A stretch of DNA of 64,000 bases. Source: Leptospiraceae bacterium (GTDB taxonomy: Bacteria > Spirochaetota > Leptospiria > Leptospirales > Leptospiraceae). Positions 1 to 64,000 of this stretch are shown piece after piece. A program made the translations under genes and the position numbers. The stretch spans positions 693,001-757,000 of the forward strand of contig JABTUZ010000001.1 of the NCBI GenBank assembly GCA_015075105.1. The letters run 5' to 3'. Position 1 is the first letter of the stretch, and each line of letters begins with the position of its first letter. Below the pieces are notes generated by a model. It was given only the letters and a program-made list of their open reading frames with translations. It was not told where the DNA came from and did no database searches.

Positions 1-1395
1 GCATCTATTGTTACTGGAATTTTAAATATCAAAGGCAGAGATGTGGCTATTTACGGACACGACTTTACTCTTAGAGCAGGATCTATGGATGCCACGAATG
101 GAAGTAAACTCGCAAGACTATTGTATATGGCCGGAGAGCACGGGATTCCTGTCATAGGGATGAATGATTCAGCAGGTGCTTATGTTCCTGCTGGCGTGGG
201 AGGTCTTGACGGTTACAGTGAAGCGTTTACTGCACTTCGCAAAATAAGCGGAAAAGTTCCGAGTATCATGCTAATGTTCGGTTTTAATGCCGGTGGCGGG
301 TCATACCTTCCAAGGCAAGGCTCGTTTATGATTCAGTGCGAGAATACTTTTTTTGGATTAACCGGGCCCGGTGTAGTCAAGTCTGTTCTTGGTGAAGATG
401 TTACTGCGGATGATCTAGGGGGACCTAAGGTTCACGGTCAAAGTGGGGTAGTCGATCTGACTACCTCGGATGAGCTTGGATCGCTTAGGACTGCTTTGAG
501 ACTACTTAGCTATCTACCTGACAACAACCATTCTTTTGCTCCATTTCATCCTACCTCGGATCCATTGGATCGGTTTATTCACGAAGAAGATATTCTATTT
601 CGCAAAACTTTCAATTCACCGACAGGATTAAACACTCCTTTCGATATTACAATTTATTTACAACAAATTTGTGATCACGGTGCGTATTTTGAACTTCAAC
701 CTCAAAGATCCAGAAATTTGGTAACTGCGTTTGGTAGGATTGGTGGGCACGTAGTTGCTTTTATGGCAAATAATTCTGCGGTCAGTTCCGGACAAATTGA
801 TATAAACGCCGCAAAAAAAGGAGCCAGATTTGTACGATTTGCAAACCTTTACAATATACCTGTAATATTTTTAGAAGATACTACTGGATTCTTACCGGGT
901 AGAGATCAAGAGTCGGGTGGGATAGTATTAGAAGGAAGAAAACTTCTCGATTCGATTATTGATTTAAGAGTTCCAAGGATCACTCTAATTATTCGGAATG
1001 CTTTTGGAGGTGCTTACGCTACTTTCAATTCTTACTTTACCGGTGCAAGTATCGTATTCACCCTGCCTACTGCAAGAATTGCCGTTATGGGGCCTGCCGG
1101 AAAAGAGTATGTTTACAAAGACGAGATTTCCGGTATAAATAAAGATTACTCCGAGAATATGAAAAAAGGAATGAGTGAGACCGAAGCCAAATCTCTTAGG
1201 GATTCTAAACTTGCAGAATTGTCCATGCGTTATGAGAAAACTCTAATGAATCCGAAGGAGGCATTGTCCCTTGGATCGGTATCGAGTGTAGTTATGCCGG
1301 GTTATACAAGAAGTGTGCTTGGCAGAGAGTTAAATTATTTGATTAGTCATTACAAGCCGGAACCTATGTCCGGCGTTCAAAGGGAGTTCGAGTAA
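1..1395 (+). CDS. Acyl-CoA carboxylase carboxyltransferase subunit (5'-truncated by window edge)
   Basis: This would transfer the carboxyl group from carboxybiotin to an acyl-CoA (acetyl- or propionyl-CoA) in the cytoplasm. The frame is open to base 1, so the N-terminus lies outside the window; 464 residues are visible. The crotonase-like carboxyltransferase fold is recognisable from [17 protein letters not shown] and [13 protein letters not shown] in the N-terminal half and from [15 protein letters not shown] and [13 protein letters not shown] in the C-terminal half, where glycine-rich loops form the oxyanion holes. The stop codon overlaps the start of the biotin carboxylase gene by one base (TAATG), so the two are surely co-expressed as subunits of one carboxylase. 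Which acyl-CoA is used cannot be told from the sequence. Confidence 0.93.
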
Positions 1396-4151
1396 TGTTT
1401 GATTTTGAAGGGAAAAAAATAAAATTTCACGAATCTGAGAATGAGTGGATTCGTTCGTTTGCTTTGGACAGCATCAAGTGTTTGATCGTTTGTCGCGGGC
1501 CGGTTAGAAAAGAGGCAATGGAAGTATTCGATGAAATCGGTGTAAAAGAATACGGTATCTTACTATCGGAGAAAGATAGTATTGTGTATTCGATGGCTTT
1601 GGCACCTGAGTTAAGAAAATTCCCCTATCAGGAAAATATCCATAGAGTTCCAGACTACATGGGTGCAGGAAAGGAAGAAAAAGAAGAGAGAATAAGGCAG
1701 ATTATAGATATCGCAGTTTCCAATAACTATACCCATATATTTGCGGGCTATGGATTTATGGCAGAAGACGCAGAGTTTATCGAAGCCATTGAGAAAAGTG
1801 GAGTTACATTTATGGGCCCCTCATCAAGTGTCGCAAGAAGGGCCGGAGCAAAAGATGAGGCAAAAAAATTAGCAAGAAGTTTGAACGTGTCAGTTACACC
1901 CGGTGTGGACAACGTATCTGCCCTTGCTCTGATTTCCAAATATTCAGACTCTAAGGGAATGGAAAAATTCGCTAAAGAGAATAATATAAACTTTCAGTAT
2001 GATTCAAAAATTTCTATCGAAGACAATGCAGAAAAACTTTTATACTCTTCTTATTCGGCATTAAAAGATGCAGTTTCTATTGCAGACTTGCAAAAAGAAG
2101 CACTAAAACAAAGTAACGAAATCTGGAACAAATATCCGGGCAAGAGAATTCGATTTAAATACATCGGAGGTGGTGGAGGAAAAGGGCAAAGAGTGATCTC
2201 TAAGCCTGAAGAAGTATCCGGTGCAGTTATGGAAATAATTGCAGAGTCCAAAGTAACCCAGGAAGGCTCTAACAGAAATTTCCTGATAGAATTGAATATT
2301 GAGAATACTCGCCACAATGAAATTCAGTCTATTGGAAATGGAGAATGGTGTGTGGCTCTTGGGGGGAGAGATTGTTCTTTGCAGATGCACGAGCAAAAAC
2401 TCTTGGAAATTTCTTTTACAAAAGAGCTTATGGAAAAAGAAATTCAAAATTGCACAGACATAAAAAAGAAAAAGATTTTAGAAAGTGATTTAAAAGTTCT
2501 ATTGGAAATGGAAGAGCAGTCTGAAGTCTTCGGTAGGGCAGTGCATTTGAATAGTGTTTCAACTTTTGAATCAATAGTCGAGGAAACGAATCATTTCTTT
2601 ATGGAGATGAATACAAGAATTCAAGTAGAGCACAGAGTAACCGAAATGGTGTATAAGTTAAAATTCACCAACCCCAAAAAGAACTCAGAATTTTTTATAG
2701 TAGAGAGCCTTATAGAAGCGATGGCGATTTTATCTCTACACGGTAAAAGACTTCCAAAACCTGAAAGAATAGTGAGAAATATTTCTGGTGGAGAAGTTAG
2801 GGTCAATGCGACTAACCAATCCCTTAGCCCTCATGCTGGTGGGATCATACAAACATGGTCGCCTCCGGTCCAGTATGAAATCAGAGATGATCAGGGAATC
2901 GGGTTACGGAATCCAGATACCGGGATTTTTATTCACTACAAACTCGCCGGTGCTTATGACTCAAATATTGCATTAATCGTAAGCTATGGAAATTCCAGAA
3001 AAGAAAATTTGGAGAGACTTAGCAATATCCTAAGAAGAACAGAGCTTAGAGGTGTTGATTTACAAACCAATATTCCTGTTCACTATGGGTTGATCAATTG
3101 GATACTCGGAAAGGACGTTATGTTCAAGCCTTCTACAAGATTCATGCAGTCTTACCTCGCAGCTGTTGGAGCTTTAGAATCCAAGGTAAAAGATCTAGAC
3201 TTAGAAATTGCATGGAAAGAAACTCAAAATAGTGTTAAGAAAAATAAACCCAATGCTTTGAAATCTTTAAACAGGAAGCACACTCTAACTATCCGTCCAA
3301 TAGAGAAACTTTTATCTTCTCCTCATCTATTGGCAGGATTTTTAGGATTTCACGAAAACTACTCTTGGAAAATTTCCGATGGGAAGGCAGAGTTTTTAAG
3401 GAATCCAGTTTTAATTTTGAATGATTTATACTATTATTTGAATTTAGAAGATGTAGAAAATAAACTCCCTTGTGATAAAATTTGGGATCACGATAAATTG
3501 ATTTTAAATAACGCAATTTCTTTCTACGAGAAAATAGAAAATTTGATTGGTAAAAACGAGAAATTCTCTGATTTAGAAAAAATATTTTCAAAAACAGAAA
3601 GTCCAAATTCTGAAAAAATTTCTAATGAGCTTTGGGGAAAGTGCAGGGCTTCTCACAAAGGATTTCAGGTAGGAATGGAGTTACTTCTTATGCTTCCCAA
3701 GGTCGGTATTTTGTCTAAGTTTTATGAGTTAGGAATTGACGATGAGTTGGGTGCAATCATTCCACAACAATTTTTAGAAGAGACTTCCAGAGAAAAATTT
3801 ATTAAATTTTTGTCTCCTCCTCCTAAAGCAAAATCCGATGAAATAGTTGCTCCTATGGGCGGAATGTTCTATTCCAAAGAAGCTCCTAACTTGCCGGAGT
3901 TAATAAAAGTAGGAGACTCTTTTAGTGCAGGGCAGCCTCTTTTTATTATTGAAGTGATGAAGATGTTTAACAAGATTTCAGTTCCTTTTAGCGGTAAAAT
4001 TATTCAGAGCCTAATGGAAAATTCTGATGGAAAAATCGTAACCAAGGGTCAGACTCTTTTTAAAGTAGAGCCGGACGAGGTTGTAAAAGAGGAAACCGAA
4101 GAAGAAATAATACAAAGAAAGAAAAAAGTTACACTTGAATTACTAGGATAG
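1395..4151 (+). CDS. Biotin carboxylase fused to biotin carboxyl carrier domain
   Basis: This is an ATP-dependent biotin carboxylase that carries its own biotin domain, so it supplies carboxybiotin to the carboxyltransferase encoded just upstream. The order is an N-terminal biotin carboxylase domain, an ATP-grasp with the glycine-rich loop IGGGGGKGQRV, the FMEMNTRIQVEHRVTEM active-site block, a biotin carboxylase C-terminal domain, a poorly recognisable linker (about residues 590-830) and a biotinyl domain near 835-905 with EVMKM; Lys856 is the likely biotinylated residue. At 918 aa it is much longer than the stand-alone AccC (about 450). An extra segment of about 60 residues sits between the PGVDN motif and the glycine loop. 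The gene ends exactly where cheB ends on the other strand. Confidence 0.92.
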   Translation: MFDFEGKKIKFHESENEWIRSFALDSIKCLIVCRGPVRKEAMEVFDEIGVKEYGILLSEKDSIVYSMALAPELRKFPYQENIHRVPDYMGAGKEEKEERIRQIIDIAVSNNYTHIFAGYGFMAEDAEFIEAIEKSGVTFMGPSSSVARRAGAKDEAKKLARSLNVSVTPGVDNVSALALISKYSDSKGMEKFAKENNINFQYDSKISIEDNAEKLLYSSYSALKDAVSIADLQKEALKQSNEIWNKYPGKRIRFKYIGGGGGKGQRVISKPEEVSGAVMEIIAESKVTQEGSNRNFLIELNIENTRHNEIQSIGNGEWCVALGGRDCSLQMHEQKLLEISFTKELMEKEIQNCTDIKKKKILESDLKVLLEMEEQSEVFGRAVHLNSVSTFESIVEETNHFFMEMNTRIQVEHRVTEMVYKLKFTNPKKNSEFFIVESLIEAMAILSLHGKRLPKPERIVRNISGGEVRVNATNQSLSPHAGGIIQTWSPPVQYEIRDDQGIGLRNPDTGIFIHYKLAGAYDSNIALIVSYGNSRKENLERLSNILRRTELRGVDLQTNIPVHYGLINWILGKDVMFKPSTRFMQSYLAAVGALESKVKDLDLEIAWKETQNSVKKNKPNALKSLNRKHTLTIRPIEKLLSSPHLLAGFLGFHENYSWKISDGKAEFLRNPVLILNDLYYYLNLEDVENKLPCDKIWDHDKLILNNAISFYEKIENLIGKNEKFSDLEKIFSKTESPNSEKISNELWGKCRASHKGFQVGMELLLMLPKVGILSKFYELGIDDELGAIIPQQFLEETSREKFIKFLSPPPKAKSDEIVAPMGGMFYSKEAPNLPELIKVGDSFSAGQPLFIIEVMKMFNKISVPFSGKIIQSLMENSDGKIVTKGQTLFKVEPDEVVKEETEEEIIQRKKKVTLELLG

Positions 4152-5222
4152 TTATTCTCCAAACTTCACTATTTCTGAGGGTAGGTTATAGAGTGGGGCA
4201 GTTTTTTCTACTGCACCTTTCTTGATTGCTTCTTTCGGCATACCGAACACAACAGAGGTTTCTTCGTCTTGTGCAATTGTACTTGAACCGGATTGGAGCA
4301 TTTCGAGTAATCCTGAGGCTCCATCGTCTCCCATTCCAGTCATGATTATACCGAGTGCGTTCTTTCCGGCAGATTTTGCAACAGATCGAAATAGTACATC
4401 TACCGAGGGTCTGTGTCTTGATACGAGGGGGCCATCTATTATTTCTATATGGTACTGCGCACCACTTCTTTTTAGAACCATGTGTTTATTTCCGGGTGCA
4501 ATGAGTGCTCTGCCGCTCACGACCCTGTCTAAGTGAGAGCCTTCCTTCACTTCTATATTGCAGATATTGTTTAGCCTATTCGCAAAAGCTAATGTAAATT
4601 TTTCAGGCATGTGTTGGACGATGACTATTCCCGGGCTTGTCACAGGGAGTTTTGTAAGTATTGCTTCTAAGGCTTGAGTCCCTCCTGTAGAAGTTCCAAT
4701 AGCTACAATTTTATCTGTAGTGATAAAATTCGGTACACCACCTCCTGTGTGTTTTAAGATAACATCTGCAGTATTTTTTTGGAAAACAATTCCATGACTT
4801 GGAAAATTCATTTTGGACAGATTGGCATGGGATGCAGCTTTAATAGAGTCTATAAGTTCGTCACTTGATTCATTCAGAAAATTTTTTAGACCTACTTTGG
4901 GTTTTGTAATTATTTCTACTGCCCCTCCAGAGAGTGCAAGCATTGTAGTTTCAGAATTTTCTTCTGTGAGAGTAGAGCAGATTACTACAGGAGTAGGTTT
5001 TTCTTGCATGATTTTTTTTAAAAAACTAATCCCATCCATTCGTGGCATTTCTATATCCAGTACGATTACGTCCGGCCAAGAGTTTTTCATTTTATCTAAT
5101 GCAAAAATCGGATCTGGTGCGGTGAAAAGTAATTCTAATTCAGAGTCTGTACGAATAATTTCGCTTAGTACTTGACGTACTACCGCAGAGTCATCTATGA
5201 TTGCCACTTTAATTTTTTTCAT
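4152..5222 (-). CDS. cheB: Chemotaxis response regulator protein-glutamate methylesterase CheB
   Basis: CheB removes methyl groups (and deamidates glutamines) on chemoreceptors, and is activated when CheA phosphorylates its receiver domain. The protein of 356 aa has an N-terminal receiver with the acidic pair Asp10/Asp11 and phosphoacceptor Asp56 ([11 protein letters not shown]). The C-terminal methylesterase domain has the triad Ser178 (GTSTGG), His204 (VQHMP) and an Asp in GMGDDGA near 299. It is the last gene of the chemotaxis operon, three bases after cheD. Its stop codon directly abuts the stop of the convergent biotin carboxylase gene. Confidence 0.97.
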
Positions 5223-5225
5223 TGT

Positions 5226-5753
5226 TTATTCGTTTGTCTCTTGTCTTTTTAGCCATACGTTACCACTCCATAAATCAAAATGAAGTCTTCTGTGTCTTGT
5301 GCCACCAAGATTTTCACTCGTAACATTCAGTCTAAATGTTTCTACCAATTGTCTGGCTTTTTCTATATTCCTTGTTCCCATGTCTTGGAGACGAATAAAA
5401 TCTGTATTTTCGGATTGTTTGTTTATTCTCAAATTCATATCAGAAAACATACTCGCACCTCCAAATAGTTTTACCTTGTACTCTTGAGGTTTTGTATTGG
5501 CTCTTTCTATCTCGATTAAAAACATCTCCATAGCTTCATCGGCATATCTCCCGTCAAGTCGATTTTCAAGATTTCGCCTAACGCCCCTACTTGGGAGCAT
5601 ATAGTGGCACATTCCACCAATCTTTAAGTAAGGATGCCACAAACAAAATGAAACACAAGACCCAAGCAGTGTCCTTATTCTGGTTTCAGAATCGCCCCAA
5701 TAGAAATCACCCGGTTGCAAGAATACGTCAAGAATATTTTCTGGTAGATTCAT
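5226..5753 (-). CDS. cheD: Chemoreceptor glutamine deamidase CheD
   Basis: CheD deamidates glutamines on chemoreceptors and in several bacteria also works with CheC or CheY. The 175-aa protein shows the family's catalytic cysteine in LLGSCVSFCLWHP and the following catalytic histidine in GGMCHYMLPS. The family motif VKLFGGASMF occurs in the middle. It overlaps the end of cheR by four bases and lies three bases before cheB. No CheC or CheX is encoded in the visible operon, so its usual partner would have to be elsewhere. Confidence 0.94.
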   Translation of the reverse strand: MNLPENILDVFLQPGDFYWGDSETRIRTLLGSCVSFCLWHPYLKIGGMCHYMLPSRGVRRNLENRLDGRYADEAMEMFLIEIERANTKPQEYKVKLFGGASMFSDMNLRINKQSENTDFIRLQDMGTRNIEKARQLVETFRLNVTSENLGGTRHRRLHFDLWSGNVWLKRQETNE

Positions 5754-6556
5754 TTCTTTTGATAGATGGTAGGTTTTATATTTTTCAGGCTGTCTGTGAT
5801 TCCGAAAAGTGTTTCAGAATGTCCTATAAAAAGATAGCCCTTGTCTTCTATTGTAGGCAAGATATTTTCGATGATTTTTTTTCTTGTATCGTTATCGAAG
5901 TAGATCATCACATTTCTTAAAAATACTACGTTGAATTTTCCTATATCAGGGAGTGGCTCATTTAAATTGATTTGATAGAAATGAACTTTGGATTTGATTT
6001 CGTTGATTATTTTTAGGTGTCCTTCCTGTGCATTGACTCCTCTTAAGCAATATTTTTTTAAGTAGTTTTTTGGAATTCCGGTGGACTTTGATAATAAATA
6101 AATCCCTTTTTTTGCTTTCTCTAAAATCCGAATGCTTATATCAGAGCCTATAATTTCCCAGGGGGTGTGTCCCAATTTTTCGGAAAGAATCATGGCTATA
6201 CTATAGGCTTCTTCACCCGATGAGGACGCAGCACTCCATACTCTGAAGTTTTTCAAAGAGTAGGGGTTTTGAAGTATTTCATTTTTTAAAAAATCGAAGT
6301 GGATTTGCTCTCTAAAAAAATAGGTTTCGTTTGTGGTGAGTAAATCGACTAAAATCTGGCTTTCTTCCGGGTAGGAATTGCTTTCAATTAATTTGTAATA
6401 TTCTAAATACGTGTTAAGATCAAAATGTCGAATTCTTTTTGCAAGACGATTTGATATTAGAGCTTTCTTGGCTTCCGACATACTGATTCCTGCTTTTTCA
6501 TAAATCAGTTTTTGGAATAGCTTGAATTCTCTATCAGTTAATTCCGGGAATTCCAT
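5750..6556 (-). CDS. cheR: Chemotaxis protein methyltransferase CheR
   Basis: CheR uses S-adenosylmethionine to methylate glutamates of chemoreceptors, opposing CheB. The 268-aa protein has the all-alpha N-terminal CheR domain and a C-terminal SAM-binding domain, seen in FRVWSAASSSGEEAYSIAM (SAM loop) and NVVFLRNVMIYFDNDTRKK. Length is normal for the family and no TPR extension is present. It sits 14 bases after cheW and overlaps cheD by four bases. Confidence 0.96.
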   Translation of the reverse strand: MEFPELTDREFKLFQKLIYEKAGISMSEAKKALISNRLAKRIRHFDLNTYLEYYKLIESNSYPEESQILVDLLTTNETYFFREQIHFDFLKNEILQNPYSLKNFRVWSAASSSGEEAYSIAMILSEKLGHTPWEIIGSDISIRILEKAKKGIYLLSKSTGIPKNYLKKYCLRGVNAQEGHLKIINEIKSKVHFYQINLNEPLPDIGKFNVVFLRNVMIYFDNDTRKKIIENILPTIEDKGYLFIGHSETLFGITDSLKNIKPTIYQKK

Positions 6557-6570
6557 TGAGTCGAGGATTC

Positions 6571-7089
6571 TTAAGCTTCTTGTCGAATTTCTTTTGTAAG
6601 ATTTGTTTTTTCTTCTATAACCGCAAGCTCACTTGTAGATAAAACTTTGTTTACATTCAATAGAATAATAAACTTTCCGTCAATCTTCCCCATTCCGTAA
6701 ATGAAATCTATTTGAATTTTTGTTCCAAAGGAAGGAGGAGGCTCTATTTCTGATGGAGTAATATCGATCACTTCGTTTACAGAGTCAACCAAAACACCTA
6801 TATCTAATTTTTCGTTGGAAAATTTTGCTTCAATAATCACGATACAGGTTTTTTTTGTGATCGGGGTTTGTTCTTGACCAAATCTTACACTCATATCAAT
6901 TACAGGGACTACATTTCCTCTGAGATTGATGACCCCCCTGATAAATGGGGGCATCATTGGGACAAAGGTCAGCCCACCGTATTCTATAATCTCTTTGATG
7001 TGCAGTATTCCTATTCCAAAAACTTCTCCGCCGAGCATGAAGGTGAGAAATTGGTTTTCGTCGTATTTTTTTTCTTCCATTTCTTTCAC
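6571..7089 (-). CDS. cheW: Chemotaxis scaffold protein CheW
   Basis: CheW bridges chemoreceptors and CheA in the polar signalling array. This is a single CheW-like domain of 172 aa with the typical FMLGGEVFGIGILHIKEI start and the conserved PPFIRGVINLRGNVVPVID segment. A short polar extension follows the domain. The start codon lies directly after the mcp stop codon on the same strand. Confidence 0.95.
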   Translation of the reverse strand: MKEMEEKKYDENQFLTFMLGGEVFGIGILHIKEIIEYGGLTFVPMMPPFIRGVINLRGNVVPVIDMSVRFGQEQTPITKKTCIVIIEAKFSNEKLDIGVLVDSVNEVIDITPSEIEPPPSFGTKIQIDFIYGMGKIDGKFIILLNVNKVLSTSELAVIEEKTNLTKEIRQEA

Positions 7090-8751
7090 CTAAAATTTTT
7101 CAAAATCATCTTCGTTATCGTCTGTATGAGATGGATGTACTACTGGAGTTTTTTTAGCTACTGGTTGAGGCTTCTTTGTAGTTTCCGGGTGAGCAAAATT
7201 AGACACTTTTTTATAGACTTCCTTTTTCCCTTTGAATGTAGAATGTTCTGTCTCGTCTGAAATTTTGAAAAACTCCATACTTTGTTTTAGACTTTCTGCT
7301 TGACTGGACAATTCTTCTGCAGTGGAGGCAAGCTCTTCAGATGCAGACGCATTTTGTTGTGTAACTTGATCTATTTGCCCCATTGCCTTATTCAATTGAC
7401 TTACGCCGGAAGACTGCTCTTCACTCGATGCTGCAATTTCTTGAACAAGGTCTGCAGTTTTGTTGATTGCGGGTACGATTTCCTGAATCAGGCTGCCTGC
7501 TTTTTCTGCGATTTGAACGCTTGAGCCTGCAAGTCCTGAAATCTCATTTGCTGCAATTTGACTTCTTTCTGCGAGTTTTCTAACTTCACTTGCAACTACA
7601 GCAAAACCTTTTCCGTGTTCACCGGCTCTTGCTGCTTCAATGGCTGCGTTTAGTGCGAGTAGGTTAGTTTGATAGGCAATGTCTTCTACTATTCCTATTT
7701 TTTCTGCGATAAGTCTCATTGCTTTTACTGTTTCTTGAACTGAATTTCCACCTTCTAAACCGTCTTTGGCTGCCTTAGTTGCAATGGAGTCGGTTTGTTT
7801 TGCGTTTGTGGCGTTTTGATTGATGGTAGCACCCATTTCTTCGAGAGAGGCACTCGTCTCTTCTACGCTTGCTGCTTGCTCTGATGTGGATTGGGATAGA
7901 GACTGAACGGTTGCGGAAACTTCCTCTGCCGCAGAAGATAGGGTTTCTGCATTTGCCCTCACTTCAGTAACAATCTTAGATAACTTCACTACCATGTTTC
8001 TCATAGCATATAGAACGCTTACAGAATCGTTCTTTTTTATCTGAACATCTATAGTCAAATCTCCGCCTGATACTTTATTTGCTATTTCGGCTACATACTC
8101 AGGCTCTCCACCGATTTGGGTGACTATATTTCTTGTTAAGAATAGAGCTGCGATAATTGCAAGAAAGACCGCAAGGATTGTCACACCGATTAAAATTTTT
8201 AGAGATAGCTGGAAGGTTTCCTGTGCTTCTCTTCCGCTAACATTTACAAGCTCTCCTTGAAAATCAGATAGGGCTTTTGCACTTTCTTGGTAGGCTCGTA
8301 AAACAGGGCGAAGGTCTGTTTGTAGATAGGTTCTTGCGTCTTCTGTTTTCCCTGACTCGACAAAAGCAATTATGGCATTTTGACCTTCAACGTATTTTAC
8401 TCTGCTTTCTATAATTTTTTGGAGTAGCTCTTTGGCTTTTGGATTGGTGATAGTCTCTTTTAGTTTCTCAATGATTTCGCCTAATTTCCCTCTGACTTCT
8501 AAAACCCTTTCTTTTTGTTTTAATTGTTCTTCTTTAGTTTGAGCTAGTACCATGTTTCTGATACTGATTCCGATTTCTCCTGAGTAATTCGTTATATCCA
8601 TGGCAAGTTGTGCCCTTGGCCATCTTTGCTTTGTAATTACGTCTATAATATCGTTTAATTCTCTTAACTTGGAAATTCCTAAATATGCATTGATAAGTAA
8701 AAGTACAATTACCACCAAAAACCCTAATGCAAGTTTGACCGCTAATTTCAT
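7090..8751 (-). CDS. Methyl-accepting chemotaxis protein
   Basis: This is a transmembrane chemoreceptor of 553 aa. A membrane segment lies at about residues 7-25 and a second at about 185-207, enclosing a roughly 160-residue helical sensor domain of the four-helix-bundle type. A HAMP domain follows, then a long signalling coiled coil. The highly conserved hairpin tip is visible in [20 protein letters not shown] followed by [20 protein letters not shown]. The C-terminus ends in an acidic tail ([10 protein letters not shown]) without the aromatic NWETF-type pentapeptide that recruits CheR in enterobacteria. It overlaps cheA by four bases, so it is probably the receptor served by this operon. 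The ligand is unknown. Confidence 0.95.
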
Positions 8752-10967
8752 TGTTTTTCTCCTATTTGTTGACCTTCTAAATCTTTTTGAAAATTTAATG
8801 ATTCATTTTTTACTGCAATTTCAATTAGTACAGGAATATCTAAAATCATCGCAACCTCACCAGTCCCAAGAATTGTTGATCCACTGATTCCTTTTAGATT
8901 GCCGAATATTTTACCAAGTGGTTTGATCACCGTTTGGATTTCTCCAGATAGCTTATCTACCAATAGTCCTGCTTTTTTATCACCGTATTGAACTACTACA
9001 ATATTGCCTTTCTTTTTTTCAGATTCCTTGTTTAGGAAAATTTCTGACATTCTTACAAACGGTAAAAGCTCTCCACGCAAATTGATATAATTTCTTTTTC
9101 TGTTTTCGTCTTCTGTAAATTCAAGGCATTCAACCACCATTTCGAGTGGTAGCACGTAGTGTCTTGAGTCCACTTCTACTGCAAATCCGTCTATGATAGC
9201 CAAAGTGAGTGGGAGACGAACTTTGAAAGTAGTGCCTTTTCCTTTTACGCTTTCTACCACGACAGACCCACGAAGTGAGTCAATATTCTTTTGAACTACA
9301 TCGAGTCCTACACCTCTTCCGGAAATATCTGTGATTTTTTCTGCTGTAGAAAATCCGGGTAAAAATAAAAAGGAATAAATTTCTTTTTCTGAATAGTTTG
9401 AATCTTTTGCAACTCCGTTTGAGATTGCTTTTTGTAGAATTTTATCTGAGTCGAGACCTCTACCGTCGTCTATGACTTCTATCACTATTCCACCTGTATC
9501 GTGGTATGCGTTTAGTTTTAGAGTGCCTTTTTCTGGTTTACCGTTTCTGATTCTTTCTTCTACAGACTCTAAGCCGTGGTCTATTGCGTTACGAATTAAG
9601 TGTAGTAGTGGGTCACCTATTTTTTCGATTACAGTCTTGTCTAATTCTGTTTCTCCGCCTGTAGTCACAAAGTGAATATCTTTTCCTAGATTTTGACCTA
9701 TATCTCTTACTACTCTTTGGAATCGACTGAATGTAGATCCGATTTGAACCATTCTGATTCTGAGTGCGTTATCTCTGATTTCACCGATGAGTCTGGAAAT
9801 TATATATGAGGATTCTACCAGATCGGAGTCTTTATTTTTTGTTGCAATCTGGGTCATGTTAGCGCCTGCAATCACAAGCTCTCCAACTAGATTTATGAGT
9901 GAGTCTAATTTTTCCGAGTCTATTCTAATAGATTTATTTTCTGATAAGTGAAGGTCTTTGTCTTTTTTTTTCGTGAATAAGTCTATTTCTTCTTCGTGGA
10001 TTTCATCTGTTTTAACCATTAAGGATACGTCTGTATCAATTTCTCTGGTAGGTAGTTCTGTAGCTATGTTAGTCGGGGAGGTTGATAACTTTTCGGAGAG
10101 TACTTTTTGAATTTCTTCCCATTCTGTTTCGTCTAACGCTTTAATATATGTTAAGTAAGAGTGAATTTTTTCTTTTGGCTCGGACAGGGAAGAAAGAAAC
10201 TTAGAAAATTCGTTTATTGTGGATCCGGGCTTTAGAATATGTAGTATTGAATCTCCCTGTAAAAATTCAAAAACATTTTCTATTGTAGCTTTGTCTGCGT
10301 CTGTTTGCAGTTGGATTTCAAAACCGATATAACAATTTTCTGGATCCATATTTTTCCTGTCCGGTATATCCTCTGTAAGAGTTACAAGGTTGGCTATTGT
10401 GCCAATTTCGTTTAAGTAATTTATAAAAGAAAAAGGGTCTAATCCATTTTTTAAAATACTCGGATTGAATCGAATGGAAATATGGAAGTTTGTGCCTTGA
10501 GTTTTTTTTGAGTTGTCTATCGGGGTGGTACTTTTTTGCAACTCTACTTCTGGCTCTTTTTCATTGGATTGAGTTTCCAGATCAAAATTTTGATTTAGTT
10601 TTCGTAAAAGACTTTTCCCTAACTTGATTGTATCCGGGGCAATTTCTGTATTCAGGGATGCGTGCTCGATTAGATCAGATATATGATCCCTGCACTCCAA
10701 CAATACTCCAATGGATTCTTTTTTTAGATTTTTTTTCCCGGATCTTACAAGCTCTAAAACATTTTCAACTACATGTGTAAAATCCACTACGTCTTTGTAT
10801 CCGAAAATCCCTGCCGAGCCTTTGATTGTGTGAATTGCCCGAAACAGCGCATTCAGAGAATTTTCGTCTCCCTCACCGGATTCTATATCCAAAAGAATTG
10901 TCTCCATCTGTTGGAGAAGCTCGCTCGACTCTGCTATGAATGTATCTTTGATCTCGTCTAAATTCAT
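8748..10967 (-). CDS. cheA: Chemotaxis histidine kinase CheA
   Basis: CheA autophosphorylates in response to receptor state and passes phosphate to CheY and CheB. The 739-aa protein begins with an Hpt domain whose phosphoacceptor is His46 in [12 protein letters not shown] variable region around 155-265 resembles a P2 regulator-docking domain. Dimerisation and ATPase domains follow, with the N box [11 protein letters not shown] and G boxes DDGRGLD and [10 protein letters not shown] CheW-like regulatory domain forms the C-terminus. It overlaps both neighbours by four bases (STAS gene upstream, mcp downstream). Confidence 0.97.
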
Positions 10968-11356
10968 TTTTTAGAAACACCTATTCTATCCGGGTGGAGC
11001 TTTGTGCCGTAGCTAAATCGGAATTTTTCTTTAGCTTCTTTGGAGATACTTATCTTGTCTGCAAAAAATCCAGTAAGACCGTACAAGTCAAAAAATCTAA
11101 GCACTACTAAATTGTGTGATTTTAAAATAAATTTTTTGTTTTCTTTGTCTGATTCTTTTTTTAGAAGGATTAGAATTTGCACACCCGCAGTATCAATCGA
11201 AGTAACCTGGTCTAGATCTATTGTGAGTGAATTGCAAGAATCTAGAAATTCCAATAGCTCTGCCTTTAGTTCTGCAGCAGAATAAATATTCAGCTCTCCT
11301 TCAAAATAAATAGTTGTGGAGTCACCCAATGTCTCTGTACGGAAACTTAAACTCAT
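10964..11356 (-). CDS. STAS-domain protein (anti-sigma factor antagonist-like)
   Basis: This is a single STAS domain of 130 aa. The conserved loop is visible in LTIDLDQVTSIDTAGVQILI, where the serine that is phosphorylated in SpoIIAA-type proteins is replaced by the DTAG version (Thr instead of Ser). It lies between cheY and cheA with one- and four-base overlaps, so it belongs to the chemotaxis transcription unit. STAS proteins are found next to chemotaxis genes in several lineages; a role as a switchable partner in the array is an inference. No serine kinase or phosphatase of the SpoIIAB or RsbU type is visible nearby. Confidence 0.85.
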   Translation of the reverse strand: MSLSFRTETLGDSTTIYFEGELNIYSAAELKAELLEFLDSCNSLTIDLDQVTSIDTAGVQILILLKKESDKENKKFILKSHNLVVLRFFDLYGLTGFFADKISISKEAKEKFRFSYGTKLHPDRIGVSKK

Positions 11357-11721
11357 TATATGATAAGCCTTGAGATTGCGCTTAATAATTGTTGAGGAGA
11401 GAATGGTTTCACAAGCCAGGCTTTTGCACCTTTTTCCATCCCTTCTTTCTTTTTTTCTTCCTGTGATTCGGTTGTGAGCATTACCGTAGGCGTAAACTTG
11501 TTATTAGGCTCTGCCTTCACCTTGGTTAGAAAGGTTAGTCCGTCCATTACCGGCATATTTACATCGCAAATAATTAAATTCACCTTTGTTTCGCTGAGCT
11601 TTTTTAAGGCTTCTTCTCCATTGGAGGCCTCAAGTATTTCATAATTTGAGCCTTTTAGATAAACAGAAACGACTTTCCGGAAAACATCCGAATCGTCTAT
11701 AATCATGATTTTTTTAGACAA
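11356..11721 (-). CDS. cheY: CheY-like response regulator
   Basis: This is a stand-alone receiver domain of 121 aa. It has the acidic pair DD at residues 9-10, phosphoacceptor Asp53 in CDVNMPVMDG, a Thr in MLTTES and the conserved lysine in LVKPFSP. The CheY role (phospho-dependent signalling to the flagellar motor) is supported by its place in the operon, just before the STAS gene and cheA. Spirochaetes usually have more than one CheY, so this may not be the motor-binding one. Confidence 0.88.
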   Translation of the reverse strand: MSKKIMIIDDSDVFRKVVSVYLKGSNYEILEASNGEEALKKLSETKVNLIICDVNMPVMDGLTFLTKVKAEPNNKFTPTVMLTTESQEEKKKEGMEKGAKAWLVKPFSPQQLLSAISRLII

Positions 11722-11732
11722 CGATTCTCTCC

Positions 11733-13031
11733 TTATACTTTTAATGGAATAAAAATTTCAGCTAAGACGCAAGTGCTGACCTGTTTTCCGGTATGGTCTA
11801 TTGCATCGTGAATAAAAAATAATCCGTTGTGTTTCCTAATTAAATAATCGACAACTGTAAGCCCTAACCCAAGCCCAAATTTTTCAATAGAGATTATGTC
11901 TTCTAATGGTGGGTGGATTCTAAAAAAAGGCTCTATGACCAATTTTTCCATAGATTCAGGAACTCCACCGTAAGGCTCTTTGGCTACTTCATTTTTCACA
12001 GAAATACAAAAATACCCTTGAGAAGAATTGCAAAAAATATTGATTTGGCTTTTTGGAGTAGAGTATTTGTATGCGTTTATCAAAACTTCTTCAAAAACTA
12101 AGAGTATTTTTTCTAGATTGATATTTAGCTTGTGCCTCGTCTTGGAAATGGGTAGGGTAACGTGCAAATTCTTTTTTTGAAAGTAGGGCTTTAAGTCCTC
12201 AACAACAGGAGTGAGTTTTTCTAATAATTCTGAGGAATCTATTTCCGTGAACTCTAATTTTTCTTCCATTAGATTTGTGATTCTGTCCAAGCCGTCTAGT
12301 AATTGTCTGGAGTGGTTGTTATTTTCAAATAGTAGCTCCATTACTTCTTTGTCAACATGGTAAGCCCCGTCGCTTATTGTTGCTGTGGCTTGGATCATTT
12401 CTATTACTGACACCATCATCCCTAATCCACCACCTTGGGATAGGGAAGTTTTTAGGTTGTATATAGAATTTTTGTCTTGAGACCCCTCACCGGTTTTCAG
12501 CCTTGTTTCTTTGTAGTTTAGCCACTCTAATTGACCCCTAAGTTTCAAACCCTCGTTCATGATCGCATTCTTTTCAGATTCTTTCAAGTATTGGTATTCT
12601 AAGGCTTTTAAAATATTCTGGTTGAATAGGTCTGCATTAATCGGTTTTACGATATAATCAAAGACTCCCATTTTCATAATCTCTATGATCGTATCCGGTG
12701 AGTCTAAGGCTGTTTGAACCAAGATAACAGAGTCAGGGTGGATTTTTTTAAGCTCTGTTATGAAGGTTTTCCCATCCATAACAGGCATCATTAAGTCCAC
12801 AATATATATAGAGTAAAATTTTTTCTCTAATAGCTCTAAGGCTTCTTTTCCGTTGGTTGCTGCCTCTGTTTCAATTCCTAACTCTTTACAAAGAGATTGC
12901 AGCAGAATAATATTTTCTATTTTATCTTCTACTATTAGAATAGGGTGCTTTTTAAATCTTAGTAAATTTTCGAGGGTGTAGGAAATTTTGTGTAAAATCC
13001 TTTTCCGTTTAAATTTCCATTCTCCCTTCAA
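11733..13031 (-). CDS. Receiver domain fused to histidine-kinase-type ATPase
   Basis: This first gene of the chemotaxis operon encodes 432 aa. A receiver domain spans about 30-150, with VEDKIEN at the start, YIVDLMMPVMDG as phosphorylation site and YIVKPIN. The C-terminal part is a HATPase with N box VLINAYKYS and G box FGLGLGLTVVDYLIRKHNG. The middle (about 195-290) is predicted helical but does not show the usual H-E-x-R/N-T-P phosphoacceptor box; the only candidate is a histidine in ENNNHSRQLLDGL. It may be a receiver-controlled ATPase or phosphotransfer partner of CheA. Its start is only 22 bases from the end of a dead transposase gene, so the operon promoter probably lies in former insertion sequence DNA. 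Confidence 0.82.
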   Translation of the reverse strand: MKGEWKFKRKRILHKISYTLENLLRFKKHPILIVEDKIENIILLQSLCKELGIETEAATNGKEALELLEKKFYSIYIVDLMMPVMDGKTFITELKKIHPDSVILVQTALDSPDTIIEIMKMGVFDYIVKPINADLFNQNILKALEYQYLKESEKNAIMNEGLKLRGQLEWLNYKETRLKTGEGSQDKNSIYNLKTSLSQGGGLGMMVSVIEMIQATATISDGAYHVDKEVMELLFENNNHSRQLLDGLDRITNLMEEKLEFTEIDSSELLEKLTPVVEDLKPYFQKKNLHVTLPISKTRHKLNINLEKILLVFEEVLINAYKYSTPKSQINIFCNSSQGYFCISVKNEVAKEPYGGVPESMEKLVIEPFFRIHPPLEDIISIEKFGLGLGLTVVDYLIRKHNGLFFIHDAIDHTGKQVSTCVLAEIFIPLKV

Positions 13032-13052
13032 AATTTATTGCAAACTGATTAA

Positions 13053-14193
13053 TCACTTATTTTTAATCCCGGATAGGCATGGTCCATTTTTGATGCATTC
13101 TGCAGAGCCAGATACAACAGTTTTTGCCGCATCATCATTGGAAATGAAGCCCGGTTTTTGATCACTTTTCAGAGCGTCATATTCAAAGACTCGATTGCAT
13201 TGGTTGTGTAAATTGCTTTTTGATTTCTGCCGGATAGGGCAAGGAAAGGAATTATCTCCATTCCATCTGTTTTCCCAGGATTTTGAAATCATCGGATATT
13301 TTGAATCCCATTTTTAGAAAATTCCTGAAGTTTTAATTTTGCTTCCTCAACGTTCACTGCACGATAGATTTTTTTCAAGTCGGATGAAAGCTCTTTTCGA
13401 TTTTAAAGGAAACATACTTTAGAGAATTTCTGACCATATGAACGATACAAAGCTGAACTTCGGCATTTGGATAAATAGTTTAATCGCTTCCGAAAACCGG
13501 TAAGTCCATCAACAGTTCAATCAATATCCTGCAACCCACGGTTTTAGTTCAGTCAGGTTTGGAGCCAGAACTTGGATCCTTCATTTTTCAATCCAGAGCC
13601 TCAAAACCTCTTTTAAACCGTTCATATTGACGCCGATAGCCATATGAACAGCCTTGTTTTGACCTGACCATCGTCTCTAATTTTGACCCTCAATGCATCA
13701 AGATAAATAATCGGATAGATTGAATCAATAGGTCTGGTCTGCTATTTACTACTTCTTCGATTACACCATCTGTTACTGTGGAGATCAGATCAGGAGAAAC
13801 TTCAACCTGATAGATTTCCTGAAGATGAGCCTGGATGGCGTGTCGTCATTCCTCGCATACATAGAAATTATTTTCATCAAATCCATTCCAATGGGTCTGG
13901 TTTTCTTGATTATCTTCGGTTCAAATTCGGAATTCGGTCTCTGGGAACGTCGATTTCCAGGTCGCCTTGATAGTCTTTTCAGAAAACCATTGCGGGAATT
14001 GCCGGCACCATTTTGCCGAGAATGTTTTTCATAACCCAATTCATGGGTCAGTTCCTGCCGCATAGCCTTCTCGACTATAGCTTTGGTTAATTTTTCAGAA
14101 GAAGACCATTTTCACCGATCAATTCTTCAGGATTTTGTATTCCTTTGATCAACTCTTCATGAGCTCGTCTTTTCTGGATTTTGTTTTTGCCAT
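13053..14193 (-). pseudogene. IS256-family (mutator) transposase, multiply frameshifted
   Basis: Fragments in several minus-strand frames line up in order with IS256 transposases. They are MAKTKSRK at the start (14193), then EELIKGIQNPEELIGENG, HELGYEKH followed by NSEFEPKI and KIISMYAR, and a C-terminal stretch ending near 13053 with SNDDAAKTVV. At least four shifts or stops separate the pieces, so the gene is dead. A 7-bp inverted match (ATTAATC at 13048-13054, GATTAAT at 14239-14245) could be what is left of the terminal repeats, but this is weak. The element lies immediately upstream of the chemotaxis operon. Confidence 0.85.
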
Positions 14194-14310
14194 ATTCTTT
14201 ACCCTCTTTTATTTTCGGAGTAAAAGATATTTACATGGGATTAATTAACTTTGAAAATTCTTTTTATAGTTGTTTTTTTTTTTGTTTCGGATTAGTTTGA
14301 ATAAATTTTT

Positions 14311-14419
14311 AAGTCCCATGGTTTAGGTTTTTTTTTTACCTTTCAAATTTTTTTTTGTGTTTTGTCGATTTAGTTTTAATCTTTACTGATTTTTAAATCT
14401 TTGAAGTCCCATGGTTTAG
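14311..14419. repeat. 16-bp direct repeat, duplicated response-regulator tail
   Basis: The sequence AAGTCCCATGGTTTAG occurs at 14311-14326 and again at 14404-14419. On the minus strand both copies encode the KPWD motif typical of a receiver-domain C-terminus, each followed by a short tail and a stop (KPWDLKIYSN and KPWDFKDLKISKD). The second copy belongs to the decayed response regulator gene. The first therefore looks like a remnant of another copy of the same 3' end. The DNA between and around them is rich in T runs. Confidence 0.6.
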
Positions 14420-14729
14420 TGAAAATTGCAATCACACCTTCTTTTTTAGAAATATTTTCTTTTGTTTCTTTGTCGATATAGCCTGTAATCATTACCGATT
14501 TTATTTCCGGATAGTTGTCTCTGATCTTTGAAATGGGTTCATAAGGGTATGTTGTTTTTAGTTTTTTTAATCACCAAGGGTAGCTCGGTTCCTTCTTTTT
14601 TTAGCTCTTCGATTAGGATTAGTGCTTCTTTTGCACTCATTGCAGTTTCTATTTCAAATTTATCGTCGAAGTGGTATTTTAATTCTTCTGATATTTAATT
14701 TTCTTCATCATAACGCAAAAGTATAAAAT

Positions 14730-14733
<4 letters not shown>
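14376..14733 (-). pseudogene. Decayed response regulator (receiver domain) gene coupled to the histidine kinase
   Basis: The minus-strand frame starting at 14733 (ATGA overlap with the kinase stop) reads MNFILLRYDEEN and then a stop. The same register after the stop gives EELKYHFDDKFEIETAMSAK and ALILIEELKKEG. After one more frameshift the sequence EPISKIRDNYPEIKSVMITG and FTKPWDFKDL appear. This is the order of a receiver domain: N-terminal acidic motif, helix 1, strand 4 (VMITG) and the lysine of TKPW. The expected phosphoacceptor aspartate block is missing or damaged. The position suggests it was the cognate regulator of the upstream kinase. Confidence 0.78.
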
Positions 14734-17294
<2,561 letters not shown>

Positions 17295-17638
17295 CCCTAT
17301 CCCAAAAAATTGAATTTAGAATTTTCACTTAAACAACATAAAAGCTAATACTTTTCAAATATATATTTCAAAATTGTGAAAAAATAATGTCCCTTTTTTG
17401 TCAAAATAAGTCAATAAAGTTTTTAAAATTTTTTTAAATTTTTAAAAACTTTATCTAAAATTTTATTTTTTCCTATACACTATGTATTTTGCTCATATCA
17501 TAAAATTTTGTCAATACCACAAATAGGGTATTCTGCTTTTTAGTTTTAGTCAATAAAATTTTCACTTCTTCGAATAAGCAATTTGTTTGTAGATAGGTCA
17601 TTTTGCCCTATTTTAAGAAGTTTTTTTAATTTTACTGC
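17295..17638. other. AT-rich gene-free interval between two histidine kinase genes
   Basis: This 344-base stretch is extremely AT-rich and contains no plausible gene on either strand. It holds one strong inverted repeat (17414-17454, listed separately) and should contain the promoter of the downstream membrane kinase. I see no convincing -35/-10 pair. Confidence 0.6.
17414..17454 (-). terminator. 15-bp perfect inverted repeat, probable terminator
   Basis: The arms ATAAAGTTTTTAAAA (17414-17428) and its exact complement (17440-17454) are separated by 11 bases. The hairpin lies downstream of the soluble kinase gene that ends at 17639. Being almost entirely A/T it is thermodynamically weak, so a regulatory dyad is also possible. 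Confidence 0.5.
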
Positions 17639-19327
17639 TTAGTCTGAAATTTTTTCTGTGAATGGAAGTGAAATTGTAAAAGTGCTGCCCCTCCCTATTT
17701 CACTTTTTATTAAAATTTTTCCTCCGTGGGCTTCCACAAGTTTTTTAGAGATAGGCAGTCCAAGACCGGTACCTTCGTTTTCAGAGCCCAAAGGTGATTC
17801 GAATTGTGCAAAATTATCAAAAATTTTCTCTATGTTTTCCTTGGATATTCCTATCCCTGTGTCTATAAAATCTATTTCAATGAATGAATCTATAATTCTG
17901 ACTTGAACCGTAATACTCCCTTTTTTGGGTGAGAATTTGATCGCATTGGTTAAAATATTGATAAAAACTTGCAGGATTCTTTTTTCGTCACCTATCATAT
18001 AGAATTTTTCTTTTTTTGGAGGATGAAAAAATACAGAAATTTCTTTTTTATCCGATTGTGGATTTAGTATAAAGATTGTATTTTGGACAAGTTCCAAAAT
18101 CTCTATTCTATTTTTTTGTAAGGTGATGATTCCTGATTCGATTTTTGTAATATCTAAAATTTCATTTATGATTTTCAGTAAATGCACACCCGCAGTATGG
18201 ATAAAATTCAAATATTCTTTTTCTTTCACTTGAGATTCATTCAATCGAATTAATTCCGAAAATCCTATAATTGAATTTAAAGGACTTCTAAGTTCGTGGG
18301 TCATGTTGGATAAAAAATCGCTTTTTGCTTTGTTCGCAGAATTGGCAAGGAGGAGGGCTTTTTCTAATTCTTTGGTTCTTTTTTTTACTAATTCTTCAAG
18401 GTGAGATTTGTGGAGTTGAAGTTCTTTCTCTTTTGCTTTTTTATCGAGAAATGTTCCTATCATAAGTGTCAAAGATTTAAAAATAGCAAGTTCTTCCGAA
18501 TTCCAATTTCTTTTTTTTTCGCAGTCTTCAAACCGAATAAACCCCCAAAGAGTACTATCTACAAAAATAGGGATTACCAAAACTGAAAGTATATTTTCTT
18601 TTTCAAATATAGCTTGTTCTTTTTCGTTGAATTCGTCTAACGTACCGCAAATATGAGCCTCTTTTAAAAAACTTTCTATCCACCAGTGAAACTCATTTCC
18701 AAAAAAAATACTTTTGATATCGGAATCAAATTTTGATATGTTTGGGTTTGTCACTTGAATCGGATTTGCAAAGTAGTCCTGATTTTCACTGTGGAATATT
18801 TTAAAAATTGAAATTCTGGACACATCGGTAAATATAATCAAATTCTCCAAGGCTTCTGAAATAGGATTTACGTAATTGGAAGAGAGTAGGATTTGTGAAG
18901 ATGCGTTTATCCCCATCTCGTATTTCAGTCTTTTGGTGAGAGAAGCCTTGGCAGATTTGAGTGAGCCAATATCTTTTAGAGTGGACAGGTAATACAAAAT
19001 TTTTGTGTCTTTTTCAAATACAGGTGAGATCCTCCATTCTAAGGTGACCAGGGACTTTCCCTTTTTTAGAAAAGGGATTTCTGTTTTTTGAACTTTTTTA
19101 TAATTCATGGATTTCTGAAAATTTTGAAAGATCGGATTTTCCAAGTTTTCCGAAAAAAGAATAGGTAGCTCTTTCTCAAGAATTTCTTCTTTTTCGTATC
19201 CGAAAAATTTCCAAAAACTATCATTTGCGAGTAGAATTTTTTGATTTAAAAGTGAATGTTCATTCGATGTTAAAAAAATAATCTCGTCTATAGAGTTGAG
19301 TAGAAATTCTGAAGAGGGATGTTTCAC
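17639..19327 (-). CDS. Soluble PAS-GAF sensor histidine kinase
   Basis: The 562-aa protein has no membrane segment. An N-terminal PAS domain (about 10-130, ending in [16 protein letters not shown]) is followed by a GAF domain (about 145-300, with [17 protein letters not shown]), a short coiled coil, a HisKA domain with the phosphoacceptor in [19 protein letters not shown] and an HATPase with [19 protein letters not shown]. There is no receiver domain and no regulator gene beside it. It starts nine bases after ispH and is probably the last gene of an operon with ispH and two exported proteins. The signal is unknown. Confidence 0.92.
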
Positions 19328-19336
19328 GCTTTTTAC

Positions 19337-20290
19337 TTAGTCTTTCAATAATTCTTTTGGTAATCTAAAATTCATGGAGTCTTCTCTCGAACCGGGAAAA
19401 CCTTTCACTTTTGCATCAGGAAAAAAAGTCAATAACTTAGCGATGATTTCATCAATCAACACTTGAGGAGTAGATGCACCTGCGGTTACACCCAGAGTTT
19501 TTATATTTTTATTTAGAATGATTTCTTTTGTGATTTCTTCGGATGAGCTGACTCTAAAAGATTCCGGTTTTTGTTTTTGTGCAAGTTGAACGAGTCTGTT
19601 GGAGTTAGAGCTATTTTCTGCGCCTATGACGAGCACTGCATCTACTATTTGAATCATCTCACCGACTGCTTCTTGCCTTTCGGTAGTCGCATAGCATATA
19701 TCGTCTTTTTCGGGGTGCTCTACAAAAGGAAAAAGCTCTTCTATTTTTTTTACGATTTCTCTTGTATCTATAACTGAAAGTGTAGTTTGCATCAGATAGG
19801 TGAGGGGCTTGTCTTTTGTAATTTTCTCTTTTAGTGCAATTACATCTTCGACCGTTTCCACAAGCATCATCTCTGCCTCTCCCATTGTGCCTATTGCCTC
19901 GTCGTGTCCTCTGTGTCCGATATAGATGATTTGGTATTCGTCTTTCAATCTTCTTGCTTTTCTGTGAACTCGCGTTACGAGGGGACAGGTAGCATCTCCT
20001 ATTTTCATAGAATGCTCTTTCGCATAACGCACAATTTCCGGGGATACACCGTGGGCACTAAAGATCACAGTCGCACCGTCGGGAGCTTCATTTAGCTCAC
20101 TGATAAATTGAACTCCTTTTTTTTTCATGTCTTCCACAACTCTTTTGTTGTGAACGATTTCTTTTCGTACATAAATCGGGTTTTCTAATGTACTGTTTAT
20201 TTTATTTACGCTTTCTACATAAGAGATTGCATATTTTACACCGGCACAAAATCCCCTTGGATTGGCTAAAAAGATTTTTTCTATTCCCAT
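19337..20290 (-). CDS. ispH: 4-hydroxy-3-methylbut-2-enyl diphosphate reductase IspH
   Basis: IspH catalyses the last step of the methylerythritol phosphate pathway, reducing HMBPP to IPP and DMAPP with a [4Fe-4S] cluster. The 317-aa protein shows the three cluster cysteines in NPRGFCAGVKYA, GDATCPLVTRVHRKA and DDICYATTERQEAV, plus the substrate-binding SSNSNRL and GASTPQVLIDE motifs. Length is normal. It is preceded by a small exported protein gene (11-base gap) and followed by the soluble histidine kinase gene. Confidence 0.97.
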   Translation of the reverse strand: MGIEKIFLANPRGFCAGVKYAISYVESVNKINSTLENPIYVRKEIVHNKRVVEDMKKKGVQFISELNEAPDGATVIFSAHGVSPEIVRYAKEHSMKIGDATCPLVTRVHRKARRLKDEYQIIYIGHRGHDEAIGTMGEAEMMLVETVEDVIALKEKITKDKPLTYLMQTTLSVIDTREIVKKIEELFPFVEHPEKDDICYATTERQEAVGEMIQIVDAVLVIGAENSSNSNRLVQLAQKQKPESFRVSSSEEITKEIILNKNIKTLGVTAGASTPQVLIDEIIAKLLTFFPDAKVKGFPGSREDSMNFRLPKELLKD

Positions 20291-20301
20291 AAAATTTAGA
20301 C

Positions 20302-20877
20302 TTAAAAACTAATTTTTCCCCATTGAAAATACCCTGATTTTTCAGAATCAGAAGCAGGACGATTGATTAGTGAAGGTTTTTCTTCTGATTTTTTATTTGC
20401 AGGAATATCTTTTGAAAATGAATAAATTACGCCATAGAGTACTTCTACAATAGAAGGGTCTCTTGTATTGTCCAATATCTCGATTTCCAGATGATAGTTT
20501 TTGATATTCTCTTTTTTTAATTCAACTAAAATTTCTGAATCTACTTTTTTAGAAACAATTTTACGAATTATTCGATCTTTGTCGTCTGCCTCGTACACCG
20601 TAAATAAAAATTCATTTACACTTCCGTCGTGGGTTGCCCCAAATGCAATGAAGTCAGGCAGGGTAGAAGTTTTAATTCTTGCGGTAAAAATCACCCTACC
20701 ACCATTTGTGATACCTGCATAGAGTCTTTCTTGTCCTATTGTATAGCCCATACTTTTTAAATTGGAACGCAAATTTCTTACATTGGATTTTAAATGATCG
20801 GAGTTATCTTCCGAAAAAAACTGAATTGGTAAAAATGTAAGAAATAGAAAAGCGATATTTACTAAGTTGAATCTCAT
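20302..20877 (-). CDS. Exported protein of unknown function
   Basis: The likely start is the ATG at 20877, giving 191 aa that begin MRFNLVNIAFLFLTFLPIQF, a clear signal peptide. An upstream in-frame extension into the CAP gene is possible but would put the signal peptide inside the protein. The mature part contains a region around FIAFGATHDGSVNEFLF and VEVLYGVIYSFSKDIP that looks like a beta-rich domain. I do not recognise the family. The start is four bases after the CAP-domain gene stop, and ispH follows after 11 bases. Confidence 0.75.
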   Translation of the reverse strand: MRFNLVNIAFLFLTFLPIQFFSEDNSDHLKSNVRNLRSNLKSMGYTIGQERLYAGITNGGRVIFTARIKTSTLPDFIAFGATHDGSVNEFLFTVYEADDKDRIIRKIVSKKVDSEILVELKKENIKNYHLEIEILDNTRDPSIVEVLYGVIYSFSKDIPANKKSEEKPSLINRPASDSEKSGYFQWGKISF

Positions 20878-20881
20878 AGAT

Positions 20882-21622
20882 TTACCATTCGTCGGATTTT
20901 TTAGGTAGAACCTTGTTTCGGATCGATGTAGGGTTTTTTGTTGCAGGCTCTTTTGTTGAAGTTTCGTTATTGACAGATTCATTGCTACCTGTGTCTTTTT
21001 CTGTGTATTTTCCAGCAAAGTTCATAACGCACATACTTTTGTACATTTTGTGGTCTCCACATCCTACTCCTGCATAGTGAATTCCCTTTTTTAATAGATT
21101 CAACCTGTGTCCTCTGGACGGTACTCCATCGTCCACAATCAATTGAATTAGAACATCTCTTGCAACATTATACCCATAGCTGATATTCTCCGCAGAAAGC
21201 AAATCCCATTTTCCGAACCTATTCATTCTGGATGAAGGAGTTGAGCCGTCTGTGCCTGTGTGCCCGACACTCCCTTTTGGACCTGTGTCGTTTACGTGGC
21301 TTTTGGATGCAAGAGAAAGTCCTTTAGAATATTGAAGAGTTTCTAAGGACTCGGCTTTTTTTAACTCTCGGATTGCCTCATCTACCGCAGAAATACCTTC
21401 GTTTGTTCGTATGGCAATTTTTCCGGGAACACGAATCAGTTTTCCGTCAAAATATTTTTTATATTCTACTAGAATTTCAGAGTATTTGGGAGGGTTTTGT
21501 CTAAGTAGATTGATTTCATCCAAGACTTCTTTTTCAAGAGGAGTAAGAATCGAATCTTCTGAGTTCAGACCAAAAGAAATTATAAATAGAAGAAAAAATA
21601 CAACTATTAGATTTTTTAACAT
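20882..21622 (-). CDS. Exported CAP/SCP-domain protein
   Basis: The start at 21622 is chosen because AGAGAGG lies a few bases upstream and the protein then begins with the signal peptide MLKNLIVVFFLLFIISFGLN. The 247-aa product carries a CAP (cysteine-rich secretory/PR-1) domain. Typical features are EVLDEINLLRQNPPKYSEIL, SKSHVNDTGPKGSVGHTGTD, SAENISYGY and HRLNLLKKGIHYAGVGCG. Bacterial CAP proteins are exported and of mostly unknown activity. It is the first gene of a presumed operon with the 20302-20877 gene, ispH and a histidine kinase, divergent from flagellin. Confidence 0.88.
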   Translation of the reverse strand: MLKNLIVVFFLLFIISFGLNSEDSILTPLEKEVLDEINLLRQNPPKYSEILVEYKKYFDGKLIRVPGKIAIRTNEGISAVDEAIRELKKAESLETLQYSKGLSLASKSHVNDTGPKGSVGHTGTDGSTPSSRMNRFGKWDLLSAENISYGYNVARDVLIQLIVDDGVPSRGHRLNLLKKGIHYAGVGCGDHKMYKSMCVMNFAGKYTEKDTGSNESVNNETSTKEPATKNPTSIRNKVLPKKSDEW

Positions 21623-21857
21623 GAAATCCTCTCTTTTATAAATAAATTTTAATCTATTCTTTGCACGATTAAAAAGAAACAATTTTTTATTCGGCTTAAA
21701 TTTATTCATTTTCACAAGACTTATACGACATAGTAATCAGATTCCTATATGTAATATTATTTTTAGAATTTTAAAAAAAATATAATCAAAATTTTCGATT
21801 GTGACGAAACAAAATTTAGGAAGGTCAAGGAAGATCTTCGGAAAACCCATTTTTTAT

Positions 21858-22742
<885 letters not shown>

Positions 22743-22757
22743 GAGTAATTTAGGTTA

Positions 22758-22798
22758 CCCGGCACCACTTTTTTTCGTAAGAACAAAGTGGCGCTGGG
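22758..22798 (+). terminator. Hairpin downstream of flaB
   Basis: CCCGGCACCACTTT (22758-22771) pairs with AAAGTGGCGCTGGG (22785-22798), giving about 14 pairs with one mismatch and one wobble. There is no T run after it, so it may protect the mRNA 3' end or act with the next terminator. Confidence 0.5.
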
Positions 22799-22893
22799 AT
22801 GCGAAAAATAAAGGTCTACAGATTTTCAAAATAAAGACGATAAATACTGTAGAATGGATTTATAATAAAATTATAAATCGCCGTGCGACTCTG

Positions 22894-22926
22894 AAGCCCG
22901 AATATCCGTTCGGGCTTTTTTTTTTC
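22894..22926 (+). terminator. Rho-independent terminator of flaB
   Basis: AAGCCCGAA (22894-22902) pairs perfectly with TTCGGGCTT (22909-22917), followed by a run of T residues. This is a classic intrinsic terminator about 150 bases after the flagellin stop. Confidence 0.88.
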
Positions 22927-23017
22927 TAAAAATAAATTTTTAAAAATTGATTTTACTATAAAACTTTCTGCAAAAAAGGAAAAAGCAGGAAAAGTTTGCA
23001 TTACTCGTAAATGAAAT

Positions 23018-23065
23018 ATGCAGGCATTAGAATTTGAAACTTCACTAAAAAACAATACAATACCG
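23018..23065 (+). pseudogene. Antitoxin-like N-terminal fragment
   Basis: The frame starting at ATG 23018 reads MQALEFETSLKNNTIPG, which resembles the first residues of small antitoxins that begin M-x-x-L-E-F-E/D. The frame then passes into unrelated sequence. It may be the stump of an antitoxin gene in a region that still carries a hicAB pair. The match is short, so confidence is low. Confidence 0.35.
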
Positions 23066-23257
23066 GGGTCTTCGAGACTATCGGCTTCCGGCTCGCCCTC
23101 CCTTCTGAATGACTGGGAATCTGCCCATCACAACTTTTTCTTTGAAAAAAAGTGGTGCGGGATCTGGGAGTTTGAATTGGGGTGCATGGGCTTTATTTGT
23201 TTAAAAATGATTCATATATCATTGACTAATATCATAAATTGTTAATTTATTGAAAAT

Positions 23258-23512
23258 ATGGGTTCCTATGAAAAAATCTGGCAAAAAATTATTGATGGGA
23301 ATTCTGATGCAAATATTGACTTTGAAGATATTTGTAAATTATTGCAAAAAATCGGATTTGAAATGCGTGTGAAAGGATCTCACCATATTTTTAGAATGGA
23401 TGGTGTGGAGGAGCGTATTAATGTACAAAAAGATGGAGCAAAAGCAAAACCATACCAAGTTCGCCAGATTAGAAAAGTATTAATTCTAAATAAGCTAAAG
23501 GAAAAATTATGA
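23258..23512 (+). CDS. hicA: HicA-family mRNA interferase toxin
   Basis: HicA toxins are small double-stranded-RNA-binding-fold ribonucleases that cleave mRNA. The 84-aa protein has the family core: CKLLQKIGFEMRVKGSHHIF with the catalytic histidine in GSHHIF, then a variable strand and PYQVRQIRKVLI. The stop overlaps the hicB start by four bases (ATGA). Its upstream ribosome site is poor (no clear GGAG), which would keep toxin translation low; this is an inference. Confidence 0.85.
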   Translation: MGSYEKIWQKIIDGNSDANIDFEDICKLLQKIGFEMRVKGSHHIFRMDGVEERINVQKDGAKAKPYQVRQIRKVLILNKLKEKL

Positions 23513-23721
23513 ATCAATATGAAGTTATCATTTATTATAGTAAAGAGGATGAGGCTTTTATTGCCGAGGTTCCGGAATTACCAGGTTGCATGGCACATGG
23601 TTCAACCAATGACATGGCACTAAAAAATGTTAATGAAGCAATGAATCTTTGGTTAGAGACTGCGAAGGAGTTTAATGATCCAATCCCGGTACCTAAAGGT
23701 AGAAAATTAATGTTTGCATAA
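23509..23721 (+). CDS. hicB: HicB-family antitoxin
   Basis: This 70-aa protein matches the N-terminal HicB fold: YSKEDEAFIAEVPELPGCMAHG, followed by ALKNVNEAMNLWLETAKEFN and PIPVPKGRKLMF. It lacks the DNA-binding helix-turn-helix or ribbon-helix-helix extension of longer HicB proteins, so autoregulation through it is doubtful. It would neutralise the HicA encoded immediately upstream with a four-base overlap. Confidence 0.87.
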   Translation: MNQYEVIIYYSKEDEAFIAEVPELPGCMAHGSTNDMALKNVNEAMNLWLETAKEFNDPIPVPKGRKLMFA

Positions 23722-23826
23722 AATATGATTTGGGTGTCAGTTTGTCATAAAACTATTAATTGCATTTATAAATATGCGTTAGTTGGTATCGATAGTCTTC
23801 TTTTCTTTTGAACTTAGTGGAAAATT

Positions 23827-24447
23827 TTACTCAACCAGCACAAAAAGTGCAAGTTCCGCAAAATAGTTTGGATTTAGTCTTACGTTTTTTTTTCCGGAGA
23901 AAAATGCACTTTTTTCTATTTTAATTTTTTGTATTTTGCAGAAATCTAAAAAGTCGGTTACAGACAAAAAGTGTAGGTTTGGAGTGTTGTACCATCTGTA
24001 AGGGAGGGAGGCAGTTACTGGCGTTTCTCCGTTGAACAGGATCATCCAACGTACTTTCCAGTGACCAAAGTTTGGAAATGTGACTATCACCTTTTTTCCT
24101 ATCCTCAAAGACTCTTTGATGATTCCCCCCGGATTTTTGGTTTCCTGAATAGTCTGGTTTAAAATCACATAGTCAAAACTTTTATTCAGGTGGTGTTTTA
24201 GTCCGTCGTCCAAATCGCCGTGGTGAACAGTCACTCCTCTTTCAATACATTTATATATGCAGTCTTCATTTTTTTCTATTCCTTGACCTCTTACTCCTTT
24301 TTGTTTTAGGAGATAGAGTAGATTTCCATTCCCGCAACCTAGATCCAAAACTCGACTTGAGGAAGGAATCATTTTTAAGATATATTTAAAATCAGGTCTT
24401 TGATTTTCAACTTCTAGCTCATTTTCCATTGATAGTGTTTCTCGCAT
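23827..24447 (-). CDS. metW: Methionine biosynthesis protein MetW
   Basis: MetW is a SAM-methyltransferase-fold protein that partners MetX in homoserine acylation in several bacteria. The 206-aa protein shows [20 protein letters not shown] (motif I), [18 protein letters not shown] and [11 protein letters not shown], followed by the MetW signature around [20 protein letters not shown]. The gene overlaps the end of metX by 29 bases; an internal ATG at 24429 would reduce this to 11 bases and is equally possible. It is the last gene of the metY-metX-metW cluster. Confidence 0.93.
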
Positions 24448-25528
24448 GATTTAAAAAATGGTAAATTAGATGGGTTTGCTCTTGGTTGGCGAGTAAAAAA
24501 GAATCGTGTCCTTGGGTAGTTTCGATTTCGCAATAGGATACGGGGATTGCATTTACTTCGAGAGAGGTTACAATCTCTCTGGACTGGTAAGGAGGGTAGA
24601 GCCAATCCGAGCTATAAGCAATTACAAGAAAGTTGGATTTCACATTGGAAAGAGAAGACGTTAGTTCCATTCCTTTTCCGAGACTGAAGTGGTCTAAGGC
24701 TTTTGTTACATAGATGTAAGAATTTGCATCAAACCGGTCAACAAAACTCTCTCCTTGGTAAACTAAATAGCTACCTACTGCAAAGTCTGCTGTCAAAATA
24801 TTTCCTTTTGGAGGCTTACGACCAAATTTTTCTCTCATCAAAAGATCAGATAAGTAGGTGATATGCCCAATCATCCTTGCAAGAGCGAGACCTTTTCGAG
24901 GTGGGTCATCATTATAATCTCCATTGTTCCAGTGTGGGTCTGACATGATTGCTTGTCTTCCCACCTCATTAAAGGATATTTGCTGGGCAGAGTGCTCGGC
25001 AGAGGTTGCAAGGATGATACAGTTCTCTACCTTGTCCGGGTAGGATACCGCCCATTGCAAAGCCTGCATTCCACCCATCGAGCCTCCAGATACGCAGAAA
25101 AATTTATTCAATCCAAAGAAGTCCATTAGTAAGTGTTGTGCATTTACCATATCTTTGATAGACACAAATGGAAAAGAAGAGCCGTATTGTTTTCCTGTTG
25201 CGGGGTTTATAGTTGTAGGACCTGAACTTCCCCTGCAACCTCCTATGACGTTAGACGAAATCACAAAATATTTATTGGTATCAAATGCCTTGCCGGGTCC
25301 TATATAGTAATCCCACCAGCCGGGTTTGGTAGCATTTTTGTGAAAACCGGCAGCGTGTGCATCACCGGAAAGTGCATGACAAATTAAAATAGCGTTATCT
25401 CTATTTTCAGATAGTTTTCCGTAAGTTTCGTAAGCGATTTCTACTGGACTGATTACAGATCCGTTTTCTGTGATAAGTTTTTCAAACTTTGCAATTTGAG
25501 TTTCAATTTGCCCAACGCTATCTTTCAT
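24419..25528 (-). CDS. metX: Homoserine O-acetyltransferase MetX
   Basis: MetX activates homoserine with an acyl-CoA as the first committed step of methionine synthesis. The alpha/beta-hydrolase fold shows the nucleophile in [13 protein letters not shown], the acid in [14 protein letters not shown] and the histidine in [29 protein letters not shown] near the N-terminus is also typical. I chose the ATG at 25528; an in-frame GTG at 25540 would add four residues. A hairpin lies between metY and metX, and metW follows with overlap. Confidence 0.95.
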
Positions 25529-25591
25529 CGCTAATTCCACGTAAAGAGAAACTTATTCGTAAGTAAAGAATTTTAAAATTAAAGAAAAGAA

Positions 25592-25620
25592 TTTTCCCCT
25601 GTTTTTTAGACAGGGGAAAA
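25592..25620 (-). terminator. Hairpin between metY and metX
   Basis: TTTTCCCCTG (25592-25601) is perfectly complementary to CAGGGGAAAA (25611-25620) with a nine-base loop. It lies just after metY on the minus strand and is followed by TTCTTTTCTTT, a broken T run. It may partly terminate or attenuate transcription into metX. Confidence 0.7.
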
Positions 25621-25624
25621 AAGT

Positions 25625-26929
25625 TTAGACTGATTTAAGTGCTTCTTCTAAGTCAAACAAAATGTCATCGATATTTTCTAATCCGACTGACAACCGAATA
25701 TAATCAGGTGTAACTCCGGCTTCTAATTGCTCTTTTTCACTTAATTGAGAATGAGTAGTTGAGGCAGGGTGGATAACCAAAGATTTTGCGTCACCGATAT
25801 TAGCTAATAGAGAAAACACTTCTAATTTCTCTATGAATTTTTTTGCTTCGACAACTCCACCTTTTATTCCAAACCCAAGTATGGCTCCAAATAATCCTCT
25901 CTTGTGATATTTTTTTGCAGTGTTGTAGTTTACGTCAGACGGTAGACCAGGGTAGGTAACCCAGCTTACCTTTGGGTGCTTACTCAAATATTCTGCGACT
26001 TTCAGCGCATTGGCAGAATGTCTTTCCATTCTAATAGGAAGTGTTTCTACCCCTTGAAGAATTGCCCATGCGTTAAAAGGAGAAATAGCAGGCCCAATAT
26101 CTCTGAGACCTTGTACTCTTGCCTTGATTATATAAGCTATATTTACTCCACCGAAAGGCTCAAATTTACCGAATACATCCCAAAATTTTAATCCGTGGTA
26201 ACTTGGATCTGGATCTGTAAAGCCCTTGAATTTTCCGTTACCCCAATTGAATTTTCCTGAATCAATGATGATGCCACCGAGTGAAGTTCCATGCCCGCCA
26301 AGAAATTTTGTCAGTGAGTGGATCACTATATCTGCGCCGTGCTCAATAGGATTTATTAAATAGGGGCTTGGCATAGTGTTGTCGATCACCAGAGGGATTC
26401 CGGCATCGTGTGCTACTTTTGCAATTGCTTCAAGGTCCAACGTATCCAATTTAGGATTTCCTAGAGTTTCTGCGTATATTGCCCTTGTTTTGTCGTTGAT
26501 CGCTTTTTTGAAATTGTTAGGGTCTTTCGGGTCAACGAAATGAACTTTAATCCCAATTTTTGGAAAAGTGTAGTGGAGTAGGTTGTATGTTCCTCCATAC
26601 AATGAAGAAGAAGCTACAATTTCTTGTCCTGCCTCTACGATATTTAATAGTGCCAAGGTTTCGGCAGATTGACCCGATGCAGTTGCAAGGGCTGCGACTC
26701 CACCTTCGAGTGCTGCTACTCTATTTTCCAAAACATCTATAGTCGGATTCATTAGTCTTGTGTAAATATTCCCGAATTCTTGAAGCCCAAATAGTTTGGC
26801 TGCGTGCTCCGTTCCTTTGAATACGAAGGATGTGGTTTGATAAATCGGAACAGCTCTGGATGTAGTTGTAGGATCCGGTACTTGTCCTCCATGAATTGCG
26901 ATAGTTTCCGGTTTAAATTGTCTTGCCAT
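25625..26929 (-). CDS. metY: O-acetylhomoserine sulfhydrylase MetY
   Basis: This PLP enzyme combines O-acetylhomoserine with sulfide to give homocysteine. The start at 26929 is preferred: AAGGAG lies 8 bases upstream and the protein then begins [16 protein letters not shown], giving 434 aa; a longer frame to 26995 exists. Visible motifs are [13 protein letters not shown], the PLP lysine in [15 protein letters not shown] and the substrate-binding [14 protein letters not shown]. It heads the metY-metX-metW cluster. A dyad sequence lies about 100 bases upstream. Confidence 0.95.
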
Positions 26930-27027
26930 AGTTTTCTCCTTAGTCTGCCTACTCTGAATTTCTAAAAATCTTCCAAAATAGAGCTTTTTATTCACAATTT
27001 TTTATAGAATAAGATTGTCAATATAAT

Positions 27028-27064
27028 TTCCAATTTATTGGAATAAAAATTTATTTTATTGGAT
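27028..27064 (-). promoter_or_regulatory. Candidate operator upstream of metY (ATTGGA half-sites)
   Basis: TTCCAATTTATTGGAA (27028-27043) is a perfect 7+7 dyad with a two-base centre. A third half-site (ATTGGAT) lies at 27058-27064. The dyad is about 100 bases upstream of the metY start, within a very AT-rich leader that must contain the promoter. No SAM riboswitch fold was recognised. The regulator is unknown. Confidence 0.4.
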
Positions 27065-27241
27065 AAAATCTGTTTTTTTGTAATAATTTTTATAATATGA
27101 TAGTTTTTTCTTGATTTAATAGCTGAATTGGACAAATAAAAAGAGTTCAAAACGGGTAAATTTAAGCTGTAAATTTTGGATTTGTGTTGGATAAATGTAC
27201 TTTGGAAAGAAATATAGTTTGAAATCAAGTTTTAGAGTCAA

Positions 27242-28138
27242 ATGACAGAAGAAGATATAATTCAATTATTTTTTAATAAAAATGCAGAGCCAAAAAGCGA
27301 CTGTTATGTGCTTGATAATAAATATTTAGTGACCACAGACTCTATTTCAGAAAATACCCATTTCAAAACAAATTGGAGTTCCCCAAAAGATATTGCAAAA
27401 AAATTGGTCGAAGTCAATGTTTCGGATATTGCAGCAGGTGGAGGGATTCCGACTAACGCATTTTTAAATCTTGGTTTATCCAAAAAAACATCTAAGAAAA
27501 CATGGATAAAAGAATTTTCTTTTGAATTGAAAAAAAACCTGAAATTCTATTCGATAGAGCTTTCGGGTGGTGATACATACTATTCAGAAAATACAAATCT
27601 GACGCTGACTTTAATCGGCAAGACAAATCATCCGGTCAATAGAACAGGAGGGAAAGCAGGGGACTATTTGTATATCACGGGGGATCTAGGGCTATCAGAA
27701 ATCGGATTTCAAGTTTTGAGTAAAAAAATTCGACCGGATTTTGTAACTTATAAAAATTCCATAGAAAAGCACCTCAGGCCTGTTTCAAAACTTTTTTTTA
27801 TGCAAGATATTTTTCACAAATACAGTATAAATGCAAGCATGGATATTACAGATGGATTGTTTCAGGATTCTTTAAAATTGGCGAAAGCATCTTCTGTTCA
27901 TTTAAAAATTAATTTAGACCAACTTCCTAATTTGGAGCGTTATGCGAAATACATTGGAGTTGAGGGAGTATTATCTTCCGGGGAAGAGTTAGAGATTCTA
28001 TTTTTGTCATCGGATCGGATTGTTGAATCAGGAATTACAGAAATAGGGAATGCTGAAAAAGGAAACGGTAAGGTTACTTTTACCCAAAATGGAAAAAAGA
28101 TAATTCCAAAATCAAAAGGATTTTTTCATTTTACTTGA
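27242..28138 (+). CDS. thiL: Thiamine-monophosphate kinase ThiL
   Basis: ThiL phosphorylates thiamine monophosphate to the active diphosphate. The 298-aa protein has the PurM/AIR-synthetase fold with the conserved acidic segments: SDCYVLDNKYLVTTDSISEN near the N-terminus, VEVNVSDIAAGGGIPTNAFL, LSGGDTYYSE (GD motif) and MDITDGLFQDSLKLA. Length is at the lower end for the family. It stands alone on the plus strand between metY and nadA, with no other thiamine genes nearby. Confidence 0.92.
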   Translation: MTEEDIIQLFFNKNAEPKSDCYVLDNKYLVTTDSISENTHFKTNWSSPKDIAKKLVEVNVSDIAAGGGIPTNAFLNLGLSKKTSKKTWIKEFSFELKKNLKFYSIELSGGDTYYSENTNLTLTLIGKTNHPVNRTGGKAGDYLYITGDLGLSEIGFQVLSKKIRPDFVTYKNSIEKHLRPVSKLFFMQDIFHKYSINASMDITDGLFQDSLKLAKASSVHLKINLDQLPNLERYAKYIGVEGVLSSGEELEILFLSSDRIVESGITEIGNAEKGNGKVTFTQNGKKIIPKSKGFFHFT

Positions 28139-28268
28139 AAGTTTTGCATAATCTGCAATTTGGTATTTTTCAGGTGCGGGCTTTAAAAGATATATCCAGC
28201 ATTTTTTGTACTGATTTTCTTGCTTTTTTCGATAACTTCATATTCTAAGAAAATTTCAAATTGCTCTT

Positions 28269-29141
28269 TTAGTAATGCATCCCTTTACTTTTTCGAGAGT
28301 AATTTTTCATGTGAGGGCAGGTTTGGCACGTAGAAACAAAACTTCTCTCTGGAAAAACAGACCTGAGGTTGTCTCCCATAGAGCATTCAGTAATCAGCAT
28401 GATATTTTTTGCATTGGAGGATTGGATAAAATTTTCCATCTGAGAAGTGGATCCCGAAAAATCGGATGAGTCAACTACCTCGCTACTACACTCCGGGTGA
28501 GAAATCACTACAAGGTCATCGAATTGTTTTCTGGTAATATTTATATCTTCTGCGGTATAGACCTCGTGAACCATACATTTTCCCGGGTGAGTGATCAATT
28601 TTTTCTGAGTGTGTTTTTGAACGTTGGATGCAAGTAGAACATCAGGTAAAAATATTACTGTGTCAGAATCTATTGAATCTATGATTTGGCTTGCGTTTGC
28701 AGATGTGCAACATATATCTGTTTCAGCTTTTACCTCTGCAGAGCAGTTGATATAAGTAACCACTGGAACATTTGGATATTTTTTCTTTAATTCAATTACG
28801 TCTTCTTTAGTTATACTTTCCGCAAGAGAACAGCCTGCACTCAAATCAGCAATTAGGACTTTTTTTTGTGGAGAAAGAATCTTTGCGGTTTCTGCCATAA
28901 AGTGCACCCCGTTAAAAAGTATAATGTCTTTGTCTGTGTCACTTGCCACTTTACTTAAATAGAGTGAATCTCCTGTAATGTCCGACACTCCGTAAAATAC
29001 ATCAGGTGTCATATAATTGTGCCCAAGAATGAGTGCATTTTTTTCTTTTTTTAAGCTATTGATTTCATCTATTAAGGGAAGCACCTTTTCGATTTCGTGG
29101 GGGAGCATGGTTTTAGAAAGAGTTTCTATAATATTTTTCAT
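28269..29141 (-). CDS. nadA: Quinolinate synthase NadA, C-terminus frameshifted
   Basis: NadA condenses iminoaspartate with DHAP to quinolinate for NAD synthesis. The 290-aa frame holds [20 protein letters not shown] and all three [4Fe-4S] cysteine sites: [33 protein letters not shown] and CQTCPHM. Family members run on by about 35 residues. Here the frame leaves the expected sequence right after PHMK and stops at 28269. The missing tail is still readable in other frames: KITLEKV, then [20 protein letters not shown], then SVQKMLDIS, up to a stop at 28170. Each break is explained by one extra A in an A run. Function may survive because the catalytic part is intact. Confidence 0.85.
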
Positions 29142-29239
29142 GGCATTACTAGTAATTTAGACTTAGAAAAATAGCTTAGTCATTGTTATTGAATTATTTT
29201 TTTGTTTTCTTGAAGAATTCACAATGAAAAAGACCCTGA

Positions 29240-29704
29240 TTAAAAGTTTTTGGTGCTTAAAATACCGAGAAGTAATCCCTGCATTATACCTATTAACGAT
29301 AAAAATAAAGCAAAAGCCCATTGCATGAAAGAAAATCTTTTATCTACTTGTTCAAATCGTTTGTCCATTAGGTGAATCAAGTCATCGAAACGCTTGTCCA
29401 TTGATTCAAATCGTTTGTCCATTTGATGGATTAGATCATCAAAACGCTTATCCATTGCTTCAAAACGCTTATCCACTGCTTCAAAACGCTTATCCATTTT
29501 TGAAAAGCCATTTCTCATTTCCTGAATAAGAAGCGCAATGTCATGGTTTGTAGGAACAGAAGATTCTAAATTCATATAATCTTTTTTAATATTGATTAAG
29601 ACATCAGACAGGTTTCTTTCTGCATCTTCAAAAGAGCCTTTTTGGATATGTGCGATCACAATTCGAACTTTTTCTTTTGTTTCGTCTATGGATAGGGAGG
29701 CCAT
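29240..29704 (-). CDS. Coiled-coil protein with MDKRF repeats and C-terminal membrane helix
   Basis: The 154-aa protein begins with a helical region, then carries seven copies of a unit starting M/V-D-K-R-F. Units are 7 or 11 residues (for example MDKRFEA and MDKRFDDLIHQ), which fits a heptad/hendecad coiled coil. It ends with a hydrophobic segment FMQWAFALFLSLIGIMQGLLLG that should anchor it in the membrane. Similar short tail-anchored coiled-coil proteins are common in bacteria, but I know no function. It is not clearly in an operon. Confidence 0.8.
   Translation of the reverse strand: MASLSIDETKEKVRIVIAHIQKGSFEDAERNLSDVLINIKKDYMNLESSVPTNHDIALLIQEMRNGFSKMDKRFEAVDKRFEAMDKRFDDLIHQMDKRFESMDKRFDDLIHLMDKRFEQVDKRFSFMQWAFALFLSLIGIMQGLLLGILSTKNF
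29345..29500. repeat. Tandem repeats coding the MDKRF units
   Basis: Copies of a unit close to CAAAACGCTTATCCAT recur at 21- or 33-base spacing across this stretch. The most similar adjacent copies (29439-29500) are nearly identical at the DNA level, which points to recent slippage or recombination. Confidence 0.8.
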
Positions 29705-29746
29705 AAGGGAATTGTAGATTGCACTTTAAAGAGTGTCAAGAAGTTT

Positions 29747-30004
29747 TTATAATTTGAGAGACTTGTGGCAATCCCAGCAGTTAATTCCACCGTCACTTTT
29801 CACCCTTTTTTGGTGTTTATTTTTTACCCAAATCATGCAACTTGTAAAAGTAATATCTTTGAGAGATTGAGGGATTGCACTATTTGGATGGAGGGTAAAG
29901 CAAAAAAGTGCTTCTCTTTTTTCGTCTTTATTGTAGGACTTATCAACTTCACCACAATAGTAAAAAGGCAACCCGATAAGTAAAGTTAGTAGAATTGTTT
30001 TCAT
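29747..30004 (-). CDS. Small lipoprotein with a CXXCH motif
   Basis: The 85-aa product starts MKTILLTLLIGLPFYYCGEV, a signal peptide with a possible lipidation cysteine at residue 17. Near the C-terminus it has NCWDCHKSLKL, the CXXCH motif used for covalent heme c attachment. Two further cysteines are present in the middle (ALFCFTL and FTSCMIW). A one-heme lipoprotein is possible, but the protein is very short and no distal methionine is obvious near the end. It stands alone on the minus strand, with no respiratory genes nearby. Confidence 0.7.
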   Translation of the reverse strand: MKTILLTLLIGLPFYYCGEVDKSYNKDEKREALFCFTLHPNSAIPQSLKDITFTSCMIWVKNKHQKRVKSDGGINCWDCHKSLKL

Positions 30005-30090
30005 GGATTTATTATAGAAACATTCTAAAAAGAATCAATAATTAATTGAAAATTTATTATTTTTTTTAGTTCAGAATGCCTAAACTATAC

Positions 30091-31410
30091 TTAAACTCTG
30101 CCTTTATAGCCGATTACATCCATAAACGCAGAAACTGAAAATACAGCTTTACCCGGACCTGGCTCACCGTAACCTGGAGGGACGGGCAGGGAGTATTTTT
30201 CAAAAGTTTCTTTCCAAGCAATAAGCAACTCACAAAAATATTCTAAGGGTGGACCTTCTTGCGTTCCAAGGGTTGTGTAAGGCTCCGGACACCACGCAGT
30301 AAACCTCGGCACAATTCCCTTGGACATGAAAAAATCCAGTCCTTCCTTGCTCGATTGAACTCCTTCTTTCACTGTAGTAAACCCGTGTGGCTTGGATAAC
30401 TCAACTCCTGCTACAAAATTTGGTATTACGAAAGAAGGACCAAAGACTTCCGCAGAATCGACAATTCGTCGAATCCATTTTTCTCTACCAATCCATGAGG
30501 CTTTTCCAGGGCAGATTTTTTCAAATAATTTAGAATCCCACACTTCATAATTAGGGTGGTACACTTTTATGCCTGCCTCTTTAAATTTTTGGCAATCTTC
30601 TTTCTCGAATGCTTGTGCTACAATTTTTCCCATCCACTTACCCGGAAAATTTTCTTCTATTGCTTTGGGATATTCAAGATAAAATTCTACTTCTGTTTTT
30701 TTCTTTAGAGAAGTGAGTACGGAGCCTCCAGTAATCGTATAGACTTTTGCAGTAGAGTCTTCTTCATTAATAAAAGACATTACTTCGAGTATGTCTTCTA
30801 CATCCTTTACACCAGTATAGGGTCTCCCCGCATTTTTTTGTTGCCTATAGTTGTGATTTATATCACAATAGGCACACTCTTCATCTTTTCCAAAATATTG
30901 ACAGTTTCTAAATACTGTCAGATAAATTAAATACCCCCACTCAATTACAGGTGCAATTTCTGAAGGTAGTTTACCACTTTTTGTTTTTCTTTTGTACCAA
31001 GAGGGTACAGGAGGGAACTCTAAAACTCCAAGATTTACCTCATCTAAAAAAAGATAAGGTTTTTCGTCTATGGCTTTTACTATATAAGGTGAGTTAGGAT
31101 TGTTTCTTGTAGATATGATTGTTGGAAGTAAATGAAAGTGCCCTCCACTGATTTTAATTTCCTCCGGCGCTTTCTTGTCCTCTCCTTTTTTCATTTCAGA
31201 CAAAGGGACGTGATCAAACGAAAAAATAAAATAATCTTTCGGCTTGTATTCAGATTTTAAAGATAGGGACTCAACAGAAAAATTGATCCCAAGTCTAAGT
31301 ACGTCTTGTTTTAGAATTGCCTCCATAGGAATGGATTTATACTTTTTCTCCATATCTTCTAAGAGTCGAATGCCAGTGGAGTGTGGTTCTTGAATATTTG
31401 TATCAAGCAT
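30091..31410 (-). CDS. Radical SAM protein with CX8CX2C cluster motif
   Basis: The 439-aa protein has a radical-SAM-like cluster site in LTVFRNCQYFGKDEECAYCD: three cysteines in CX8CX2C spacing rather than the standard CX3CX2C. A likely SAM-binding glycine region follows in VYTITGGSVLTSLKK. Further conserved-looking segments are FPGKWMGKIVAQAF, KVYHPNYEVWDSKLFEKICP, PSFVIPNFVAGVELSKPHGF and FTAWCPEP. There is no signal peptide. I do not know its substrate; it resembles uncharacterised radical SAM proteins from other bacteria. It is transcribed toward the CXXCH lipoprotein gene but separated by 86 bases. Confidence 0.85.
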   Translation of the reverse strand: MLDTNIQEPHSTGIRLLEDMEKKYKSIPMEAILKQDVLRLGINFSVESLSLKSEYKPKDYFIFSFDHVPLSEMKKGEDKKAPEEIKISGGHFHLLPTIISTRNNPNSPYIVKAIDEKPYLFLDEVNLGVLEFPPVPSWYKRKTKSGKLPSEIAPVIEWGYLIYLTVFRNCQYFGKDEECAYCDINHNYRQQKNAGRPYTGVKDVEDILEVMSFINEEDSTAKVYTITGGSVLTSLKKKTEVEFYLEYPKAIEENFPGKWMGKIVAQAFEKEDCQKFKEAGIKVYHPNYEVWDSKLFEKICPGKASWIGREKWIRRIVDSAEVFGPSFVIPNFVAGVELSKPHGFTTVKEGVQSSKEGLDFFMSKGIVPRFTAWCPEPYTTLGTQEGPPLEYFCELLIAWKETFEKYSLPVPPGYGEPGPGKAVFSVSAFMDVIGYKGRV

Positions 31411-31445
31411 GATTTTTTAGTCTCTGGTTCTTTTAGTATAGTTCG

Positions 31446-32219
31446 TCATATTCTATTTACGATTCTGTCTAATAAAATTCCACAGGACACCCCAACGTTT
31501 AAAGACTCTATTTTACCGTGTAAATTAATCCGATATGTAAAGTCAGAATGTTCTAATAAGATTTTTTTTATTCCTTCGTTTTCATTTCCTAAGATGAGGC
31601 ATGTCTCTTCTTTAGACGGTAGATTTTTGGGACTACTCTCTCCTTTTTCAGTACCCGCTACTACCCAATAGCCTTTTTCTTTCAATACTTCAATTACTTG
31701 TTTTAGATTTGTGACTTTATATATTTTTAGATAGTGGGTTGCACCGGAAGATACTTTTTCTACTGCGTTTGTAATATCACAGGATTCCCTTTCGGGGATA
31801 ATTACAAATTGAACACCGAAGCACTCAGCAGTTCGTAGAATATTCCCAAGATTTCCGGGGTCTTGGATTCGATCCAAAATGAGTATGGGACCCTTTTTTT
31901 CAGTAATATCTTTTTTCAAATCAGAAAAATCAAGACTATTAGAAAATTCTTTTTTTGTATCTTGAACAACAGCTATGCCTTGGTGGTTAGAGTTTGGAAA
32001 TAGAGAGTCAAATTCTTCTGTAGAAATATACGTTATGTGGAATCCTTTTGGAATAAAGGAGAGGATTTCTTTTTCAATATCTTTGGATGGATTTTTTTTT
32101 ACCAGAATTTCCCGAATAGAGACTTTTTCATTGGAATTAGAGCTTTTCAGTTTCCGAAAAAATTCTTTTACGTTTTGTTTTCCGTAAATAAAGCTCTTTT
32201 GTTTTAGATTTTTTTCCAC
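31446..32219 (-). CDS. rlmB: SpoU-family rRNA (guanosine-2'-O)-methyltransferase, RlmB-like
   Basis: This enzyme uses SAM to methylate a ribose in rRNA. The 257-aa protein has the N-terminal substrate-binding domain (IYGKQNVKEFFRKL) and the trefoil-knot SPOUT motifs: ILDRIQDPGNLGNILRTAEC, LILGNENEGIKKI and LNVGVSCGILLDRI. The GTG start at 32219 lies inside the end of cysS (16-base overlap), and there is no better start. RlmB is the closest named family, but a tRNA target cannot be excluded. Confidence 0.88.
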   Translation of the reverse strand: MEKNLKQKSFIYGKQNVKEFFRKLKSSNSNEKVSIREILVKKNPSKDIEKEILSFIPKGFHITYISTEEFDSLFPNSNHQGIAVVQDTKKEFSNSLDFSDLKKDITEKKGPILILDRIQDPGNLGNILRTAECFGVQFVIIPERESCDITNAVEKVSSGATHYLKIYKVTNLKQVIEVLKEKGYWVVAGTEKGESSPKNLPSKEETCLILGNENEGIKKILLEHSDFTYRINLHGKIESLNVGVSCGILLDRIVNRI

Positions 32220-33601
32220 TTGACTCCTGTTTTTGTATCTTCTATGATGATTCCTTTGGATTTCAGTTCGTCTCGTATCTCGTCTGCTAATTTGAAGTTT
32301 TTATTATTTTTTGCTTCAATTCTTTTTTGGATGAGGTTTTCTATTTTCTCATCGTAGGTTTCTCTTTTTTGAAATTCTAAAACTCCGAGTACAGAATCAA
32401 TGGATTGAAAGTATTTCATACAGTCTGTTAAATCTTCTTTTGATAGAGAAGACGAATCCATCGAAGAATTAATCATTTTGATAAATTCAAAAATACTCGC
32501 AAGGGACTTAGGTGTATTCAAATCGTCACTTAGTCCTTCTAAAAATTCCTGAAATGCTGTTTTTGCATACTCTGTCGGTGTACCGGCTTGGAGTGGAATA
32601 TTTTCTTCTATGATTCGATCCAATGTATTTTGGATTCTTTGGATTGCTTTTTCTGATTCTTCAATTCTTGAAATAGAAAAATTCAACTTTGTTCTGTAAT
32701 GGTAGGACAGAAGTAGATAACGAATCGCTTTTTTATTGTAGTTTTTGTTGGTCAGATCTCGCAAAGTATAAAAATTTCCTTTGCTCTTAGACATTTTCTG
32801 ATTCTCTACTAAAAGGTGCTCGCAGTGTAGCCAAGTAGTTACAAATTTTTCGTTTGGGAAGGCTCCTTCTGTTTGAGCAATTTCGTTTTCGTGGTGAGGA
32901 AAAAGTAAATCAACTCCACCTGTGTGTATGTCTATTCCAGAGTTATATATTTTACGAATCATAGCAGAGCACTCAAGATGCCAACCGGGACGACCTTTGC
33001 CAAACTTGGTATCCCAGAATTTTTCTTTATCCAATTTTGGAGATTTCCAAAGTACGAAGTCTCTTAGATCTTCTTTATCGTACTCGTCTGCATCGTATCT
33101 AGCACCGGAAATATTTCCTTGGAGTTCGATCTTGCTCAGCTTCCCATAATTTTTAAATTTTTCTATTGAGTAATAAATATTTCCATCCTTTTCGTAAACC
33201 AATCCTTGCCTCTTTAGTTTTTCTATAATATCTATCATCTCTTCTACAGAGTCAGTTGCTTTAGGGTAGTGCTCTACTTTTTCAATATTCAGTGTTTCTA
33301 AGTCTTCAAAAAAATATTCGATCCATTTCTTTGTAAACTCTTCGATAGATGTATTTTCTTTTATGGAATTAGAAATTATTTTATCGTCTATATCTGTAAT
33401 ATTCATTGTTTGGTCTAAGCTATACCCAAAAAGTTTTAAAGTTCTTCGGAGTATATCCACGAACATATAAGATCGAAAATTTCCGATATGGTTGAAATTA
33501 TAAACAGTCGGACCGCAAGAATATATCTTTACTCTTTTGGGGTCTTGTGGTTGAAATACTTCTTTTTCGTTTGTAAGTGAGTTAAAAAATTTAATTTCCA
33601 T
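32204..33601 (-). CDS. cysS: Cysteinyl-tRNA synthetase
   Basis: CysS charges tRNA-Cys with cysteine in the cytoplasm. The start at 33601 (MEIKFFNSLTNEKEVF) gives 465 aa; an upstream extension is possible but not family-like. The class I HIGH motif appears as TVYNFNHIGNFRSYMF and the KMSKS loop as NQKMSKSKGNFYT. Zinc ligands are visible in SCGPTVYN, GWHLECSAM and HHENE. It overlaps the end of the upstream esterase gene by 11 bases and the start of rlmB by 16 bases. Confidence 0.97.
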   Translation of the reverse strand: MEIKFFNSLTNEKEVFQPQDPKRVKIYSCGPTVYNFNHIGNFRSYMFVDILRRTLKLFGYSLDQTMNITDIDDKIISNSIKENTSIEEFTKKWIEYFFEDLETLNIEKVEHYPKATDSVEEMIDIIEKLKRQGLVYEKDGNIYYSIEKFKNYGKLSKIELQGNISGARYDADEYDKEDLRDFVLWKSPKLDKEKFWDTKFGKGRPGWHLECSAMIRKIYNSGIDIHTGGVDLLFPHHENEIAQTEGAFPNEKFVTTWLHCEHLLVENQKMSKSKGNFYTLRDLTNKNYNKKAIRYLLLSYHYRTKLNFSISRIEESEKAIQRIQNTLDRIIEENIPLQAGTPTEYAKTAFQEFLEGLSDDLNTPKSLASIFEFIKMINSSMDSSSLSKEDLTDCMKYFQSIDSVLGVLEFQKRETYDEKIENLIQKRIEAKNNKNFKLADEIRDELKSKGIIIEDTKTGVKWKKI

Positions 33602-34553
33602 CAAGACCGAATATTTCTTTGTAAAATTCAACATTTACAGTGTTTTGTTTGTCCTTCCCCGCTTCGTTTCCTTCGTTTGGGTATAGCTGCATTCTTTTAT
33701 CACAATTCAAGTGATTGAATAATGCAAAAATTGATTTTGGGTGAGATACTTTGTCCTCAAGCCCGCAAGAAAATAGAGCCGGTACTTTCACTTTATTTGC
33801 AAAGTGGAGAGAATCAAAATAAGCCAAAGTTTTTTTGTAGGAGGTCTTTCTTGTTTTACTTTTGGATGCGTATTTAGATATTTCTTTGGACCAGCCTGCT
33901 TCAAAAGAAAGTTGCTCCTCTTCTATATAGCAAAAATTCGGTGTTTCTGCAACAATTCCTTTTACCCTATCAGAAAACCCAGCTCCAAAAACTGCAAGAG
34001 AGGCACCTAAAGATTTTCCGTGCAGTATGATTTTATCTCCGTCGATCCCATCGGTGAGTCTTACAAATTCAATGGCTCTTAACACATCGAGGTAAACGTG
34101 CTTCATGTAGAAATCTTCTTTTTTTTCCAAGCCTTCCAAAAAATAGCCGGGTGTCCAGTCTATGTTTGGTTGACCTTCAGTTGACTCAGGACGGATTAGT
34201 TGGTTTCCGTGTCCTCTTAAGTCTAAGATGAGTTGGGCAATCCCGTTTTCAGTGTGTGCTTTTTTTATTTCAGGACGTTTGTCCATGTAGTCGTGAAAAT
34301 AGATTACGATAGGTAGATTCCCCCTTTTTCTGGGAATCACTAAGGTACCGTTGATCTGGTATTTCTTGGAGCTTTGAAAAGAAATATCATAAATAGTTTC
34401 TCTAAGAATACTACTTTTTAGAAGAGATTTTGAGGTGCTGCTAATTGGAATACTCTTCAGTTCTTTTATAGCCTCTGCCCAAAAACTTACAATATCCGAA
34501 GGGATATTTAATTTAGGAAAAGTCTGGAAACATTCGTCAAAACTAATTGCCAT
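33591..34553 (-). CDS. Alpha/beta hydrolase, acetyl xylan esterase-like
   Basis: The 320-aa cytoplasmic protein has the alpha/beta-hydrolase fold of the acetyl xylan esterase/cephalosporin C deacetylase type. The nucleophile elbow is ILHGKSLGASLAVF, an oxyanion region is VIYFHDYMDKRPE, and the C-terminal acid and histidine are suggested by FSCGLEDKVSHPKSIFALFN and LYPNEGNEAGKDKQN, although the usual GHE histidine is not clear in the last segment. The substrate is unknown. It is coupled to cysS by an 11-base overlap, probably through operon packing rather than shared function. Confidence 0.8.
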   Translation of the reverse strand: MAISFDECFQTFPKLNIPSDIVSFWAEAIKELKSIPISSTSKSLLKSSILRETIYDISFQSSKKYQINGTLVIPRKRGNLPIVIYFHDYMDKRPEIKKAHTENGIAQLILDLRGHGNQLIRPESTEGQPNIDWTPGYFLEGLEKKEDFYMKHVYLDVLRAIEFVRLTDGIDGDKIILHGKSLGASLAVFGAGFSDRVKGIVAETPNFCYIEEEQLSFEAGWSKEISKYASKSKTRKTSYKKTLAYFDSLHFANKVKVPALFSCGLEDKVSHPKSIFALFNHLNCDKRMQLYPNEGNEAGKDKQNTVNVEFYKEIFGLDGN

Positions 34554-34567
34554 TCGTAAACAATCTC

Positions 34568-35422
34568 TTAAAAAGGGTGTTCCTGTAAAGTTTTCTTTCT
34601 GGAAAGTAAGGTCTGCCAGAGTAGAACTGCAATGGTCATTGGACCGACTCCACCCGGCACAGGTGTGTGGTAGGAAGAAAAGGCAGATCCATTTTTAATG
34701 TCTATGTCCCCCACATTACCCGGGTTGTACCCTGCATCTAAAAGAACTGCACCTCTCTTAATCCAGTCTTTTTGAATAAATTCTGGTTTACCGAGCGCAC
34801 CTACCACAATATCTGAATTTTTCACTATTTCGGGAAGATTTTTAGTCTTAGAATGGCAAATTGTAACAGTTGCATCTTCATTTAAAAGAAGCATAGCCAT
34901 AGGTTTCCCCAGAATTGGAGATCGCCCCACGATTACAGTGTTTTTTCCTGAGATTGGGATTTTGTATTCTTTTAACAATAGTAAAATTCCATAAGGAGTA
35001 CAGGGGAGAAATGATTTTTCTCCCATAGATAGCTTTCCGAAAGAGTGTGTAGTCACCCCATCCACATCCTTATCCACTGAAATTGAATCAAAAGCGAGTC
35101 TTTCGTCTATGTGTTTGGGGCAAGGGTGTTGAAGTAAAATACCGTCTATATTTTCATCTTGGTTCAATTTTTCGATTTCTGCGATCAATTGCTCTGTACT
35201 GGTGCTTTGCGGTAGCTTTATTAACTTGGACTTCATACCCACATATTCACAGGCTTTAATTTTCATATTTACATAAGTAACCGAAGATGAATCTTCTCCT
35301 ACAAGAATAGTCGCAAGGCTTGGAATCTGTTTTTTTTCTTTTTCTAAAATAGAAATAGAATTTCTGATTTTTGATTTTATTTTTTCAGAGACAGTTTTTC
35401 CGTCTATTAAAATAGAAGTCAT
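34568..35422 (-). CDS. folD: Methylenetetrahydrofolate dehydrogenase/cyclohydrolase FolD
   Basis: FolD interconverts methylene-, methenyl- and formyl-tetrahydrofolate. The 284-aa protein has LVGEDSSSVTYVNMKIKACE with the catalytic lysine of the YxxxK motif, CTPYGILLLLKEY, the nucleotide-binding VIVGRSPILGKPMAMLLL and the signature PVPGGVGPMTIAVLL. It begins only 20 bases from the presumed start of the divergent pabB gene, so two folate genes share a very short intergenic region. The esterase gene follows after 14 bases. Confidence 0.97.
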   Translation of the reverse strand: MTSILIDGKTVSEKIKSKIRNSISILEKEKKQIPSLATILVGEDSSSVTYVNMKIKACEYVGMKSKLIKLPQSTSTEQLIAEIEKLNQDENIDGILLQHPCPKHIDERLAFDSISVDKDVDGVTTHSFGKLSMGEKSFLPCTPYGILLLLKEYKIPISGKNTVIVGRSPILGKPMAMLLLNEDATVTICHSKTKNLPEIVKNSDIVVGALGKPEFIQKDWIKRGAVLLDAGYNPGNVGDIDIKNGSAFSSYHTPVPGGVGPMTIAVLLWQTLLSRKKTLQEHPF

Positions 35423-35442
35423 ATACTATCCAAAAAAGTAAA

Positions 35443-36942
35443 GTGAACTCTTTCGTCAATTGGTTTGTCGTGAAAATACTGCCTGATTTGAATTATAATG
35501 CAATAGTTTGCAGAGAATGGAAAACGGAAAAAGAGCCGGATTGGGTCTATCCAGAAATTTTAAAAAACGAAAATTATGGGATTTGGTTTGAAGTCGAAAA
35601 AACTCAAGGAGGCGAGGAAAGGAAGTTTAGCTGCCTTTCGATAAATCCGGATTTTACGGTCACAAGAAATAGCGATACGAAAGAAATTCTTCTGCACTTT
35701 CCTGAAAAAAATTTCAGTGAAAGGTTTTTTTGTGAGAATTATTTTTCTTACTTATCTCAAATCGAAAACTGGATACAAGAAATCCAAACTAAAATCGTCA
35801 TAGAAAATCTAAGCCTGCAAAATTTTCCGTTTCTTGGCGGGTTTTATGGTTATTTTGGATACGGATTAAAAAATGAAATAGAGTTTTTTAAAAAAAAAAT
35901 CCCTGTTTCACAGTTTTCAGATTCAGTTTTGTGTTTTTTTCCCGAGGTGTTGATTTTTCTTCATTCAGAAAAAAAATATTATTTTGTTTCTATGAAAGAA
36001 AATTCAAATAGTGATTTTTATAAAAAAATTCAAAAAATTTTTTCCGATAGATATACTTTTCCAGAAAGGAAAAAAGATTTTTCTTTAACCGAGAAAACTT
36101 TTGAAGAATTAATTTCAGACTACAATTTGTCATTAGATCAGAATTCGTATTCGATTGCATTTCAGAAAATTCATGAATCAATTTTCTCCGGGAAAATTTA
36201 TCAGGCTTGCCTTACTGCAAAATTTGAAAAAAAGTATTTTGGGAATCCGTTAGAAGATTTTTTTAATCTGAAACAAAAAAGTAAGACCCCTTATACTTCC
36301 TATGTCTGTATTGGAGATTTGCATATACTTTCTTTTTCTGTAGAAAAATTTTTGTCGATACAAGAAAGTCAAATTATTTCAAGACCTGTAAAAGGTACTG
36401 CAATTCGGAAAAGTATTGCGGAAGATGATAACTTAAAGAAAAAATTAATTACCAGTGAAAAAGAAAAATCAGAAAATTGTATTATTGTGGATTTGATTAG
36501 AAACGACATTGGAAGAGTATCTAAAACGGGAAGTGTAAAAGTAAATAAACTATTAGAAATAGAAACTCATCCTTCGGTTTATCAGCTTGTAAGTGAAGTT
36601 GTTTCAGAGAAAAAAAAGAATTGTAGTTTTTCGGAAATACTAAAAGCATTATTTCCCGGGGGATCTATGACCGGGGCACCTAAAATAGAGGTAATGAACT
36701 TGATCGAGGAAATTGAAACTTGTCCGAGAGGGATATATTCTGGTGCTATCGGTTTTTGGGATATTCGAGGTGAAGTGGATCTGAATATGGTGATTCGAAC
36801 CGCTTTTATTTATAAAGACAAATTGTCCTTCCATAGTGGTGGTGGGATTGTTGCCGAAAGTATTTTGCAAAACGAGTGGGAAGAGCTTGTAGGTAAATCA
36901 GAATTTTTTATGAAATATTTTAGTAGGAAAGAATTGATTTGA
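35443..36942 (+). CDS. pabB: Para-aminobenzoate synthase component I (chorismate-binding enzyme)
   Basis: This enzyme aminates chorismate to aminodeoxychorismate for folate synthesis. The 499-aa protein has the chorismate-binding domain with IISRPVKGTAIRKS and FPGGSMTGAPKIEVMNLIEE, plus IYSGAIGFWDIRGEVDLNMV. The lysine in PVKGTA matches PabB rather than anthranilate synthase (TrpE has alanine there). The start is uncertain: I used the GTG at 35443, but no clear ribosome site precedes it and a start further inside is possible. The glutamine amidotransferase partner is not in the window. It is divergent from folD. Confidence 0.88.
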   Translation: MNSFVNWFVVKILPDLNYNAIVCREWKTEKEPDWVYPEILKNENYGIWFEVEKTQGGEERKFSCLSINPDFTVTRNSDTKEILLHFPEKNFSERFFCENYFSYLSQIENWIQEIQTKIVIENLSLQNFPFLGGFYGYFGYGLKNEIEFFKKKIPVSQFSDSVLCFFPEVLIFLHSEKKYYFVSMKENSNSDFYKKIQKIFSDRYTFPERKKDFSLTEKTFEELISDYNLSLDQNSYSIAFQKIHESIFSGKIYQACLTAKFEKKYFGNPLEDFFNLKQKSKTPYTSYVCIGDLHILSFSVEKFLSIQESQIISRPVKGTAIRKSIAEDDNLKKKLITSEKEKSENCIIVDLIRNDIGRVSKTGSVKVNKLLEIETHPSVYQLVSEVVSEKKKNCSFSEILKALFPGGSMTGAPKIEVMNLIEEIETCPRGIYSGAIGFWDIRGEVDLNMVIRTAFIYKDKLSFHSGGGIVAESILQNEWEELVGKSEFFMKYFSRKELI

Positions 36943-36974
36943 TTCTTGGATTGAATTTTTTTAAATGATTTGTA

Positions 36975-38690
36975 ATGAAAAGTATTTTTAGAAAAATCGG
37001 AATCTTCTTTTTTCTCGCTGCGGTTTTAATTTTTTTCCTTGTTGGTACCGGCTATGGTAACGATAAATCCGCAGAGTTAAAAAAAGAAACCGAATTGTTA
37101 GCTGATGAAATTTTATCCCGGATGACTGAAGAAGAAAAAATCGGTCAGGTGCTACACATCGCCATTCCTGCAAAGAATTTGGATACTATCGGTATTCAAG
37201 AAATTCAAAAAATCAAACCTGGTGGAATTATTTTATTTGGGATGAATTTTGGAGCCAAAGAAGAGATTCAAAAATTAACTTCAGACCTACAGAATTTAGC
37301 CTCTATCGAAAAAATTCTTCCTTTTCTAATTTCAACGGATCAGGAAGGGGGTAGGGTGGTTCGGGTACAATCAGTTCAAGAATTTCCGGGAGCTATGGCG
37401 ATTGGTCAAGTAGGTGTAGAAACGTATTCAGAGAGAGTTGGATTTTTTACCTCTTATCAATTGAAAGAACACGGTATCAATATATTTTTTGCCCCTGTTT
37501 TGGATATAAACAATAATCCCGATAATCCGGTAATAAACACAAGATCCTTTGGATCTGATTTGGAAACAGTTTTGAAGATGAGCGAAGGATTTCAAAGGGG
37601 TGCAATGGATGGTGGTGCAATCCCTGTGATAAAACATTTTCCGGGACACGGCGACACAAACATAGACAGTCATTTAGGTTTACCTGTAATTCAAAAAAGC
37701 CAAGAAGAATTGTTTCAAATGGAATTGGTACCTTTTCAAAAATCAATAGAAAATGGAATCCGCGCTGTAATGAGTGCACATATCGTATTTCCCAAATTAG
37801 ATCCAGATTTACCTGCGACTCTATCCCCCAAAATTTTAAATAAGGTTTTACGAGATCGTTTTAAGTTTCGAGGAGTTATTTTTACGGATGCGATGGAAAT
37901 GAAAGCTATATCGGAAAACTACTTAGATAAAAAGCCGGGGAAGTTAGCTATCTTAGCAGGTGCAGATATTGTGCTGCTTACAAGCTGGGGAAAGGTCTCT
38001 TCAGATTACAAACTTATGCTCGAAGAGGCTGTTAAAGAAAAAGCATTTGATGTGAATGGAAAAAATGTGCTGAATGAGGCGGTGAAGCGTCAAATTATTT
38101 TAAAATTGGAAAATGGAATCATCCCTTTGAATATGTACAAATCACCAAAAGAATTATTGGAGAAATATTTGTTTGAAAAAAAGGAGAATTCTAAAAAAAA
38201 ATACTCAGAGTATATAAAAAAAGAATCTCCGAAAAAGCTAAATCAAATTCTTTCAAGAAAATCTATTAGAAGCTATGAAAAAAAATTCACCCCTTTGACC
38301 GAGAAAGAAATTTCTAAAACAGAGTTTTATGTGAAAAATCCTTTTTTAAAATCAATATTAAAAGAAATGAAATTAAAAGAAGTGAAGCTCTCAAAAAAAA
38401 GACAGATTTTGTACAGGTTGAAGAAGTCAAAGATTGTGCTTGCGTCGGAAAAATTAGAAGATATTGAGGAAATTAAAAAATTTATTCTCAAAAATCCTAA
38501 TAAAAATATAATTTTACTCCATTTCGGGTCCCCTTTTCTTGAATTTCCGAAAAGTAAAAATTTGCAGATATTGTTCTCTTTTTCACCTACCGAAGAATCA
38601 TTGAGGGCATTGGCAAATTCCTTGTCTTTTAAATATAGTAAAAATGCAATTGCGACTCCAAATTTGATTTTAAAAAATAATCCTAAATGA
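36975..38690 (+). CDS. Exported glycoside hydrolase family 3 protein, NagZ-like
   Basis: This is a beta-N-acetylhexosaminidase-type hydrolase that could recycle peptidoglycan fragments. The 571-aa protein begins with a signal peptide (KIGIFFFLAAVLIFFLVGTG). The catalytic domain shows STDQEGGRVVRV, KHFPGHGDTNIDSHLGL with the catalytic Asp/His dyad of the NagZ group, and the nucleophile in GVIFTDAMEMKAI. After about residue 360 comes a lysine-rich region of about 200 aa that is not part of the usual NagZ domain and that I do not recognise. Unlike enterobacterial NagZ, which is cytoplasmic, this one appears exported. Confidence 0.87.
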   Translation: MKSIFRKIGIFFFLAAVLIFFLVGTGYGNDKSAELKKETELLADEILSRMTEEEKIGQVLHIAIPAKNLDTIGIQEIQKIKPGGIILFGMNFGAKEEIQKLTSDLQNLASIEKILPFLISTDQEGGRVVRVQSVQEFPGAMAIGQVGVETYSERVGFFTSYQLKEHGINIFFAPVLDINNNPDNPVINTRSFGSDLETVLKMSEGFQRGAMDGGAIPVIKHFPGHGDTNIDSHLGLPVIQKSQEELFQMELVPFQKSIENGIRAVMSAHIVFPKLDPDLPATLSPKILNKVLRDRFKFRGVIFTDAMEMKAISENYLDKKPGKLAILAGADIVLLTSWGKVSSDYKLMLEEAVKEKAFDVNGKNVLNEAVKRQIILKLENGIIPLNMYKSPKELLEKYLFEKKENSKKKYSEYIKKESPKKLNQILSRKSIRSYEKKFTPLTEKEISKTEFYVKNPFLKSILKEMKLKEVKLSKKRQILYRLKKSKIVLASEKLEDIEEIKKFILKNPNKNIILLHFGSPFLEFPKSKNLQILFSFSPTEESLRALANSLSFKYSKNAIATPNLILKNNPK

Positions 38691-38739
38691 AAGAGATTTG
38701 ACCGAAATCGGCACAAAAAAAATATAGAATTACGCAAAT

Positions 38740-38821
38740 GCGAGCGTGGTGAAATTGGCAGACACGCCAGACTTAGGATCTGGTGCCGCAAGGCGTGGGG
38801 GTTCAAGTCCCTTCGCTCGCA
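38740..38821 (+). tRNA. tRNA-Leu (anticodon UAG)
   Basis: The gene folds as a class II tRNA with a long variable arm. The acceptor GCGAGCG pairs with CGCTCGC before the discriminator A at 38821. The anticodon loop reads CTTAGGA with anticodon TAG. The T loop is GTTCAAGTC. CCA is not encoded. Confidence 0.96.
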
Positions 38822-38978
38822 GAGTATATTTTTCACTTTCTAAATCCCAGTTGAATTTTTCGGGAATTTTTTCTAATTGATTTTTTTACTACACGTAATG
38901 CAAAAAGAGAAAAGGAAAACATTTTTGCTTTTTTTTCATGTACATGTATTTGACTGAATCAATTAAACTTACAAAAAA

Positions 38979-40031
38979 TCAATTTGTATCTACTTCAACT
39001 TGAATTGGATAATTTTTGTACTTCTGAAAATATTCTATATACTCCTTTGAATTGTTTTCTAATTTTATCGGAGTTTGTAGTGGGAAATTTTCTTCATTTG
39101 ATATTATTAGCCATAGATTTTTTTCTTCTTGGATAAATAATTTTGAGTTTCCCCCATCTCGAAAAATACGAATATCTGTATTTTCTGATTTTTCTGTATT
39201 TAGAATATTACGAAAATTTGTACATTGTAAGTTTTTGTATTCGCATTCTGCAAGATTTATTGCTAAAGCAGAGTTTTTTAATTTTGCATCTATAGACTCA
39301 CTCCAAATAATTTGCATATTTTTTTTAGTGAAATGGATTTCCATTTGATTTGTGCTATACCAAGAATTTTCTTTTGGGATGTAGTTTTTATAAACCTTTA
39401 AATCCTTGGTCGGAATATGATATTGAATTAGATTGAAAGAATAATTTTCATAAATATTTTTTGGGGATTCCACTAAAAAAATATAAATAGAATCATCGTG
39501 ATAATTCATAGAAAGGATTTTACTTTTTTCAACCGAATCTTCTAAGTTTTTGTAAAATTTATTTTTGTGAATTAGAGTTTTTCCATAAGAATCAAATTCT
39601 GAAAAATAAAATACATTTCCTATTTTATACACGAATACAACTCCTCGATTTGTAGAAAAGATTCCGTAATTTGTTCCAGTGTAATTTGAGTTTGTTTGTT
39701 TATGCTCTTCGATTAAATTTATTGAGTCTATTAATGGATTGAATTGGTTGTCTATCGCAGCTAAGTAGTAAAACCATCTATTGTCAATTATTGATCCTGT
39801 CGGGGGAATCGGGATTGATGTATAGTCATTAATTTGAAACAGAATCACCCAATGGTTTTCTTTTTTTATTAGGTCGTAAGAAAATAATTTTGGAGTTTTG
39901 TATTTTATTTTAAGTAGGTCATTCCCTGATGAATTTTTTTTCTTGACTAAAGTAGCTTTTGGGTAGGTGCAGGAAAAAATAATAGAGATAGACAAGAGCA
40001 TTAATAGAATAGAATAAATTTTTAGTTTCAT
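38979..40031 (-). CDS. Lipoprotein of unknown function
   Basis: The 350-aa product begins with a signal peptide and lipobox, LLMLLSISIIFSC, so it should be lipidated at Cys21. The mature sequence is rich in aromatic and lysine residues and repeats short beta-strand-like segments such as HWVILFQIND, GVVFVYKIGNVFYFSEF and DDSIYIFLVESP, which suggests a beta-propeller-like fold; this is an inference. No enzyme motif is visible. It stands alone on the minus strand after tRNA-Leu(UAG). Confidence 0.8.
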   Translation of the reverse strand: MKLKIYSILLMLLSISIIFSCTYPKATLVKKKNSSGNDLLKIKYKTPKLFSYDLIKKENHWVILFQINDYTSIPIPPTGSIIDNRWFYYLAAIDNQFNPLIDSINLIEEHKQTNSNYTGTNYGIFSTNRGVVFVYKIGNVFYFSEFDSYGKTLIHKNKFYKNLEDSVEKSKILSMNYHDDSIYIFLVESPKNIYENYSFNLIQYHIPTKDLKVYKNYIPKENSWYSTNQMEIHFTKKNMQIIWSESIDAKLKNSALAINLAECEYKNLQCTNFRNILNTEKSENTDIRIFRDGGNSKLFIQEEKNLWLIISNEENFPLQTPIKLENNSKEYIEYFQKYKNYPIQVEVDTN

Positions 40032-40156
40032 AGAGTCCGAATTTTTTTATTTTAGAGTTTGATTGTCCATTGAAAATTTGATTTTTATTTTTGTAGACTA
40101 ATTTTTCAGTACATAAAAAAATTGAATATAGTCTAAAAAATATAACGGAGTAAAAA

Positions 40157-40777
40157 ATGTTTTCTTCAACTAGAGGTTTTCAATCCTATTTCGCATTCAA
40201 TACAATTCTTAAAGTGATTTCTATTATTTCTATTTTGGCAATTTTTTCTTGCGCCTCTGGCTCAGCCAAACAAAGCCAACCGAGTTTCGGAAAATGGGAG
40301 TTCTCTTCAGACCCTGCAAAGGAGAAAAAAGACAAAAAACCGGATGAGGTAAAACAAGAGCCTGTAAAGGATCAATTGGTTTTTCATGTAAAGGCAAAAG
40401 GCTCTGATTCTGCAATCGAAGAGAAAAATTTCCCTAAAATCATGTCCACTTGTGCTCAAATAGCAAAAACTCAGGCAGCTTTTAATTTGATGCAGGGCTT
40501 GTTTATGAATCGACTTTCATCTGAAAATAAATCTGAGCCTGGTGCGATTTTTCTACAAGGAAAAGATGGATCAGAAGAATACAAATGCAATTTCACAATA
40601 TCCGAAAAAACAGTTGTTTCAGAATGCAAGGGAGAAGTGAAGGGTATCCAAAGTTCTTCTTGCACTCCTTTGACTACAGATCCGAGTAACGAAGACTACG
40701 GGTATTGCAATTGTGGGTTCAAGTGGAATTATGAAGGTGGAGAAAAAAGACTCAATCAAATGATTAAGTTTGAATAA
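40157..40777 (+). CDS. Lipoprotein of unknown function
   Basis: A GGAG precedes the ATG at 40157. The 206-aa product starts with a long signal region and lipobox SIISILAIFSCASGS. A charged linker rich in Lys, Asp and Pro follows, then a domain with several cysteines (IMSTCAQIAKTQAAFN, EEYKCNFTI, VSECKGEV, SSCTPLT, YGYCNCGFKW), which could form disulfides. I do not recognise the family. It is monocistronic. Confidence 0.8.
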   Translation: MFSSTRGFQSYFAFNTILKVISIISILAIFSCASGSAKQSQPSFGKWEFSSDPAKEKKDKKPDEVKQEPVKDQLVFHVKAKGSDSAIEEKNFPKIMSTCAQIAKTQAAFNLMQGLFMNRLSSENKSEPGAIFLQGKDGSEEYKCNFTISEKTVVSECKGEVKGIQSSSCTPLTTDPSNEDYGYCNCGFKWNYEGGEKRLNQMIKFE

Positions 40778-40781
40778 TTCA

Positions 40782-41315
40782 TTATTCCATTTTTCTTTTG
40801 ATGTATAAAGAAAAATAACCTTTGTATTTTTTTTGGAGTTCTGGGTTTTTCCAATCGTTTCCGCTAAATTTTTTTCGGCAAATGGATTTAGTGCAGTTTA
40901 AGTAAAATTCATAATCCGGGTCTGACTCGCTCATACAATAATCAAAGGTTAATTCTTCTCCTTCTTCTATGTCTCTCATTGCTACAAAAGTAGTCTGACC
41001 TACAATCCCACAGTTTGCATCGCAGCAGTGGTTCATCCTCCAATCCGGACTTGGATTTTTTGGATTCAAGGGCATGATTAAAAAGTCATCTTCTATGAAA
41101 TATGCGTAATCGTCGTAACCATTTTTTTTCGCTACATCTTCATAAAATGTCTTGGATACTACTATCCCGCCTGAAATGCTTACAATTTCTCCTTTAGGAA
41201 TTTTTGTATTTGTAAAAAGACCGAGGCCTTTCCCCTCTATATATTTTACAGCGATTCCTTTTCTGACGTAGCTCTCGGAAGAAATTTCTTTTAGAAAACT
41301 TTCATCAAATTCCAT
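40782..41315 (-). CDS. SET-domain protein
   Basis: The 177-aa protein is a SET domain, the fold of protein lysine methyltransferases. Visible are KYIEGKGLGLFTNTKIPKGE, WRMNHCCDANCGIVGQ (the N-H-x-C pseudoknot motif) and GEELTFDYCMSE, followed by a short post-SET-like cysteine region (LNCTKSICRKKFSG). The target in bacteria of this type is unknown. It starts directly after the stop of the FHA protein gene, so the two are probably coexpressed. Confidence 0.87.
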   Translation of the reverse strand: MEFDESFLKEISSESYVRKGIAVKYIEGKGLGLFTNTKIPKGEIVSISGGIVVSKTFYEDVAKKNGYDDYAYFIEDDFLIMPLNPKNPSPDWRMNHCCDANCGIVGQTTFVAMRDIEEGEELTFDYCMSESDPDYEFYLNCTKSICRKKFSGNDWKNPELQKKYKGYFSLYIKRKME

Positions 41316-41915
41316 TTATTTTCCTCTGAAGATTAGAGTTGACTTACCAATTCTAATCTCATCAAAATCGGTAAGAATTTTTGGTTTTAGAACTTTTTTT
41401 CCGTTCACATAGACACCTTTGTCTGAGACTAAATCAAACAAGATAAATTTATCTTTAATATTTTTTATTTTTGCGTGGAATGGGTTCAGGGAATTATCCC
41501 AGAGTACCAAATCGTTTGCCTCTGATCTTCCAATAGAAGTTTCCTTTAAATGAATAGCGTATTGTCTTCCTGGGTTTGGACCTTCTTTTTGAATCAGTAC
41601 ACTTTTTTTATATGCTTCACCTGCTAAATCAATCGGATTTTTTTCTTCTATTTCGGAAAAATCTCTTTGGGGATTTTCTATGGAGTTTGGTTGTAAGTTG
41701 GCATCAGAATAAGGCAGTGAAGAGATAGGTCGCATTATTTTATCGCCATACATTTTTTCGTAAATGGATGATTCATTAGTAGGATCAATAGATTTACCGA
41801 AAAAATTAGATTCTAATTTATAGCCTCTTAAAAAATAGAGTATTGCAAAATTTACAAATAGTATAAATACTCCGGTAGGTAGTACGATCCATGGGTCTGA
41901 AAGAAAATGTACCAT
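41316..41915 (-). CDS. Membrane-anchored FHA-domain protein
   Basis: The 199-aa protein starts with a membrane helix (WIVLPTGVFILFVNFAILYFL), followed by a low-complexity linker and a C-terminal FHA domain. The domain shows the phosphothreonine-binding pattern TSIGRSEANDLVLWDNSLNP with FHAKI and VYVNGKKV. The partner kinase is not in the window. It lies immediately upstream of the SET-domain gene with no gap. Confidence 0.88.
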   Translation of the reverse strand: MVHFLSDPWIVLPTGVFILFVNFAILYFLRGYKLESNFFGKSIDPTNESSIYEKMYGDKIMRPISSLPYSDANLQPNSIENPQRDFSEIEEKNPIDLAGEAYKKSVLIQKEGPNPGRQYAIHLKETSIGRSEANDLVLWDNSLNPFHAKIKNIKDKFILFDLVSDKGVYVNGKKVLKPKILTDFDEIRIGKSTLIFRGK

Positions 41916-41986
41916 TATTTTATTATCGGAAAACTTCTAAAATGTAAAGATTATTTCTCAGTTGAAAAATAGAATTCTTGAATAAT

Positions 41987-42060
<74 letters not shown>

Positions 42061-42298
42061 TATTAAAAGTCAGAATATTTGCTTCTATTTTGAGGTCAAG
42101 TTTCTTCTAAGTGTAAATACGAAAAAAGTTTTTATCAAAAATCAATTTGAGTGAAAGTGAAAGAAAGCCCATCGGTAGATAGCTCTGGAAAATCTGGTTT
42201 TTATAGTATTTAGGCAGAGCCGAATTCAATATTTGTTATTCGAGATAAAAATTTTTCCGATTACAAGAATTTAAGGAATAGAAAAATAGGCAAATAGC

Positions 42299-42970
42299 AT
42301 GGAAAGAATTAAGAAAAAACCCGGAGAGCTGTTGCAAGACAGAATTTTTACTATCTCAAATTTCTTGTCAATATCTCGAGTTTTACTTTTACCTTTTTTT
42401 GTATATTATACTTATCATTATAAAAATCAACCGGGGAATTACCGAAATTTGGTGATTTCTCTTTTGATCTGCGGATTGGCGGTTTTAACTGACTATTTTG
42501 ATGGATATTTTGCCAGACTGTTGAATCAGGAAACTGTACTTGGGAGATATTTGGATCCTATTTGCGATAAAATTGTAACTATTGGAGGGTTGATTGTTTT
42601 AGTTCGATTTTTTTATTTTCCTTTGTGGATACTTTTGATCTACATTATTCGTGAAATTTTAGGGGTTTGGCTTGGGGCGTATTTGTATTTAAAAAGAGGG
42701 ATTCAAGGTAAGCCGAATTGGTGGGGCAAGATTGGTGTTGGACTTGTTTCTGTAGCCATGTTTTGGTATCTTTTGCTTCCATTATTTCAAGAAAAAATAC
42801 AGGGGCAAAGTATTTTAAAAAATCCTGAGATTACAGGGTATTTTTTAATTTTTGTTCTATTCATCGGGATTTATGCTTATTCTAAAAGATATTGGACAAT
42901 CGTATTTTACCCGGAAAAATACGAGATTCAAGAAGAATTAAAAGAAAAAAAGAAATACCATGTAGTTTAG
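42299..42970 (+). CDS. pgsA: CDP-alcohol phosphatidyltransferase, phosphatidylglycerophosphate synthase-like
   Basis: This integral membrane enzyme would transfer a phosphatidyl group from CDP-diacylglycerol to glycerol 3-phosphate. The 223-aa protein carries the CDP-alcohol phosphatidyltransferase motif D-x2-D-G-x2-A-R-x8-G-x3-D-x3-D in TDYFDGYFARLLNQ and GRYLDPICDK. About five membrane helices are visible. The name pgsA rests on length and on the N-terminal FTISNFLSISRVLLLPFFV pattern; a different alcohol acceptor is possible. It stands alone on the plus strand. Confidence 0.85.
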   Translation: MERIKKKPGELLQDRIFTISNFLSISRVLLLPFFVYYTYHYKNQPGNYRNLVISLLICGLAVLTDYFDGYFARLLNQETVLGRYLDPICDKIVTIGGLIVLVRFFYFPLWILLIYIIREILGVWLGAYLYLKRGIQGKPNWWGKIGVGLVSVAMFWYLLLPLFQEKIQGQSILKNPEITGYFLIFVLFIGIYAYSKRYWTIVFYPEKYEIQEELKEKKKYHVV

Positions 42971-43083
42971 TTTAGTTTGGTTAGAATAGTTTAAATAATA
43001 AATCATTTTCTAAAAAAAAAATCCATTGACACGGTTATGAAGAAATAAAGTATCAAATTTGACAAAATTATACTAAATAATCA

Positions 43084-46000
43084 ATGCCAGTATCTAAAAT
43101 TTATCATTTCTTGTCTAAACCAAATTCACAGTATTTCTTAATACTCGGATTGGGTGTGATTCACTTCCTTGTAGGAATTATAACTTCATTTTTGGTGTAT
43201 GGAGAAATTCATGGAGAGTTTTTTGTAATTATTCCGATTTCAACCGCAATCACAACCATGTTTTTGTATAAGTTTTTTGTTTATTCGAGTAAGAAAGAAA
43301 AAGAAAATGAAGAGAGGCTAATTTTTTTAACAGAAGCATCCAGTGAAGGAATTGTTGTGCATGAAAAAGGGATTGTTTTGGAAGCAAACCCGGCAGCAGA
43401 GAAAATGTTTGGAACTTCCATTGGGGAATCTATTGGAAAAGAAATTACTCAATTTTTTGCTGAAGCATTGACAGACGAAATAGTTCAGAAGGTAAGAACA
43501 AATCTCCCTGTAGTGTTTGAGATAAAAGCTAAAAGAAAAGATGGTACTGTTTTTCCTGTAGAAGTATTAGGCAGAACCTTGTCTTATAGGGGTAGGACTG
43601 TCAGGGTGTCTGCGCTGAGAGATATATCTATTCAGAAACAATCAGAGAATCAAAAAGAGTTTTTGAAAATGATACCAAAAATTTCTTCGGAAGGTTTTTG
43701 GCTTTTGGATGAAAATCAAAAGACAGTAGATGTAAATGAATCCTTGTGTAAAATGCTGGGGTATTCAAAAGAGGAATTTTTAGGAAGAAGACCAATCGAA
43801 TTCGCAACAGATGAGGGAATCAGGAATTTAAAAAAAATAACTGCAATGATTCGGTCCACCAATCATCGTAAATACGAGATACCGTTAAGGCATAAGTCAG
43901 GAACTGTAGTGCATACAATTTTTTCTGCAAGTACAATTCGTGGAGAGAAAGGAGAAGCAATCTATTCTTTTGCGTTTGTTACTGACATTACAGAAAATAA
44001 AAAAAATGAATTGAAGATAGAAAAATTAAACAGGCTTTATTCTATTCTGTATAAAACGAATGAAGCTATCCTTCGGTTAAAAGACCCTAATTCACTTTTT
44101 AATTTTGTGTGCAATATTTCTTCTTATAAAGAGCTTTTTAAAATGGTTTGGGTAGGGATGTTGAATAAGGAGGGCACAGCATTGCTCCCTGTCGCCTTCG
44201 CTGGATCAACGGGGGATTATTTGGATAATTTGAATATTTTGATTTCTGATGATTCGGGTGATCGACATTGTATTGAAGGAAATGCTTTTCGAGAAGGTGC
44301 TGCAAACTATTCTAATGACGTTTATAACGACTCTAACATGATTCTCTGTTCAAAAGAAATATTAAAAAATGAGTTTCGCTCTGTTGCGGCAATTCCTCTA
44401 TTTTTGGACAGTAAGCCTGTAGGCACTGTGAGTTTTTATTCGTCTGAGATAAATTACTTTAATATAGAAATCATTACACTTCTCGAAACTTTGGCGAGAG
44501 ATTTATCCTATGCGATTAAATCATCAGAAATGGAAAAATCTAGAAAAATAACCGAAGAAGCTCTAAGGAAAAGTGAGGAAAGATATTCTCTGTCAGCCTT
44601 AGCCGCAAACGATGGACTTTGGGATATGGATATAGATTCTGGTGAGGTATATTTCTCTACAAGATGGAAAACTATGCTTGGCTATTCAGATAGCGATATC
44701 GGAAAATCTGTAGAAGAATTTTTTAAAAGAGTTCACCCCGACGACTTAGAAGAATTAAAATCGAACATACAGTCTTTATTGGACGGGCATTCTACTTTGC
44801 TTTACAGTGAGCATAGGATGCGTCAAAAAGACGGGACATATATATGGGTGCTCATTCGGGGGATTTCTCAATTTCGCAATGGCAAAGCGTGTAGAATTGT
44901 AGGCTCTCAAAGCGATATACACTCCAGAAAAATTGCAGAAGAAAAACTATCATACGATGCGTTATACGACAGACTGACCGGACTTCCCAATAGAAATTTT
45001 ATCATGGAAAAATTGAATGCCTCTCTTGAAAAAATAAAAACTACGGAAGGCTTTTCGTTTGCAGTTCTTTTTATTGATCTCGATAGATTTAAGAATATCA
45101 ATGATAGCCTTGGTCATTTGAGCGGGGATAAATTGTTGAAAGAGGTCGGAGAGAGATTAAAGAAAGTTTTGCGTGAAACAGATACTTTTGGAAGACTTGG
45201 GGGAGATGAGTTTCTCATCGTAATGGAGCCTGCGGATAGTGTCTCGGAGCTAAATCAATTTATTGAAAATATTTTTAATGAGTTGGTAGATCCTTTTACC
45301 ATAGGAAATCATGATTTTTTTGTTACTACGAGTATTGGTGTAGCGATCGGTTCTCCAAAATACAATAATTCGGAAGAGATGCTGCGTGATGCGGACATTG
45401 CAATGTATAGAGCAAAAGACCTCGGTAAAAATACGTTCCAGATTTTTCAAAAAGATATGACCACCAATTTGTTGGAGCACGTAACTTTAGAAACAAATTT
45501 ACGTAAAGCTCTGAAACGTAAAGAATTTGTATTATACTATCAGCCTAAGATCAGTTTGAAAGATATGAGCATCACCGGATTTGAAGCTCTAATTCGTTGG
45601 AGAAGCTCTGACAGTAAAATGATTCCACCAAATGACTTTATCCCTTTAACTGAAGAGACTGGTCTAATCGTTCAAATCGGAGAATGGGTTGTGAGAGAGG
45701 CATGTTTGCAGATTCAAAAATGGGAAAAAGCCGGATTCAATAAATTAGATGTATCTGTGAATTATTCTGCTAAAAATTTTAAACAAAAAAATACATGCAC
45801 TCTGATTCAAGATACATTGAGTGAATTCAATTTACTTCCCCATCTACTGAATATCGAGCTAACAGAGAGTAGCGTTATGGAAAACCCGGAATATACTGTA
45901 AAAGTGTTGAACGCTTTAAAAGAAATCGGGGTGTCTATTTCTATAGATGACTTTGGGACTGGTTACTCTTCGTTAAACTATTTAAAAAAGTTTCCGGTTG

Positions 46001-46263
46001 ATATACTGAAAATAGATCGGTCTTTTGTTCAAGATATTGTTACAAATCCAAATGACGCAGCAATTACAACCGCAATCATTGCACTTTCTCATATTTTAAA
46101 GTTAGAAGTTGTTGCAGAAGGGGTGGAAACAAAAGAGCAGTTGCAATTTTTACGGGCGAATGGGTGCGATTTTATACAAGGGTATTTTTTCAGTCCACCA
46201 CTCCCGGCTGAAGCAACAGAAACTTTTCTTAACAATTTTAAAAAGCAAGTATCCTTAAATTGA
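43084..46263 (+). CDS. Membrane PAS/GAF protein with GGDEF and EAL domains (cyclic-di-GMP turnover)
   Basis: The 1059-aa protein begins with two membrane helices (about 15-38 and 45-65). Then follow PAS domains (about 75-190, 195-305 and 500-615), a GAF-like domain between the second and third, a GGDEF domain and an EAL domain. The cyclase motif FGRLGGDEFLIV is intact and has the inhibitory-site RETD five residues before GGDEF. The phosphodiesterase side keeps GFEALIRW, ELTESSVME, SIDDFGTGYSSLNYL and VEGVETKEQL. Both activities may therefore work, although many such fusions use only one. It has its own transcription unit. Confidence 0.93.
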   Translation: MPVSKIYHFLSKPNSQYFLILGLGVIHFLVGIITSFLVYGEIHGEFFVIIPISTAITTMFLYKFFVYSSKKEKENEERLIFLTEASSEGIVVHEKGIVLEANPAAEKMFGTSIGESIGKEITQFFAEALTDEIVQKVRTNLPVVFEIKAKRKDGTVFPVEVLGRTLSYRGRTVRVSALRDISIQKQSENQKEFLKMIPKISSEGFWLLDENQKTVDVNESLCKMLGYSKEEFLGRRPIEFATDEGIRNLKKITAMIRSTNHRKYEIPLRHKSGTVVHTIFSASTIRGEKGEAIYSFAFVTDITENKKNELKIEKLNRLYSILYKTNEAILRLKDPNSLFNFVCNISSYKELFKMVWVGMLNKEGTALLPVAFAGSTGDYLDNLNILISDDSGDRHCIEGNAFREGAANYSNDVYNDSNMILCSKEILKNEFRSVAAIPLFLDSKPVGTVSFYSSEINYFNIEIITLLETLARDLSYAIKSSEMEKSRKITEEALRKSEERYSLSALAANDGLWDMDIDSGEVYFSTRWKTMLGYSDSDIGKSVEEFFKRVHPDDLEELKSNIQSLLDGHSTLLYSEHRMRQKDGTYIWVLIRGISQFRNGKACRIVGSQSDIHSRKIAEEKLSYDALYDRLTGLPNRNFIMEKLNASLEKIKTTEGFSFAVLFIDLDRFKNINDSLGHLSGDKLLKEVGERLKKVLRETDTFGRLGGDEFLIVMEPADSVSELNQFIENIFNELVDPFTIGNHDFFVTTSIGVAIGSPKYNNSEEMLRDADIAMYRAKDLGKNTFQIFQKDMTTNLLEHVTLETNLRKALKRKEFVLYYQPKISLKDMSITGFEALIRWRSSDSKMIPPNDFIPLTEETGLIVQIGEWVVREACLQIQKWEKAGFNKLDVSVNYSAKNFKQKNTCTLIQDTLSEFNLLPHLLNIELTESSVMENPEYTVKVLNALKEIGVSISIDDFGTGYSSLNYLKKFPVDILKIDRSFVQDIVTNPNDAAITTAIIALSHILKLEVVAEGVETKEQLQFLRANGCDFIQGYFFSPPLPAEATETFLNNFKKQVSLN

Positions 46264-46276
46264 ATTCAAGAATTGA

Positions 46277-46600
46277 TTAGATGCTCCATTTGCAAATTTT
46301 TGTACAAATAGTTTCAGCATAAGACCATGCACTAAAAGAGTAACCCTGAATGTATGGGTCTTCACCAAAGGTTTTATAGAGTTTAAGTAGGTCATCGGAT
46401 TTCATTCCTGGTTTATAGGAAGTGGTCAAGAAATCTTCTACAATTTTTTGACAAACAGAAATAGCGTCCTCTAAGGACTCGTACTCTCCTTGAATGTATC
46501 GTTCTTCATCATCAAAGTGAAAATTGTCGTCAACAAAAACTATATAAACATCCCGCTTATGTATTGAAGAATTGTCGTTTAAGGAAAATTTTACGTTCAT
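46277..46600 (-). CDS. Small conserved-looking hypothetical protein
   Basis: The 107-aa product is acidic, without signal peptide or membrane helix. It contains VYIVFVDDNFHFDDEERYIQ, EDAISVCQKIVEDFL and GEDPYIQGYSFSAWSYAE, which look like a compact alpha/beta domain. I know no function. It is convergent with the GGDEF/EAL gene and 13 bases away. Confidence 0.65.
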   Translation of the reverse strand: MNVKFSLNDNSSIHKRDVYIVFVDDNFHFDDEERYIQGEYESLEDAISVCQKIVEDFLTTSYKPGMKSDDLLKLYKTFGEDPYIQGYSFSAWSYAETICTKICKWSI

Positions 46601-46808
46601 ATTAAAATACCCTATTGTAGTATGTTTTAGTCAATATATTTAAGTTCATAGAAAAATGTAAATTCGTTTTGTGGGCATGAATTTTTTCTGTATTGGCTTT
46701 ATTTTTTGAATTCATGGTATTTCAGAGAATAAAAATTGTGCAGAAAAAAACATTTTATCTTATAAAGCAATTAAAATCATGGCAATATTCTTTTGTAATT
46801 AAATAAAT

Positions 46809-47639
46809 TTGAAAACATATACGCTTTTAGATTCAGGGGACTTAACAAAATTAGAGATGGTGGGTGGATATAAAATCATTCGTCCATCACTTTTGAGTGT
46901 CTATAAAAAAACTAACGAGTCCCTCTGGGAAAACCCGGACGCAATTTTTTATAAAAATGAAAATGGAGGAAGGTGGAAATTTTTTACCGACATTCCTGAT
47001 TCATTTTCTATTACTGTTTCAAATTTAACAGTGAAAATTAAATTCACTCCTTTTGGTCATTTGGGGCTTTTTCCGGAACAAGAACAAAACTGGAATTTTA
47101 TTCGAAAAATTTCTCAAAAAAAGAAAAATCTTGAAGTGTTAAATTTATTTGCATATTCCGGTCTGTCCACATTGGCTTGTTTAGAGTCCGGTTTTTCTGT
47201 TTGTCACGTTGACGCTTCAAAAGGGATGGTAGATTGGGCAAAAGAAAATTCGCAACTCTCAAGTCTATCCGAAAAAAAAGTTCGTTGGATTGTGGATGAT
47301 GTGTCTAAATTTTTAAAAAGGGAAATTCGACGAGGTAAAAAATACGAGGGATTTATACTTGACCCACCTACCTTTGGAAGAGGGAGTAAGGGAGAAGTAT
47401 GGAAAATAGAAAATGATTTAATTCCATTATTGGATTTGTGTATGGAGCTTTGTCAATCTCGCCCTGAATTTGTAATTTTGTCTTGTCATACAAATGGATT
47501 TTCTCCAAAAAATTTAGAAAGAATTTTAGAGAGTATGATTTTGTCAAAGGGAAGTTATGCGTTTAGCGAGCTTTTGATCTCTGAAAAGTCAGGTAGGGCA
47601 ATGCCATCTGGCTCTACTGCAAGTTTTTTACAAGGGTAA
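46809..47639 (+). CDS. Class I SAM-dependent methyltransferase, RlmI/RlmK-like
   Basis: The 276-aa protein has a small N-terminal beta domain and a Rossmann methyltransferase domain like those of 23S rRNA cytosine/guanine methyltransferases. The SAM motifs are LEVLNLFAYSGLSTLACLES and CHVDASKGMVDWAKEN. The acceptor-side motif is GFILDPPTFGRGSKGEVW. The start is a TTG at 46809, and no ATG occurs before the conserved region. The RNA target is not certain. It is followed by a SPOUT methyltransferase gene and a glycosyltransferase gene in the same direction, six bases and then overlapping. Confidence 0.85.
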   Translation: MKTYTLLDSGDLTKLEMVGGYKIIRPSLLSVYKKTNESLWENPDAIFYKNENGGRWKFFTDIPDSFSITVSNLTVKIKFTPFGHLGLFPEQEQNWNFIRKISQKKKNLEVLNLFAYSGLSTLACLESGFSVCHVDASKGMVDWAKENSQLSSLSEKKVRWIVDDVSKFLKREIRRGKKYEGFILDPPTFGRGSKGEVWKIENDLIPLLDLCMELCQSRPEFVILSCHTNGFSPKNLERILESMILSKGSYAFSELLISEKSGRAMPSGSTASFLQG

Positions 47640-47645
47640 TACGTT

Positions 47646-48443
47646 ATGCGAAACCAGATTACCAGTTTTTCTAACGATCGGGTTAAATCAATCATCAGAC
47701 TCAGAGACAAAAGAAGTAGAGATATTGAAAAGAAATTTGTAATAGAGGGGTATAGAGAAAATCTAAAAGCCATATATTCTAAAAAAATCAGTTTTGACTC
47801 TCTTTATATATGCCCTGAATGTTTCTTGGGAAAAAATGAAGAAAGTCTCATTGAAAAATTTAACGTCAAAATTTTTGAACTTCCAAGAAAGGTGTTTGAA
47901 AAGATTTCTTATAGGGATAGACCGGACGGGATCCTATCCGTGGCAACTATTCCCGACTTTCAGTTTCCTTGTAATGAGAAGTTGGATGGAGAGATTTTTC
48001 TCATCATCGAAGGTGTGGAAAAACCAGGGAACCTCGGCACAATTCTTAGGACTGCCGAAGGGGGTGGGGTGAACGCAGTCATTGTAGCCAATCCAAAAAT
48101 AGACCTATTCAATCCTAACGTTATACGTTCTAGTACTGGTACTTTGTTTACAATACCGACCTATATCTCTGAAATTGAAAGTGTCATAAATTTTTTTCGT
48201 TCACAACAAATTCAAATTTTGGCAATTTCACCTGACGGGAACATTCCTTATTATGAAAATATCTACGATAAAAAAACAGCCTTGGTTTTTGGAAGTGAGC
48301 AGTATGGGTTGTCTCAGTATGCGAAAGAAAATTCTGATCGAAAGATTTTTATTCCAATGAAAGGAGAGGCTGACTCTTTGAATCTTGCGATGTCATGCGG
48401 GATTGTTTTGTATGAAGTACTTAGACAGAGGGCAACTTCTTGA
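47646..48443 (+). CDS. SPOUT-family (TrmH-like) RNA methyltransferase
   Basis: This is a 265-aa 2'-O-ribose methyltransferase of the TrmH/SpoU type. Motifs are IIEGVEKPGNLGTILRTAEG, NVIRSSTGTLFTIPTYI, LVFGSEQYGLSQYAKE and LNLAMSCGIVLYEVLRQR. An N-terminal RNA-binding domain is present (FSNDRVKSIIRLRDKRSRD). It overlaps the start of the next gene by four bases. The target (tRNA or rRNA) is unknown; a second SPOUT gene (rlmB) lies at 31446. Confidence 0.88.
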   Translation: MRNQITSFSNDRVKSIIRLRDKRSRDIEKKFVIEGYRENLKAIYSKKISFDSLYICPECFLGKNEESLIEKFNVKIFELPRKVFEKISYRDRPDGILSVATIPDFQFPCNEKLDGEIFLIIEGVEKPGNLGTILRTAEGGGVNAVIVANPKIDLFNPNVIRSSTGTLFTIPTYISEIESVINFFRSQQIQILAISPDGNIPYYENIYDKKTALVFGSEQYGLSQYAKENSDRKIFIPMKGEADSLNLAMSCGIVLYEVLRQRATS

Positions 48444-49519
48444 AGATAGCCTACTACGTTAGCGGACATGGTTTTGGTCATATTAGCCGATCTGAAATTA
48501 TTATTCGAGAGTTACTAAAAAGCCCCAAGGTCGAAAAAATATTTTTAACTACAAAGCGAAAAAATTTCATTCAAGAAAAATTAGAAAGAGTTGAAGTTCG
48601 AGAAAAAAATTTAGATCCGGAGATGGTTCAAAATTCATCAATAAGTTTAGATATAGGAAAAACCAAAAACGCTATTTTAGAATTTGAAATAAAAAAAGAA
48701 AAACTAAAAGAAGAAGAAAAGCTCTTTTTGAGAGAAAATAGTGTTGACTTGGTAGTATCCGATAGCCCTTCTTTGCCTTTTCCGATAGCAAGAGACTTGG
48801 GGGTATTTTCTGTTTTTATCGGAAATTTTACTTGGGATTTTATCTATAAAAATTATGAGAAGCATGATGAATTCTATCAAAGTTATGCAAACTCGATTGC
48901 CAAGGAGTATTCTTTTTGTGATCTGAGTTTTGTTTTGCCCTTCCACTGCCCAATGGACTCTCTACCAGTTAAAAAAAATGTAGGGCTTGTAGGTAGAGAG
49001 CCCACTCTTTCAAGAAAGGAAGTAAGAAAAATTTTACATTTTAGAGAGGACTTGAAATACTTTCTCTTTTCTTTTGGAGCTTATGGGATTAGGGAAAGTG
49101 ATCTGAGATTGGATTTGTTAAAGCAGGATTATCGAATTGTAATCAGTGGTTATGAAGGTTTTCAATCGGAGAAAATACTGAAAATTGAGAATGTAATGTA
49201 TGCAGATTTGATTCGAGCCTGTGATTTTGTGGTAACTAAGCCGGGGTATGGAATTTTGGCAGAAACCTACTTTGCCAACACACCTGTGATTTACACGGAC
49301 AGGGGGGATTTTGCAGAATACCCGTATTTAGTTGAGGCAATGAATCATTACCATGAGGCATATTATATTTCTCATGAAGAGCTTTTTCAGCTAAACTTTC
49401 AAGAGGCAGTTTTTGATAAAATTGACACGAAAAAACAAAAAATTCGCAATAAATTAGAGAATGGGACATTGGAAATTGCAAGTGAAATTGTGAATATCGG
49501 GGGAAGAAAAAAAAATTAA
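48440..49519 (+). CDS. Glycosyltransferase-like protein (GT-B fold)
   Basis: The 359-aa product begins KIAYYVSGHGFGHISRSEII, the N-terminal signature of GT-B glycosyltransferases of the MurG/UDP-glucuronosyltransferase class. The C-terminal half shows CDFVVTKPGYGILAETYFAN, the nucleotide-sugar binding loop. No membrane helix or signal peptide is present. The TTG start at 48440 overlaps the upstream methyltransferase stop by four bases. Donor and acceptor are unknown. Confidence 0.82.
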   Translation: MKIAYYVSGHGFGHISRSEIIIRELLKSPKVEKIFLTTKRKNFIQEKLERVEVREKNLDPEMVQNSSISLDIGKTKNAILEFEIKKEKLKEEEKLFLRENSVDLVVSDSPSLPFPIARDLGVFSVFIGNFTWDFIYKNYEKHDEFYQSYANSIAKEYSFCDLSFVLPFHCPMDSLPVKKNVGLVGREPTLSRKEVRKILHFREDLKYFLFSFGAYGIRESDLRLDLLKQDYRIVISGYEGFQSEKILKIENVMYADLIRACDFVVTKPGYGILAETYFANTPVIYTDRGDFAEYPYLVEAMNHYHEAYYISHEELFQLNFQEAVFDKIDTKKQKIRNKLENGTLEIASEIVNIGGRKKN

Positions 49520-49638
49520 GTTTTTCCTGAATTTGACCATATTTCTCTTTGCTTAAAAAAAACCTGTAAAAATAGTGGATAGAATTAATACAGCTCGGAC
49601 GAAAATTTAGAGCTTTAAATTAAATTTTGGAGAATAGT

Positions 49639-49911
49639 ATGTTGAAAAAATTAGGAATTTCTTTACTCATGATCGCTTTCCTTTCAGTGGGTTCTGTATT
49701 TGCTCAAGAAGAAGAAGCTGAAACAAAAGATGCTCCCGATAATAAACAAGAAGCGCCTGCAAAAGAAAAAGACGAGAAAGTAGAAAAGAAAACAAAGAAA
49801 GCTAAGAAAGCTAAAAAAGCCAAAAAGGCAAAAAAAGCCAAAAAGGCTAAAAAAGCAAAAAAAGCTAAAGAAACAAAAGAAGAAGCAAAAGAAGAAAAAA
49901 CAGAGCAGTAA
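49639..49911 (+). CDS. Exported Lys/Ala-repeat protein
   Basis: GGAG at 49629-49632 supports the ATG at 49639, giving 90 aa. A signal peptide (LGISLLMIAFLSVGSVFAQ) is followed by a short acidic part and about 10 repeats of the unit K-K-A, ending in an acidic tail. The repeats resemble the tails of histone H1-like proteins, but the signal peptide directs this one out of the cytoplasm. The charge pattern (acidic, very basic, acidic) suggests electrostatic binding to polyanions in the envelope; this is an inference. A hairpin follows the stop. Confidence 0.82.
   Translation: MLKKLGISLLMIAFLSVGSVFAQEEEAETKDAPDNKQEAPAKEKDEKVEKKTKKAKKAKKAKKAKKAKKAKKAKKAKETKEEAKEEKTEQ
49794..49868. repeat. Nine-base tandem repeats coding Lys-Lys-Ala
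   Basis: The unit AAAGCTAAG and its variants (AAAGCCAAA, AAGGCAAAA) recur about eight times with third-position changes. The length could vary between strains in steps of three codons. Confidence 0.85.
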
Positions 49912-49922
49912 TTTGTAGAGAG

Positions 49923-49954
49923 TTGACGGTTTGAAGTAATTTTTAAGCCGTCAA
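49923..49954 (+). terminator. Hairpin after the Lys/Ala-repeat gene
   Basis: TTGACGGTTT (49923-49932) pairs with AAGCCGTCAA (49945-49954) over ten positions with one G-U pair. It sits 12 bases after the stop. The following T content is weak, so terminator strength is uncertain. Confidence 0.6.
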
Positions 49955-50033
49955 GTCCTTTCCCCATTTAAAAATCATCCCCATAGTATTGACATTGACT
50001 GTTACCGAAATAGAGTGGTGATAGGAGTCAGTT

Positions 50034-51566
50034 TTGAAACGAATAATATTATTTTTATTTTTTTTGATCTATGCAACCAATTTGAATTCAAACACTTTAT
50101 TTGATGAGGTATCGGATAAAGTAAAATCCAATATAAAAAAGATTCAGTTAGAGAATGGTTTGAAAGTGATTATGATGCAGAGAAAAAATGTTCCGACACT
50201 TGCTTTGTATATAAAGTTTAGAGTCGGTGCGGTAGATGAAACTCCAGAAATTGCTGGCACGGCTCACTTGCTAGAGCACATGATGTTTAAAGGTACAAAA
50301 AATATTGGCACTCTGGATTATTCTAAGGAAGAAAAATACCAAGAGCAAATTAGGGTATGGGGAAAAGAATTAGATAGGCTAAAATTACAGGCAAGAGAAA
50401 ATACTAATCAACCAATTTCCAATGAACTGAGACCGAAGATAGAAATCTTATCCAGAAGATTAAAAAATTTAGAAAATCTGCAAAGAGAGATATTGGTTAA
50501 AAATGAAGACTCATTTATTTACGATCAACACGGTCAAACAGGTTTCAATGCATATACGTCTCAAGATGTGACCAATTATCAAATAGAACTTCCTAAGAAT
50601 CGTTTAGAAATTTGGGCAAAGATGGAATCTGATAGGTTGACAAATCCGGTTTTTAGAGAATACTACACTGAGAGAGAAGTGATTCAGGAAGTAAGGAGGA
50701 TGAGAGTTGACAATCGTGGGATTGGTAGTCTTCGAGAAAAATTTCTTAGTCTTGCTTTTGAAAGTCATCCTTATAGAATGCCTATTATCGGATACGAATC
50801 GAATATTCCATTTTTAGATATAGACGAGACCGAAAAATTTTTTAGAAAATACTATGCGCCTAATAATTTTGTAATTACAATTGTAGGGAATCAGGATTTT
50901 CAGAACACAGAAAAAATTATACGAAAATATTTTTCACATTTAAAACCAAAACCCATCGAATCCTATTTCAGAATTGCCGAGAAAATCGGAAATGGTGAAA
51001 AGCGTTTTGAGATTAACTTTCCGAGTGGTCCACAAATTTTGATGGGCTGGCATAAACCAACCTTTCCGCATCCGGATAATTTTGTATTCGAGATGATTGA
51101 TTTAATTTTGAGTAAAGGAGCAGAGAGTAGGTTAAACAAAAGGCTTATTTTTCAGGAAAAGTTAGCGATCGGTGCTGATGCGTGGAACGGGGATCCTGGA
51201 GAAAGGTATTCTAATTTATTCGCAATTTTGACTACTATAAATTCATCAGTAGATCACAAACAAGTAGAGAAAATTATCTGGGAAGAAGTTGAAAAATTAA
51301 AAACAGAAGATGTTGAGGACGAAGAAATCCATAGAATCAAAAATCAATTGATAGCGGATTTTTTTAGAGGTTTAGATAATAACGCTAATTTAGCCGACTA
51401 TTTAAGTTACTATGAAGTGGTAACTGGAAATTGGGAAAATCTTTTCAGCGCTTATGAAAAAATCCACAGTGTATCCAAGGAAGATATTAAAAGGGTTAGT
51501 AAAAAATACCTTACAAAAGAAAATTCTACTATTGGGTATTTGATCGATTCAAGGAAGAAAAAATGA
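50034..51566 (+). CDS. Exported M16 zinc peptidase, catalytic subunit
   Basis: The 510-aa protein begins with a signal peptide (KRIILFLFFLIYATNLNSN) and uses a TTG start supported by AGGAG six bases upstream. The inverted zinc motif HxxEH is intact in GTAHLLEHMMFKGTKNI, and the third ligand lies in YTEREVIQEVRRM. An insertion of about 70 mostly helical residues separates these motifs, compared with roughly 75 residues total in typical members. It overlaps the next gene by four bases; the product of that gene lacks the zinc motif, so the pair likely forms a heterodimer. The substrate is unknown. Confidence 0.92.
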   Translation: MKRIILFLFFLIYATNLNSNTLFDEVSDKVKSNIKKIQLENGLKVIMMQRKNVPTLALYIKFRVGAVDETPEIAGTAHLLEHMMFKGTKNIGTLDYSKEEKYQEQIRVWGKELDRLKLQARENTNQPISNELRPKIEILSRRLKNLENLQREILVKNEDSFIYDQHGQTGFNAYTSQDVTNYQIELPKNRLEIWAKMESDRLTNPVFREYYTEREVIQEVRRMRVDNRGIGSLREKFLSLAFESHPYRMPIIGYESNIPFLDIDETEKFFRKYYAPNNFVITIVGNQDFQNTEKIIRKYFSHLKPKPIESYFRIAEKIGNGEKRFEINFPSGPQILMGWHKPTFPHPDNFVFEMIDLILSKGAESRLNKRLIFQEKLAIGADAWNGDPGERYSNLFAILTTINSSVDHKQVEKIIWEEVEKLKTEDVEDEEIHRIKNQLIADFFRGLDNNANLADYLSYYEVVTGNWENLFSAYEKIHSVSKEDIKRVSKKYLTKENSTIGYLIDSRKKK

Positions 51567-53002
51567 AATTTTCTATCACAAAAAAAAATCATATTTTTGT
51601 ATTTTGTTTTTTCATCATTGGAAATCTTTTCGCCGAGCCCGGAAAATTTGTAAAAGATATTCAGATTGAAGATTTTGATATTCAAATTCCAGATATACAA
51701 AAAGAAAATCTTGGAAAAAATATCGAATTCTACAAACTTCCATCGGATGAGTTACCAGTTTGCAATTTGGAAATTCATCTTTATGGAGGAGAGTCTTCTG
51801 TTGGCAACCTACCCATTGAGACAGTCGCAATCATTGCAGGCTCTTTAAAATACGGTGGGACAAAAAAGTATTCGGATAATTTATTTCTTGCAAAATTGGA
51901 AAGCCTCGGAGTGAAATTTGAAATTGAGACAGATTATAGAAAAATAAAAATTACTCTATCGTTTCTAAAAAAAGACAGTGAAGAAGTGATGAGGTTACTA
52001 TCAGAGCTTCTTACTTCTCCTGCGTTTACTGAAAATTCAATTTCCGATGCAAAAAGAAAAATTGCCGAACAAATTAAAAGAAGAAATGATTCTACGGATT
52101 CCATTGTCTTTAGAAAAACAAAAGAGCTTATCTATCGTGGACTTTTGACCGGAAAATCCTACCGGATTGACTCTCTCGAAAAAGTCAAAAAAGAAAATGT
52201 AGAAGATTTTTACTTTCATTCTATTAGAAATGCGAAAAAGGCAATTCTTGTAAGTGGAAGCTATGATGAATTAAAATTGAAGAAAAATATTTCAGAGATG
52301 TTTTCTTCTGAAAAAAAAGAAAAAGCAAAATTTACAGAAGAAGTTTTGAGTGAAGAAATCTTGCAGGCGAATTTTCAAAAATATTCATTCCAAAATATTT
52401 TGGTCGAAAAGCCAGTAACCCAATCAGCTGTTATGATGGTTGGGCTACTTCCAAGGCACAACCATTCAGATTTTTATGCAATACAGATTTTGAATTATAT
52501 AATTGGAGGGGGGGGATTCAATTCTTATTTCATGCGAGAAATTCGATCGGACAGAGGGCTTGCTTATTCTGCCTATAGCAATCCTGTATTTAAAAAAGAT
52601 CACGGATATATCTATTTTTATGTTCAAACAAAAATAGAATCAACCGAGTTGGTTTACAATCTTATGAAAGAGATTTTGTCTGAAGACCGATTTGGAAAAA
52701 TTACAGAAAAAGAAATCCAAAATGCAAAAAATGCAATTCAAAATCAGTTCGTATTTTTGTTTTCCAATAATTCTCAGATTTTATCGAATTACTTGAGATT
52801 TTCAGAGGATGAGATGCCTGCTCGGTATTTGGAAAACTATAGAAAAGAAATAGGGAAGGTTACTTTAGAAGATTTGAAAAGAGTCGGAACGAAGTATTTT
52901 GTTTCAAATAAATTAAAAACTATTGTAGTAGGGACAGGAGACAGTTTTAAGTTTTTAGAGCCAAAACACTCTAAGAAAATTTTTCCTGAATCTGAATTGT
53001 AA
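51563..53002 (+). CDS. Exported M16 peptidase-like protein, non-catalytic partner
   Basis: The 479-aa protein has a signal peptide (HIFVFCFFIIGNLFAEP) and the M16 fold, seen in LYGGESSVGNLPIETVAIIA near the N-terminus and SDRGLAYSAYSNPVFKKDHG near residue 340. The zinc-binding HxxEH is absent: the corresponding position reads ETVAIIAGSLKYGG. In M16 heterodimers the second subunit typically lacks the metal site but keeps the substrate-binding R/Y region, which is present here. The overlap with the catalytic subunit gene suggests strict coexpression. Confidence 0.9.
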   Translation: MKFSITKKNHIFVFCFFIIGNLFAEPGKFVKDIQIEDFDIQIPDIQKENLGKNIEFYKLPSDELPVCNLEIHLYGGESSVGNLPIETVAIIAGSLKYGGTKKYSDNLFLAKLESLGVKFEIETDYRKIKITLSFLKKDSEEVMRLLSELLTSPAFTENSISDAKRKIAEQIKRRNDSTDSIVFRKTKELIYRGLLTGKSYRIDSLEKVKKENVEDFYFHSIRNAKKAILVSGSYDELKLKKNISEMFSSEKKEKAKFTEEVLSEEILQANFQKYSFQNILVEKPVTQSAVMMVGLLPRHNHSDFYAIQILNYIIGGGGFNSYFMREIRSDRGLAYSAYSNPVFKKDHGYIYFYVQTKIESTELVYNLMKEILSEDRFGKITEKEIQNAKNAIQNQFVFLFSNNSQILSNYLRFSEDEMPARYLENYRKEIGKVTLEDLKRVGTKYFVSNKLKTIVVGTGDSFKFLEPKHSKKIFPESEL

Positions 53003-53006
53003 TCAT

Positions 53007-53849
53007 TTGAATTCAATATTTCGTTACAAAGGTTTTCATTTTACGGGAATATCGGAGGGAGGAATATGCACTTCTATACTTTTACCTGAGCTGGATGTAC
53101 TATTTGATGCAGGCACAATATTTCACGATAAAATTCAGGTAAGTAATATTTTAATCACCCACGGCCACTTGGATCATTTTTCGGGAATCCCTCACTATAT
53201 CTCTCAAAGGACATTAAAAAAATTAAAACCCCCGAATATAATTTTGCCAGAAACCTTGGTGGCTCCACTGGAACAAATTCTAAAAATTTATTCAGAGGTA
53301 GAAGACTTTACGTATAGCTATAATTTAATTCCAGCAAGAGAAAAAGAAAAAATTGATTTGAATAAAACCCATTTTATACTCCCTCAAAAAACTTACCACA
53401 GAATTCCTTCATTCGGATATACAATTTATGAAATATCAAAAAAACTCAAAGATGAATACCATGATTTGAATTCAAAAGAATTGGTTGGTTTGAAAGAGAA
53501 AGGATTCGAGCTTTCTATAGAAAAAAATACACCAGTGATAAGTTATTCTGGAGATAGTAGAATCGAATATGTTTTGAATAATGCCGATGTACGTAACTCA
53601 AAAGTATTGTTTTTAGAGTGTACTTATATTGATGACAAGAGAGACACTAATCGTGCTCGAGAATGGGGGCATATTCACTTAGATGAGATCATTCAATACG
53701 CAAAAGAATTTCAGAATGAGAAAATCGTTTTATTCCATTTTTCAAAAAGGTATTCCCATAAATATATTTTCTCTACAGTAAAAAATAAAATCCCTGACAT
53801 TCTGAAAGACAGGGTTCATGTATTCTTACCCAGTCGTAGAGTAGAATGA
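53007..53849 (+). CDS. Metallo-beta-lactamase-fold hydrolase, RNase Z-like
   Basis: The 280-aa protein has the metal motif ILITHGHLDHFSGIPHYI and further ligands suggested by YSGDSRIEYV, FLECTYIDD and LFHFSKRYSHKYI. The overall pattern (THxHxDH, then SGD, then the HFSxRY end) resembles RNase Z and related enzymes, but the characteristic tRNA-binding exosite arm is not obvious. The TTG start at 53007 lies four bases after the M16 gene. It overlaps the following methyltransferase gene by four bases. An alternative is a different nuclease or phosphodiesterase of the fold. Confidence 0.83.
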   Translation: MNSIFRYKGFHFTGISEGGICTSILLPELDVLFDAGTIFHDKIQVSNILITHGHLDHFSGIPHYISQRTLKKLKPPNIILPETLVAPLEQILKIYSEVEDFTYSYNLIPAREKEKIDLNKTHFILPQKTYHRIPSFGYTIYEISKKLKDEYHDLNSKELVGLKEKGFELSIEKNTPVISYSGDSRIEYVLNNADVRNSKVLFLECTYIDDKRDTNRAREWGHIHLDEIIQYAKEFQNEKIVLFHFSKRYSHKYIFSTVKNKIPDILKDRVHVFLPSRRVE

Positions 53850-54496
53850 AAAAAGAAAGTATTTTTATAGAGGGTCTTGAAAGTTTTATTAATGGAGAGT
53901 TGATCAAAAGACCCTCCGAGGTGTTTCAAAAAATTGAAAATATTGCAATAGAAAAAAAATTCCCAATTCTTTCTCCTATGTCAGGACATGTATTGTCTTT
54001 TTTGGTAAAGGAATTTTCTCCCAAGAAGATTTTAGAGCTTGGTACCGGCCTTGGGTATTCTATTCTTTGGATTATGTCATCTGGAATTAAATTAGAAAAA
54101 ATCAGAACTTTGGATAGAAGTATTGAGTCCTTGGACTATGCAAAGAAATTCTTGAAAGAGGGTAGCTTGCATTTTGAAAAAATTGAATTTATTCTGGATT
54201 GGGCAGTAGAATTTTTAAAAAAATCTCCCGAGATTGCAACTGACTCTGATTTTATATTTGTGGATTGTGATAAGGTCTTTTATCCGGAAATACTAAAAGA
54301 GCTGATGAATACTTGTAAGAAAGGCACTTCGATTGTTTTTGATAATGTACTTTGGCACGGAAGGGTGATGAATCGCACATTGAACAAAAATTCTGATTTA
54401 GCTATTCAACAATTTTGGACTGATATAAAAAAAAGTGACTGGAAATCTACTCTATTTCCGGCTGGAGACGGGCTTTTACTTTTAAGATTAGAGTAA
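53846..54496 (+). CDS. O-methyltransferase, caffeoyl-CoA O-methyltransferase family
   Basis: This is a 216-aa soluble SAM-dependent methyltransferase. Motif I is KKILELGTGLGYSILWI, the acidic strand is RTLDRSIESL, and the metal-binding region is DSDFIFVDCDKVFYPEIL and GTSIVFDNVLWHGRVMN. Bacterial members methylate various catechol-like or nucleoside substrates, including tRNA. No catechol pathway is nearby, so a tRNA role is as likely as any other. It is coupled to the upstream metallo-hydrolase gene. Confidence 0.87.
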   Translation: MKKESIFIEGLESFINGELIKRPSEVFQKIENIAIEKKFPILSPMSGHVLSFLVKEFSPKKILELGTGLGYSILWIMSSGIKLEKIRTLDRSIESLDYAKKFLKEGSLHFEKIEFILDWAVEFLKKSPEIATDSDFIFVDCDKVFYPEILKELMNTCKKGTSIVFDNVLWHGRVMNRTLNKNSDLAIQQFWTDIKKSDWKSTLFPAGDGLLLLRLE

Positions 54497-54583
54497 AAAA
54501 AAATCGAAAATTTGAAAATATTGTGGTTATTTTGTTAAGACTTTTTGTTAATGGAATTCTATAATGTTGAAATGGAGATAAAA

Positions 54584-55363
54584 ATGCAAGGTGTGTTTAC
54601 AATAATTTTACTTGTGGGTCTATCAATGCCTTCGATTTTGTTGGCGCAGTCTAAAGACGAAAAAAGCTCTTCTGTGGAAGGGAAGGAGTCGTCTGAAGAA
54701 CTTTACAAAAAAAATGTAGGTAGCTATTTAGAAAAATATTACCAAACCATCATTTCTGAAAATTTGAAATCTAAAAATCTTAACGATATTCATATTTTAG
54801 ACATCATGGTAGGAAATTTTGGAGATCAAGTTCAGGGAGTGAAAGCAGACCTCGACGCTGTTAAAAAAGACTACCAGATCGCTCTACGTTACTATTACAG
54901 AAGAGCTTTTATGCTTTCCGGTAAGTCTTTAAAAGACAATGAAAGAAAGATCACTGAAATTTATAAAAAACTTTCTAATTACTATGAATCAAGAACTGAT
55001 GAGCTTTTGACAGACTGTGCCGATGTAATAGCGACCATGGAACAGAACGAAAGTATTGAGCCAGGGCAAGAAAAGAATTCAAAAATCAAAGAGTTAGCAC
55101 AAAATCAACTCAGGTTGAAGATCGCTTACTATCAGATGGGGCTTGCAGACAATATGAACAGAGAAGGTAGGTTCAACGATGCAATTACTTTTTATAGATT
55201 AGGGAAGGAATACGGTATAGCGATTCTTTCAGATTTAAAATCTACTGAAAGCGATAAAAAAGCAGTCATGGACAAATATCAGGTTGATCTTGCAGACAAT
55301 AGAAATAGAAGTTTTAATAAGTCTAAGAACGAACCTAAAACTGAAAAAACTTCATCAAAATAA
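54584..55363 (+). CDS. Exported helical protein of unknown function
   Basis: The ATG at 54584 is preferred because GGAG (54574-54577) precedes it and the protein then starts with a signal peptide, MQGVFTIILLVGLSMPSILL. The 259-aa product is strongly helical and charged, with ALRYYYRRAFMLSGKSLKD, DELLTDCADVIATMEQ and LADNMNREGRFNDAITFYRL, the last resembling a TPR-like pair of helices. I do not recognise a family. A small hairpin (55377-55394) follows it. Confidence 0.75.
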   Translation: MQGVFTIILLVGLSMPSILLAQSKDEKSSSVEGKESSEELYKKNVGSYLEKYYQTIISENLKSKNLNDIHILDIMVGNFGDQVQGVKADLDAVKKDYQIALRYYYRRAFMLSGKSLKDNERKITEIYKKLSNYYESRTDELLTDCADVIATMEQNESIEPGQEKNSKIKELAQNQLRLKIAYYQMGLADNMNREGRFNDAITFYRLGKEYGIAILSDLKSTESDKKAVMDKYQVDLADNRNRSFNKSKNEPKTEKTSSK

Positions 55364-55376
55364 AATTTTTTATAAC

Positions 55377-55394
55377 GGGGGATTCAGTTTCCCC
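55377..55394 (+). terminator. Short hairpin after the exported helical protein gene
   Basis: GGGGGA and TTCCCC form a six-pair stem with one wobble and a six-base loop. It sits 14 bases after the stop and is followed by a T-rich stretch. Weak candidate. Confidence 0.4.
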
Positions 55395-55435
55395 TGTTTC
55401 TATTCCCTGAAGTTTTCTTAATTAAGTAGTGTACT

Positions 55436-56917
55436 ATGTCCTTTTGTATATGCAAATTTCAGGAAAAACAAAAATCTCTTAAAATAAAATATTCTTGTAT
55501 TTTTTCTATTAATAATTTTCAATCTTTCAATAGCATTCAGTTCTTCCTCCTATATACCATTTTCTTTTTTTCGTTGCATAACAATTTATTCTCTGAAGAA
55601 AAGAAAACAATTCCTAAGGAATATAAAATTGTGATTGATCCGGGCCATGGCGGGTGGAAACAAGCCCCCTATGAATTGTATGGAGATAAATTTGATACGA
55701 TTAGTCAGAAATATTTAGAGCATTATAAAAGTGGCGGAGAATTTAAGGGCAGAACAGAGATGGAAATAGTTTTGGAAATTGGGAAGGAAGTTCAGTCTAT
55801 TCTCAATTTGACAAAAACTGAGTCAGGGTTTCTTAAGTTTAAAGAATATATAAAAAAATTTTCACACGATAAAGTAGAAAGGATGATTATTCATTCATCT
55901 CTTTCCAGAACTGATAGCTATAAGGATAAAGATTATGGAGAAAAAGACGATAGAAACGCGTTGTATAGGCTTTACGATTATCCGGATTTTAAAACTGGTA
56001 AAAGAAAGTTAGGTCGAATTTCAGAAATCAATAAAGAAAAACCTTATTTGGTTGTCTCGATTCATATAAACGATCAAGGAAAATTGAACACGAATAAAAG
56101 CCCGATTAGTGAAAGTGGGCTTGCCTGTGTGTTGGCTCCATCCTACCACACTTTCCAAATATTACGAAAAATCTCCATGAAAAAAGAATCTTCATCTTCG
56201 TTTGAAAATTCACCTTGGAAGGATTGGATGGTATTTCAGGATGGTTGGTCTAAGCTGGAAAATGCAGTCGCTGATGCATGGATTTATTTTCATGGTCATT
56301 GGCCGGACAAAACCGGAAGAAAAACAGACTTAGAAAGATTTAGTGGATTTCGACAAAATATGATTACATGGAAATACGAAGATTCACCCGGGTGGGAGGA
56401 AAAAGTTGGAATGAAAAAAAAGGGGCAGTATGCACTCGACCATGAACTATTTCGTCCTTCTGGTAAATTTTGGGACAGAGAGAGAGGGAAGCCTGAAATT
56501 TGGAAAAGGGAAAATGGCCCTGAAGGATTTGGTGGGGATAATCATTTTGCTTGCATGGAAATCTTGCGATTTATCAATTATGGATTGAACCAAGAGTTTC
56601 GATCTATTAAAAAATCACCGGAGATTTTTTCTATTACTAAACCTTATATATCTACATACAGTGTTCCAACTTTTGTAAATGGTATTTCTGCTTATTTGGA
56701 ATTGGGAGATATTAAAAGAAATTCCGATATATACTATCTTACCGAAAAGAAAAAAGAAACTGCAATATCTATCGCAGTCGGCATATTTTCTCTATTTCAT
56801 GGATTGAATATTAAGCAAGAAAAACTTCCAATTCATCCAAAGGGAAAAAAAATAGATTTTAAGAAATACGAAAATTTTCACGGTAAAAATTATTTTAAAC
56901 AAGTTTTAGATAAATGA
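55436..56917 (+). CDS. N-acetylmuramoyl-L-alanine amidase-like exported protein
   Basis: This would hydrolyse the amide bond between peptide and muramic acid in peptidoglycan, in the periplasm. The 493-aa protein has a hydrophobic segment (FFLLYTIFFFSLHNNLFSEE, residues about 39-58) and the amidase_3 features KIVIDPGHGGWKQAPYELYG (first zinc histidine), a glutamate region in FKGRTEMEIVLEIGKEV and YLVVSIHINDQGKLN (second zinc histidine). It is longer than typical AmiC-type domains, with large insertions around residues 100-190 and a C-terminal extension. The exact start is uncertain because a long region precedes the signal segment. Confidence 0.82.
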   Translation: MSFCICKFQEKQKSLKIKYSCIFSINNFQSFNSIQFFLLYTIFFFSLHNNLFSEEKKTIPKEYKIVIDPGHGGWKQAPYELYGDKFDTISQKYLEHYKSGGEFKGRTEMEIVLEIGKEVQSILNLTKTESGFLKFKEYIKKFSHDKVERMIIHSSLSRTDSYKDKDYGEKDDRNALYRLYDYPDFKTGKRKLGRISEINKEKPYLVVSIHINDQGKLNTNKSPISESGLACVLAPSYHTFQILRKISMKKESSSSFENSPWKDWMVFQDGWSKLENAVADAWIYFHGHWPDKTGRKTDLERFSGFRQNMITWKYEDSPGWEEKVGMKKKGQYALDHELFRPSGKFWDRERGKPEIWKRENGPEGFGGDNHFACMEILRFINYGLNQEFRSIKKSPEIFSITKPYISTYSVPTFVNGISAYLELGDIKRNSDIYYLTEKKKETAISIAVGIFSLFHGLNIKQEKLPIHPKGKKIDFKKYENFHGKNYFKQVLDK

Positions 56918-56924
56918 ATTTAAA

Positions 56925-57680
56925 ATGAAAAAAAATAGTTCACTTTCCAACCCGGAATTTTCAATATTAATTTCTGCTTATCGAAACTCACTAATACAAA
57001 GATACTCAATAGAAAATTTAGAACGATTTCCGAAATACTCAAAAATTGACAGAAATTTGATTGATAGATTAATTTCTTACTTTTTAGAGTTACTCTACCC
57101 ACCTTATGAAGATAGGCTCAAGCTCGACAATGCGTTTAAGTCACTTGCATCCTTTGTTCATTCTCCGTCCAAATTTTTTGGGATTATGGGAGATATAGGT
57201 GGTATGGTATTCAAATTTGGAAGACATTTTCCGAGAGCGATTAGAGCCGGAGTTTCTTCTCTTTCCTCCTATCTGACCGCTCACAAATTTGAAGAAACTC
57301 TTTTTTTCCACGCAAAAGATATGATTTTAGAAGGAAAAGACTTATTGAGTTATGATGAGTTTAATCGATTAATTGCAAAAATTCCAAAAAAAGAAGCAGA
57401 AAAATTTAGAAAAGATGTTGTAGAATTGTTTCATACTTTGACTGAGGTTGAATTATTAAATAAAATTATTGAAATCATGAGAAATATTATCAGCAAAATG
57501 AAGTCAAAGCCGGGAATATATTCAGAATCTGAAATCTATGGGATAGAAATGGGTTTAAGTATCATTTCAAAAGGGAAGAACGTTTTTCATGAGTTGAATC
57601 CATCTGATATTCAATTGGTTTTATCTGCAATAGACGATATTGAAAAAGATTTTTTTGAGAATGCTATAATAGGAAATTGA
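56925..57680 (+). CDS. Helical hypothetical protein
   Basis: The 251-aa product is predicted almost entirely helical, without signal peptide. A glycine-containing stretch GIMGDIGGMVFKFGRHFPRA could be a membrane-associated or hinge region. It begins seven bases after the amidase stop and is probably cotranscribed with it. I do not recognise the family. Confidence 0.7.
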   Translation: MKKNSSLSNPEFSILISAYRNSLIQRYSIENLERFPKYSKIDRNLIDRLISYFLELLYPPYEDRLKLDNAFKSLASFVHSPSKFFGIMGDIGGMVFKFGRHFPRAIRAGVSSLSSYLTAHKFEETLFFHAKDMILEGKDLLSYDEFNRLIAKIPKKEAEKFRKDVVELFHTLTEVELLNKIIEIMRNIISKMKSKPGIYSESEIYGIEMGLSIISKGKNVFHELNPSDIQLVLSAIDDIEKDFFENAIIGN

Positions 57681-57696
57681 AATTATTTTACAAAAC

Positions 57697-57716
57697 TAAA
57701 TACTATGCCGATGGCC
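57697..57716. repeat. 20-bp direct repeat of tRNA-Leu 3' end, left copy (att-like)
   Basis: TAAATACTATGCCGATGGCC is identical to 60783-60802, which spans the last 11 bases of the tRNA-Leu(CAA) gene and nine bases beyond it. To the right the left copy retains a weak, decayed resemblance to the tRNA T arm (GAATTTCGATCCG). This is the pattern left by site-specific integration at a tRNA 3' end. Confidence 0.75.
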
Positions 57717-57754
57717 ATAGAATTTCGATCCGTAGAGAGAAATTCTGGGGTTTG

Positions 57755-57801
57755 AAATCTTAGATTTCAAAAGGGTGGAGAAGAACCGGAGGTTGGATTC
57801 C
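57755..57801. repeat. 47-bp direct repeat, left copy
   Basis: The sequence differs from 60691-60737 by a single base. It begins AAATCTTAGATTTCAAAAGG and ends near ACCGGAGGTTGGATTCC. The left copy is part of the dyad TTTGAAATC-TTA-GATTTCAAA. Order of the repeat pairs is B-A at the left and A-B at the right (B being the 20-bp repeat), all in the same orientation. Confidence 0.85.
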
Positions 57802-57811
57802 GTAAATCACT

Positions 57812-57958
57812 GTTTCGGATGAAAGGGTCGCTGAACAGTTTATTGAAAATCTGTATTCGCAATTTTTTTGTGGTTATAAATTTTTTCAGCATAGACTTCC
57901 TTGTGATCAGACACCTAAGCAGATAGGAAGGCTTGCTTTATTTTTTGTATTGAAATAA
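57812..57958 (+). pseudogene. IS5-family transposase N-terminal fragment
   Basis: The plus-strand frame reads VSDERVAEQFIENLYSQFFC and GYKFFQHRLPCDQTPK. It matches the start of IS5-type transposases, which typically have V-x-E-x-F-x-E-N-P-Y-x-Q-Y-F-C-G-x-x-x-F-Q-H-x-x-P. The similarity ends there, and a stop follows at 57956. The rest of the gene, including the DDE residues, is missing. Confidence 0.75.
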
Positions 57959-58030
57959 AAGCCCATCCTCCGACAAAAGATAAGCTTTTAGAAATAATTG
58001 AATACATTCTTTAACTCTACAATAGTAAAA

Positions 58031-58753
58031 TCAGAAAGCAATTCCGAAGCTAACATGGATTTGAAGAAAATTTTTCTTTGGCTTATATGAATCCATTTCA
58101 TTTTGCTTCCTTATGAGATAATATTCAGTAATTCTAGAATTGGATCCAGAGAAAAAAGTGGACGCATCTGGAAATATCGAGTATTTTTTTTGAATTCGTC
58201 CGGGTATATGGTTAAAACCGGCATCAATGCCTAAAAATATACCATTCGAAAAAATATGTTTGTATCCTGTTCCAAATCCGATATATGGACTGGGGATTTG
58301 TTCTACCCTTTGACCATATGGTAGTGCTGGGGATATACTGCCACTAGAGTCCAATAAGAAAATGTCTGAGTTTTCCCTAAAAAAACCAGGAGTTTTTCCA
58401 AGAAAACCGCTTATGAAAAATCCATTGTTTTGAAAAGGATAATAACTAAATACAGCACGACCTGTTGTTCCTTTCACTCCAATAACTTCTTTCGTATGCA
58501 ATATACTGGAAATCGAAGGATAGATATTTTCCTTTTCCGTAATCCGGTTCATTGTGCCGAAACTAATGCTAAAAGAAATTGAGGGCGAAAAGAAATACTC
58601 AACGCTTAAGTTTTTTGGAGAAATAACTCCTACCTGAATATTTTTTTCTTTTCTTAGGTCTCCTTGAAATTTAGACTCTGTGATTTGAGCATGTAAATGT
58701 TCATAACTCATTGCCAGTATGATAAAAAAACAATAAACAATATTATTTTTCAT
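58031..58753 (-). CDS. Exported beta-barrel-like protein
   Basis: The ATG at 58753 is preferred over a TTG at 58768; the product of 240 aa begins with a signal peptide MKNNIVYCFFIILAMSYEHL ending near HAQ. The sequence alternates polar and hydrophobic residues, has aromatic-rich strands and ends in HVSFGIAF with a terminal phenylalanine, as in outer-membrane proteins. It could be a small outer-membrane protein; this is an inference. It lies 54 bases downstream of the lipoprotein gene in the island. Confidence 0.72.
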   Translation of the reverse strand: MKNNIVYCFFIILAMSYEHLHAQITESKFQGDLRKEKNIQVGVISPKNLSVEYFFSPSISFSISFGTMNRITEKENIYPSISSILHTKEVIGVKGTTGRAVFSYYPFQNNGFFISGFLGKTPGFFRENSDIFLLDSSGSISPALPYGQRVEQIPSPYIGFGTGYKHIFSNGIFLGIDAGFNHIPGRIQKKYSIFPDASTFFSGSNSRITEYYLIRKQNEMDSYKPKKNFLQIHVSFGIAF

Positions 58754-58807
58754 AATCTTAATTCTCAAAATAACCTTTAAGTTTGTTTAACATTTTATAA
58801 ATCTCTC

Positions 58808-59512
58808 CTACCAACTAGCTACCGGAAAGCTTACGTTAATGTTTCCTCCCGATCCACATAAAGATTCGTATTTCAATACGGTAGGATTACCGGAAATAGC
58901 ACGAAACCACCAGCATCCTACGGCTGCAGGCCAGAAAGCTCCTCCCATATCAATTCTGCCCCATACAGTATAACAAGCAAGAGTATCATAACATCCATCA
59001 AACCAATTCTGGTGTACAGTCGTTGAAGCAGCCCTAATTTCAAGTGATGGATTTTGTCCTAGATTTTTGTAATCAGGTTCCGGAGTATCTTTAAAAATTT
59101 TTGCCAGCTCAGATTTGAACTTTTCTTTATCACTCGCACTATTGGTAAGAGTGTTTACAGATGACTCGCTTAGCTTTGCTTTTTCTTTGATAACGTTTAC
59201 AACTGTAATTTTTTCTTCTTTTGAGAAATTATTTGTAATAGCTTGGGCTTTCTGTTCAATTAACGTCTCAATTCCTTCATTGACAGAATTTTTTATCGAT
59301 CCATTCGGTTTGAATGAATTATAGTCTGCCATAAATTTGTCCGCTTTATCTCGAGAAGATTCCGTAACCAATATTCCTAAAACGACCAGGTCTTTTTTCT
59401 TTGCAACTGCCGGATCCCCGGAACCTACACAATTTAAGATTGGCATAATGCTCATTGCAACCAAAATTGAACCCAATGCAATTTTTCCAAATCTATTTAT
59501 TTTCACTTTCAT
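58808..59512 (-). CDS. Lipoprotein with Cys/Trp-rich C-terminal domain
   Basis: AAAGGAG upstream supports the ATG at 59512. The 234-aa product has a signal peptide ending in the lipobox MSIMPILNCVGSG. A helical, charged region (about 40-150) is followed by a compact C-terminal domain rich in cysteine, tryptophan and glycine: HQNWFDGCYDTLACYTVWGR, GCWWFRAISG and SLCGSGGNINVSF. The cysteines could form disulfides outside the cytoplasm. No family is recognised. It sits between the PilZ gene and the beta-barrel-like gene, all on the minus strand. Confidence 0.75.
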   Translation of the reverse strand: MKVKINRFGKIALGSILVAMSIMPILNCVGSGDPAVAKKKDLVVLGILVTESSRDKADKFMADYNSFKPNGSIKNSVNEGIETLIEQKAQAITNNFSKEEKITVVNVIKEKAKLSESSVNTLTNSASDKEKFKSELAKIFKDTPEPDYKNLGQNPSLEIRAASTTVHQNWFDGCYDTLACYTVWGRIDMGGAFWPAAVGCWWFRAISGNPTVLKYESLCGSGGNINVSFPVASW

Positions 59513-59547
59513 AAACTTCTCTCCTTTGCTTTTCATGATCTTTACCA

Positions 59548-60244
59548 TTAAGCCGTTTCTAATTTTTTTATGAATTGAGATATTTTTTGCTTATTAATTC
59601 TATTCAGATTTCGATATGCAAACCCAATTCCGTAGGTTTCGATTCTTACTGCCCCACATTCGCATTTTATTTCGTCCGCCAATTCTACACTATAGCCATG
59701 ATTCAACTGAAAAGAATCAGGATTATCAAGTTGTAGCAAGAATCCACTGGTGCTTAAGTCTTTTGATTTACATTTTTTTCCGTTCAAGCTAATACATGTT
59801 TCAATCGGGAATCTTTTCTGCCCCCTCCACCCCCTTGGAAACATATCGAAATAAGGTGCAGCTACATCGTTTCTGGTTATATAGATTACCAGAGCTATCC
59901 CGATTATAGTTTGTAAGGAAGTTTGAATATTGTAGTAGCTGAAATTCGAAACGAGCAGGTAAATATTCCAGCTGATCAGCAATATTCCATAAACTAGAAA
60001 AGAGAACCATCCTTATTTGGTAATTCTCAAAATTCCCACACCAATCAAGGATAGGAGACACAATGAAAATAAGCTCAATTATTTTTAGTTTTTCAAAAAC
60101 TGTGCTTAATTGATTTAGAGGAATTCCGTGAATTCTCGCAAGATTTATGATATTTACTAATGGTGCTAAAAAAAGGATAATTGATAAAATTATCAAACTT
60201 AATGGCTTTTTGTTTCTTTTTCTTCGATCTGTCATGAAAACCAT
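59548..60244 (-). pseudogene. Membrane PilZ-domain protein gene with one frameshift
   Basis: The N-terminal part (from 60244) encodes PLSLIILSIILFLAPLVNII and another membrane segment. At about 59997-60012 the frame must shift, because the next membrane helices (LVYGILLISWNIYLLVSNFS and IIGIALVIYI) and the PilZ domain are read one frame over. The PilZ domain keeps the cyclic-di-GMP motifs RGQKR and KDLSTSGFLLQ. If the shift is real the full protein is not made; if it is a sequencing error it is an intact receptor of about 230 aa. The stop overlaps the upstream leader of the lipoprotein gene. Confidence 0.7.
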
Positions 60245-60319
60245 TCAAAAAAAAAAATATGTCAATATTGATTTAGTAATTTTTTAAATAAATTACTAAG
60301 AATTAACAATTATTATTTA

Positions 60320-60336
60320 TGCGAAATATTTTCGCA
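60320..60336. promoter_or_regulatory. Perfect 7+7 dyad in the island
   Basis: TGCGAAA and TTTCGCA are exact complements three bases apart, about 80 bases upstream of the start of the PilZ gene (60244, minus strand). The position fits an operator for the island genes; it could also be a recombination site. Confidence 0.4.
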
Positions 60337-60690
60337 CAATTGCATCAATCAATTTCTAGTAGCCTGTATTGAAATTTGCTTGTAATCTAATGTGGGTTTG
60401 ATATAGAAAAGAAAAATTTTGTGCCTAAAACGCCAGATCATATGTTGAGCCATAACTTTTCGAAAAAAGAGGTTTAATATCGATCTATAACGATATTTTG
60501 TGTAATCGACGATTATTGTGTAGCAATAAAAATAATTTTTTGTAAAGCTATTTTCAGTGGTAGGAGTCCTCGGAGGAATCAAAAATTTCAGCTTTCTATA
60601 AGGATTTGTGATAATCGCAGAATATATTTGTGCGTACTTAATGAACTGGCTGAAAGGGAAAAGTAAATTGCGGGCTAATTTTATTGCCTC

Positions 60691-60737
60691 AAATCTTAGA
60701 TTTCAAAAGGGTGGAGAAGAACCGGAGGTTAGATTCC
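60691..60737. repeat. 47-bp direct repeat, right copy
   Basis: This is the partner of 57755-57801 with one mismatch (G to A near the end). It lies 45 bases from the right 20-bp repeat, compared with 38 bases for the left pair. Confidence 0.85.
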
Positions 60738-60782
60738 TGATTGAAATAGGGATATCTTACTAAAATTACATAAAGAAAAAAA

Positions 60783-60802
60783 TAAATACTATGCCGATGG
60801 CC
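60783..60802. repeat. 20-bp direct repeat, right copy overlapping tRNA-Leu 3' end
   Basis: Identical to 57697-57716. It covers the acceptor 3' strand of tRNA-Leu(CAA) and nine bases of its downstream flank, the usual core of tRNA attachment sites. Confidence 0.75.
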
Positions 60803-60875
60803 GGAATCGAACCGGCACGGAGTTGCCCCCGGAGGATTTTGAATCCACTGCGTCTACCAATTTCACCACATCGGC
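60792..60875 (-). tRNA. tRNA-Leu (anticodon CAA)
   Basis: On the minus strand GCCGATG at the 5' end pairs with CATCGGC at the 3' end, followed by discriminator A at 60792. The anticodon loop is TTCAAAA with anticodon CAA. A long variable arm marks it as class II. The T loop is GGTTCGATTCC. Its 3' end is duplicated 3.1 kb away. Confidence 0.95.
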
Positions 60876-60885
60876 GTAAAAAAGC

Positions 60886-61290
60886 CTATTCGTCTACTTC
60901 TATGTATTTTCCTTTTCCGCGAGCAACAATTTTACCGATTTCATTCTCTATTTCGGCACGATTTTCGATCACTTTTTTGTTCTTTTTTACAAACCAACCT
61001 CTTAGATGAAGTGGCTCATCTACTAAAGCGGGTTGTAGAAATCTAACAGTAAGTTCACCCGTTAAGGTATCAAAATTCATGGCTTCATTGATTTTAAACA
61101 TCATTTCGTCTAATATTGTAGAAATAATACCGGGGTGAATCATTTCCGGTTTTCCTTGGTATTTTGCCGGACAGGTAAAGTCACCATAAGCAGTTTTAGT
61201 ATCTTCATCAAAAGTAATTTTTAGCTGTAAACCGTCCTGATTGTCCAAACTCGAACCAAAGCTTAAATTTTTTTTAGCTGACTTTATCAT
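60886..61290 (-). CDS. Hotdog-fold thioesterase (PaaI/YbgC-like)
   Basis: The 134-aa protein has the hotdog thioesterase pattern: [20 protein letters not shown], corresponding to the H-G-G-x-x-x-x-x-x-D-x-x helix, then [20 protein letters not shown]. The active-site acid is probably the Asp in ILDEM. It would hydrolyse an acyl-CoA. It starts outside the island, 10 bases from the tRNA-Leu gene, and is transcribed in the same direction. Confidence 0.82.
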
Positions 61291-61400
61291 ACTTGCTTAC
61301 TTTTGAGAACTGTATTCTTTTGTCAATCACAAAAAGCGCATATATTTATTGATTTGAATTTAAGAGTGGCTATTCCATTAGTCGATTTTAATAATAGGAT

Positions 61401-63719
61401 ATGTTTACACTACTAATGATTATAGCAGCCCTTGCTACGGGGAGCGGGGTGTATTATTTATTTAGGGAGCCTCGATCGGAAAATAAAGAGGCTACCGAAG
61501 GAAATGTAGAAAAATCTAGTGCAATAGAAAAGCCACAGATTCAAAGAGGGTCTGAAATTCGTGTATTGCCTTATGAAAACCAAAAAGAAATTTCTAATGA
61601 GAAAGTGGAAATCAAACCTCCAGAGAAAGCTTTGGATCCAAAGAGGCAAACAAAAGAAGGGAATTTAAAAAAAAGTAAAAAATTAAAACTCACCTATGAT
61701 ACCGACGAGATTATTACTAAAAATTCGAGGTATTCATTTCATCGAAGACCTCTATTGAATGCAGAGCTTCTTGTAGAAAAGGAAAATTATGAGAGTGCTC
61801 TGGAGATCTTGAATAGGATAGAGAATCGAATTCCTGATAAAGAGATCAAAAAAAAGATTTCTAAGAATGCAGAGGACATAAGAAATTTTCTGGATGAACC
61901 TGATGATTCATTTTCTCTTGAAGATGAAAAATACAGTAAAGTAGAAATTCCATTTCAGGATTTAGTGAGAGCTATAAAAGAAATTACTGATGGAATTTCT
62001 CAAACAGTGGATAGAGGGTTTTCTATTCCGTCTAATTTTCCTTTAGGAAATAATCTTAATGCGTTGAATGATGCAACTGGTAGTAGTGCAGAGGACTCTG
62101 ATCTAGGTCGAAAAGAATTGGAATCCGGTGGGTATAAGATTGTAGCAATCCCTATGCTATTCAATGATTCTACTTTGCAGAAATTAGAACTCGATAGTGG
62201 AGGTTCGCCAAAAGAATCATTATTTGACCCGGAAAAATTGTTTCCTCAAAATTCTCCTCCAATCATTTATCAGATTTTTCAAAATTCAGAAAGGACTCAC
62301 CCGGATAATAGTTTTGCAAAAGAGCCACCAGTACAAGAGCCGAGAAAATCAGTTGATTCAAAATTAGAAACTGAAAAACAAGAGTCCGATTCTTCTAAAG
62401 AAAAAACTTCACCCGCCTTAGACACTCAAACTGAGCAAACGAAAAAATCTTCTCCTCTTGATTCAGGAGGGTATTCAGGGGGATTTGGCGATCGGTATGC
62501 TGAATCTAAATTAAACGATCTGCTAAATAAAGAATCCTTACCACAAAAAAAATCAGACGAAATTTTAGAGTCTGCGGTATTCGATGCGAACTGGTCAAAG
62601 TTTCAAAGCCTTCCGATTAAGGATAGAAGATCAGGAATAGAAAGAAGAAAATCAAATGAAAGAAGAGGTGACTTTCAGAGAAAGGATAGAAGGTCTGGAG
62701 AAGATCGAAGAAAAAACGATCTATTTAAAGAAAGAGAAGAATTCTTAGAAAAGAAGAAAGAAGAGAAAGAAGAAGATTCGCTTAGCAATTTCGCCGATAA
62801 GAAATTGTCAGATTTTTTGCCTCAAGTTTCATTTCCTCCATCGTTACAGCCGGGGTATTTTCCATTTGAAAAACTACCGATTCTCTTACCTGATCCGCAA
62901 GAAAATGAAATTCAAATTCATCCGTTACCTTTGCCGAGCCCTGTAGAAAAACAAATTCTTCCAGAGCCAAGTGTGATTCGTGATGGTGAAGATCATTCTA
63001 AGGAAAGTAAAGAAATTATTTCTCCAATAAATCTTTCTCTGATTGATTTGCCAATACCAACAGATATTTTATTAAAACCGGAAAGTTCTGAAACCTCAAA
63101 TGGTTTGCCTTATGTAGTGGTCGAAAAGGAATCTCCGCCACAGATTCAAGACGACAAAAAAGAAAATGAATTTGGAAAAAAAGAAAATCAGTTTACAAAA
63201 ATTTTGTTACCGGATCCGGTTGACTTCTCTCATGAAGAAAAGGAAATCGAGGCAAGCCCCCTCCCTCAAATCCCACAAACACCTTTTGATGAAGATAAGG
63301 AATTGCCTGAGGTTGAAGTCGTTGATGGCAACTTAGACGAATTAGAGCCACCACCGGAAGCAGAGCAGGCAGAAGTCAACCAACCTGAGCCAGAAAGAAC
63401 TATCCACGGTATTTTAGAATTAAAGCCCCCTGAAGCGGATGACGCACCGTTTTTGACATTGACTTATGATTTTGGAAAAATTCCACACTCTTTCAGGCTT
63501 TCTAAAAATCATACAGTAATGGAATATTCTTATTATAAATATAAGCCAATGCTAATGAAGGCCCAGGAATTTGCACGAAGGAAAATGTTGAAAAATGCGT
63601 TAAACTACTATCGCGTTATCAAATCTCAAAATATTCCTCCTGAGCTAAAGAAAATGATTAATAGAAATATCACGGATATTACCGAGTTTATGGAAAAATA
63701 TTTAATGGCAAAGGGTTGA
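61401..63719 (+). CDS. Large membrane-anchored proline-rich protein with internal duplication
   Basis: The 772-aa product starts with a single membrane helix (MFTLLMIIAALATGSGVYYL) that may be an uncleaved anchor. A domain of about 85 residues (residues 95-175; KLKLTYDTDEI, then ESALEILNRIENR and ISKNAEDIRNFL) returns at the C-terminus (TLTYDFGKI, then NALNYYRVIKSQN and INRNITDITEFM). Between them is a long low-complexity part rich in Pro, Glu and Ser, with an Arg-rich stretch RRSGIERRKSNERRGD. The end domains look TPR-like. I do not know its role; the architecture suits a spacer or scaffold at the envelope. Confidence 0.8.
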   Translation: MFTLLMIIAALATGSGVYYLFREPRSENKEATEGNVEKSSAIEKPQIQRGSEIRVLPYENQKEISNEKVEIKPPEKALDPKRQTKEGNLKKSKKLKLTYDTDEIITKNSRYSFHRRPLLNAELLVEKENYESALEILNRIENRIPDKEIKKKISKNAEDIRNFLDEPDDSFSLEDEKYSKVEIPFQDLVRAIKEITDGISQTVDRGFSIPSNFPLGNNLNALNDATGSSAEDSDLGRKELESGGYKIVAIPMLFNDSTLQKLELDSGGSPKESLFDPEKLFPQNSPPIIYQIFQNSERTHPDNSFAKEPPVQEPRKSVDSKLETEKQESDSSKEKTSPALDTQTEQTKKSSPLDSGGYSGGFGDRYAESKLNDLLNKESLPQKKSDEILESAVFDANWSKFQSLPIKDRRSGIERRKSNERRGDFQRKDRRSGEDRRKNDLFKEREEFLEKKKEEKEEDSLSNFADKKLSDFLPQVSFPPSLQPGYFPFEKLPILLPDPQENEIQIHPLPLPSPVEKQILPEPSVIRDGEDHSKESKEIISPINLSLIDLPIPTDILLKPESSETSNGLPYVVVEKESPPQIQDDKKENEFGKKENQFTKILLPDPVDFSHEEKEIEASPLPQIPQTPFDEDKELPEVEVVDGNLDELEPPPEAEQAEVNQPEPERTIHGILELKPPEADDAPFLTLTYDFGKIPHSFRLSKNHTVMEYSYYKYKPMLMKAQEFARRKMLKNALNYYRVIKSQNIPPELKKMINRNITDITEFMEKYLMAKG

Positions 63720-63738
63720 GAATCTTAAAGAAGAAGTC

Positions 63739-64000
63739 TTACTCTTTAGAAATTTTATGTTTTGAAACTCTCTGAATTACAATGATCCCGTCTTTTTCAA
63801 AAATTGTTTGGAACTTTTTTGAATGGAGTAAGCTATCTTTTAATATTTTTAATTCTTCCAATGATTTGTAAGGCGAAAATCCATTTTGTAAATTAAAGAA
63901 CAGGTAATCTTTTGGCTCCATTGTCATAGGGAAAATTTGGCTTTTCCTATTTACAAATCCTGAGACATCAAATTGAGCATTCACTTTAGAATGATTTGGG
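63739..64000 (-). CDS. C-terminal end of a membrane protein, possibly DUF2079-like (truncated by window edge)
   Basis: The frame is open to the right edge, so only the last 87 codons are visible. The segment reads VNAQFDVSGFVNRKSQIFPM, then PKDYLFFNLQNGFSPY and FEKDGIIVIQRVSK. The pattern (S/N-A-Q, R-x-x-I-F-P, D-Y-x-x-x-x-L, then E-x-D-G-I-x-x-x-x-R) resembles the tail of DUF2079 membrane glycosyltransferase-like proteins. That match is by eye only, and the catalytic part lies outside the window. Confidence 0.5.
   Translation of the reverse strand, partial: PNHSKVNAQFDVSGFVNRKSQIFPMTMEPKDYLFFNLQNGFSPYKSLEELKILKDSLLHSKKFQTIFEKDGIIVIQRVSKHKISKE

Follow-up and report, generated by a model that had tools for sequence, protein, structure and literature searches.

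Positions 57697-60802 of the window (the whole stretch of DNA analyzed, 64,000 nucleotides) hold a small island of genes that adjoins an intact tRNA-Leu(CAA) gene and is framed by two nested pairs of direct repeats, here called T (outer) and B (inner). Listed by increasing coordinate, the features are as follows.

57697-57716, minus strand: T_L, the far repeat of the tRNA-Leu(CAA) 3' end: 11 nt of the gene and 9 nt of trailer, matching T_R at 20/20 positions
57717-57754, unstranded: 38-bp end segment just inside T_L, with the inverted repeat AGAATTTC...GAAATTCT in its sequence
57755-57801, unstranded: B_L, 47-bp repeat; its minus strand starts with GGAATCCAACC, which matches the T-arm of tRNA-Leu(CAA) in inverted orientation apart from one mismatch
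57808-57916, plus strand: transposase gene relic, 87% identical to C1:152962-153070 of the same genome
58031-58768, minus strand: outer-membrane beta-barrel protein, 245 aa, with a predicted CarO/OmpA-like fold (weak homologues, structure model)
58808-59548, minus strand: lipoprotein-like protein, 246 aa, with a lipobox-like PILNC and a Cys/Trp-rich C-terminal half; an orphan
59548-60244, minus strand: PilZ membrane protein gene, frameshifted (frames 59801-60244 and 59548-59982; PilZ E 2.2e-5)
60691-60737, unstranded: B_R, 47-bp repeat; its minus strand starts with GGAATCTAACC, 54 nt past the tRNA-Leu(CAA) end
60738-60782, unstranded: 45-bp end segment that separates B_R from T_R
60783-60802, minus strand: T_R, the 3' end of tRNA-Leu(CAA) plus 9 nt of trailer, matching the T repeat
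60792-60875, minus strand: tRNA-Leu(CAA), the target gene, intact (RF00005, 51.5 bits)

The T repeat (TAAATACTATGCCGATGGCC) comprises the last 11 nt of tRNA-Leu(CAA) and 9 nt beyond the gene. Its two copies are identical over 20/20 positions (24/25 when extended) and lie 3,086 bp apart, start to start. The B copies match at 46/47 positions, and all copies of both repeats are direct, in the window order T-38-B...B-45-T. Both pairs, including their nested order, are thus as the preliminary description of this DNA had given them (20 bp at a distance of 3.1 kb; 47 bp with one mismatch). Read in the direction of the tRNA, B opens with GGAATC[T/C]AACC, which is the tRNA-Leu(CAA) T-arm in inverted orientation, with one mismatch. 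Dispersed repeats, named in the same description as a possible source of T and B, are rejected, as both are unique to the island in the searches made: B has only two copies in the whole genome and no match in 40 relatives, genome_contigs or viral_contigs, and a tRNA-flank search of the genome located T at its two island sites only. An integron gene cassette is likewise rejected for want of an attC site (GTTRRRY occurs in both B copies, with no RYYYAAC within ~150 bp upstream).

The corresponding site was compared in seven relatives of the family (G001-G007), none of the same genus. Four of them (G001, G005, G006 and G007) have an empty site, with the gene order thioesterase, tRNA-Leu(CAA), 251-aa gene, amidase, the tRNA and the 251-aa gene being only a few bases apart. 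In the window, these genes lie on either side of the island. At tRNA-Leu(CAA) the remaining three (G002, G003 and G004) have a different far neighbor, and the three island genes are absent there from all seven relatives. Because four relatives show the empty site, the 3,086-bp insert is a lineage-specific insertion at the tRNA 3' end, in a comparison with family members of other genera. The empty-site check that had been proposed earlier therefore came out in favor of insertion.

The contents of the island are ordinary and decaying, combining a frameshifted PilZ gene with a transposase relic. Three minus-strand genes had been described; the beta-barrel, lipoprotein and PilZ genes are there, but the PilZ gene is not intact and the transposase fragment at 57808-57916 has to be added. 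The two PilZ frames overlap, and both align in order to single intact homologues; barring a sequencing error, the gene is a frameshifted pseudogene. The transposase relic starts 6 bp inside B_L and is found at two other places in the genome. Weak homologues of the beta-barrel protein occur elsewhere in the genomes of family relatives, and its structure model (pLDDT 71.9) has CarO as the best Foldseek match (E 1.4e-6), with a TM score of only 0.44. The lipoprotein has no homologue in 60 relatives, genome_contigs, viral_contigs, plasmids or phages, and its structure model is too poor for use (pLDDT 39).

The absence of an integrase from the island, noted from the start, was borne out: no integrase, excisionase, relaxase or replication gene, intact or as a relic, lies within it, and PHROGs and Pfam searches of the island returned no phage, packaging, regulator or mobility genes. 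The suggestion that it might be a satellite does not survive this result. A phage satellite (PICI-like) is rejected, given an island without integrase, regulator, replication or packaging genes, in which one gene is a pseudogene. Elsewhere, the genome encodes four tyrosine recombinases, namely XerC, XerD and two Xer/integron-integrase-like proteins (L047:9274-10428 and L049:9784-10443, which sit among defense or mobile genes). There is no tRNA within the roughly 20 kb examined around each of the four genes.

Repeats of tRNA 3' ends turn out to be a wider feature of the family. In a survey of 188 distinct tRNA downstream regions from the source genome and related family genomes, 3'-end repeats of at least 13 bp were found at 16 tRNAs, compared with 3 for a control using the tRNA 5' half; among the 16, two A+T-rich matches several kilobases off are probably due to chance. 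Apart from the island, the convincing cases are gene-free units of 78-364 bp, often in tandem. They occur in the source genome at Tyr, Arg(TCG) and Leu(GAG), along with a tandem copy of Glu; in G003 at Leu(CAA), Leu(TAG), Tyr, Asp, Arg(TCT), Asn and Met; in G002 at Leu(TAA); and in G007 at Leu(GAG). At tRNA-Leu(CAA) of G003, the very tRNA that the island adjoins, two 135-bp units stand in tandem, with tRNA-end copies of 23 bp, while tRNA-Leu(CAA) genes from 18 sister-family genomes have no comparable repeat. An inverted copy of the T-arm (at most two mismatches) lies downstream of 7/12 tRNAs with repeats versus 5/130 without (Fisher P 2.7e-6; 1.9e-5 excluding the island), and its position past G002 tRNA-Leu(TAA) is 57 nt, compared with 54 nt in the island. 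The preliminary description had read the tRNA-end repeat as the mark of integration. Insertion at the tRNA 3' end stands, given the four empty sites, but the repeat is weaker evidence for an integrase than was supposed, because short cargo-free tRNA-end repeats are common in this family.

Several of these units deserve description in their own right. The Tyr (L087:331-560), Arg(TCG) (L095; C2:390216-390272) and Leu(GAG) (L105/L107; C1:1395219-1395350) units of the source genome are non-coding, and the tRNA 3'-end copies that bound them begin at C56 of the T-loop. Over 57 bp, the unit at Arg(TCG) is 82% identical to that at Leu(GAG), and the rest of the genome contains no comparable match. At tRNA-Glu (L079:159-309), a degenerate tandem copy of most of the gene lies directly downstream, with a 78-bp period. 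Strong folding is seen in G003 Leu(TAG) (L161, z -6.9, tandem units with a period of 182 bp), G002 Leu(TAA) (L207, z -4.4) and G003 Arg(TCT) (L172, z -4.0). Several hairpins in these three carry GGA in the loop, reminiscent of CsrA targets; a role of the mini-elements as a CsrA sponge is not claimed, as the enrichment is not significant and hairpin counts are not above shuffles in single units (P 0.09-0.49 where present). In G003, one and the same structured element, which opens with an inverted T-arm and has AGGA-loop hairpins, adjoins both tRNA-Asp (L168) and tRNA-Met (L166), which suggests mobility between tRNAs. No known RNA family except tRNA was recognized in the short units or in the island ends, and the literature searched, with subscription journals mostly outside it, holds no description of such tRNA-end units.

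How closely does the island resemble these units? Collapsed at B, it reduces to T-45-B-38-T, a sequence of 150 bp that falls inside the size range of the others. It has the distal copy of the tRNA 3' end and, no more than about 60 nt beyond the tRNA, the inverted copy of its own T-arm (at +54, with one mismatch, at the start of B), and the inverted repeat just inside T_L parallels hairpins in other units. On the other side, the primary-sequence similarity between the non-coding island ends and other units is no better than that of shuffles, although such similarity is likewise not common to all of the known units. The collapsed unit folds little above shuffles (z -1.4, versus -1.7 to -6.9 in other units), the island ends do without the GGA-loop hairpins that some units have, and T_L begins at -10, where several other units begin at the T-loop (-17). 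A 150-bp form free of cargo was seen in none of the genomes compared, all of them from outside the genus.

The explanation that we favor is that a resident tRNA-end mini-element was split at B by 2.9 kb of cargo. It is preferred because of the inverted T-arm at B, the inverted repeat inside T_L and the 150-bp size of the collapsed unit. We would put its chances at about even, because the link between island and units is one of architecture, with no sequence match and a collapsed unit that is not unusually structured. Its demonstrated parts are the insertion relative to other genomes, both repeat pairs, the decay of the contents and the presence, at other tRNAs, of cargo-free units similar in size and build. 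The proposed history would begin with the arrival behind tRNA-Leu(CAA) of a ~150-bp unit that reads T-45-B-38-T in the tRNA direction. Units of this class would open with the inverted T-arm of their own tRNA, represented in the island by the beginning of B, and close with a second copy of the tRNA 3' end, and it is because of this terminal copy that the tRNA would stay intact. Subsequently, 2.9 kb of ordinary, non-mobile genes beside a transposase would have come between two copies of B, either because a B-carrying circle recombined with the resident B, or because the cargo entered a tandem array of two units and took the place of the T that separated them. Recombination between the B copies would be predicted to yield the 150-bp cargo-free unit, and recombination between the T copies to restore the bare tRNA.

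Other histories have to be weighed against this one. Chance repeats or an assembly artifact would have nothing in their favor beyond A+T-rich sequence, and can be set aside with little hesitation: the repeats are far longer than chance would give (the longest seldom exceeds 16 bp in 6-kb Markov simulations), the position of T coincides exactly with the end of the tRNA, and the site is empty in four relatives. Two unrelated, successive insertions, of a tRNA-targeted element and then of transposon-borne cargo with B as its target duplication, would fit the proximity of the transposase relic to B_L. We regard this as improbable, however. Target duplications of insertion sequences are normally far shorter than 47 bp, no transposon ends are recognized at B_R, and B contains a tRNA-like motif.

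A more serious competitor is a decayed integrative element (CIME-like), in which a circle with the attachment site B-T-B (attP) integrated once at the tRNA-Leu 3' end, through a tyrosine recombinase that acted in trans or has since been deleted; T would be the att core and B the putative flanking recombinase-binding repeats. It had been stated earlier that a single insertion cannot produce the nested order of the repeats. That objection fails, because one circle with attP B-T-B that integrates once gives exactly T-B...B-T. The block of identity at the tRNA 3' end, the restored tRNA and the empty site in relatives all suit such an element, as do the nearly equal distances, 45 and 38 bp, that would separate T from the two B copies on the predicted circle. 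The genome also has two Xer/integron-type recombinases beyond XerC and XerD, and there is precedent for elements without an integrase, both in CIMEs as defined (PMC5704250) and in Dehalococcoides islands with a 20-bp repeat of the ssrA end (PMC3146451). Against it stand the lack within the island of any gene, even as a relic, for an integrase, excisionase, relaxase or replication protein, the fact that neither extra recombinase lies beside a tRNA, and the 47-bp length of B, a long stretch for an arm site. It would also leave unexplained why B opens with an inverted T-arm and why cargo-free units occur throughout the clade. We consider it a real possibility, albeit a less probable one than a mini-element split by cargo, which remains our preferred explanation.

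If a mini-element is indeed what was split, it might belong to an undescribed class, carried by this family, that inserts at the 3' ends of different tRNAs, each member framed by the sequence of its own target (an inverted T-arm at the start, the tRNA 3' end at the far boundary), arranged in tandem arrays and occasionally with protein-coding cargo between units. We put this forward as a speculative generalization, more doubtful than the history of the island itself. Were it true, a new insertion mechanism would be implied, because one fixed attP cannot yield target-specific frames. The island itself is minor, a small decaying insert of ordinary genes. It is useful as a pointer: it shows that, in this clade, a repeat of a tRNA end does not have to signal an integrase island, and it draws attention to a group of tRNA-end mini-elements, which copy target sequence and have seemingly moved between tRNAs. 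These are the more interesting lead.

Among known systems, the closest comparisons are with integrase-less islands. A CIME (cis-mobilizable element) is a remnant of an ICE or IME that lacks an integrase and is flanked by attL and attR (PMC5704250). Like a CIME, the island has tRNA-end direct repeats that restore the 3' end of the target and leave the tRNA intact, no integrase or transfer genes, decaying cargo and an empty, attB-like site in relatives. It differs in having no sign of ICE or IME ancestry (neither a relic nor an integrase-bearing relative was found that would point to descent from an ICE, IME or prophage, the transposase scrap being the only trace of mobility) and in its extra inner 47-bp pair, which carries the inverted T-arm copy. 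In Dehalococcoides, ssrA islands without an integration module are bounded by a 20-bp repeat of the ssrA end (PMC3146451). These share with the island a 20-bp repeat of the end of an RNA gene, the lack of an integrase and tandem accretion; unlike it, they have integrase-bearing sister islands in the same array, of which none were seen here. By analogy, the island resembles, and may be, a CIME or an integrase-less tRNA-bounded island. The cargo-free units of the family, in turn, differ from it in having no genes and no primary sequence in common with its ends, but share with it a copy of their own tRNA 3' end at the far boundary, an inverted T-arm at the start, a size of ~150 bp and a tendency to tandem arrangement, and one of them, in G003, occupies the same tRNA as the island.
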